36,588 bases of DNA. Origin: Treponema sp. (GTDB lineage: Bacteria > Spirochaetota > Spirochaetia > Treponematales > Breznakiellaceae). Both the position numbers and the translations under genes were made by a program. The notes beneath the pieces were generated by a model. That model saw nothing but the letters and a program-made list of their open reading frames with translations, had not been told where the DNA came from and did not search any database. Below are positions 1 through 36,588 of the stretch, piece after piece. Within the stretch, counting starts at the first letter, position 1. Each line of letters starts with the position of its first letter. The stretch covers positions 1 through 36,588 of the forward strand of contig JAISMC010000186.1 of assembly GCA_031276965.1 (NCBI GenBank), given 5' to 3'.

Positions 1-422
1 GCGATAAAAGGGGCTATCCGTCCCTGGGTAACCATAATACCGTTGACAAAACCGGTAAAGGTCCCGAACACCAGGGCGAAGAGAAACGCGGCGATTACCC
101 CCAGGAGGGAATCCCCGGGGAAGGTGTTAAGCAGATAAATGGTAACTCCCCCAACAAAGGCCATCATGGATCCGACCGAAAGGTCAATGCCCCCGGAAAT
201 AATGATCAGGGTCATCCCCAGCCCGATTATCCCCGTATAGGACTGCTGCCGCAGAATATTGGTCAGGTTTCTAAACTGCAAAAAATTCGGCCAGCCCACA
301 ATGGTGGCTAAAATAAAAAGCAGAATAAAGCCAAGCCCAGTGGAATGTTCACTCCACTTGAATTTGGTAAAATATCTTTTGAAACCGGCAGCTATTCCGC
401 CGTCCGATTGTTTGCCGCTCAT
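1..422 (-). CDS. Sugar ABC transporter permease, RbsC-type (partial, 3' end beyond window)
   Basis: This is the N-terminal 140 codons of an inner-membrane permease of the RbsC/XylH/MglC family, which forms the channel for sugar import. The ATG at 420-422 overlaps the TGA of the ATPase gene as ATGA, so the two are translationally coupled. The translation runs without a stop to the window edge. It shows a short hydrophilic start, a first membrane segment (about residues 22-36), and the family's conserved stretch GMTLIIISGGIDLSVGS (about residues 65-81), followed by more hydrophobic segments. Residues near the edge read TQGRIAPFI, also typical of the family. The rest of the gene, and probably a periplasmic sugar-binding protein, should lie to the left. 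Substrate cannot be told from this fragment. Confidence 0.9.
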   Translation of the reverse strand, partial: MSGKQSDGGIAAGFKRYFTKFKWSEHSTGLGFILLFILATIVGWPNFLQFRNLTNILRQQSYTGIIGLGMTLIIISGGIDLSVGSMMAFVGGVTIYLLNTFPGDSLLGVIAAFLFALVFGTFTGFVNGIMVTQGRIAPFI

Positions 423-1999
423 CGGATCTTCCTCCCGGAACTCAAACTTTCACCGGAGGCATTAGCTCCGCCGGAAACGCCGTTACCGCTGATACCTGTA
501 GCATGAAACATAATTTCTTCCTCATTGACATGATTCCCCTCAAGGCACCCGGAGATGCTCCCCTCCCGCATAATATAAACCCGGCTGCAAAGGCCGATTA
601 CTTCTTCTAATTCCGAAGAAATAACTATGCAAGAAATACCCCGTTCCGCCAACTGATGGATAAATTCATAGATTTCCTGTTTAGCGTTAACATCAATGCC
701 CCGGGTCGGCTCGTCCAAAATAAGAATTTCAGGGTCCGTATCCATCCACCGGGAAAGATATACCTTCTGCTGGTTGCCGCCGCTTAAATAGCGCAGAGCC
801 ATCCGCTGGGAAGCCGCCATAATCCTAAAGGCCTTGATGTATTCCCTGGTCTTTGCCATCTCCGCTTGTTTGTTAATAAAGGCCCCCCACAGATACTGTC
901 TAAGGGATATGAGGGTGATGTTCTGGGACAGATTAAACCCCTGAACTATGCCCTTCCCCTGCCGGTCTTCGCTAAGATAACCCAGCTTGTAACGTACCGC
1001 ATCCGCAGCGGAACGGATTTGCAGGACCTTGCCGTTCAGTTTGAGAGTTCCGGAATTCCTTCCCCGCAGACCCATGATGGCCTCCGCCAGCTCTGTACGG
1101 CCGGAACCCACCAAGCCCGCGAAACCCAGAATTTCCCCCTTCCGCAGGGAAAAATTAACGTCCCGAAGCAGGCCGTCGATGGTAATATTCTCCGCTTCCA
1201 GAACCACATTCTCCACAGGCCGGGGCAGTTTGGGGGGAAATATCTGGCGAAAATCCGTGCGGCCTATCATATACCGGGCAATATCCTCTTCGTTTATCGA
1301 GAAAACCTCATTCACGCTGATGAGCTTGCCATCCCGCAGCACCGTTACCCTGTCGCAGATAGTTTTTATTTCATTCAGCTTGTGAGAAACAAAGATGATG
1401 GTAACCCCCTGCTTTTTGAGATCCCGCATCAGGGAGAAGAGGGTCTCTACCTCGTGCCCCGTCAGGGTAGTGGTGGGTTCATCCATGATGAGGATCTTTG
1501 CGTCAAGCATCAGGGCCTTGGAGATCTCCACCATCTGTTTTTCCGCCACGCTCAAATTACTGATCAGGTGGTTCACCTCTATGGGCATTTTGAGCCGTTC
1601 CAGCTGTTTGGCGGCCAGTTCCCGCATCCTGGGTTTATCCAGCAGGCCCGCCTTGTTCCGAATCTCGTTCCCCAGAAAAATATTTTCGAATACCGTTAAG
1701 GTATTGATAAGATTGAATTCCTGGGGAACAATGGCGATGCCCAGTTTCTTGGCGGTGATGTAATCGGGGATTTCCGTTTCCCGGCCCTCAAGCCGTAAAG
1801 CGCCGGAGCTGGGCTGGTAAATGCCGCTGATAATTTTTATCAGTGTCGATTTACCGGCCCCGTTTTCTCCGATGAGGCCCATAATCTCCCCCCGCTGTAT
1901 TGTGAAGGAGATAGTATCCAAAACCCGCACTCCGGAAAACTTCTTGGTTATCTTTTCGATGGAGAGGATGTCCCCGGCACTGTCCGGTTTATTTGCCAT
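419..1999 (-). CDS. Sugar ABC transporter ATP-binding protein, RbsA/MglA/XylG-type
   Basis: A 526-residue cytoplasmic protein with two fused nucleotide-binding domains, the usual length and layout for monosaccharide importers. Domain 1 has Walker A GENGAGKST (44-52), signature LSVAEKQ and Walker B ILIMDEPTTT. Domain 2 has the degenerate Walker A GLVGSGRTE, signature LSGGNQQK and Walker B ILILDEPTRGID. The degenerate second P-loop is normal in this family. The gene follows the isomerase stop by only 3 bases and overlaps the permease start, so it belongs to the same operon. It would energise uptake of whatever sugar or cyclitol the two upstream enzymes process. The family is certain; the transported substrate is unknown. 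Confidence 0.95.
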   Translation of the reverse strand: MANKPDSAGDILSIEKITKKFSGVRVLDTISFTIQRGEIMGLIGENGAGKSTLIKIISGIYQPSSGALRLEGRETEIPDYITAKKLGIAIVPQEFNLINTLTVFENIFLGNEIRNKAGLLDKPRMRELAAKQLERLKMPIEVNHLISNLSVAEKQMVEISKALMLDAKILIMDEPTTTLTGHEVETLFSLMRDLKKQGVTIIFVSHKLNEIKTICDRVTVLRDGKLISVNEVFSINEEDIARYMIGRTDFRQIFPPKLPRPVENVVLEAENITIDGLLRDVNFSLRKGEILGFAGLVGSGRTELAEAIMGLRGRNSGTLKLNGKVLQIRSAADAVRYKLGYLSEDRQGKGIVQGFNLSQNITLISLRQYLWGAFINKQAEMAKTREYIKAFRIMAASQRMALRYLSGGNQQKVYLSRWMDTDPEILILDEPTRGIDVNAKQEIYEFIHQLAERGISCIVISSELEEVIGLCSRVYIMREGSISGCLEGNHVNEEEIMFHATGISGNGVSGGANASGESLSSGRKIR

Positions 2000-2002
2000 G
2001 TA

Positions 2003-2995
2003 TTAATCCGATTTAAGGGCATCGTCAAAGGCCACGTTGGAAGGCGAAAAATCAACCTTCCGCACAAATTCACAGGCTTCTTTGGCGCCGTATTCCCGTT
2101 CCATTCCCGAATCTTCCCATTCCACCGAAAGGGGACCCTGGTAATTGGCGGCGTTAAGTTCCCTTATAATGTTTTCAAAGTCCACGTCTCCATGTCCCAA
2201 AGAACGGAAGTTCCAGCCCCGCCGGGTATCTCCGAAAGTGATATGGGAGCCTAAAATGCCTGCCTTGCCGTCCAAGGTAACTGCGGCATCCTTCATGTGG
2301 ACATGGTAAACATGCTTAATAAAATCCCGGAGGAACACATGGGGAGTTACCCCCTGCCAGATCAAATGGGAAGGATCAAAGTTGAAACCCAAAGTTGGCC
2401 GGTAATTAAACTCCTTAAGAAGCCGTTCCGCGGTATAGTAATCGAAGGCGATCTCCGTAGGATGTACCTCCAGGGCAAACTTAACGCCATTCTTGTCGAA
2501 TTCGTCAAAGATGGGGGTCCAAAGCTGAACGATCTTCTTGAAAGCGTCGTCTACCATTTCCCCGGTAGTCTGGGGGAAAGAGTACCAGTAGGCCCAAATG
2601 GGACTTCCCATAAAGCCGGTTACCACCTTGACCCCCAGGTTTTTGGCGGCGGCAGGGGCGTATTTCATATACTCAATAGCCCAGGCGCGGATTTTTTCGG
2701 GCTGACCCGCCAATTCGCCGGGGGCAAAACCATCCAGCCGGGGGTCCCAGTTATCCCCTACGCACTGACCCACCAGATGGGTCCCTATAGCCCAGGTTTT
2801 AAGTCCATGCTTGGCAAGGATGTCCTGCCGGTTCTTTACATAGGCAGGATCGGAGGCCGCCTTTTTAAGATCCAGATGATCCCCCCAGCAGGCGATTTCT
2901 ACGCCATCATACCCAAAGGATTTTACCTTTCCGCAAAGTACATCAAAGGGCAAATCCGCCCATTGACCCGTAAAAATGGTAACTGGCCGCGCCAT
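2003..2995 (-). CDS. Sugar phosphate isomerase/epimerase family protein (AP endonuclease 2-like TIM barrel)
   Basis: A 330-residue TIM-barrel protein of the xylose isomerase-like/IolE/AP-endonuclease-2 superfamily, which uses a divalent metal to isomerise or epimerise sugars and keto-inositols. Probable metal ligands are the Glu of FALEVHP, the Asp/His of NFDPSHL, the histidines of HVYHVHMKD and the Glu of SVEWED near the C-terminus. The start is the ATG at 2993-2995: a strong GGGAGG ribosome site sits just upstream, and an in-frame TTG at 3010 overlaps that site and is rejected. It lies 18 bases after the Gfo/Idh dehydrogenase, a recurrent pairing in sugar and inositol catabolic operons. The exact substrate cannot be read from sequence. 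Confidence 0.88.
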   Translation of the reverse strand: MARPVTIFTGQWADLPFDVLCGKVKSFGYDGVEIACWGDHLDLKKAASDPAYVKNRQDILAKHGLKTWAIGTHLVGQCVGDNWDPRLDGFAPGELAGQPEKIRAWAIEYMKYAPAAAKNLGVKVVTGFMGSPIWAYWYSFPQTTGEMVDDAFKKIVQLWTPIFDEFDKNGVKFALEVHPTEIAFDYYTAERLLKEFNYRPTLGFNFDPSHLIWQGVTPHVFLRDFIKHVYHVHMKDAAVTLDGKAGILGSHITFGDTRRGWNFRSLGHGDVDFENIIRELNAANYQGPLSVEWEDSGMEREYGAKEACEFVRKVDFSPSNVAFDDALKSD

Positions 2996-3013
2996 AAAAA
3001 CCTCCCTCAAAAA

Positions 3014-4186
3014 CTAAAAATCTACCCAGACCGCTCCCTTCTGGGAACTTTCCACGCATTTACCGATAAACTTAACCCCGTCCAGACCCATCTCCACGTT
3101 GGGGAAATCCAGATCCGCTTCGCCAGGGGTCTTTCCTTCCTTTAGCTTGCTCAGAGCGGCGATATAGGTCTTGTAGATATTGCCCAGAGCTTCAAAGTAC
3201 CCTTCGGGATGACCCGAGGGAACCCGGGAATAGGACTGGGCATGGGGATAGAAACTGTCTTTACCCCGGGAAAGAACCTCGTTGGGCTGACCCAGCTTGA
3301 AAAGCTCGATGTAATTGGGAAGTTCCTGAAACCATTGGATGGTTCCCCTGGAACCGAAAATTCGGACCCGGAGGGCATTATCGTAACCCACCGCTATTTG
3401 ACTTGACCAGTAAACGCCCTTGGCGCCCCCCTGATATTCCACCATGATGGTGGCGTTATCGTCCAGAACCCGGCCTTCTACAAATTTGTCCAGTCTGGCG
3501 CATATCGACTTGATCCGCAGACCCGTCATGTAGGAGACCATATTTTCTGCATGGGAGCCGATGTCCCCGACACAGTTGGACTTGCCGGAAATTTTCGGAT
3601 CGGTCCGCCACTTCGCCTGTTTGTTATCGCCCTTTTCCGCAGGAGTGGCCAGCCATTCCTGGGGATATTCGGCGTTTACAAAGCGTATATCACCAATTTC
3701 CCCCCTGCGAATCATCTCCCGGATATGCTTTACCGCTGGATATCCGGTATAACTGTAGGTTACCCCAAAGAGGAGCTTGTTTTTCTTGGCCAGTTCCGCC
3801 AGTTCCTGGGCTTCCGCCACCTCCCAGGTCAGAGGTTTGTCGCATACCACATGGATGCCGTGAGTTAAAAAAGCCTTGGCCGCAGAATAATGGGTATCAT
3901 TGGGAGTTACAATTACCGCAAAATCAATTTTATCAGATCGCTTGGATTCCTGTTCGGCCATTTCCTCAAAGGTTTTATAAAGCCGTTCCTGGGATATCCC
4001 CAGAGCCTTACCCGTCGCCAGGGTATTTTCCGGGGAACGGGAGAAACAGCCCGCCGTTATCTCCGCAAGTCCATCCAGGGCAATGGATTTCCGGTGTACA
4101 TCACCGATAAAAGCTCCCTGACCCCCGCCGACCATACCATAGCGGAGCTTTCCGGAAACCTTCAAATCCGCGCTTCCTTCGATCAT
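3014..4186 (-). CDS. Gfo/Idh/MocA family NAD(P)-dependent oxidoreductase
   Basis: A 390-residue sugar or inositol dehydrogenase. The N-terminal Rossmann fold begins with GMVGGGQGAFIG (about 18-29). It has a nucleotide/substrate motif reading VVCDKPL, with the usual catalytic-site Lys-Pro, and GDIGSHAENM, matching the family's Gly-x-x-x-His catalytic motif. The C-terminal half is the alpha/beta substrate domain. The start is the ATG at 4184-4186, preceded at six bases by GGGAGG; an in-frame GTG at 4204 falls inside the operator palindrome and is less likely. It is the first gene of the left-end sugar operon, read from the promoter at 4225-4253 and probably repressed through the palindrome at 4199-4214. 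It likely oxidises the sugar imported by the ABC transporter, or a derivative. Confidence 0.9.
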   Translation of the reverse strand: MIEGSADLKVSGKLRYGMVGGGQGAFIGDVHRKSIALDGLAEITAGCFSRSPENTLATGKALGISQERLYKTFEEMAEQESKRSDKIDFAVIVTPNDTHYSAAKAFLTHGIHVVCDKPLTWEVAEAQELAELAKKNKLLFGVTYSYTGYPAVKHIREMIRRGEIGDIRFVNAEYPQEWLATPAEKGDNKQAKWRTDPKISGKSNCVGDIGSHAENMVSYMTGLRIKSICARLDKFVEGRVLDDNATIMVEYQGGAKGVYWSSQIAVGYDNALRVRIFGSRGTIQWFQELPNYIELFKLGQPNEVLSRGKDSFYPHAQSYSRVPSGHPEGYFEALGNIYKTYIAALSKLKEGKTPGEADLDFPNVEMGLDGVKFIGKCVESSQKGAVWVDF

Positions 4187-4198
4187 CTTCAACCTCCC

Positions 4199-4214
4199 AT
4201 GCACACGTGTGCAT
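4199..4214 (-). promoter_or_regulatory. LacI-family-type operator (perfect 16-bp palindrome)
   Basis: ATGCACACGTGTGCAT is its own reverse complement. It has the central CG and TG...CA arms typical of LacI/GalR/PurR-family operators; the PurR consensus ACGCAAACGTTTGCGT has the same pattern. It sits between the -10 box at 4225-4230 and the ribosome site at 4193-4198 of the sugar operon, where a bound repressor would block transcription. The cognate regulator is not in the window. Confidence 0.7.
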
Positions 4215-4224
4215 TAAGTAAGCT

Positions 4225-4253
4225 ATTATGGATCGGTTCCTGTTAAAAAGCAA
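4225..4253 (-). promoter_or_regulatory. Promoter of the sugar operon
   Basis: On the minus strand a -35 box TTGCTT (4248-4253) and a -10 box CATAAT (4225-4230) are separated by exactly 17 bases. The predicted start of transcription is near 4218, just upstream of the operator palindrome and 32 bases upstream of the dehydrogenase ATG. Confidence 0.65.
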
Positions 4254-4290
4254 GGAAAAAATGAAAATTTTATTAATTTATTAAAAAGAG

Positions 4291-4406
4291 GCTTTCCCGA
4301 AATTTCAGTTTTTGGGAAAGCGACCTTGGATTTATGGGAAAAAGCGGACTTTAGGCCGTTTTTTTAAGAGCATTTCACAAAACTAACCGGGTTTTGGGAA
4401 ATGCTC
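4291..4406. repeat. Intergenic hairpin cluster
   Basis: This lies between divergent genes (the gap between starts is 4187-4499). Hairpin 1 (4291-4321) pairs GCTTTCCC with GGGAAAGC. A weaker hairpin (about 4336-4366) pairs an A-run plus CGG with CCG plus a T-run. Hairpin 3 (4368-4406) pairs GAGCATTTCxCAAAAC with GTTTTGxGAAATGCTC, 15 pairs with one mismatch and a 7-base loop. The position upstream of both genes argues against simple terminators. The TTTCACAAAA arm is shared with the hairpin at 8364-8404. Confidence 0.6.
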
Positions 4407-4499
4407 AGAAGACAAGGGCCTTTTCACAATTTTTAGAACTAGATTTATTAAAAAAAGCATATTATCATAGAGAGGATAAAAATTATTAAAGGGGAAACT

Positions 4500-4961
4500 A
4501 TGAAACGTAGCATGTTTTTTATACTGTTGCTGGCGGCAGTAATAGGCGGAGTTTCAGCTCAGTCTTTGCGGGGAAAAACCGTTTATATCGCCGTAAAATC
4601 GGTTGCCGTAAAATCTTCTACCGGGTTTTTTGCGGGTAACCGGGGTACTTTACAGATGGGCGCCTCCGTTACGGTACTTCAGGAAAAGGGCAAATGGGTG
4701 GAAATCCGTTCTTCCAATTTAACCGGATGGGTTGCCGCTTCCAGCGTAACCACCAAGCGGGTAACCGGTTCCGTTGTGTCTACCGCTTCCCAGCGGGAAG
4801 TAGCCATGGCCGGAAAGGGTTTCAACCAGGAAATTGAAGACGCCTACAAACAAAACGGAGAGCTGGATTACGCCGCCATCGACGCCATAGAGGCTCAAAC
4901 CGTTCCGGTGGACGAGTTAAAGCGTTTTCTGGAAGAGGGCCGCCTGGCCCTAGGAGAATAA
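4500..4961 (+). CDS. Exported SH3b-domain protein
   Basis: A 153-residue protein with an N-terminal signal peptide (charged MKRS, hydrophobic core to about residue 18, likely cleavage after VSA near residue 20). It is followed by one bacterial SH3 (SH3_3) domain at about residues 27-85, ending in the characteristic WVEIRSSNLTGWVAASSV. Such domains bind cell-wall peptides or protein partners in the periplasm. The C-terminal 60 residues are charged and helical and match nothing I recognise. The ATG is preceded by AAAGGGG at a good distance. It is followed after two bases by the M48 protease gene, so the pair is probably co-transcribed and may work together in envelope maintenance (inference). 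Confidence 0.82.
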   Translation: MKRSMFFILLLAAVIGGVSAQSLRGKTVYIAVKSVAVKSSTGFFAGNRGTLQMGASVTVLQEKGKWVEIRSSNLTGWVAASSVTTKRVTGSVVSTASQREVAMAGKGFNQEIEDAYKQNGELDYAAIDAIEAQTVPVDELKRFLEEGRLALGE

Positions 4962-4963
4962 CT

Positions 4964-5887
4964 ATGAAAACAAAAACCAGTATCCGCCGGACCGTTTTAA
5001 GCGCGGCGGCTGTCCTCTTTATCGTTTTGTTGAGCGCCTGTCAGAGCATGGCCGCAGGTACCGGCGTACTGGCCCAGGCCGCAGGCGATTTGGGAGTTAT
5101 CGATCAGGGTACGGCTACTACGATTGTCAGCGCCGCCGACGCCTGGAGCAAGGCCCAGGAGGAGATTACCCCCTCACAGGAATACTACATTGGCCGGGCG
5201 GTGGGGGCTAATATCCTTACCAACTATAAGATCTACAAAGAAGCCCCTGCGCTGACCGCTTATCTTAACAAGATCTGCAGCGCCATTGTGATCAATTCCC
5301 CCAAACCGGAACTCTATGCCGGCTATCATGTGGCGATTTTGGACAGTTCCGAAATTAACGCATTTTCTACCTCCGGAGGGCATATTTTTGTAACCCGGGG
5401 ATTGATTGAGGTGGCAAATTCCGAAGATACTCTGGCGGCGGTTCTTGCCCACGAGATAGCCCATGTTCAGCTTCAGCATAGTCTCAAGTCCATTAAGTCC
5501 AGCAGATTTGCCAATGCGGTGGTGGAAACCGCCAATGTCGCATCCACCGCTGCCACCGGGACCCAGTTAAAGGAACTGACCGAAACTTTCGGCCTGTCTG
5601 TTGATGAAGCGGTCAACGCCCTAAATAACGGCTACTCTCAGAATCAGGAATACGACGCTGATACCCTGGCCTTATCCCTGATGGCCTCGGCAGGCTATGA
5701 GCCCGCAAGCCTGCTAACCATGCTGACTTCCCTGCGGGAAAAACAGGGAAACCAAACCCGCAGCGGCTTCGGCAAAACCCATCCTTCGCCGGACCGGCGG
5801 ATCGCCAGCGTAAACAAGAGTCTTCCTAACTATAAGGTAGAGGATACTAAATCTTTCCGGGCGGGCCGTTACAAAACTGTCATGTAA
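4964..5887 (+). CDS. M48-family metalloprotease lipoprotein (BepA/LoiP-like)
   Basis: A 307-residue zinc endopeptidase predicted to be a lipoprotein: a charged N-terminus, a hydrophobic stretch and the lipobox LSAC (Cys about residue 26). The catalytic zinc motif HExxH is present as HEIAH (about residue 165) inside VLAHEIAHVQLQHS. The third-ligand motif ExxxD appears as EYDAD about 65 residues later. The C-terminus ends KTHPSPDRRIASVNK, typical of M48C periplasmic quality-control proteases that clear misassembled outer-membrane proteins. There is no TPR extension as in BepA, so it is closer to LoiP/YcaL-type enzymes. It lies two bases after the SH3b gene and is followed by a likely terminator. 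Confidence 0.9.
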   Translation: MKTKTSIRRTVLSAAAVLFIVLLSACQSMAAGTGVLAQAAGDLGVIDQGTATTIVSAADAWSKAQEEITPSQEYYIGRAVGANILTNYKIYKEAPALTAYLNKICSAIVINSPKPELYAGYHVAILDSSEINAFSTSGGHIFVTRGLIEVANSEDTLAAVLAHEIAHVQLQHSLKSIKSSRFANAVVETANVASTAATGTQLKELTETFGLSVDEAVNALNNGYSQNQEYDADTLALSLMASAGYEPASLLTMLTSLREKQGNQTRSGFGKTHPSPDRRIASVNKSLPNYKVEDTKSFRAGRYKTVM

Positions 5888-5896
5888 TTTACACCG

Positions 5897-5926
5897 CCCC
5901 CGGGATTTCCCGGGGGTTACTTTTTA
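5897..5926 (+). terminator. Probable rho-independent terminator after the M48 gene
   Basis: CCCCCGGGA (5897-5905) pairs with TCCCGGGGG (5908-5916), and TTACTTTTT follows. The GC stem is strong but the T-tract is interrupted. It lies 10 bases after the protease stop codon. Confidence 0.65.
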
Positions 5927-5962
5927 CCAAGATCCCGTTCCGGCGGGTTAAAGGACCGAATC

Positions 5963-8218
5963 ATGAAACGCACTTCAAAGGGGGTAAAAAAACCCTTTGC
6001 CGCCCTGATTATTACTCTGGGTGTATTTCTGATAATAATCCTGGCCAATTTGTTCGGGGTTTTTACCTTTCTTGAGTACAAAACCTACGACCTTTGGGTA
6101 AACCTGTTGGCCAATACGGGCAGGGTCTCCGACGACATTATAGTGGTGCTGCTGGATCAGGATAGTATCGACTGGGCAAACCAGAAACGAGGATGGAACT
6201 GGCCCTGGCCCCGGAAGGCCTACGGGGAAATAGTGGACTATATGAGTCTGGGGGGCGCAAAATCCGTAGCCTTCGACGTGCTCTTTTCCGAACCTTCGGT
6301 ATACGGCGCAGAAGACGACGATGCCTTTATCAACGCTTCCCAAAAATACGGCCGGGTGGTACAAACTGTCTTTTTTAGTCCGCAATCGGGCAATATTCTT
6401 TCCTGGCCCCAGGATCTAAATACCCCCCTCTTCAAAACGGAAAACTTTGGTCCCTTCCTTTCCGGTTTTGATCTGCTAAAGGGCGGAGAAGGAGTAGTCG
6501 GCGCGCAGTTTCCCATTCCGGGGCTCCGGAATACCGCCGGCGTTATCGGTAATGTTACCGGTAAAGCCGATTCCGACGGCATTATCCGCCGGGTAGGGCT
6601 CTTTACTCTTTTCGACGGCAAGGCCGTTCCGGGGCTTTCTGCGGCGTCTCTATTAGTTTCGGGGGCAGAGCGGGAAATCCGTTTCAATCAAAAGAAACGG
6701 TATATGGAATGGGGAGACTATACCATTCCGGTAGACGGGGAGGGCAAAACCCTGCTCCGTTTCCGGGATTCCCTGGACCGGTATCTCCCCTACAGGGCCG
6801 TCGATATTCTCCAAAGCGCCGAGGCCTATGCCAGGGGAGAGGAGCCGTTTCTGCCGCCGGAGAATTTTAAAGACAGGTATGTCTTTTTCGGTTTCTATGC
6901 CGAAGGACTCTATGATATTTTCAATACCCCCATCAGTTCGGTGTATCCCGGCATGGGGATACATATCTCTATGCTGGATAATCTGCTCCAGCAGGATTTT
7001 ATCCAGGAGATTCCCTACTGGACGGAACTGTTGATATGCCTCGCGGCAGTTATAGCGATGGGGCTTTTGGTATTTTCCAACCGTATATCCCTCGCCGTGG
7101 GCGGGGGTATCTTTATCCTTGCCGCCCTTACCGGCGGGGCCGCCGCCGCTTACATAGGGGGCCGCTGGGTTCCCCTGGTAACGCCCGCGGCAGGAACCAT
7201 TCTTGTCTTCCTGACGGGGACCCTCTACAACTATGCTACCGAGGGCAGCCAGAAGCGTTTTATCAAATCGGCCTTTAGTCAGTACTTAAGTCCCGCCGTT
7301 ATCGAGCAGATCATCGTGGATCCTTCAAAACTGGAACTGGGCGGAGAGAGCCTGGAGATGACCGCGATTTTTACGGACATTCAGCGCTTCTCTTCTATCT
7401 CCGAAGGGCTTCAAAAAGCCTACGAAAAAGACGGCCCCAAAGAACTGGTTAACCTTCTTAACCTGTACCTTACAGAAATGAGCGATATTGTTCTGGCGAA
7501 TCAGGGTACTATCGATAAGTTTGAGGGAGACGCTATCATAGCCTTTTTCGGCGCCCCCATACGCACGGATAAGCACGCCGCCTTTGCCTGCCGGGCCGCC
7601 ATCGAGATGAAAAAAGCAGAGGCCGCTATGACCAGCCGGGTTATGGATCCCCAGGGCCGGTTTTTTCCGGTACTTAACCAACTGATAGAAAAGAAAGTTA
7701 TCCGGCCGGAGAGGCCCCTCTATACCCGGATTGGGATTAACTCCGGCGAAATGGTAGTCGGAAACATGGGAACCTCCCGTAAAATGAATTATACTATCAT
7801 GGGAAATGCGGTCAACCTTGCCGCCCGGCTGGAAGGGGTAAACAAACAGTACGATACCGGCGGTATCCTGATAAGCGAATATACCAGGGATCAGCTTGGA
7901 GATGAATTTATCGTCCGTCCCCTAAGCCGGGTCAGAGTTGTGGGAATCAGCACTCCCCTCAGGTTGTATGAACTGCTGGACCTTCGGGAAGGCGCTCCTC
8001 CGGAGCTGCTCGATGCGGCAGAGGCCTGGAAAGCCGCTTTTAAAATCTACGAAAGCCGCAATTTCCCCGATGCCCTGAACAGTTTCAAGGCCATTTATCA
8101 AAAGAACAACCAAGATCTGGTGGCAAAATTATACATGGGCCGCTGTGAGGAATGCCTGAAAACGCCTCCCCCGGATAAGGATTGGGACGACGGGGTGGAC
8201 AACTTAACCTCAAAGTAA
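5963..8218 (+). CDS. CHASE2-domain class III adenylate cyclase
   Basis: A 751-residue membrane receptor cyclase. A first membrane helix (about 13-33) leads into an extracytoplasmic CHASE2 sensor domain (about 45-335). Three further hydrophobic helices follow (about 353-420), then a cytoplasmic class III cyclase domain (about 455-650). Both metal-binding aspartates are visible (FTDI and KFEGD), as are the Lys of DKFEGD and the transition-state Asn/Arg of NLAARLE. A Thr in YTIMG stands where many adenylate cyclases have Asp, which points to the class IIIb type. It should make cAMP in response to an unknown periplasmic signal. The last 90 residues look helical and TPR-like. The start has AAGGA eight bases upstream. 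Confidence 0.92.
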   Translation: MKRTSKGVKKPFAALIITLGVFLIIILANLFGVFTFLEYKTYDLWVNLLANTGRVSDDIIVVLLDQDSIDWANQKRGWNWPWPRKAYGEIVDYMSLGGAKSVAFDVLFSEPSVYGAEDDDAFINASQKYGRVVQTVFFSPQSGNILSWPQDLNTPLFKTENFGPFLSGFDLLKGGEGVVGAQFPIPGLRNTAGVIGNVTGKADSDGIIRRVGLFTLFDGKAVPGLSAASLLVSGAEREIRFNQKKRYMEWGDYTIPVDGEGKTLLRFRDSLDRYLPYRAVDILQSAEAYARGEEPFLPPENFKDRYVFFGFYAEGLYDIFNTPISSVYPGMGIHISMLDNLLQQDFIQEIPYWTELLICLAAVIAMGLLVFSNRISLAVGGGIFILAALTGGAAAAYIGGRWVPLVTPAAGTILVFLTGTLYNYATEGSQKRFIKSAFSQYLSPAVIEQIIVDPSKLELGGESLEMTAIFTDIQRFSSISEGLQKAYEKDGPKELVNLLNLYLTEMSDIVLANQGTIDKFEGDAIIAFFGAPIRTDKHAAFACRAAIEMKKAEAAMTSRVMDPQGRFFPVLNQLIEKKVIRPERPLYTRIGINSGEMVVGNMGTSRKMNYTIMGNAVNLAARLEGVNKQYDTGGILISEYTRDQLGDEFIVRPLSRVRVVGISTPLRLYELLDLREGAPPELLDAAEAWKAAFKIYESRNFPDALNSFKAIYQKNNQDLVAKLYMGRCEECLKTPPPDKDWDDGVDNLTSK

Positions 8219-8284
8219 CTAAACCACCTACGCGATTGACCGGCCGCACGGGAAATACGGACTTTTGACTGAAAGACGGGGGTT

Positions 8285-8460
8285 CATAGTCAAATTCCTT
8301 TGATTATGCGAAGTTTGCGCAATGGACTTGTGAAGAAACCTGGCTGGTTTCTTCACAAGTCTCGCAGAATTTCACAAAATACTTCGCATTTTGTGAAATT
8401 CTGCCGTTTTTAAGCGGAACCTCTGAAAACTTCTGTTTTCCCGCGTTTTGCGCGGCGGGA
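8285..8460. repeat. Array of hairpins in the 8219-8551 non-coding stretch
   Basis: Successive stem-loops are 8285-8308 (10 pairs with one G-U, 4-base loop), 8325-8361 (16 perfect pairs, 5-base loop), 8364-8404 (17 perfect pairs, 7-base loop) and 8426-8441 (6 pairs), then GC-rich inverted bits to about 8460. ATGCGAAGT at 8306-8314 is complementary to ACTTCGCAT at 8381-8389, covering the loop of the third hairpin, so a pseudoknot is possible. No clear T-tract follows. It may be the cyclase 3' UTR, a small RNA or a palindromic repeat element. I see no coding potential here. Confidence 0.7.
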
Positions 8461-8490
8461 AGAGTTGTGTAAGAAAATTTGGGTTCCCTA

Positions 8491-8518
8491 TTGAAAATAG
8501 GAAAATTTGTGTTACAAT
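8491..8518 (+). promoter_or_regulatory. Promoter for the 97-residue hypothetical gene
   Basis: TTGAAA (8491-8496) and TACAAT (8513-8518) are 16 bases apart, with the ATG at 8552 about 27 bases beyond the predicted transcription start. The whole hairpin array lies upstream of this promoter. Confidence 0.6.
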
Positions 8519-8551
8519 TGAGGGGAATATTAAAAATTGTCGAGGGAAACT

Positions 8552-8845
8552 ATGGATGCGATAGAGACTATACGCGGAGAACTGGAACAAGTGCTTTCCG
8601 ATATAAACGCCTCCGGGTATGCCAATGTTGAGGCCGGGATTTTGGACAGGCTTAATACCATCAGCGCAACGGCAGAAAAGTTAGGTATGAAAAACGGGAA
8701 AAAACTCATAGATAATTTGTCCGATGTGTTAAAATCCTTCAAAGAAGGCAAAAGTGAGGAAAAAAGCGTCGCCCTCCGTTTTACGGCACTGGAATTTTAC
8801 AATAACAATATCAAGGCTGAGACAGGAGAGGTCGAAGAATTATAG
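8552..8845 (+). CDS. Hypothetical protein, 97 residues, helical
   Basis: I do not recognise this small protein. It is hydrophilic and almost entirely helix-forming, with Leu/Ile spacing suggesting a short coiled coil or helical bundle. There are no Cys residues, no signal peptide and no membrane segment, so it is probably cytoplasmic. The ATG at 8552 is preceded by GAGGG at a good distance; an in-frame TTG at 8537 lies upstream of that site and is rejected. It has its own promoter and lies 16 bases before the Aat-like gene, so the two may be co-transcribed. The good ribosome site and promoter support a real gene. Confidence 0.7.
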   Translation: MDAIETIRGELEQVLSDINASGYANVEAGILDRLNTISATAEKLGMKNGKKLIDNLSDVLKSFKEGKSEEKSVALRFTALEFYNNNIKAETGEVEEL

Positions 8846-8861
8846 ACCCTGATGCTTTTCA

Positions 8862-9740
8862 ATGATTCTCCATTATACCCAATCTGGTTTTATTTTTATT
8901 ACAGCGGAAGATGATCCCGACAGGATCGTCGATGCCATGCTTCAAACTGATTATTCCGAAGAGTTCTGCCTGGCCTCGGATTTCGATCCCGATTTTATTG
9001 CGGGCCTTATGGCTGCGGGTTTCCTGGTAATGTCCGCCCAAATAGACAACGATGCCGGAAAGGAAGACGTTAAAGGGCCCCGGTATATACTGCTCCCCAA
9101 GCTTCATCTGGAAAGATCGGTGCTTTTTTTCCCGGATCTCCACGAAACCAAAACGGTACGGCGTCTTCTGAAACATTACGAACTGCGTTTCGACGGCCCG
9201 CCTCTGCTTTCCGCCGGACCGGGAATATCCGGGGGTTTCGGAAAGGACGAAAATCCGGCCCCCGGCGCAGGACTCCTTGCAGCCCACACCGGCTTTGACC
9301 GCATTCTGGAACGCTGCGTTCAGGTCCACGGCGCCGATTGGCTTACCCCGCCCCTGCTGGAAAAACTCCTGGTGATACGCCGTACCGCGGCGGAAAACGG
9401 CGGGGGCCGCCTTAGAGGAGAGAGGTGGATTTCTCCCTATGCCCGGCGCCGCAGACCCCGGAGGACGGTCATGCCCGTCTCCTTTGGACTATACCGGAAC
9501 GGGGAGCTTGTGGCGGGCGAATTCGGCACTGTAATAGGCCGGGTTTATACCAGTTATTCCGGCTACCGGGACGAGGATTCGGCGGGAACCGTCCAACTGG
9601 TCCTGACCGGACGCTATCTTAGGGATGCGGGATACGCCTTTTGGGACCTGGGTATGCCGATGGACTACAAGGACCGGCTGGGAGCAGTCAATGTAGACCC
9701 CCGGCGTTTTGTTGAATTATACCGCGGGGCTTTGTCATAA
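8862..9740 (+). CDS. Leucyl/phenylalanyl-tRNA-protein transferase (Aat)-like protein
   Basis: A 292-residue protein whose C-terminal half carries the pattern of the L/F-tRNA-protein transferase family. There is a short CVQVHGADWLTPPLLE segment matching the family's Cys...TWI...M region, then LYRNGELVAGEFGTVIGRVY (compare LVGGLYG...G..F), then SAGTVQLVLTGRYLRDAGYAFWDL and LGAVNVDPRRFVEL (compare SLGA..I.R..F). The N-terminus (about 1-100) is longer and more divergent than in E. coli Aat (234 residues). Known members transfer Leu or Phe from tRNA to proteins for N-degron degradation. Here the usual motifs are eroded, so acceptor and donor may differ. The start is the ATG at 8862 with only a weak ribosome site. 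glgX follows closely. Confidence 0.65.
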   Translation: MILHYTQSGFIFITAEDDPDRIVDAMLQTDYSEEFCLASDFDPDFIAGLMAAGFLVMSAQIDNDAGKEDVKGPRYILLPKLHLERSVLFFPDLHETKTVRRLLKHYELRFDGPPLLSAGPGISGGFGKDENPAPGAGLLAAHTGFDRILERCVQVHGADWLTPPLLEKLLVIRRTAAENGGGRLRGERWISPYARRRRPRRTVMPVSFGLYRNGELVAGEFGTVIGRVYTSYSGYRDEDSAGTVQLVLTGRYLRDAGYAFWDLGMPMDYKDRLGAVNVDPRRFVELYRGALS

Positions 9741-9783
9741 ACCTCGAATTATGATAGATTGTTCCATGACCTTTGGCGGTTTC

Positions 9784-11919
9784 ATGGTTGATAACGGTAA
9801 ACCTCTTCCCCTGGGCGCGGTATTAACCGGTACGGGGGTAAACTTTTCCCTCTTTTCCCGGGGGGCCACGGCGGTAACACTGGCGCTTTTTGAGTCCGCC
9901 GCCTCCGGCAGTTCCTATCAGGAAATCAAACTGGACAAGGAGAAAAACAAGACCGGCGATGTATGGCACTGTCATATCCGGGGACTGGGCGCCGGAGCCT
10001 TCTATCTCTACCGGGTGGACGGACCCTATGTGCCGGAAAAAGGGTTTCGCTTCAATCCCCATAAGTCCCTCATCGATCCCTACAGCAAGGCCATAACGGA
10101 TCTTAGCAACTGGGATCTAAAAATCTGCCTGGGTTATGACCCGGATGATCCGGCGGGGGATCTTTCCTTTTCCTATAAAGACGATCTTTATACTCAGCCT
10201 AAATCGGTGGTGGTGGACGATAATGCATTTGACTGGCAGGGGGATACCCCCCTCAACTATCCCCTGAGGTTCAGCGTACTCTACGAAACCCATGTTAAGG
10301 GCCTCACAGCCCATCCTAATGCGGGGGTACAGCATCCGGGAACCTACCGGGGGGTAATCGAGAAGATCCCCTACCTCAAAGATCTGGGAATCACCAGCCT
10401 GGAATTCCTTCCCATCCAGGAATTTAATGAACATGAATTAACCCGGATTAATCCTAAAACCGGGAAACCCCTGGTCAACTACTGGGGTTATTCTACGGTG
10501 GCCTTTTTCGCTCCCAAGGGGGCTTATGCGGCGGATAAAAGTCCCGGCGGTCCGGTCCGGGAATTTAAGGAGATGGTCCGGGAACTCCACAAAGCGGGGC
10601 TTGAGGTGATCCTGGATATTGTGTTCAACCATACCGCCGAAGGCAATGAGCAGGGGCCTACCTTCTCCTTCCGGGGGCTGGACAATGCCATCTACTATAT
10701 ATTAAACGAAAACAAACGTTACTATCAGAATTATTCCGGCTGCGGCAATACGGTCAACTGTAATCATCCGGTGGTACGGGGTTTTATCCTGGACTGTCTC
10801 CGTTATTGGGTGGTGGAAATGCATGTAGACGGTTTCCGCTTTGATCTGGGTTCCATTCTGGGCCGGGACCGGTACGGCCGGCTTATGGAAAATCCCCCTA
10901 TGCTGGAGCGTATCGCCGAAGACCCGATCCTAAGCCACACCAAGATTATCGCCGAAGCCTGGGATGCCGGAGGCGCCTATCAGGTGGGCTGGTTTCCGGG
11001 GGGCCGCTGGGCGGAATGGAATGATCGTTTCCGGGATGACCTGCGGAAATTCTGGCGGGGCGATTCCATGGAAGCCCGTCATCTGGCAACCCGGATTTCG
11101 GGAAGTGCAGACCTCTACCTCCGTGATGGCAGAAAGCCCTTTCATTCCATCAACTTTATTACCAGCCACGACGGCTTTACCCTGCGGGATCTGGTAAGCT
11201 ACAACGATAAGCACAACGAAGAAAACGGCGAAGGAAACCGGGACGGGAGCAACGCCAACTACAGCGCCAATTACAGCTTCGAAGGCCCCACGGTCAATAT
11301 CGCCATCGAAAATGTCCGGGAACGGCAGATGAAAAATTTTTTCGCCACCCTGATGATCTCCCTGGGTACTCCCATGATCCTCGGCGGAGATGAATTGGGG
11401 CGGACCCAGCGGGGGAACAACAATGCCTACTGTCAGGACAATGAGATATCCTGGTACGACTGGTCTTTTCTGGAGAAAAACCATGGTTTGTTCCGTTTCG
11501 CCAAAGAGATGATTGCTTTCCGGCGGCGGCATCACGGTTTTATGCGTCCCGAATTCTATACTGGCCGGGACGGCAACTACAACGCCATTCCCGATATAAT
11601 CTGGTATAACGAAAGGGGAGACACCCCGAACTGGGAAAAAATCGACGCCTGCCTTGCCCTGCGGATAGACGGCAGCAGGGCGGAGATCCTCGCCGATCGG
11701 GACGATAACGATTTTTTCATCATGTTTAATGCCGGACAGAAGCAGATGGTCTTTACGGTGTGCGAACCTCCGCCGGGAAAACTCTGGGTCCGGGCGGTAG
11801 ATACCTGTATGCCGCCGCCGGAGGACATTCTTGCACCGGGAAGCGAAAAACCCGTTCCGGATAGTTACCTGGTGCGGGAACGAAGCATGGTTATTTGTCT
11901 TTCAAAGGAAAAACCCTGA
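9784..11919 (+). CDS. glgX: Glycogen debranching enzyme GlgX (isoamylase-type, GH13)
   Basis: About 711 residues, full length for GlgX, which hydrolyses alpha-1,6 branches of limit dextrin during glycogen breakdown. An N-terminal CBM48 domain (GKPLPLGA...GVNFSLFS) precedes the catalytic barrel. The GH13 motifs are DIVFNHTAEG, the nucleophile region DGFRFDLG, the acid/base AEAWDAGG and ITSHDGFTL. GDELGRTQRGNNNAYCQDNE is characteristic of GlgX/isoamylase. The start is uncertain: in-frame ATGs lie at 9751, 9766 and 9784. I chose 9784 because GGCGG sits just upstream and the family's conserved region begins a few residues later. A TTG at 9709 would overlap the previous gene and is unlikely. The alpha-amylase fold and residues make the function secure. 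Confidence 0.93.
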   Translation: MVDNGKPLPLGAVLTGTGVNFSLFSRGATAVTLALFESAASGSSYQEIKLDKEKNKTGDVWHCHIRGLGAGAFYLYRVDGPYVPEKGFRFNPHKSLIDPYSKAITDLSNWDLKICLGYDPDDPAGDLSFSYKDDLYTQPKSVVVDDNAFDWQGDTPLNYPLRFSVLYETHVKGLTAHPNAGVQHPGTYRGVIEKIPYLKDLGITSLEFLPIQEFNEHELTRINPKTGKPLVNYWGYSTVAFFAPKGAYAADKSPGGPVREFKEMVRELHKAGLEVILDIVFNHTAEGNEQGPTFSFRGLDNAIYYILNENKRYYQNYSGCGNTVNCNHPVVRGFILDCLRYWVVEMHVDGFRFDLGSILGRDRYGRLMENPPMLERIAEDPILSHTKIIAEAWDAGGAYQVGWFPGGRWAEWNDRFRDDLRKFWRGDSMEARHLATRISGSADLYLRDGRKPFHSINFITSHDGFTLRDLVSYNDKHNEENGEGNRDGSNANYSANYSFEGPTVNIAIENVRERQMKNFFATLMISLGTPMILGGDELGRTQRGNNNAYCQDNEISWYDWSFLEKNHGLFRFAKEMIAFRRRHHGFMRPEFYTGRDGNYNAIPDIIWYNERGDTPNWEKIDACLALRIDGSRAEILADRDDNDFFIMFNAGQKQMVFTVCEPPPGKLWVRAVDTCMPPPEDILAPGSEKPVPDSYLVRERSMVICLSKEKP

Positions 11920-11972
11920 TAAAAATGCCCCGGGGTATTAGATAAACCCCACTGCAAATGAAGGAACAGGTC

Positions 11973-12632
11973 ATGGATGAAAGCAGTTTTATTTTAGGGG
12001 TAGATCTGGACGGCGTAGTCGGCGATTTCTACGGCGCCATGCGAAAGATAGCCGCGGAATGGCTGGACAGGCCCATAGAGACCCTGGAGAAGGAAGTTTC
12101 CTACGGCCTTGAAGAGTGGGGCATCGACGAATACGGCGGCTATGACCGGCTTCACCGTTTTGCCGTAACCCAGCGGAACCTTTTCCGGGATATGGAACCC
12201 ATTAAAGATGCTCCGGCGGTACTGCGGAAACTTTCCGCCCGGGGTATCAGGATACGAATAATCACCCACCGGCTTTTTCTTAAATATTTTCACCAGACAT
12301 CCATTACCCAAACCGTAGACTGGCTGGATACCTGGGACATTCCATACTGGGATCTCTGCTTTATGGCGGATAAGGGCGCGGTAGGAGCCCATGTATACAT
12401 AGACGATGCCCCTTCCAATGTGATCCGTCTCCGAAACCAGGGCTGCAAGACCATTGTGTTTACCAATTCCACGAACCAGGACCTGCCGGGACCCCGGGCT
12501 AGTTCCTGGAAAGAAGTGGAGCGGATGGTGATGGATGCCCGGGAGGAGTGGAACACCGGAACCCGGACCCTCTTTGGCGCCGGTACGGATGCCGCCGGCA
12601 TGGATGCCGCAGGTTTCCAGCCCGGTGTCTGA
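11973..12632 (+). CDS. HAD-superfamily 5'(3')-deoxyribonucleotidase-like protein (NT5C family)
   Basis: A 219-residue cytoplasmic HAD hydrolase. Motif I reads GVDLDGVVGD (nucleophile and acid Asp), motif II is around IITHR, and motif III/IV is a Lys followed by VYIDDAPSNV. The spacing and the LHRF...LFRDMEPI cap resemble the NT5C deoxyribonucleotidase family (PF06941), which removes phosphate from nucleoside monophosphates. The ATG at 11973 is preceded by AAGGAA seven bases away. An earlier in-frame ATG at 11958 has no ribosome site. The C-terminal 30 residues overlap the start of the next gene and look poorly conserved (rich in Gly, Ala and Thr). The nucleotide substrate is inferred from the family only. 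Confidence 0.8.
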   Translation: MDESSFILGVDLDGVVGDFYGAMRKIAAEWLDRPIETLEKEVSYGLEEWGIDEYGGYDRLHRFAVTQRNLFRDMEPIKDAPAVLRKLSARGIRIRIITHRLFLKYFHQTSITQTVDWLDTWDIPYWDLCFMADKGAVGAHVYIDDAPSNVIRLRNQGCKTIVFTNSTNQDLPGPRASSWKEVERMVMDAREEWNTGTRTLFGAGTDAAGMDAAGFQPGV

Positions 12633-14121
12633 GATAGTTCTTGCCACAATTAACGCAAAATGGATACATCCTTCCCTGGCTCTGCGGCTGCTCAAGGCGA
12701 ATCTGAAAGAATATGAAAACCAGACTCTCATTCTGGAATTTGCCCTTCGCCAGCCCTTACAGGAAAAGCTTGAACCCATCCTGGCAGCCCGCCCCCGGAT
12801 TTTGGGACTGTCGGTTTCAATCTGGAATCATACCGCAGTACTGGAACTGCTCAAGGCGCTGGAACAACAATGGGGAATTCCCGGCAAAGACCGGAAGCCC
12901 GCAGTAGTGCTCGGCGGGCCGGAAGCATCCCACCTCCCGGCGGAGGCCGAGATCATCGCCCACGCCGATTATGTAATCCGCGGTGATGGAGAGCTGGCCT
13001 TTCGGGATCTATGCCGCCGCATCCTGGGATCATCCGTTTCTCTTCTGAACGGATCGGCTCAGAGCCGGCCAGGTAAGTTTATTGACGCTCCGCCGGTAAA
13101 TCCGGCGGACATCGATCCCGCTTACCGGCTCTACACCGATGAGGATCTTACCCGGAAGCTGACCTATGTGGAGGCCTCCCGGGGCTGTCCCTTCGGTTGT
13201 GAGTTCTGTCTCAGTTCCGTTGAATATCCCGGCGCCGGGGGAAGAGGCGGCAGCCACCGGCCTTTGGTGCGGGAATTTCCCCTGGAAACTTTTCTTGGAG
13301 AAATGGAAAAATTAATAAACCGGGGCGGCCGGAGCTTTAAATTTTTGGACCGTAGTTTTAACCTGAACCCGGAACGGGCCCGGCGTATCATGGCATTTTT
13401 TCTGGAACACATTTCCAAAAAGACAGCGAAGGGTACTCCTCAAATGCCGGGGCTCTATGTTCACTTTGAAATTTTCCCCGCCCTCTTTACCCCGGAACTG
13501 CGGGAACTGGCCCGCCGTTTTCCTCCCGAAAGCCTGCGGCTTGAACTGGGCGTACAAACCTTTAACCGCCGGACCGCAGCCTTGGTCCGAAGACCCGGAG
13601 ACGGAGAGAAAGAACTGGAGGCGCTGGACTTCCTCCGGCGGGAAACCGGCGCCATAGTTCATGCGGATCTCATCGCCGGCCTGCCCGGAGAGGATTTTGC
13701 TTCCTTCGCCGCCGGCTTTGACCGGCTCTGGCAGGTCCGGCCCAGAGAAATTCAATTGGGAATCCTAAAGTGCCTGCCGGGAACGCCTTTGCACCGGCAC
13801 TGCGAAGCATACGGCATACGCTATGCGGCGGAACCGCCCTACGAAGTCCTGGAGACGGCGGCCCTGCCGGAGCCGGATCTGAACCGGATAAAAAACTTCG
13901 CCCGTTTCTGGGAGATCATCGTTAACCGGGACGCTTTTCCGGATCTGGTTCCGGTCCTCTGCCCCGAAGGAGAAAGCATGTTCCGGCACTTCATGCAGCT
14001 GTCGGACCGTCTTTTACGGCGTTTCGGACGGAATTGGGGCATTGACCGGCGGGAACTGCGGGAGGCGGTGGCGGCATCTATACCGGCCGCGGGGATAATC
14101 CCATTTGACCTTCTCCGGTAA
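12604..14121 (+). CDS. B12-binding-domain radical SAM protein (DUF4080-type)
   Basis: About 505 residues. The N-terminal 150 residues form a cobalamin-binding-like Rossmann domain (SEIVLATINAKWIHPSLALR..., then VVLGGPEAS and ADYVIRGDGE). The radical SAM domain follows, with the 4Fe-4S motif CPFGCEFC inside EASRGCPFGCEFCLSS (about residue 200), then FKFLDRSFNLN and LRLELGVQTFN, typical of MiaB/elongator-like barrels. The C-terminal third fits the DUF4080 family, whose substrates are unknown. The start is ambiguous: the ATG at 12604 overlaps the nucleotidase gene by 29 bases, and a GTG at 12625 is an alternative; an ATG at 12535 would overlap too far. The overlap suggests one transcript with the nucleotidase. 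Confidence 0.85.
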   Translation: MPQVSSPVSEIVLATINAKWIHPSLALRLLKANLKEYENQTLILEFALRQPLQEKLEPILAARPRILGLSVSIWNHTAVLELLKALEQQWGIPGKDRKPAVVLGGPEASHLPAEAEIIAHADYVIRGDGELAFRDLCRRILGSSVSLLNGSAQSRPGKFIDAPPVNPADIDPAYRLYTDEDLTRKLTYVEASRGCPFGCEFCLSSVEYPGAGGRGGSHRPLVREFPLETFLGEMEKLINRGGRSFKFLDRSFNLNPERARRIMAFFLEHISKKTAKGTPQMPGLYVHFEIFPALFTPELRELARRFPPESLRLELGVQTFNRRTAALVRRPGDGEKELEALDFLRRETGAIVHADLIAGLPGEDFASFAAGFDRLWQVRPREIQLGILKCLPGTPLHRHCEAYGIRYAAEPPYEVLETAALPEPDLNRIKNFARFWEIIVNRDAFPDLVPVLCPEGESMFRHFMQLSDRLLRRFGRNWGIDRRELREAVAASIPAAGIIPFDLLR

Positions 14122-14160
14122 TGCGTTTATACCGGGCGTTACTTGTTTTGAGGAGTGTAC

Positions 14161-14288
14161 ATGAATTGGTATTTCGAGGTTTTAAAAAGTACGCTGTGTT
14201 TAAGGGCCGCGCCCGGCGGACAGAATACTGGATGTTTGTACTTGATCCCAAAAAAACAGTTCCTGCGGAACCTTCGGCAGCTATCTAA
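14161..14288 (+). pseudogene. Remnant of a DUF805 membrane protein gene (frameshifted, internally deleted)
   Basis: An intact ribosome site (GAGGAG) and ATG at 14161 begin MNWYFEVLK. The frame is then lost at an A5 run (14184-14188). Restoring one A gives KYAVFKGRARRTEYWMFVL, the unmistakable N-terminus of DUF805/YhaH proteins. After FVL the reading jumps to DPKKTVPAEPSAAI and a stop at 14286-14288. DUF805 proteins often end in a DPK- or NPK-type tail, so the whole membrane core (about 75-80 codons) appears to have been deleted. In the unshifted frame a 53-codon ORF runs to 14323 but resembles nothing. Confidence 0.75.
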
Positions 14289-14297
14289 CTGGTTAAA

Positions 14298-14332
14298 CCG
14301 GTATATCTTAACAAGGCGTTAGGATATACCGG
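14298..14332. terminator. Hairpin between convergent transcripts
   Basis: CCGGTATATC (14298-14307) pairs with GATATACCGG (14323-14332), and the stem extends through TTAAC/GTTAG to about 15 pairs around a 5-base loop. It overlaps the sirtuin stop codon (14319-14321). Neither side has a long T-run, though the minus strand continues TTTAACC, so its role as a bidirectional terminator is only likely. Confidence 0.5.
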
Positions 14333-15197
14333 ACAACAGAGAATTTAACCCTTCAAAGACCCGGCCCAAATCATCAAAGTGAAGAACGGCGCTGTCATCC
14401 AGGGGAGTGATCATATTGTTCACTATGACCAGTTCTCCGCCCCGCCGCAGTGTTGTCCGGGGAAGATCCGCCGCAGGGGATACTTTCAGGGAGGTTCCAA
14501 GAATAAGCATCAAATCCGCATCCCAGGCTTCGGTCCCCGCAGCCCTTACCGCTTCCATGGGGAGCCTTTCCCCGAAAAAAGTAATGGCCGGCTTCAGGAC
14601 CCTGCCACAGTGGGGGCAGCGGGGCATATCCCCGGCCCGGACCAGAGCGGCGGCTTTGGCAAAATCCATGCGGATGCCGGCGCAGCGGAGGCAGTAGTGG
14701 ATGCGGGGAGAACCGTGAACTTCAATAACCCGGCGGCTTCCGGCCCTTTGATGGAGCAGGTCGACATTCTGAGTGATGACAGCTTTAAGGCAGCCCCGGC
14801 CTTCCAGAACTGCCAGAGTTTTATGTACCAGGGAGGGCTCCCTCTCAGCATAGATCAGGGAAGCGGCGGCCTTATAAAAAAAAGAGGGGTCCCTTTCAAA
14901 GTATTCAATATCAAAGAGCTGGGCCGGTGAAGGCTCCGTTCCGGCATCAGCTCCGGCAAGTTCCGTAAAAAAAGAACGAAAGGCCGGGATTATCTCTGCG
15001 GGAAGATCCGGTTCCTCTTTGACAAAGGCGTCCAGCTCCGCATCAACGCCGCCGTAGAGACCTCCTTCGCCCCGGAAGTCGGGCAGTCCCGAAAAGGTAC
15101 TGACCCCTGCGCCGGTCAGAGCTATACAATGGCGGGACCGGGAAATTTTTTCAAAAAGAAACTCAACATCCTTATCCTTCACAACCGCAGCATCCAT
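14319..15197 (-). CDS. SIR2-family NAD-dependent protein deacylase (sirtuin)
   Basis: A 292-residue cytoplasmic sirtuin that removes acyl groups from lysines using NAD. Visible motifs are the NAD site LTGAGVSTFSGLPDFRG (about 22-38), ITQNVDLLHQRAG, the catalytic His in EVHGS, a Cys4 zinc site made of CLRC and CPHC about 20 residues apart, ITFFGERLP, and LILGTSLKVSPA. It is slightly longer than CobB, with an inserted acidic segment at about 50-110. It is the last gene of a minus-strand operon after metF (8-base gap) and the acyl-ACP thioesterase. That context may hint at control of acyl-related enzymes, which is inference. The ribosome site is weak, consistent with coupling to metF. Confidence 0.92.
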   Translation of the reverse strand: MDAAVVKDKDVEFLFEKISRSRHCIALTGAGVSTFSGLPDFRGEGGLYGGVDAELDAFVKEEPDLPAEIIPAFRSFFTELAGADAGTEPSPAQLFDIEYFERDPSFFYKAAASLIYAEREPSLVHKTLAVLEGRGCLKAVITQNVDLLHQRAGSRRVIEVHGSPRIHYCLRCAGIRMDFAKAAALVRAGDMPRCPHCGRVLKPAITFFGERLPMEAVRAAGTEAWDADLMLILGTSLKVSPAADLPRTTLRRGGELVIVNNMITPLDDSAVLHFDDLGRVFEGLNSLLSGIS

Positions 15198-15205
15198 GCC
15201 GGGGG

Positions 15206-16009
15206 TTAAGCGAAAAGTCCCGAAAGATAGGCCTTAATATCAACTTTGATGGGCATCAGATATACATTGAAATGGTGGACCTCGCAGAAGCTGATAACCC
15301 GGCGGCCAAAGTCTACGTTCCACTCCAGGTCGGAACGGAAATGTTTGGGAAAGACCGCCCGGTTCCGGGACTCCCAGTAGTTCCGGCTTGCCTGAGAAAG
15401 TACCGGCGAAAGCCCCCAGAAAACCTCTTTGCCCTCAAGATATTCCGCATAAATTTCCAGCAGCCTGAGATCAAAAAAGGGCTGACTCATAAAACCCGCG
15501 GCCCCGGCGGCTTCCTTTTGGCCGAGATAATCCAGCTCATAACGGATGTTTGTTCTGTAGGGATCAAAGGCGGCGTAGATGGTAAGCTCCGGCATTTCGG
15601 CCTTGAGTTTTTTGATAAAGGGAACTGTTCCAGCGGTCTGCACCTTGGGAAACTTTCCCGACTGGATATACTCCAGGGACATAAAATCCGCATCAAAATT
15701 TCTGGGAAGGTCCCCGGCAATAACCAAAACCTGGTCAATGCCCCGGGACCGCAGGAGATCCCGGCAGGGAAAGGGCTGATGCAGCTTAAAGTCGATTGCC
15801 CTGATGTGGGGTATATAGCGAAAGCGGTTTTTCCCGCCGTTTTGAGATAGAGTCTCCGTCAGAACGGCGCAGGCGTCCCAGGAACGGAGAGTAAAGCGGG
15901 TCAGATCCGGCACATTGATGCTGCCGATTTGAAGAAAGGCCGCCGCCTCAGCGGCGCAGCTGATCAGGGCTTCTTTGTTCCGGGGAACAGCTTCCAGGGA
16001 TATTTTCAT
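15206..16009 (-). CDS. metF: Methylenetetrahydrofolate reductase-like protein (MetF family, short)
   Basis: A 267-residue TIM-barrel protein resembling MetF, which reduces 5,10-methylene-THF to 5-methyl-THF for methionine synthesis. The N-terminal SLEAVPR matches the SFEFFPP strand whose Glu is catalytic. VLVIAGDLPRN corresponds to the usual xGDPP region and GAAGFMSQPFFD to the ITQLFFD motif. It is shorter and more diverged than E. coli MetF (296 residues), and the GDPP motif is altered to GDLP. The ATG overlaps the thioesterase stop as ATGA. The nearby metH at 18463 would use its product. Such short forms can depend on partner subunits (inference), and none is evident here. Confidence 0.8.
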   Translation of the reverse strand: MKISLEAVPRNKEALISCAAEAAAFLQIGSINVPDLTRFTLRSWDACAVLTETLSQNGGKNRFRYIPHIRAIDFKLHQPFPCRDLLRSRGIDQVLVIAGDLPRNFDADFMSLEYIQSGKFPKVQTAGTVPFIKKLKAEMPELTIYAAFDPYRTNIRYELDYLGQKEAAGAAGFMSQPFFDLRLLEIYAEYLEGKEVFWGLSPVLSQASRNYWESRNRAVFPKHFRSDLEWNVDFGRRVISFCEVHHFNVYLMPIKVDIKAYLSGLFA

Positions 16010-16773
16010 TGACCGGTTCCTGTACGCAGCTCCGCCCTAAAGGCCGGTTGTCCTGTCTCTTTTACACGGCCTTCGCAGGCTGCGGCAAAGGAAACCGCAA
16101 AGGCCGGATCGGACGCGCCGGAAAGCGGGACGGTCCACAGTCCGGTAACTTCGCCGTACTTTACTTCACTCAAGTAGTTTATATCCAGCCTCAATTTATC
16201 CGCCCCTTCAAGGATCTCCGGATCGGTTACGTCCAGAATCCACTGCACATACCGGGTATTGTTAACATGGCCGTTGTAATCTATATCCGAATAGGCGGCC
16301 CGCCGTTCCCCCGCCGGAACAAGCCCGTCCCTGGCGTTAAGCCCCGCTCCGCCGCCGGGCAGGGCATCGAGCCCGTCGTTCCTGGGGAACCCCTCCACTG
16401 CCTGCTGGGGCCGCAGGGGCCGCCGTTTTACCATATCCAGGATAAGCCAGCCGCTTCTGCCCCGGACGGCGGGTTTACCCGATTCATCCAGGATGTCATA
16501 ATCCCTCAGGGCAAAAAGTTTTTCCGTCCCCCGGGGCCAGCTTCGTACGGTAATGGTCTCCCCGTACCGGGGACGGCGTTCAAAAAGGACCGATATCCTG
16601 GAAAGAACCCACACCTGACCGCTTGAGGCCATGGCGTTCCGCCCGACCCCCAGCTGTTCGGCATGGCTTATCGCCGCCTCCTGAAAAAAATCGAAAGTCG
16701 CATTTAAAGTCAAACGATCCGACCGGTCAATACCCCCAAAACGCAGGGGAAATGTTTCCTGCCAAATATCCAT
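16006..16773 (-). CDS. Acyl-ACP thioesterase (FatA/FatB family)
   Basis: A 255-residue double hot-dog enzyme that hydrolyses acyl-acyl-carrier protein to free fatty acid. The first hot-dog opens with LRFGGIDRSDRLTLNATFDFFQEAA and contains WVLSRISVLF. The second has YSDIDYNGHVNNTRYVQWI (catalytic Asp/Asn/His region) and LDINYLSEVKYGE, where the bacterial family has Glu in place of the plant Cys region. It is the first gene of the operon thioesterase-metF-sirtuin. The start has AAGGAA upstream. The promoter was not clearly identified in the 165-base gap upstream, which contains a dispersed repeat (16868-16908). Confidence 0.9.
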   Translation of the reverse strand: MDIWQETFPLRFGGIDRSDRLTLNATFDFFQEAAISHAEQLGVGRNAMASSGQVWVLSRISVLFERRPRYGETITVRSWPRGTEKLFALRDYDILDESGKPAVRGRSGWLILDMVKRRPLRPQQAVEGFPRNDGLDALPGGGAGLNARDGLVPAGERRAAYSDIDYNGHVNNTRYVQWILDVTDPEILEGADKLRLDINYLSEVKYGEVTGLWTVPLSGASDPAFAVSFAAACEGRVKETGQPAFRAELRTGTGQ

Positions 16774-16867
16774 TCCGGAATTCCTTTTCCCGGTGAGTGT
16801 ATCCTTAAAAGGTAAAAAAGACTAGCCTGTAAAAAACGCCGGATAAACCCGCCGCAAATCAGCGCCC

Positions 16868-16908
16868 TGCGGTATCTTAAGCATTATGTTGCCCGGATCG
16901 GAGGCTCG
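16868..16908 (+). repeat. Dispersed 41-bp intergenic repeat, copy 1
   Basis: This copy matches 36494-36534 at 35 of 41 positions by eye, including an exact 15-base core TGCGGTATCTTAAGC and an exact 3' end CGGAGGCTCG. It lies in the gap between the thioesterase and Crp/Fnr genes. Unlike copy 2 it lacks the upstream GCCTCCGC arm that would fold it into a cruciform. Confidence 0.75.
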
Positions 16909-16938
16909 ACGGGGTACCGGAACCGGCCTGCAAAAAAT

Positions 16939-17646
16939 TCAATCCGTCCTTTTCAGCGTAAAGCGGTTCCCCGCAAACATCAGTATCCCGTCTTTTTGCA
17001 TGCGTCCCAGTTCCGAAGACATGGCGCTGCGATCGACGGCAAGGTAATCCGCTAAATCCTGACGCTTAAAGGGAATCGTAAAAGTACTGCTTTTTGCCTT
17101 AAGGGCCTCGGCGGACAAATAGGCAAGCAGCTTCTTCCTGGTACTGCGCCGGCTGAGATACTCCAGCTTTTGCACAAGCGCCGTATTCCGCTTTGCCAGG
17201 TTTCCCAGCATATTGCGGATCAGCCTGGCATGAAAAGAACAGGACGGTGAACAGGATGCGGCGATCCTGCCGCCGTCAATCAGCAGCGCCCCGGAATCCT
17301 CCGCTGCCGTAACGCTTACCGGGAACCGGCCGCATCCCCCCAAGGCAAAGGCCGCTCCGAATAAACCAAAGGGGTTTATCCGTTCCAGTATGTTCCGGTT
17401 TCCCCAGAAATCTTCCTGAATCACCAGGAGGCTTCCCGACAGGAGAACCCCAAAATACCGCGGTTCTTCACCCTGCATAAAAACAAAACTGTCTCTGCCA
17501 TATTTTTTCTTCCGGGCCCCCAGGCAATCCAGCAGCCTGCAGAGTTCACCGGGATCGATGCCGTCAAACAGGGAACAGTCCCCAGGAAGGGCTGCCCATT
17601 TTTTAAGAAAGGACGGCGTTTCACGGGCGGGCGCTTTTTTTCGCAT
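16939..17646 (-). CDS. Crp/Fnr-family transcriptional regulator
   Basis: A 235-residue regulator with an N-terminal cyclic-nucleotide-binding-like domain (about 25-135) and a C-terminal winged helix (about 155-235; FKRQDLADYLAVDRSAMSSELGRM). The loop that holds cAMP in CRP (GEL...RSA) is not conserved here; it reads FGAAFALGGCGRF. A different effector is therefore likely. A Cys pair in SCSPSCSFH and other cysteines (GGCG, C24, C36, C41) could serve redox, Fe-S or haem sensing (inference). It is divergent from a ferredoxin-like gene, an arrangement often seen beside hybrid-cluster protein (hcp) genes. The palindrome at 17659-17674 is only 12 bases upstream of its ATG, which suggests autoregulation. 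Confidence 0.9.
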   Translation of the reverse strand: MRKKAPARETPSFLKKWAALPGDCSLFDGIDPGELCRLLDCLGARKKKYGRDSFVFMQGEEPRYFGVLLSGSLLVIQEDFWGNRNILERINPFGLFGAAFALGGCGRFPVSVTAAEDSGALLIDGGRIAASCSPSCSFHARLIRNMLGNLAKRNTALVQKLEYLSRRSTRKKLLAYLSAEALKAKSSTFTIPFKRQDLADYLAVDRSAMSSELGRMQKDGILMFAGNRFTLKRTD

Positions 17647-17658
17647 ATTTTCCTATTT

Positions 17659-17674
17659 TGTTGTAAATACAACA
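17659..17674. promoter_or_regulatory. Candidate Crp/Fnr-family operator
   Basis: TGTTGTAAATACAACA has perfect 7-base inverted arms around AA. It lies between the divergent regulator and ferredoxin genes. Its centre (17666.5) is 41 bases upstream of the start predicted from a TATATT -10 box at 17695-17700, the class II activator geometry for the ferredoxin gene. For the regulator gene it would act as an autoregulatory site. Confidence 0.65.
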
Positions 17675-17694
17675 GTATTTTTCATGTACTCCAA

Positions 17695-17700
17695 TATATT
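17695..17700 (+). promoter_or_regulatory. Candidate -10 box for the ferredoxin-like gene
   Basis: TATATT has no convincing -35 box, which is usual for activator-dependent promoters. Its spacing from the palindrome at 17659-17674 fits activation from -41.5. Confidence 0.45.
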
Positions 17701-17735
17701 TGAACTATCAAGTCTATGTCCATAGGGAGGATGTT

Positions 17736-18401
17736 ATGATACGAAAAATAATCAAAATAGATGAAGAACGGTGCAGCGGCTGCGGACTCTGCGCGGAAGC
17801 CTGCCACGAGCAGGCTATCGGCATGGTGAAGGGTAAAGCAAAGCTGTTACGGGATGATTACTGCGACGGCCTGGGAAACTGCCTTCCCGCCTGTCCCGCC
17901 GGCGCCATCAGCTTCGAGGAACGGGAAGCGGCGGCCTTTAAGGGGGAGACAGTAAAAACAAAAACCGGCGGCGGTCAAGCGCAGCCCCCTGAAAAACCGG
18001 AACCGGCGCTTATCCCGGCAAGGCAGGGCCGGAGCCAGCTGAATCAGTGGCCAATCCAGATAAAGCTGGTTCCGGTAAAGGCCCCTTACTTTGATAACGC
18101 CCAGCTTTTAATCGCCGCGGACTGTACCGCCTATGCCTGCGGCAGCTTTCATGAAGAATTTATGAGGAATAAGATCACGCTTATAGGCTGTCCAAAACTG
18201 GACAACGCCGATTACAGCGAAAAACTCAGCGCCATTCTGCAGAACAGCAGCATCAAGTCACTGACCGTGATCCGCATGGAGGTTCCCTGCTGCCGGGGCA
18301 TTAAAGCAGCAGCGGCGGCGGCGTTAAAAAATTCCGGCAAAATAATCCCCTGGCGGACGCTTGTTATTTCAACCGGAGGAGAAGTACTGGAGGATTCCTG
18401 A
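17736..18401 (+). CDS. 4Fe-4S ferredoxin-domain protein
   Basis: A 221-residue protein with an N-terminal 2x[4Fe-4S] ferredoxin domain. The first site is CSGCGLCAEAC, and the second is in YCDGLGNCLPACPAGAI. A linker (about 70-105) precedes a C-terminal domain with further cysteines (ADCTAYACGSFH, IGCPKLD and EVPCCRG) that may bind another cluster or accept electrons. Proteins of this build are commonly encoded beside a Crp/Fnr regulator and Hcp; no hcp is present here. The start is the ATG at 17736, with AGGGAGG five bases before it. The ATG at 17731 is out of frame. It is probably controlled by the divergent regulator, and its redox partner is unknown. Confidence 0.85.
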   Translation: MIRKIIKIDEERCSGCGLCAEACHEQAIGMVKGKAKLLRDDYCDGLGNCLPACPAGAISFEEREAAAFKGETVKTKTGGGQAQPPEKPEPALIPARQGRSQLNQWPIQIKLVPVKAPYFDNAQLLIAADCTAYACGSFHEEFMRNKITLIGCPKLDNADYSEKLSAILQNSSIKSLTVIRMEVPCCRGIKAAAAAALKNSGKIIPWRTLVISTGGEVLEDS

Positions 18402-18462
18402 CAACCCGGATACGGCGTTGTTACCCTTGGGGAATGAAGGACAAGTGTGATAGTATTCTCCC

Positions 18463-21400
18463 ATGACCACTAGGGAACGGCTGGACCGGATAGCAGCGGA
18501 ACGAATACTCATCCTCGACGGCGCCATGGGCACCATGATTCAGCAATTTAAACTGACGGAAAAAGATTTCCGCGGACGCCGTTTTGCGGACCATCCTGCC
18601 GCCCTTGAGGGGTGCAATGATGCGCTCTGTCTTGCCAGCCCCTGGGTCATCAGTGGAATCCACGAAGCCTACCTCCGGTCAGGGGCGGATATCATCGAAA
18701 CCTGCAGCTTCAACTCCACTTCAATTTCCCTGGCCGATTACGGCCTGGAGGATCTGGCCTATGAATTAAGCGCCGCCGCCGCATCCATAGCCCGGAAATC
18801 GGCGGATAAATTTTCCACCTCCGAAAAACCCCGTTTTGTGGCGGGCAGCATGGGCCCCACCTCCAAAAGCGCCAGCATTTCCCCGGATATGGATGATCCC
18901 GGCTGCCGGAATGTCTCCTGGGATGAGTTGGAAGCGGCCTACTATGACAACGCCCGGGGACTTCTGGACGGCGGCGCGGACATACTTCTTATCGAAACGG
19001 TCTTCGATACCCTCAACGCCAAGGCGGCAATCGCCGCTGTGGAACGGCTTCAGGAGGAGCGCCGCCGCCAGGGACTGGCCGAAGCGCCGCTGATGATCTC
19101 CGCTACCGTTTCCGATGCCGCCGGGCGGCTTCTCTCCGGGCAGACCGTGGAAGCCTTTTGCGTATCGGTGCTCCACGCCCGGCCCTGGTCCCTGGGACTT
19201 AACTGTTCCCTCGGGGCGGAAAAGCTCAAACCCTGCCTTGCGGATCTTTCCCGGGCCGCTCCCTGTCTGATCAGCGCCCATCCCAATGCGGGGATGCCTA
19301 ACCAGTTTGGCGAATATGATGAAAACCCCATATCCATGGCAGCCCAGATAGAGGAGTACATGGACGAGGGTTTGATAAACATTGCCGGCGGCTGCTGCGG
19401 TTCCACCCCTGCGCACATCGCCGTCATCGCCGCCCGCGCTCAGTCCCACAAGCCCCGGACGCCGCCGGAACGAAGTGGAACCTTTCTCGCCGGACTTGAA
19501 ACTCTGCGTATCGGCGGTCCTGCGGGTTTTACCGATGCGGGGGAGCGGACCAATGTTGCGGGAAGCCGGAAATTTCTCCGCCTCATCAAAGAAGAAAAAT
19601 ATGCCGAGGCCCTGACCATAGCCAGGGAGATGATAGAAAACGGCGCCTCAATCATTGATGTCTGTATGGACGATGCCCTGCTGGATGCAAAGACCGCCAT
19701 GGTCCGCTTCCTCAACATGGCCCTCTCGGACCCGGATATCGCCAGAGTTCCGGTGATGATAGACAGTTCCCGCTGGGAAGTAATCGAGGCGGCCCTGAAA
19801 TGTATCCAGGGGAAAAGCCTGGTCAATTCCATCAGCCTGAAAGAAGGAGAAGATGAATTCCTCCGCCGGGCCGCCCTGGCCCGGCATTACGGCGCAGCGG
19901 TGGTGGTGATGCTCTTTGACGAAGCGGGCCAGGCCGCAGATTACGAGCGGAAAATTGAAACCGCCCGCCGGTCCTGGGAGCTTTTGACCGGAAATGGTTT
20001 TCCTCCCGGGGATATTGTCTTTGATCCTAATGTGCTTACCGTCGCCACAGGCATGGCGGAGCATGATTCTTACGGCCTTGACTTCATCCGGGCCTGCCGC
20101 TGGATCAAGGAACATTGTCCGGGGGCGCAGATATCCGGAGGAGTCTCAAATCTGTCCTTCAGCTTCCGCGGAAACGAACCGGTCCGGGAGGCCCTGCATT
20201 CAGTCTTCCTCAAGCATGCCATAGACGCGGGGCTCGCTATGGCTATCGTAAATCCCGCCTCCCTTCTTCCCTACGACGATGTAGACAGAACCCTGCGGGA
20301 CGCCGCGGAGGACGTGGTCCTTAACCGGAAGGGCGGAACCGCGGAGCGGCTTCTTGTCCTGGCGGAAAAGACCATGGCCAAAACAGGAGAAACGGAGGCG
20401 GCGCTTTCGGCCTCGCAGTGGCGTTCCCGGAACGCCGAAGACCGTATCGTCTACGCCATGATCAAAGGCATAGACGACTATATAGAAGCGGATGTGCTGG
20501 AACTGCGGAAAAGTTTCCGGCGTTCCCTGGAAATTGTGGAGGGCCCCTTGATGAAGGGGATGTATGAAGTGGGCGACCGCTTCGGCGCGGGAAAGATGTT
20601 CCTTCCCCAGGTGATCCGCGCCGCCAGGGTAATGAAAAAGGCGGTGGCCGTTCTGGAACCTTTTATTGAGGAGGAAAAGACTGCCGCTTTGCGGGAAGAT
20701 CCGCGGACTGCGGCGGGAAACGGCGCTGTGCTCCTTGCCACGGTAAAGGGAGATGTCCATGATATCGGTAAAAATATTGTAGGGGTGGTGCTGGGCTGCA
20801 ACGGTTACCGGATCTTGGATTTAGGCGTGATGATTCCGGCGGAGACCATCATTAATGCTGCGGAAAAAGAACGGGTTGGCGCTGTAGGTCTTTCCGGACT
20901 TATTACCCCTTCGCTGGACGAAATGATCCGTACCGCCGCCGCCATGGAGAGCCGGGGCCTCCGCATTCCCCTGCTTATTGGCGGAGCCGCTACCAGCCTT
21001 GCCCATACGGCGCTGAAGATAGCGCCCGCCTATTCCGGGCCGGTGGTCTATGTCCGGGATGCAAGCCAATGTCCCGGGGCGGTCCGTTCCCTTTTCTCTG
21101 ATACAGAGCGGCCCCGCTTTCTGGAAACCCTGGAGGAACATTACCGGGAAGCCGCCGAACGGCACGTCTCCATACAATCCAAACTGGAACTGCTTCCCCT
21201 GGAAGAGGCCCGAAAAAACAGAATCTCCCCGGCGGAAGTTCCGGCTCCGAAGGTCCGGGAAATCATTGAATTGGGGGACTATCCCTTGGAGCGGATTATT
21301 CCCCTGATCGACTGGCAGGCCTTTTTATATACCTGGAATTTAAATGTCAGCGGAACCCCGGAAGCCGCCGGTGAAAAAGCAAAACTGCTGGAAGACGCCC

Positions 21401-22134
21401 GGTCCGCGCTGGATCGTATCGTTTCCGGGGAAACGCCGCTTCGTCTCGGGGGAACTCTGGGATTCTTTCCCGCCCGGTCCGATGGGGATGATGTGATTCT
21501 GTACGATCCGGCGCAGAACAGGAAAAGCGCCGGTACGGAAATTGCCCGTTTTTCGTTTCTTCGGAACCAGACAAAAAAACGGGCCGGAGGCGCTAATCTT
21601 TGTCTTGCCGACTTTACCGGCGCAGACTCCGGCGGCTGGATAGGCCTCTTCGTCCTCAGCGCGGGATTCGGCCTAAAAGAAGCGGAAGCGGAATACCGGA
21701 AACGGGGCGATGATTACGGAGCCCTGCTTCTGTCCAGCCTTGCCAATACGCTGGCGGAGGCCTTCTCAGAGGAGGTTCACCGGCGGGTCCGCCTTGAATG
21801 GTGGGGTTACGCCCCGGAGGAAAAACTTTCGGCGGAGGATTTGGTAAAGGGAACCTATAAAGGGATACGTCCCGCCTTCGGCTACCCCGCCTGTCCCGAT
21901 CATGAGGACAAACGTACCGTTTTTAAGCTGCTAGAAGCCCAGAAACGGTGCGGCGCAGCATTAACCGAATCCGCCATGATCATCCCCGCCGCTTCGGTGT
22001 GCGGCATGTACCTGGCCCATCCTTCGGCCTGCTATTTTGGAACCGGCTCGATCGGGGAAGATCAGCTTGCCGATTGGGCCTCCCGCAAGGGAATCGGCGC
22101 AGAAGAGGCCCGGCGGCGCATAGGACGAATCTAA
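18463..22134 (+). CDS. metH: Cobalamin-dependent methionine synthase MetH
   Basis: 1223 residues, full length. The homocysteine-binding domain (about 1-330) has LDGAMGTMIQ and zinc ligands in NCSLG and GGCCGSTP. The pterin-binding domain spans about 350-640. The B12 cap and Rossmann domain (about 650-900) contain DVHDIGKNI (about 763-771), whose His is the lower cobalt ligand. The C-terminal reactivation domain (about 920-1223) has GYPACPDHEDK and the SACYFGTG region. It transfers methyl from 5-methyl-THF to homocysteine, using the product of the metF at 15206-16009. The 61-base gap upstream is too short for a B12 or SAM riboswitch. No clear ribosome site precedes the ATG, so the transcript may be nearly leaderless. 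Confidence 0.97.
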   Translation: MTTRERLDRIAAERILILDGAMGTMIQQFKLTEKDFRGRRFADHPAALEGCNDALCLASPWVISGIHEAYLRSGADIIETCSFNSTSISLADYGLEDLAYELSAAAASIARKSADKFSTSEKPRFVAGSMGPTSKSASISPDMDDPGCRNVSWDELEAAYYDNARGLLDGGADILLIETVFDTLNAKAAIAAVERLQEERRRQGLAEAPLMISATVSDAAGRLLSGQTVEAFCVSVLHARPWSLGLNCSLGAEKLKPCLADLSRAAPCLISAHPNAGMPNQFGEYDENPISMAAQIEEYMDEGLINIAGGCCGSTPAHIAVIAARAQSHKPRTPPERSGTFLAGLETLRIGGPAGFTDAGERTNVAGSRKFLRLIKEEKYAEALTIAREMIENGASIIDVCMDDALLDAKTAMVRFLNMALSDPDIARVPVMIDSSRWEVIEAALKCIQGKSLVNSISLKEGEDEFLRRAALARHYGAAVVVMLFDEAGQAADYERKIETARRSWELLTGNGFPPGDIVFDPNVLTVATGMAEHDSYGLDFIRACRWIKEHCPGAQISGGVSNLSFSFRGNEPVREALHSVFLKHAIDAGLAMAIVNPASLLPYDDVDRTLRDAAEDVVLNRKGGTAERLLVLAEKTMAKTGETEAALSASQWRSRNAEDRIVYAMIKGIDDYIEADVLELRKSFRRSLEIVEGPLMKGMYEVGDRFGAGKMFLPQVIRAARVMKKAVAVLEPFIEEEKTAALREDPRTAAGNGAVLLATVKGDVHDIGKNIVGVVLGCNGYRILDLGVMIPAETIINAAEKERVGAVGLSGLITPSLDEMIRTAAAMESRGLRIPLLIGGAATSLAHTALKIAPAYSGPVVYVRDASQCPGAVRSLFSDTERPRFLETLEEHYREAAERHVSIQSKLELLPLEEARKNRISPAEVPAPKVREIIELGDYPLERIIPLIDWQAFLYTWNLNVSGTPEAAGEKAKLLEDARSALDRIVSGETPLRLGGTLGFFPARSDGDDVILYDPAQNRKSAGTEIARFSFLRNQTKKRAGGANLCLADFTGADSGGWIGLFVLSAGFGLKEAEAEYRKRGDDYGALLLSSLANTLAEAFSEEVHRRVRLEWWGYAPEEKLSAEDLVKGTYKGIRPAFGYPACPDHEDKRTVFKLLEAQKRCGAALTESAMIIPAASVCGMYLAHPSACYFGTGSIGEDQLADWASRKGIGAEEARRRIGRI

Positions 22135-22148
22135 TCCGCCGCGGGGCC

Positions 22149-24227
22149 TTAAGCTCCACTCGCCCGCCGCCGCTTCATCACATCCTTAAAAAGCGTTTCC
22201 GTATCGATTCTGGTATCCACCCCAAAGAGGGGCTTAATTCCTTCGCCGTTTACGCTGCGGAACAAAGGGCCGGGCCGGTCGCTGTAGGCCCAGCTGTTCT
22301 CATTGTTCACCAGATAATCCAGCACTGTAACAACCGCCAGAGTAAAAAAGATAAGGGACGCATTGTTTTTTCTCTTTCCGGAAAGAAGCATATCCAGCCG
22401 TCTGGAAACCGGATTCGGCACCTGAAAAACATAGGGATCCCAGGGGTTATCAATCCCATCACAGGGGGCCTGTGCATCGGCGCCGCCCAGCTTGTTTCCC
22501 TGTTCTATACCCGCAGCTACGGCGGTAAGGTACTTGCGCAGCTTCCTGAATTCGGGATATAGGGCGATGATGTCCTTTTTCTGGAAGGGCGGCGGAAAGG
22601 TAGAATCAAACTTATAGTAGGGCAGAAAATGAAGCCGCTTGGCCCAGTACAGCTCATTTAAAATCCGCCGGACATAGTTGGAGGTACGGGACTCGCTGGA
22701 ACTATCCAGGATACGGCAGTACTCTACAAGCCGGGGCAGGTACTCCTTTTCAAAGCTGTTCTCTATGTAGCTGTGCCAGTTGTTCTGTATGTCCCCCAGC
22801 CCGTCATTGACCCGGTCCGGGTTGCCGTCGGCGCCGATAACGGTTCCAAAACTTACATAGCGGAGCCCGAAAAAAAGCTCCTCGATAATCCGCATCAGCA
22901 CCGCAATCTGCTGAAGGGGATCCGTAGGGGCCAGCAATTCATAACCCTTCCTCAAACCGAAGACATCAAAAAAATAAGGGTAAAGATCCGGGTAGAATGA
23001 AAACCGGTCCCAGCCTGCCTTAGGGAAAAGGGCCTCCAGGGTCTGCAGCCCCCGGTCCACCGCCTTCTTTTCCGTTTCCTGGGTAAGCCGCTTTGCCCGC
23101 TGTTCTTCGGTTTCGGGATCATCCTCTTCATCCTGGGAAGGAGCCTCCTCCCCGGCTTCCGGCGTTTCTTCCTTCTGTTCACCTTCAGCGGGGGCCTTTA
23201 CCGTACTTACGGCGGAAGGATAAAGCTGATTTTCCTCGGCAACGTTCAAAAAAGCGATAAACCGGTTTCTGCGTTCCATGAAGAAAAGTTCATAGGGAAG
23301 CCACCGGTCAGAGAGGGTCTTAAGCAGCAGAGGATAGAGTAAATAATGTACATCCCTGCGGATTACCCCCAAAGAAGAAAGGGCGGCGCGGATAAGTTCC
23401 TGGTACTTATCTTTCGCCGCTTCGTTGGGATTTTCCAGATAGAGAATTTTATAGATCAGTTTGTAGGATTCCTTGATGTGAGTATCCGGGTCCAGATGTT
23501 CCAGGATAAAGAGGGGCTTATATACCGCCCGGAGTATATCCGCAAAATCACTTACCTTGGCCTGCCGGGGCCGGGCTTGTATTCTGGCCAGATCCTCGGC
23601 AATTCGTTCAATGTTCCAATACCGGATGGTATCCAAAACGGAAAAGGCCAAAGGTGAAGTTTTACGAAGCCGTTCATTGCGCCGCAGATTGTTTCGGGGG
23701 AAAAGGGTCCTGGTGGAAGTTACCAAAAGTTCTATCCGCTTGTAGTAATCGTTCATTCGTTTGGTTACAAAAGCGGGACTGACATAATCCACAATATCCC
23801 CGAAGATGGAGATCATCGAATAAAAAACCTGACCTGAAGTTTTAATATCGAATTCAGTCTGGCCGGCATAACGGTCCATTTTAACCCGTTCCCGGTAAGA
23901 AGTTTTAACCGGCACTGCAGGATCATCCGAAGGATCATACTTTATCTTGATTTTCTTCTTCTCCGATCCTTCATCCATGGACGCCAGCTCTACCCGGTGT
24001 TTTGGACGGTTCCGGCCTCCCCTGCCGCCCACCATTACATCTACGGTTTCATGCCGGACTTTTGCCCGCTTCTCCGCGGCAATCTGCGATGCGGTTTTTT
24101 CTACCCCCACCTCGCCGCCCAGAATTTGGGCCATGCGTTTGGCTTCTTCGAGATCGAGTTCACCCAGTTTGCTTCTTACCCGGCTCAATTCACCGGGGGC
24201 GTATACCGCCTTCGTTTTTTTCGCCAT
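22149..24227 (-). CDS. Large hypothetical protein (692 residues), unrecognised
   Basis: I do not recognise a domain here. The protein is hydrophilic with no signal peptide or membrane segment, so it is probably cytoplasmic. The N-terminal 110 residues are Lys/Arg-rich (KKKIKIKYDPSDD). The middle is helical, with many aromatic and Arg residues. An acidic low-complexity linker lies at about 342-385, and a tyrosine-rich C-terminal half follows. The ATG at 24225-24227 lies two bases after the upstream DUF2804 stop; a longer frame from 24266 would overlap that gene by 37 bases. The two are therefore very likely co-translated. The coding frame is long and uninterrupted, so the gene is real. It may be lineage-restricted, which I cannot test here. 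Confidence 0.8.
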   Translation of the reverse strand: MAKKTKAVYAPGELSRVRSKLGELDLEEAKRMAQILGGEVGVEKTASQIAAEKRAKVRHETVDVMVGGRGGRNRPKHRVELASMDEGSEKKKIKIKYDPSDDPAVPVKTSYRERVKMDRYAGQTEFDIKTSGQVFYSMISIFGDIVDYVSPAFVTKRMNDYYKRIELLVTSTRTLFPRNNLRRNERLRKTSPLAFSVLDTIRYWNIERIAEDLARIQARPRQAKVSDFADILRAVYKPLFILEHLDPDTHIKESYKLIYKILYLENPNEAAKDKYQELIRAALSSLGVIRRDVHYLLYPLLLKTLSDRWLPYELFFMERRNRFIAFLNVAEENQLYPSAVSTVKAPAEGEQKEETPEAGEEAPSQDEEDDPETEEQRAKRLTQETEKKAVDRGLQTLEALFPKAGWDRFSFYPDLYPYFFDVFGLRKGYELLAPTDPLQQIAVLMRIIEELFFGLRYVSFGTVIGADGNPDRVNDGLGDIQNNWHSYIENSFEKEYLPRLVEYCRILDSSSESRTSNYVRRILNELYWAKRLHFLPYYKFDSTFPPPFQKKDIIALYPEFRKLRKYLTAVAAGIEQGNKLGGADAQAPCDGIDNPWDPYVFQVPNPVSRRLDMLLSGKRKNNASLIFFTLAVVTVLDYLVNNENSWAYSDRPGPLFRSVNGEGIKPLFGVDTRIDTETLFKDVMKRRRASGA

Positions 24228-24229
24228 TT

Positions 24230-25276
24230 CTATATCCGCACGGAGAAAATTTCTCCAAGACCCCAAAGATTATGAACCTGAATCCGTTCTCCCTTTGAAT
24301 TTAATAAAAATCCGTTAAATAAACCAAGGCAAGTATACTGTTCCGCATGGATCAGTATTAGATTAAGACCGTCTTTTACGGGCAGAGCCGGAGTAAAAGA
24401 AAGATCCACCATGCCCTCCGTATCCTGGATGATCCATTCCAATTCGGGACCCTCGGGATAAGTAATTCTTACCGGCGGCAGGGGGGTTAAACGGCCTTCG
24501 ATCCAAAGGGCGTTTTCGTTGTTTGTGTAGGTCTCCCGGGTCTGATTCTCCCCCAGGCTAAAACCATAACGGCGCCCGCCGGCATCAAAACCCAGAGTAG
24601 AACACCAAACAGAATGCATACGGTAGGGATAAAAACCCTTAAAGTCGCAGACAATTCCGCTGGTCCGGGCCGGATCGAAAACAATGTGCCGTCCTCCCAT
24701 CACCATATCACCCCGGACCGATCCCATGGCTTTATAGGCGTACATGCTGCGGCTCCCCGAAAAGAGAAGACTTACCACCATGGGCTCGACGGGTCCGGCC
24801 ATATCATATTCCAAATGGGCAGTAAAGGAGGGCCGTTTCCGGGAGGCGGCAATATCCAGATCCAGCCGTATTAAATTCGCCTCTAACCAGTTATGGATAC
24901 GGAAAAAAAAGCCATTAGACCGGTGATCGATAGAAGAGTTAGCAAGCTGACGGGGAAGATGCCAGCCCCGAAAGGGTATCTTCTTTCTAAAGAAAGCTTG
25001 CTCTTTGGTGTCTTTGTTATACAGAAATATCTTTACTATACGGTACAACTTCAAATTACAAAAAAGGGCGTCCAGATAATAATGCTCATCCTGAACAATA
25101 AAGGATTCCCATTCCTTGATCCGCTGATCCCGCAGCCACCAGGGTACAGGTATAATATACGGCTGCCGTATACTTAGGAGATTAACTTCATTAAAGGGCT
25201 TTGTCCAGGTTCCCGCCAGAGGCCTGCCGTCTTCAATGGGGGTCTCTCTGGGGGGCAGTATTTCCCTCGTATACAT
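24230..25276 (-). CDS. DUF2804 domain-containing protein
   Basis: A 348-residue protein that fits the DUF2804 family, whose function is unknown. It is full of beta-strand-like segments. Characteristic stretches are FNEVNLLSIRQP near the N-terminus, HLEYDMAGPVEP in the middle, and WCSTLGFDAGGRRYGFSLGEN with the C-terminal PVKDGLNLILIHAEQYTCLG. No signal peptide or membrane helix is visible. It lies 27 bases after the radical SAM gene and 2 bases before the 692-residue gene, so all three may share a transcript from the origin operon. The ATG has little ribosome-site similarity upstream, consistent with coupling or a leaderless start. Family assignment is from memory of the pattern. Confidence 0.7.
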   Translation of the reverse strand: MYTREILPPRETPIEDGRPLAGTWTKPFNEVNLLSIRQPYIIPVPWWLRDQRIKEWESFIVQDEHYYLDALFCNLKLYRIVKIFLYNKDTKEQAFFRKKIPFRGWHLPRQLANSSIDHRSNGFFFRIHNWLEANLIRLDLDIAASRKRPSFTAHLEYDMAGPVEPMVVSLLFSGSRSMYAYKAMGSVRGDMVMGGRHIVFDPARTSGIVCDFKGFYPYRMHSVWCSTLGFDAGGRRYGFSLGENQTRETYTNNENALWIEGRLTPLPPVRITYPEGPELEWIIQDTEGMVDLSFTPALPVKDGLNLILIHAEQYTCLGLFNGFLLNSKGERIQVHNLWGLGEIFSVRI

Positions 25277-25303
25277 CAGGGAAAATATACCATACTTTTC
25301 CCC

Positions 25304-26308
25304 CTAGAGCATAGCTTTCTTTGTCCAATGCCAAACCGGATCCGCCAGCGCCCCGAAGGGATTTTCCCGCCTAAAGTCCGGGAGCCCGCCGCCGCCGGGA
25401 ACCAGTTCCTGACAAAAACCATCTTCTATGCCAAATTCTTCAAGCCATTTCAGAATGATCTCATATTCGTCCCTGCCCACTGCCCGGTCCGGACCGGCAT
25501 GGCCGAACCCGGTCCGGGGTTCCTTTTCCACCGGAGTGTACTGCATCATCAGCGAAAGGAGGGCCCGGCCCCGGCCATGCCGGGCAAACCATCGGAGCAC
25601 TTCCTTGGTAGAATCAAGATAATCCGGCAGTACAAGGTGCCGGATTATCACCCCGGAGAGCAGGGCCGGAACTGCTCCGCTTTCCTCCGGCATTCCGGGT
25701 CCGGCGGGCGAGGTTCCGGTAAAACAGAGGGTCCGCTGCTCCATCATCGTAAGAACCGCCCGAACCGCACTTTCAGGATAGTCCGGGGCGTGAAAGAAAC
25801 GCCGGGCTATCCCGCTGTCCAGTGTTTTAAGATCCGGAAGGTATACATCTACGGTATCCGCAAGCAGGTCCAACGCGGCGGCGCTTTCATAAGCCGAGGA
25901 ATTCCACAGTACCGGCAGGGTGAGTCCTCCGGCTTTGGCGGCGGATACCGCCGCCGCTAATGCCGGGACAGCGTGGCTCCCGGTCACCAGGTTAATGTTC
26001 GCCGCTCCCCTTGCCTGGAGTTCAAGGCAGATACGGACAAATTCGGTCTCCGTAAGCGCCGTGCCCATACCGTTCCGGGAGATCTGCCAATTCTGACAGA
26101 AGACGCAGCCCAAAGTACAGCCCGAAACAAAAACGGTCCCCGAACCACGATTCCCTATTAGAGGCGGTTCCTCACCACGATGCAGGACCGCTGCGGAAAT
26201 CCGAAGGCCGGCGCCTTCTCCGCAGTAACCCCGCTTACCCTGACGGCGGTTAACGCCGCAGCGGCGGGGACAGAGTATGCAGGCGGCGTAGGGATCCCGG
26301 CGATTCAG
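25304..26308 (-). CDS. Radical SAM protein, PflX (COG1313) type, apparent CTG start
   Basis: About 334 residues. The N-terminus carries the family's Cys motif CILCPRRCGVNRRQGKRGYC (about 10-29), then the radical SAM cluster motif CTLGCVFC followed by QNWQISRNG. The remainder is a typical activase-like barrel (INLVTGSH, YLPDLKTL, LVLPDYLDSTKE). Substrates of PflX proteins are unknown. The frame is open upstream to a TGA near 26351 but has no ATG, GTG or TTG before the Cys motifs. The only initiation candidate is CTG at 26306-26308, which has GGAGG five bases before it and overlaps the dciA stop as CTGA. Starting at the first TTG (26113) would remove both the N-terminal Cys motif and part of the cluster motif. 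Confidence 0.85.
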   Translation of the reverse strand: MNRRDPYAACILCPRRCGVNRRQGKRGYCGEGAGLRISAAVLHRGEEPPLIGNRGSGTVFVSGCTLGCVFCQNWQISRNGMGTALTETEFVRICLELQARGAANINLVTGSHAVPALAAAVSAAKAGGLTLPVLWNSSAYESAAALDLLADTVDVYLPDLKTLDSGIARRFFHAPDYPESAVRAVLTMMEQRTLCFTGTSPAGPGMPEESGAVPALLSGVIIRHLVLPDYLDSTKEVLRWFARHGRGRALLSLMMQYTPVEKEPRTGFGHAGPDRAVGRDEYEIILKWLEEFGIEDGFCQELVPGGGGLPDFRRENPFGALADPVWHWTKKAML

Positions 26309-26838
26309 CTTTTCCTCCGCCGGGAGGAGGATCGCCGGTGATTCTGAATAATACTTTGTTCAAGCCGTTTAAGAGCATTTTTAAAATCAGGATCATCAAT
26401 TTTTTCGTAGCGATCCCCGGTTTCAGCCTCCGCGTAAATTTCTTTTGCTGCCGGATCAGGTTCCGCAGAATCCTGTAGAACCTGATCCGGCTTCCCTACA
26501 GCCCCGCCTTCGGGACCGGAAAATTCTCCGTTCCGGCTTAACCTGAAAGAGAGACCCCGGATGTCCAGAGAAGGAAAACGGCGGCGCACTGCTTTTAAAA
26601 GCTGGTCTTGTTTTGTCTGCAGAATCTGTATCCAGCCGGGGTGATCTGTCTCTATTAACAGTATAGATCTTTCCAGATCTTTAATACGGGAATGATCTGC
26701 GACCCTGTCTCCTATCTTAGGACCGAATTGTTCTTTTAACAAAAATCTCCAGGAAGAAAAGAGCGCAGAGTACCCGTGAGCAGTCTTGAGGAACTCTTTA
26801 TCAAAAAAGGATGAAAGTAAGTCTCCGGCTCTTTCCAT
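26305..26838 (-). CDS. dciA: DUF721/DciA-like replicative helicase loader candidate
   Basis: About 177 residues. The N-terminal 95 residues (MERAGDLLSSFFDKEFL...FSSWRFLLKEQFG...LIETDHPGWIQILQTKQDQLL) fit the DUF721/DciA domain. In other bacteria DciA loads the DnaB helicase where DnaC or DnaI is absent. The C-terminal tail is polar and ends in an Arg/Ser-rich stretch. The start is the ATG at 26836-26838, 22 bases after recF. An in-frame start near 26967 would overlap recF by over 100 bases and is unlikely. Its position in the dnaA-dnaN-recF series matches the DUF721 gene of other treponemes as I remember them. Its stop codon overlaps the following CTG. Confidence 0.8.
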   Translation of the reverse strand: MERAGDLLSSFFDKEFLKTAHGYSALFSSWRFLLKEQFGPKIGDRVADHSRIKDLERSILLIETDHPGWIQILQTKQDQLLKAVRRRFPSLDIRGLSFRLSRNGEFSGPEGGAVGKPDQVLQDSAEPDPAAKEIYAEAETGDRYEKIDDPDFKNALKRLEQSIIQNHRRSSSRRRKS

Positions 26839-26860
26839 AATACAACCATGGATCAGGATT

Positions 26861-27949
26861 TTACAATTTAGCAGCCTTTCCGGCCTTAACCTGATATACC
26901 AGCGTATCAGATTTACAGTAACGTTTATAGGGTTCTTCCGGCAGAAAAGTAAAAAAGGCCTGATCATATTGAGGCATTACCGAAAGGAATTTTCGCCGTT
27001 TTTCACCGTCCAGTTCCAGAAGGACATCATCCAGGAGAAGAACCGGGTTTACTCCGGTTTTTTCAGAAAAACGCCGAGCCTGGGCGGAACGAAGGAGCAG
27101 CGCCAGAAGCCGGCGCTGACCCGTAGAGGCATGGCCGGAAAATTCCGCATTCCCCCGGGTAAATATATAACGATCCCGGTGAGGACCGGAAAGACAGATC
27201 CCCGCCGCAGCGTCTTTTTCCCGGCAGGATCCTAAAAGGTCCCGAATTTTCTCTACGCTCTGGAATTTCCAGGAGGGAACATAGCGGATGGTAATACCCG
27301 CAATGCCGGAAACTTCTTCGTAAAGGGGACCAAAGGTATCCGAAAAATCAGCCGCCGCCGCCGCCCGGTTTTCCATCAGCCTTAACCCATATTCCGCTAT
27401 CTGGGGATCAAGAGTATCCAGCATAGTCGTATCTGGCCGGCCAAATCCTTCCTTTAATACTGCGTTCCGGGTTTTAAGAACTCTGCGGTATTTTCTTAAA
27501 TCGTCTAAGTAAAGGGGATTATAAAGACTCTGACTTTGATCAAAAAACCAACGCCGCCGTTCCGGAGAACCGGAGATAAATTCCATATCTTCATGACAAA
27601 AAACAATGCAGGGAATTACCGATAAAAGTCCTTTTCTATCTTCGATCCGTTTCCCGTCTATGATAATGATTTTTTTACTTTCCTCATATTTAATCAATAC
27701 CTTTTCGTAAAGGGGGCTTTTAAGAACCGCAGCGACAGAAAAATTCTTCTCTCCGGTACAGGCTAAATCTCCATCCCGGACACTGCGGAAAGAAGAAGCA
27801 TAAGAACAAAAATAGAGAGCTTCCAAAAAGTTAGTCTTACCCTGACCATTCTCGCCAACCAAAAAAATATCTTTTCCTGTGGTATCTACTTCTACATCCG
27901 CAATATTCCGGAAAGCGGTAGTTCGCAGAGAAGAAAACCGCATGGGCAT
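26861..27949 (-). CDS. recF: DNA repair and recombination protein RecF
   Basis: A 362-residue SMC-like ATPase that binds gapped DNA and loads RecA with RecOR. The N-terminus reads FSSLRTTAFRNIADVEV, followed by Walker A GENGQGKTN (about 33-41). The signature region is SGPHRDRY and STGQRRLLALLLRSAQ, and Walker B is PVLLLDDVLLELD near the C-terminus. The start at 27949 overlaps the last base of the dnaN stop (TAATG); a second in-frame ATG at 27943 is possible. There is no separate ribosome site, so it is coupled to dnaN. Length and motifs are normal. Confidence 0.95.
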   Translation of the reverse strand: MPMRFSSLRTTAFRNIADVEVDTTGKDIFLVGENGQGKTNFLEALYFCSYASSFRSVRDGDLACTGEKNFSVAAVLKSPLYEKVLIKYEESKKIIIIDGKRIEDRKGLLSVIPCIVFCHEDMEFISGSPERRRWFFDQSQSLYNPLYLDDLRKYRRVLKTRNAVLKEGFGRPDTTMLDTLDPQIAEYGLRLMENRAAAAADFSDTFGPLYEEVSGIAGITIRYVPSWKFQSVEKIRDLLGSCREKDAAAGICLSGPHRDRYIFTRGNAEFSGHASTGQRRLLALLLRSAQARRFSEKTGVNPVLLLDDVLLELDGEKRRKFLSVMPQYDQAFFTFLPEEPYKRYCKSDTLVYQVKAGKAAKL

Positions 27950-29049
27950 TAATCAAGCTGCATGGGCATTATAATGTGAAAAAAGTCTTTCTCCGGAGAT
28001 GGCATCAATGTGACAGCTTTATTAGGATCGGAAAATTGTATGCTTACCTCTTCTTCGCTCATAATCTTAAAGGGTTCCTCAATGTACCGGTAATTCAAAG
28101 CCATAGAAATATCAGGACCATCGTACTTGCAGGAAATCTCCTCCTTGGCGGCTCCAATATCGCTTTCTTCAGAGGAAATAGTCATCACCCCGGAACTTAC
28201 CCCCATATATATACGCCGGGATTTCTGTTCTACTAAAATAGAAACCCGCCGCAGAGCATCCAGCATCTCGACACGGTTTACCGTGATAATATTAGTTTGA
28301 TTTTCAGGAATAACCCGTTTATAATTGGGAAACTGTCCTTCAATCAATACCGAAGAAAGCTGATAAGATCCAAACTGAACAAAGACTGTTTTATCAGTTA
28401 CAGAGACAGAAATAGATCCTTCGTCTCCAGCCCGTTTTATAATAATCGCAAGAATCTTAGGAGGAATGATAATACCAGTAAATTCCTTAATATTATCATA
28501 ATTCTTGCTTACAAAGGCCAGCCGCCGGCCATCAGTAGCCACCATGATGAGTTTATCATCCTGCTTTTCAAAAAATACGCCGTTCATAAAATAGCGGGTT
28601 TCGTCATCAGAAACGGCAAAAACAGTTTGAAGAATCATATCCTTAAAATCTCTGACAGGTAAATCAAAAAAACCTGCATTACCGGAAACCGGAAATTCAG
28701 GAAATTTATCGGAAGCTATGCTTTTAAGCTGAAACCTGATCTTCTTTGCCGCGGGCTTAATATTTATCCTGGCGTCGTTTTGCTCAAATTCTAAATCTCC
28801 CTCAGGAATTGAATTCAGTATTCCCAGAAATTTTTCCCCTATTACCGTAGTGGATCCCGGCTCAGTTACAGTTACCGGAACCTTAGTTTCAAAGTTTACC
28901 TTTATATCCGTTGCCTTAATAACAAGAAAATCGTTTTCTGCATTAAGGTAAATATTTGACAAAATAGAAATAGGATTCTTTGAAGATATAATCTCCTGGG
29001 CAATGGCAATCTCTTTAAGGAGTACGCTTCGTTCACAGGTAAATTTCAT
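27949..29049 (-). CDS. dnaN: DNA polymerase III beta subunit (sliding clamp)
   Basis: 366 residues, the normal size for the three-domain ring clamp that tethers DNA polymerase III. The N-terminus MKFTCERSVLLKEIAIAQEI, the segments FMNGVFFEKQDDKLIMVATDGRRLA and VLIEGQFPNYKRVIP, and the C-terminal end FFHIIMPMQLD are all clamp hallmarks; the last is the usual hydrophobic MPM-type ending. The ATG has AGGAG at the right distance. It follows dnaA by 193 bases, which hold DnaA boxes and a trio-like run, and may have its own promoter (29127-29157). Confidence 0.97.
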   Translation of the reverse strand: MKFTCERSVLLKEIAIAQEIISSKNPISILSNIYLNAENDFLVIKATDIKVNFETKVPVTVTEPGSTTVIGEKFLGILNSIPEGDLEFEQNDARINIKPAAKKIRFQLKSIASDKFPEFPVSGNAGFFDLPVRDFKDMILQTVFAVSDDETRYFMNGVFFEKQDDKLIMVATDGRRLAFVSKNYDNIKEFTGIIIPPKILAIIIKRAGDEGSISVSVTDKTVFVQFGSYQLSSVLIEGQFPNYKRVIPENQTNIITVNRVEMLDALRRVSILVEQKSRRIYMGVSSGVMTISSEESDIGAAKEEISCKYDGPDISMALNYRYIEEPFKIMSEEEVSIQFSDPNKAVTLMPSPEKDFFHIIMPMQLD

Positions 29050-29075
29050 GTTTATCTCCTCTTATATTTATATAT

Positions 29076-29114
29076 AAGTAGTAGTTGTAGTAGGGTCTTC
29101 CTAAATGTGGAAAA
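29076..29114. other. Candidate DNA unwinding element: DnaA-trio run with adjacent DnaA box
   Basis: Read 3' to 5' on the plus strand, positions 29093 back to 29076 give GAT-GAT-GTT-GAT-GAT-GAA, the DnaA-trio pattern bound as single strand by DnaA. A spacer of 12 bases separates it from a DnaA box TTTTCCACA (minus strand, 29106-29114). An AT-rich run follows on the far side toward dnaN (29050-29075). The order box, spacer, trios, AT-rich DNA, dnaN follows the arrangement known from Bacillus-type origins. Confidence 0.65.
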
Positions 29115-29126
29115 CCGGTATAAATC

Positions 29127-29157
29127 ATTATACTATATATAATTATAGTTTTGGCAA
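29127..29157 (-). promoter_or_regulatory. Candidate dnaN promoter
   Basis: On the minus strand, TTGCCA (29152-29157) and a perfect TATAAT (29127-29132) are 19 bases apart; an alternative -10, TAGTAT, gives 16. It lies between two DnaA boxes, so DnaA could modulate it. Confidence 0.45.
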
Positions 29158-29159
29158 TA

Positions 29160-29188
29160 TGTGGAAAAATTATCTTTTTTTCTCCACA
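29160..29188. other. Two further DnaA boxes in the dnaN-dnaA gap
   Basis: TTTTCCACA on the minus strand (29160-29168) and TTCTCCACA on the plus strand (29180-29188) each differ at one base from the consensus TTATCCACA. With 29106-29114 there are three boxes within 85 bases. Confidence 0.6.
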
Positions 29189-29242
29189 TATCAACAGATA
29201 CTGTAATTGTACACTATTTATCCCGATCATATAAACACCTTT

Positions 29243-30607
29243 TCAAGGTTTGATATTCGATTCTATAATTTTTCTTTTAAGGCTTTCTACTTTTGTATTC
29301 AGCGCCGGATCGGATCGGATTCTTTCTTCTATTTTTTGACAGGCGTGCATTACTGTGGTATGATCCCGGCCGCCGAAGGTTTGGCCTATTTCGGTGGTGG
29401 AAAATTCGGTTATTTCCCGGATTATATACATAGCGAGTTGACGGGGAAATACAATGGTAGCCGTTCTTTTCTTGCCCTTAAGATCGTTAGAGTAAAGATT
29501 ATAATCTTCCGCTACTACCCGCTGTATGATGTCGATGGATATGTTGGTCTGTTTAGACGGAGCGAATATGTCTTTCAACCGTTTTTGGGCTATTTCCAAG
29601 GTAATAGGTTTTCCCATCAGCTCTACATAGGCGGTCAAGGTGGTTAAGGCCGATTCTAAATCCCGAACATTGGAGGATACATTTTTACCTATTAGCGAGA
29701 CTACTTCATCGGGGATAGTTACTTTTAGTTCTTCTATTTTCTTTTTCAGAATAGCGCAGCGGGTTTCGTAATCCGGGGGCTTAAGATCCGCTTTAAGACC
29801 CCTTTCAAAGCGGTTGCGAAGTCTGTCAGTCAGGTTTTTTAATTCCGAAACTGGTCTATCAACGGCAAAGATGATCTGTTTTTTGGCATTATACAGGGCT
29901 TCGTAGGTAAAAAAAAGCTCTTCCTGGGTTCCTAATTTGTTTTCCAGAAAGTGAATATCGTCTATCAAAAGTACATCTACGTGGCGGTACTTATTTTTGA
30001 AGGCCGGCTGGCTCCCTTCCTTTACAGACTGGATAAATTCACTGGTAAAGTTCTCTGCTGATATATAGATTATCTTATTTGATGAATTCTCGTAGATAAA
30101 GTTGCCGATAGCCTGCATCAAATGAGTCTTACCCAGACCGACTCCGCCAAAAATAAGAAAGGGGTTGTAGGCGGCTCCGGGATTTTTGGCGACCGCTTGA
30201 GCCGCATTGACGGCAAAGGCGTTATTATCCCCGATAATGTACTTATCAAAGGTATAGTCTTCCCTAAGCTGAGGATGGCGTGTCTTTTTTTCCTGGATTA
30301 CAGGAACCGTCGCTTTGGGGGTTGGTTTAGGAGTTTCGGCGCCGAAGAGTTTGGCAGCCTTTTTGACCTCAAAAAATACAGATATTTTTTTGCCGGTTAG
30401 GTCCTTTAGTTTGGTTTCTATGTAATGCTGATAGCGTTGCTTAATCTGGTTCCGGTAAAAAATTGAAGGAACTGCGATGGTGATGCTCTCTTCGGCGGCG
30501 CTGAGATATTCCAGATTGAACCACATGGCGAATTCCTGTTCAGGAAGCTCGCTTTTAATTTGATTCACCGTTTCTTTCCAGAATATTTCATAATTCCAAT
30601 CAGCCAT
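29243..30607 (-). CDS. dnaA: Chromosomal replication initiator DnaA
   Basis: 454 residues with all four domains. Domain I (about 1-80) mediates self-association. A short linker with Lys/Pro-rich stretches follows. The AAA+ domain III (about 115-330) has Walker A GGVGLGKTH, Walker B VLLIDDIHF and sensor segments. Domain IV ends with GRDHTTVMHACQKI, which reads the DnaA box. The protein starts replication by binding the boxes on both flanks of its own gene. The ATG has GAGGA upstream. A perfect DnaA box at 30655-30663 overlaps the probable promoter (GATAAT on the minus strand), so autoregulation is likely. Confidence 0.98.
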   Translation of the reverse strand: MADWNYEIFWKETVNQIKSELPEQEFAMWFNLEYLSAAEESITIAVPSIFYRNQIKQRYQHYIETKLKDLTGKKISVFFEVKKAAKLFGAETPKPTPKATVPVIQEKKTRHPQLREDYTFDKYIIGDNNAFAVNAAQAVAKNPGAAYNPFLIFGGVGLGKTHLMQAIGNFIYENSSNKIIYISAENFTSEFIQSVKEGSQPAFKNKYRHVDVLLIDDIHFLENKLGTQEELFFTYEALYNAKKQIIFAVDRPVSELKNLTDRLRNRFERGLKADLKPPDYETRCAILKKKIEELKVTIPDEVVSLIGKNVSSNVRDLESALTTLTAYVELMGKPITLEIAQKRLKDIFAPSKQTNISIDIIQRVVAEDYNLYSNDLKGKKRTATIVFPRQLAMYIIREITEFSTTEIGQTFGGRDHTTVMHACQKIEERIRSDPALNTKVESLKRKIIESNIKP

Positions 30608-30654
30608 GCCGTTAAATCCTCGATTTTCCTTTAGGAAACCATAATATCAACACA

Positions 30655-30875
30655 TTATCCACAATAATGAAAGGAGTTGACTAGTCCAAAAAATACAAAA
30701 AATCACAAAAAAGTTCAAACCGCCCTTAATATGTGAATAGTAATATTGATATAATTCTATATATTACAAAGAATTATAAAAATAAAAATATCACTTATAT
30801 TTCTTTTTCAATATGACATGGGACGCCCAATAATATTTTCATTATAGTCAGCAATTTATCCACAACTTATACACA
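30655..30875. other. Origin DnaA-box cluster in the dnaA-gyrB gap
   Basis: The 30608-31139 stretch has no gene. It holds two perfect DnaA boxes TTATCCACA (30655-30663 and 30856-30864) and one TTATACACA (30867-30875), all on the plus strand. Between them (about 30680-30850) the DNA is strongly AT-rich with long A and T runs. To the right (30900-31030) I see nothing recognisable. Together with the dnaN-side boxes this marks the chromosomal origin. Confidence 0.75.
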
Positions 30876-31033
30876 ATCCTGTAAAAATATTTTAAAATGC
30901 CTTTCCCTGCTCCATGGGGTAAGATATAGACCCGTCTGCGAATCAATTAAACCCGCTGCAGAACCAGTAGAGTATAGAGTCCGCTTTCCAATGAAACCTA
31001 ACTAGGCCAAATTATAGCTTATCTTTACTTTTT

Positions 31034-33062
<2,029 letters not shown>

Positions 33063-33093
33063 GGCCGCCGGACCGGTAAATTTTCCTTTTATA

Positions 33094-33122
33094 ATGACCT
33101 TTTTTTCAGAAAACGGTATACT
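33094..33122 (+). promoter_or_regulatory. Candidate gyrA promoter
   Basis: ATGACC (33094-33099) and TATACT (33117-33122) are 17 bases apart in the gyrB-gyrA gap, with gyrA beginning at 33150. gyrA could also be read through from gyrB, as no strong terminator is seen between them. Confidence 0.5.
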
Positions 33123-33149
33123 AAATTACTCAAAATGTAAGGAATATAG

Positions 33150-35777
33150 ATGGCAGATACCGGAAAAATAATCCCCGTAGCGATAGAAGATGAAGTAAAA
33201 ACCGCATACCTCAACTATGCCATGTCGGTTATTGTGGCCCGGGCCCTGCCGGATGTGCGGGACGGCCTCAAACCGGTACACCGCCGGCTTCTCTATGCCA
33301 TGGACGAATTGGGGCTTCGTCCCAGCGGGGCCACTAAGAAGAGCGCCCGCATTGTCGGGGACGCCATGGGCAAGTACCACCCCCACGGCGATGCGGCCCT
33401 CTACGACGCCATGGTCCGCATGGCCCAGGACTTCTCTCTTCGCTATCCCCTGGTTCATGGGCAGGGGAACTTCGGTTCCCTGGACGGAGACCCCCCGGCG
33501 GCCATGCGCTATACCGAGGCGCGGCTTTCCAGGATAGGGGATGAGATGCTTCAGGATCTCCGGAAGGAGACCGTAGATTTTATGCCTAACTTTGATGAAT
33601 CCCTGACGGAGCCTCTGGTGCTTCCCGCGGCGGTTCCCAACCTGTTGATCAACGGTTCCAGCGGTATTGCTGTCGGGATGGCCACCAATATGGCCCCCCA
33701 TAACCTGGTGGAAGTCTGCGACGCCGTCTGCGCCTATATTGATAACCCGGAGATCTCTATTGATGAGTTGATGCAGTTTATCCGGGGACCTGATTTTCCC
33801 ACCGGAGGGGTTATCTTTGGCCGCCGGGGCATACGGGACGCCTGTAGAACCGGCCGGGGAAAGATCCTGGTCCGGGGTAAATTTTCTGTGGAGACCAGCA
33901 AATCCGGCAAAGTGCTGATAGTCTTTAACGAGATTCCTTACAATGTAAACAAAGCCTCCCTCTTGGAGCGGATCGGGGTTCTAATGCGGGAAAAGGTCAT
34001 CGACGGCATCGCCGCTTCCAACGATGAATCTGACCGGGACGGCATCCGCATAGTTATTGAACTGAAGAAGGGGGCCATCCTCAAGGTTGTGCTGAACCAG
34101 CTTTTCTCCAATACCAGCCTCCAGTCTTCTTTTGGGATCATCAACCTGGCCTTGGTTAAGGGCCGCCCCCAATGCCTCAACCTTAAGGAACTTATTCATT
34201 ACTTTGTAGAACACCGGGTAGAGGTGGTTACCCGCCGGACCCGTTTTGATCTCCGCAAGGCAGAGGAACGGGCCCATATCCTGGAAGGACTTGTAATTGC
34301 GCTGGCCAATATTGATGAGGTGGTGGCGGTGATTAAGGCTTCCCGGGACATTAACGCCGCCAAGGAGAAGTTGAAAGAACGCTTCCTTCTCTCCGAAGCC
34401 CAGGCTCAGGCCATTGTGGATATGCGCCTGGGACGGCTTACCAGTTTGGAAGTGGAAAAACTTAAACAGGAGTTGGAAGAACTTAAGGTACAGATCGCCT
34501 ATTTCAAATCCCTTTTGGAGGATGAAAAAAAACTCCGGGGGGTTATCAAGGAAGAAACCCGGAGCATTTCCGGGCGCTACGGGGATAAACGGCGTACCGG
34601 GATTGTAGCCGGGGAAGTGGAGACTATCAACATTGAGGATCTGATCAAGAAAGAAGAGATGATGATTCTTATTTCCAATCTGGGTTACGTCAAGCGGGTT
34701 CCGGTTTCCTCCTACCGGAACCAAAGCCGGGGCGGTAAGGGCATGGTCAGCGCCAAACTTGCGGAAGACGACTTTGTGGAACAGATCTTCGTCGCTTCCA
34801 CCCATGAATACATCATGTTTATCACCAGCGCAGGCAAGGCTTACTGTATGAAGGTCCACGAACTTCCCGAGGGAACCAGGACCAGCAAAGGTGCCCACAT
34901 CAAAAGCCTTCTTGCGGTTTCTCCCAACGAAGATATTACCGCGGTTGTGGCCCTCAAGGATTTTACCGGGGATCAGTATCTCTTTATGGGAACTGCCCGG
35001 GGGGTGGTCAAAAAGGTAAAAACCAGCGAATTTGCCTATGCGAAAACCCGGGGTATTATCGCCATTAATTTGGATGGAGGGGATAAGCTGGTAAGCGCCC
35101 TCCTTACCGGCGGCGGCGACGAGGTGGTACTCATCTCCCGGCTGGGCCAGGCCCTGCGTACCCACGAGAACCAGGTCCGGGCCATGGGCCGTTCCTCCCG
35201 GGGCGTTACCGGTATGAAGCTGGGAAACGACGACGAGCTGACGGGGGTGCTCCGGGTGGACCCGGACTCTTCAAATCCGGCGGGATCTCCGGCTTTGTCG
35301 GAAAAAATGTTGATCCTTTCGGAGTACGGTTTTGGCAAGCGGGTGGAATTCAGCGAGTTTTCTTCTCATGGCCGGGGTACAGGGGGCCAGAAGATCTATA
35401 CGGTTACCGAAAAGACCGGGGAGCTTGTGGGCTGCGTCAATGTTCTCGAAGACGAAGAGATCATGTGTATCACCAGTCAGGGTAAATCCATCAAATTGAA
35501 GGTATCCTCTATCCGGATTATGGGTCGTACCGCTCAGGGGGTAAAGATTCTCAGCATCGACAAACCCGATTTTGTTATTGGCGTGGACCGTGTTGTAAAG
35601 GAAGAGCTGGATGACCGGCCGGTCCAAAACGGAGCGGCCATAAGGGACGACGCGGCCCGGCAGGACGGGGATGAAACAGTCCCGGCCGGTACGGAGGAGG
35701 CCGCAGAGACGGACAGCGCCGAACCGGCGGTCTCCAAGCCGGAAGACGATGCCGGAAACCAAGGCGGATTTTTCTAG
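33150..35777 (+). CDS. gyrA: DNA gyrase subunit A
   Basis: 875 residues. The breakage-reunion domain (about 1-500) has [21 protein letters not shown] and the catalytic Tyr121 in [10 protein letters not shown]. The C-terminal beta-pinwheel carries the GyrA-box region QSRGGKGM (about 525-535) and other pinwheel repeats ending near [18 protein letters not shown]. The final 50 residues are an acidic, Ala/Glu/Asp-rich tail. With GyrB it introduces negative supercoils. The quinolone hot spot Ser83 of E. coli is Ala82 here, while Asp87 is kept as Asp86. The ATG has AAGGA seven bases upstream. The frame is clean throughout. Confidence 0.98.
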
Positions 35778-35897
35778 TTCCGTAACCCCGATATAAAGTT
35801 CTGCCCCGGAAAGACAATAACGTTGTTTGGAAACTTCAGTTTTTAGAGGTTTTCTTACCCCTGGGAGAAAATCGTATTGCCCTAACTTATATTACGT

Positions 35898-36368
35898 TTA
35901 TAGTTTTTCCCTGTAGGTCAGCTTTGCATCCGTCCCGCCGGAATCTTTGGTAAATAGTTCAAGCCGGTCCCCGGCCAAATTCCACCGGTATGTATTCTCC
36001 AAAAGGCGGTAGTATGTTTCCTCCTGAAGTCCCCCGGGATCATTTAGGTTCGCCATCAATGTACCGGCAATGGCGCCAAAGGAAATCCCTTGGCCGTCTT
36101 CCAGTTTGTAAGGGGCAAAGTACCGGTTTGGAGAGGCTTTGCCGCTGATCCGATCACTGTCGATGAGAAGAGTGTAAACGTCAGCCGCGCCGCCGGCCTC
36201 CGGTTTTTGGCGGTCAATGACGATATTGCCGGCGCTGCTTATCACTTCCGTTAATTCCCATTCTTTTCCCCGGACATCGTCAAAACCGGCTGTTTTTGCC
36301 GGACCATTAACGCAGCTCACCACCATGCCGGCCAGTACCAGGCAGGCGGAAATCAAAAAAATGCGCAT
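35898..36368 (-). CDS. META/HslJ-like domain lipoprotein
   Basis: A 156-residue protein with a signal sequence and lipobox VVSC (Cys about residue 19), so it is a predicted lipoprotein. The body (KEWELTEV, then a beta-rich core ending YRWNLAGDRLELFTKDSGG) fits the META/DUF306 family, related to E. coli HslJ. Its function is unclear, though relatives are linked to novobiocin or heat-stress tolerance. The ATG is preceded by GGAGGAA. A strong AT-rich hairpin (36386-36412) lies just before the ribosome site. It converges on gyrA. The 120-base gap between them holds only a weak short hairpin (about 35829-35846), and I cannot call a clear terminator. Confidence 0.75.
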   Translation of the reverse strand: MRIFLISACLVLAGMVVSCVNGPAKTAGFDDVRGKEWELTEVISSAGNIVIDRQKPEAGGAADVYTLLIDSDRISGKASPNRYFAPYKLEDGQGISFGAIAGTLMANLNDPGGLQEETYYRLLENTYRWNLAGDRLELFTKDSGGTDAKLTYREKL

Positions 36369-36385
36369 AACTTCCTCCCCGGGAA

Positions 36386-36412
36386 TTTTTCAAAATCTGA
36401 CATTTTGAAAAA
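36386..36412. repeat. AT-rich hairpin upstream of the META lipoprotein
   Basis: TTTTTCAAAAT (36386-36396) and ATTTTGAAAAA (36402-36412) pair perfectly around a 5-base loop. It lies directly upstream of the ribosome site of the minus-strand lipoprotein gene and could be in its leader. Confidence 0.65.
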
Positions 36413-36419
36413 GCAGTCT

Positions 36420-36498
36420 AAATTTAAGGGAAAAACCTTAGCCGGTTTTTCCGAATTTAAATTATGGCGAATAAGCCTCCGCACGGCAAGCCGTGCGG
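36420..36498. repeat. Further hairpins in the 3' end intergenic stretch
   Basis: A stem with GGAAAAACC paired to GGTTTTTCC spans about 36420-36464, with extra arms offset by a small internal loop. A perfect 9-base GC hairpin follows, CCGCACGGC (36479-36487) paired with GCCGTGCGG (36490-36498). No gene is visible from 36369 to the window end. Confidence 0.65.
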
Positions 36499-36534
36499 TA
36501 TCTTAAGCGTTGTGTTGGTTGGAGCGGAGGCTCG
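36474..36534 (+). repeat. Dispersed repeat, copy 2, in a cruciform
   Basis: The 41-bp unit is at 36494-36534 (copy 1 at 16868-16908). Here it is enclosed by AGCCTCCGC (36474-36482) and GCGGAGGCT (36524-36532), a perfect 9-base inverted pair, with the GC hairpin at 36479-36498 nested inside. I see no transposase. Confidence 0.7.
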
Positions 36535-36588
36535 TTCTGCAAGGAAGTTTATAATATCGTCTGGTTTAATACCAAATCTTTGTAGGCT

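Follow-up and report, generated by a model that had tools for sequence, protein, structure and literature searches.

How the chromosome of a termite-gut-type spirochaete is opened for replication is the question raised by the gap between the genes dnaA and dnaN in a Treponema sp. contig of 36,588 nucleotides, the whole of which is referred to here as the window. In Bacillus subtilis, the basal unwinding system (BUS) of the chromosome origin oriC consists of DnaA boxes 6 and 7 and an array of DnaA-trios. The original prediction, made from the letters of the window, held that the gap contains an element of this type. We confirm that the window contains a genuine BUS-type opening element, in which the third trio is non-canonical. 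The kind of element is known, and a broad bacterial distribution of BUS elements was predicted already in 2021. What is new is the breadth of its occurrence in spirochaetes, its persistence at origins separated from dnaN, and its variations.

Layout of the dnaA–dnaN gap

The gap is 193 bp long, has an A+T content of 73%, and lies between genes whose identities agree with those given in the original prediction (Table 1). Read on the minus strand from dnaA to dnaN, the box TTTTCCACA is followed by a 12-bp spacer, the triplets CTA CTA CAA CTA CTA CTT, and AT-rich DNA. The plus strand of the triplet run is AAG TAG TAG TTG TAG TAG, which in the 3' to 5' direction gives GAT GAT GTT GAT GAT GAA, exactly the series that had been claimed; the claimed spacing of 12 bases from a near-consensus DnaA box and the AT-rich DNA beyond the trios were also found. 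On the minus strand, the run is directly followed by ATATATAAATATAAG, then by a Shine-Dalgarno sequence and the ATG codon of dnaN, which is positioned 26 bp past the last trio.

The likeness to the Bacillus system that had been proposed holds for the box, spacer, orientation, trio strand, and position, all of which are as published (PMC8287927, PMC10721633). The window and B. subtilis share the location between dnaA and dnaN, the orientation of the box, a short spacer with a GC end, trios on the opposite strand that are read 3' to 5', and AT-rich DNA past them. Sequences with up to two mismatches to TTATCCACA were counted as DnaA boxes, and the box of the window has one. The distance from box to first trio was allowed to be 0–16 bp, with a peak at 10–13 bp, and is 12 bp in the window. 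The run is of the 3'-GAT-5' type, stands opposite the TTATCCACA reading, and has GAT as its box-proximal trio. Unlike B. subtilis, the window has few DnaA boxes in the gap, and its strong box is TTTTCCACA. It is a single strong box, for which the only tandem partner on offer is TTAGGAAGA in the spacer, with four mismatches; a second tandem box is dispensable in vitro.

The position of the gap is probably that of an origin. The cumulative GC skew of the window drops to about 29 kb and climbs after 31 kb. In the complete genome of Breznakiella homolactica, the record of which does not begin at dnaA, the skew calculated from 20 sampled 20-kb blocks is lowest in the block at 3.14–3.16 Mb, adjoining dnaA at 3.133 Mb.

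Table 1 Features of the window and of related loci
Feature	Position	Strand	Remarks
dnaA, initiator gene	29243-30607	-	TIGR00362
dnaN, sliding clamp gene	27949-29049	-	TIGR00663
recF	26861-27949	-	
gyrB, gyrA	elsewhere in window	+	
BUS DnaA box TTTTCCACA	29106-29114	-	plus-strand reading TGTGGAAAA; 1 mismatch to TTATCCACA
12-bp spacer TTTAGGAAGACC	29094-29105	-	GC-rich end
Weak box-like TTAGGAAGA	inside 29094-29105	-	4 mismatches, counted by eye
Six DnaA-trio triplets	29076-29093	+	same run in closest relative, L066
AT-rich stretch past trios	29061-29075	-	presumed beginning of unwound region
Putative dnaN Shine-Dalgarno region AGAGGAGA	29055-29062	-	from sequence; adjoins AT-rich stretch
Second TTTTCCACA box	29160-29168	-	54 bp upstream of BUS box
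Inverted box TTCTCCACA	29180-29188	+	1 mismatch
Palindrome, copy 1	29121-29145	.	4 mismatches to TAATTCYTTATANTATAARGAATTA; centre 19 bp upstream of BUS box
Palindrome, copy 2, upstream of dnaA	30752-30776	.	2 mismatches
dnaA-upstream DnaA boxes	30655-30875	+	TTATCCACA at 30655 and 30856, TTATACACA at 30867
Relocated modules	G127:C40:14951-14986; G038:C185:20989-21024; G041:C107; G042:C271; G043:C25		
Mirrored-trio loci	L221, L222, L279, L281, L283-L285, L137, L138, L047		

Uniqueness and conservation of the element

A joint score was calculated from the box mismatches, the spacer, and the six trios. None of 20,000 dinucleotide shuffles of the gap reached the score of the native sequence. The degenerate pattern TTWTNCACA-N10..14-YTAYTANNNYTRYTR has a single match in the 2.7-Mb genome, located at the gap, with zero control matches, and a similar pattern gave no match in a scan of 400 kb of the B. 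homolactica genome.

The dnaA loci of other spirochaetes were identified by similarity, and the regions upstream of dnaN were collected from genomes of the same family, order, and phylum. The original prediction had proposed conservation of the triplets in related genomes as its test, and they are conserved: of 159 distinct spirochaete sequences from upstream of dnaN, 124 have the layout of box, spacer, and six trios. The spacer of these 124 loci is 12 bp long in 89 cases, 11 bp in 27, 13 bp in six, and 10 bp in two. Of the real dnaN-upstream sequences, 74% passed the joint cut-off, compared to 0 of 3,180 shuffles. The trio run of the closest relative (L066, with a DnaN 88% identical) is the same, including CAA, which makes an assembly error an improbable source of the CAA triplet in the window. 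A pattern search of the family matched 80 of 200 genomes, compared to eight control hits, and the matching places that were listed adjoin dnaN in nearly all cases; among the remaining genomes are incomplete assemblies and sequences that deviate from the strict pattern. Triplets of the trio type are simple sequence, and the gap is rich in A+T, which is what an origin of the run by chance in low-complexity intergenic DNA would draw on. This explanation is already refuted by the conservation of the register across dozens of genera, and together with the shuffles and the uniqueness in the genome, this leaves it with practically no probability.

The proposal that the opening mechanism is conserved throughout the phylum holds in part. 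The element is plain in the order to which the window belongs and clear in several other spirochaete families (for example L175, L181, L182, L187, L189, and L207), but the dnaN-upstream regions of Borrelia-like (L196-198), Brachyspira-like (L199-202), and some other sampled genomes did not show it. A strict phylum-wide pattern search is too stringent to establish presence, as it misses known loci, including that of the window. The BUS, which was established in Bacillus and a small number of other species, is here extended to many spirochaete genera. The 1.1-Mb genome of a sister family (L184) has a short trio remnant upstream of dnaN, TTATCCAGA, with the 9 bp TTA CTA TTA.

Persistence of the module at origins without dnaN

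The trio run is located 26 bp from the dnaN start codon and adjoins the Shine-Dalgarno sequence, so that the triplets might be conserved as a leader or ribosome-binding region of dnaN, unrelated to origin opening. The departure of dnaN from dnaA provides a natural experiment on this point. In the draft genomes of genus g14 and of G127, dnaN no longer adjoins dnaA. The regions upstream of the unlinked dnaN genes (L077, L088, L092, and L086) lack trios, whereas a near-perfect box-and-trio module is present downstream of dnaA, at a distance of about 0.3 kb in G042, about 1.3 kb in G041, and 2.5 kb in G043, all on draft contigs. The module of two other draft genomes stands alone next to a DnaA-box array. 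Its contig in G127 carries neither dnaA nor dnaN, and in G038 it is found on another contig, beside unrelated genes for a chemotaxis receptor and a solute-binding protein. The arrays next to the module in G038, G042, and G127 contain seven to nine exact DnaA boxes. Because the module stays with dnaA or with the box array when dnaN is unlinked, it is an element of the origin rather than a leader of dnaN. The leader explanation, for which the genomes with unlinked dnaN show the reverse of what it leads one to expect, was rejected and is in our judgement very improbable. The origin appears to be separated from dnaN, and in two of the genomes also from dnaA; the placement of contigs in these draft assemblies is provisional. 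In a search for an RNA element, the region had no match in Rfam.

The non-canonical third trio and the DnaA protein

The run contains four exact GAT trios, including trios 1 and 2, and one GAA. The third trio is 3'-GTT-5' (CAA in the sense of dnaA) and has no adenine in the middle, in contrast to the NAN of B. subtilis. A published search rule asks for at least three consecutive 3'-NAN-5' trios starting no more than 16 bp from the box (PMC8287927). Since trio 3 lacks the middle adenine, the rule does not recover the window at its own register, where two NAN trios are followed by GTT, and its sole match in the gap falls in an unrelated palindrome. At the register of each element, the rule recovers 95 of the 124 loci and misses 29, so that surveys may undercount BUS origins. 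The authors of the rule expected deviant trios without a middle adenine, and three NAN trios are therefore a rule for searching and not a definition of function.

Deviations of the middle base at trios 1 to 6 occur in 0, 3, 17, 21, 5, and 4 of the 124 loci, respectively. When each genus is counted once, trios 3 and 4 account for 18 of 24 deviations (p = 4e-5 against an even spread). The recurrent weak trio may reflect tolerance of one weak contact or avoidance of repeat slippage.

DnaA bound to the box feeds an oligomer onto the trios and captures the first two bases of each, and the middle base is contacted through Asn187 of the B. subtilis protein (PMC8287927, PMC10721633). The DnaA encoded in the window retains E185, I192, K224, and E230 at the positions of the B. 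subtilis trio-contact residues E183, I190, K222, and E228 of domain III, as well as the arginine-finger motif DRLRxRF. The position of B. subtilis N187 is occupied by S189, which sets the window apart from 45 of 47 spirochaete DnaAs compared, in which it is asparagine. The position of R202 is lysine, as in 44 of 47 relatives, and that of I193 is valine. Ser189 and the non-adenine third trio may be linked, but deviant trios occur also together with asparagine-bearing DnaAs.

A conserved palindrome upstream of the box

When the loci are aligned on the box, a 25-bp palindrome with the consensus TAATTCYTTATANTATAARGAATTA is found at positions -31 to -7, upstream of the BUS box at a fixed distance of 6 bp. 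In a set reduced to a single sequence per genus, a centre at -19 gives pairing of the arms at 6.85 of 12 positions, compared to 3.2–4.4 for other centres, and the match of arms within a locus exceeds that of permuted arms (0 of 5,000). Similar palindromes occur at 31 genome sites (including L235-L254), some of which immediately follow tRNA genes or adjoin long G/C tracts; with about 30 other sites in the genome, the palindrome is not specific to the origin. A function as the -10 box of the dnaN promoter (TATAATGAATTA) was considered and rejected, since the palindrome persists at the relocated origin without dnaN (L223, L282); the covariation of its arms and its genome-wide occurrence also rule it out.

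No 30-bp stretch of the window is less stable than positions 29119–29149 around the first copy, and the second copy comes next in this respect. On the trio side, the best 30-step interval ranks within the lowest 0.13% of the 36.6 kb in stability. The box and trios could be real and yet only assist, with melting beginning in the AT-rich palindrome that is flanked by the two TTTTCCACA boxes. Such a division of tasks would be in line with the low stability of the palindrome, its fixed distance from the box, and the unwinding element (DUE) of Thermotoga maritima, which has separate modules for unwinding and binding. However, the origins of B. subtilis, Clostridioides difficile, and Helicobacter pylori open on the trio side of the box, and the palindrome recurs at the other genome sites, those next to tRNA genes included. 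We consider initial melting in the palindrome unlikely.

Proposed mechanism of origin opening

Based on the layout, conservation, and DnaA residues, a mechanism of origin opening that resembles that of the B. subtilis BUS can be proposed, and we put the probability that the element is the opening site of the chromosome origin at roughly 90%. The helix-turn-helix domain of DnaA (domain IV) would bind the TTTTCCACA box, and from there further DnaA-ATP subunits would be added along the plus strand, covering the six trios. These subunits may flip the guanine/adenine pair out of each trio and stretch the plus strand. The array probably tolerates its non-standard third trio as a single weak step. 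The duplex would melt into the AT-rich DNA just before dnaN, allowing the loading of helicases.

The closest layout studied experimentally is CCTACTACTATTACTACTA of C. difficile, for which DnaA-dependent melting was measured in the dnaA–dnaN gap (PMC7561715). The oriC2 of this bacterium (5'-CACCTACTACTATTACTACTATGA-3') carries an almost identical triplet run, also between dnaA and dnaN, but all its triplets keep the middle adenine of the trio strand, whereas the window has CAA at trio 3, and the two organisms belong to different phyla. The BUS in oriC2 of H. pylori also combines a box and trios in a Gram-negative bacterium and is essential there in vivo (PMC8287927). The DUE of T. maritima with its eTrio resembles the window in having DnaA-bound TAG repeats near boxes.

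Several observations count against the mechanism. Trio 3 lacks the middle adenine, and the DnaA of the window has serine at the position that contacts it. Thymine substitutions at trios 1–3 together impaired oriC of B. subtilis (PMC10721633). In T. maritima, the annotated DnaA-trios are merely supportive, and the essential TAG repeats are others, farther from box 1 (PMC10316083). Within the gap, DNA stability is lowest not on the trio side but in the palindrome upstream of the box.

Mirror-image trios in related genera

Genomes of g14, g16, and g46 contain a second trio run on the opposite strand, past a short AT core, for example CTACTACTACTACTAATATTATATATATAAATTTAGTAATAGTAGTAG. Mirrored trios are found mostly in genera with distant or absent dnaN. 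Their excess over all loci is modest, with 20 of 126 at p < 0.05, and a search of the window did not find them (p = 0.43). No description of mirrored trios was found in the open-licence literature, and together with the palindrome upstream of the box, they look more novel than the original claim. We speculate that the family might use a modified BUS, characterised by a weak trio 3 or 4 and, in the related genera, by a mirror run across an TATATATA core with DnaA on both strands, although we hold this to be doubtful. If it were true, DnaA may assemble on both strands, with one filament per helicase. The recurrent weak trio, the exchange of asparagine for serine in DnaA, and the mirrored trios offer direct tests of how strictly trios are recognised and of the loading of DnaA on two strands.

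Other DnaA boxes of the locus

A box-like signal 54 bp upstream of the BUS box, where the window has its second TTTTCCACA, is kept across relatives. The DnaA boxes upstream of dnaA suggest a two-part origin or autoregulation of dnaA. The window has three consensus boxes in this region, and its relatives average about two within 400 bp upstream of dnaA.
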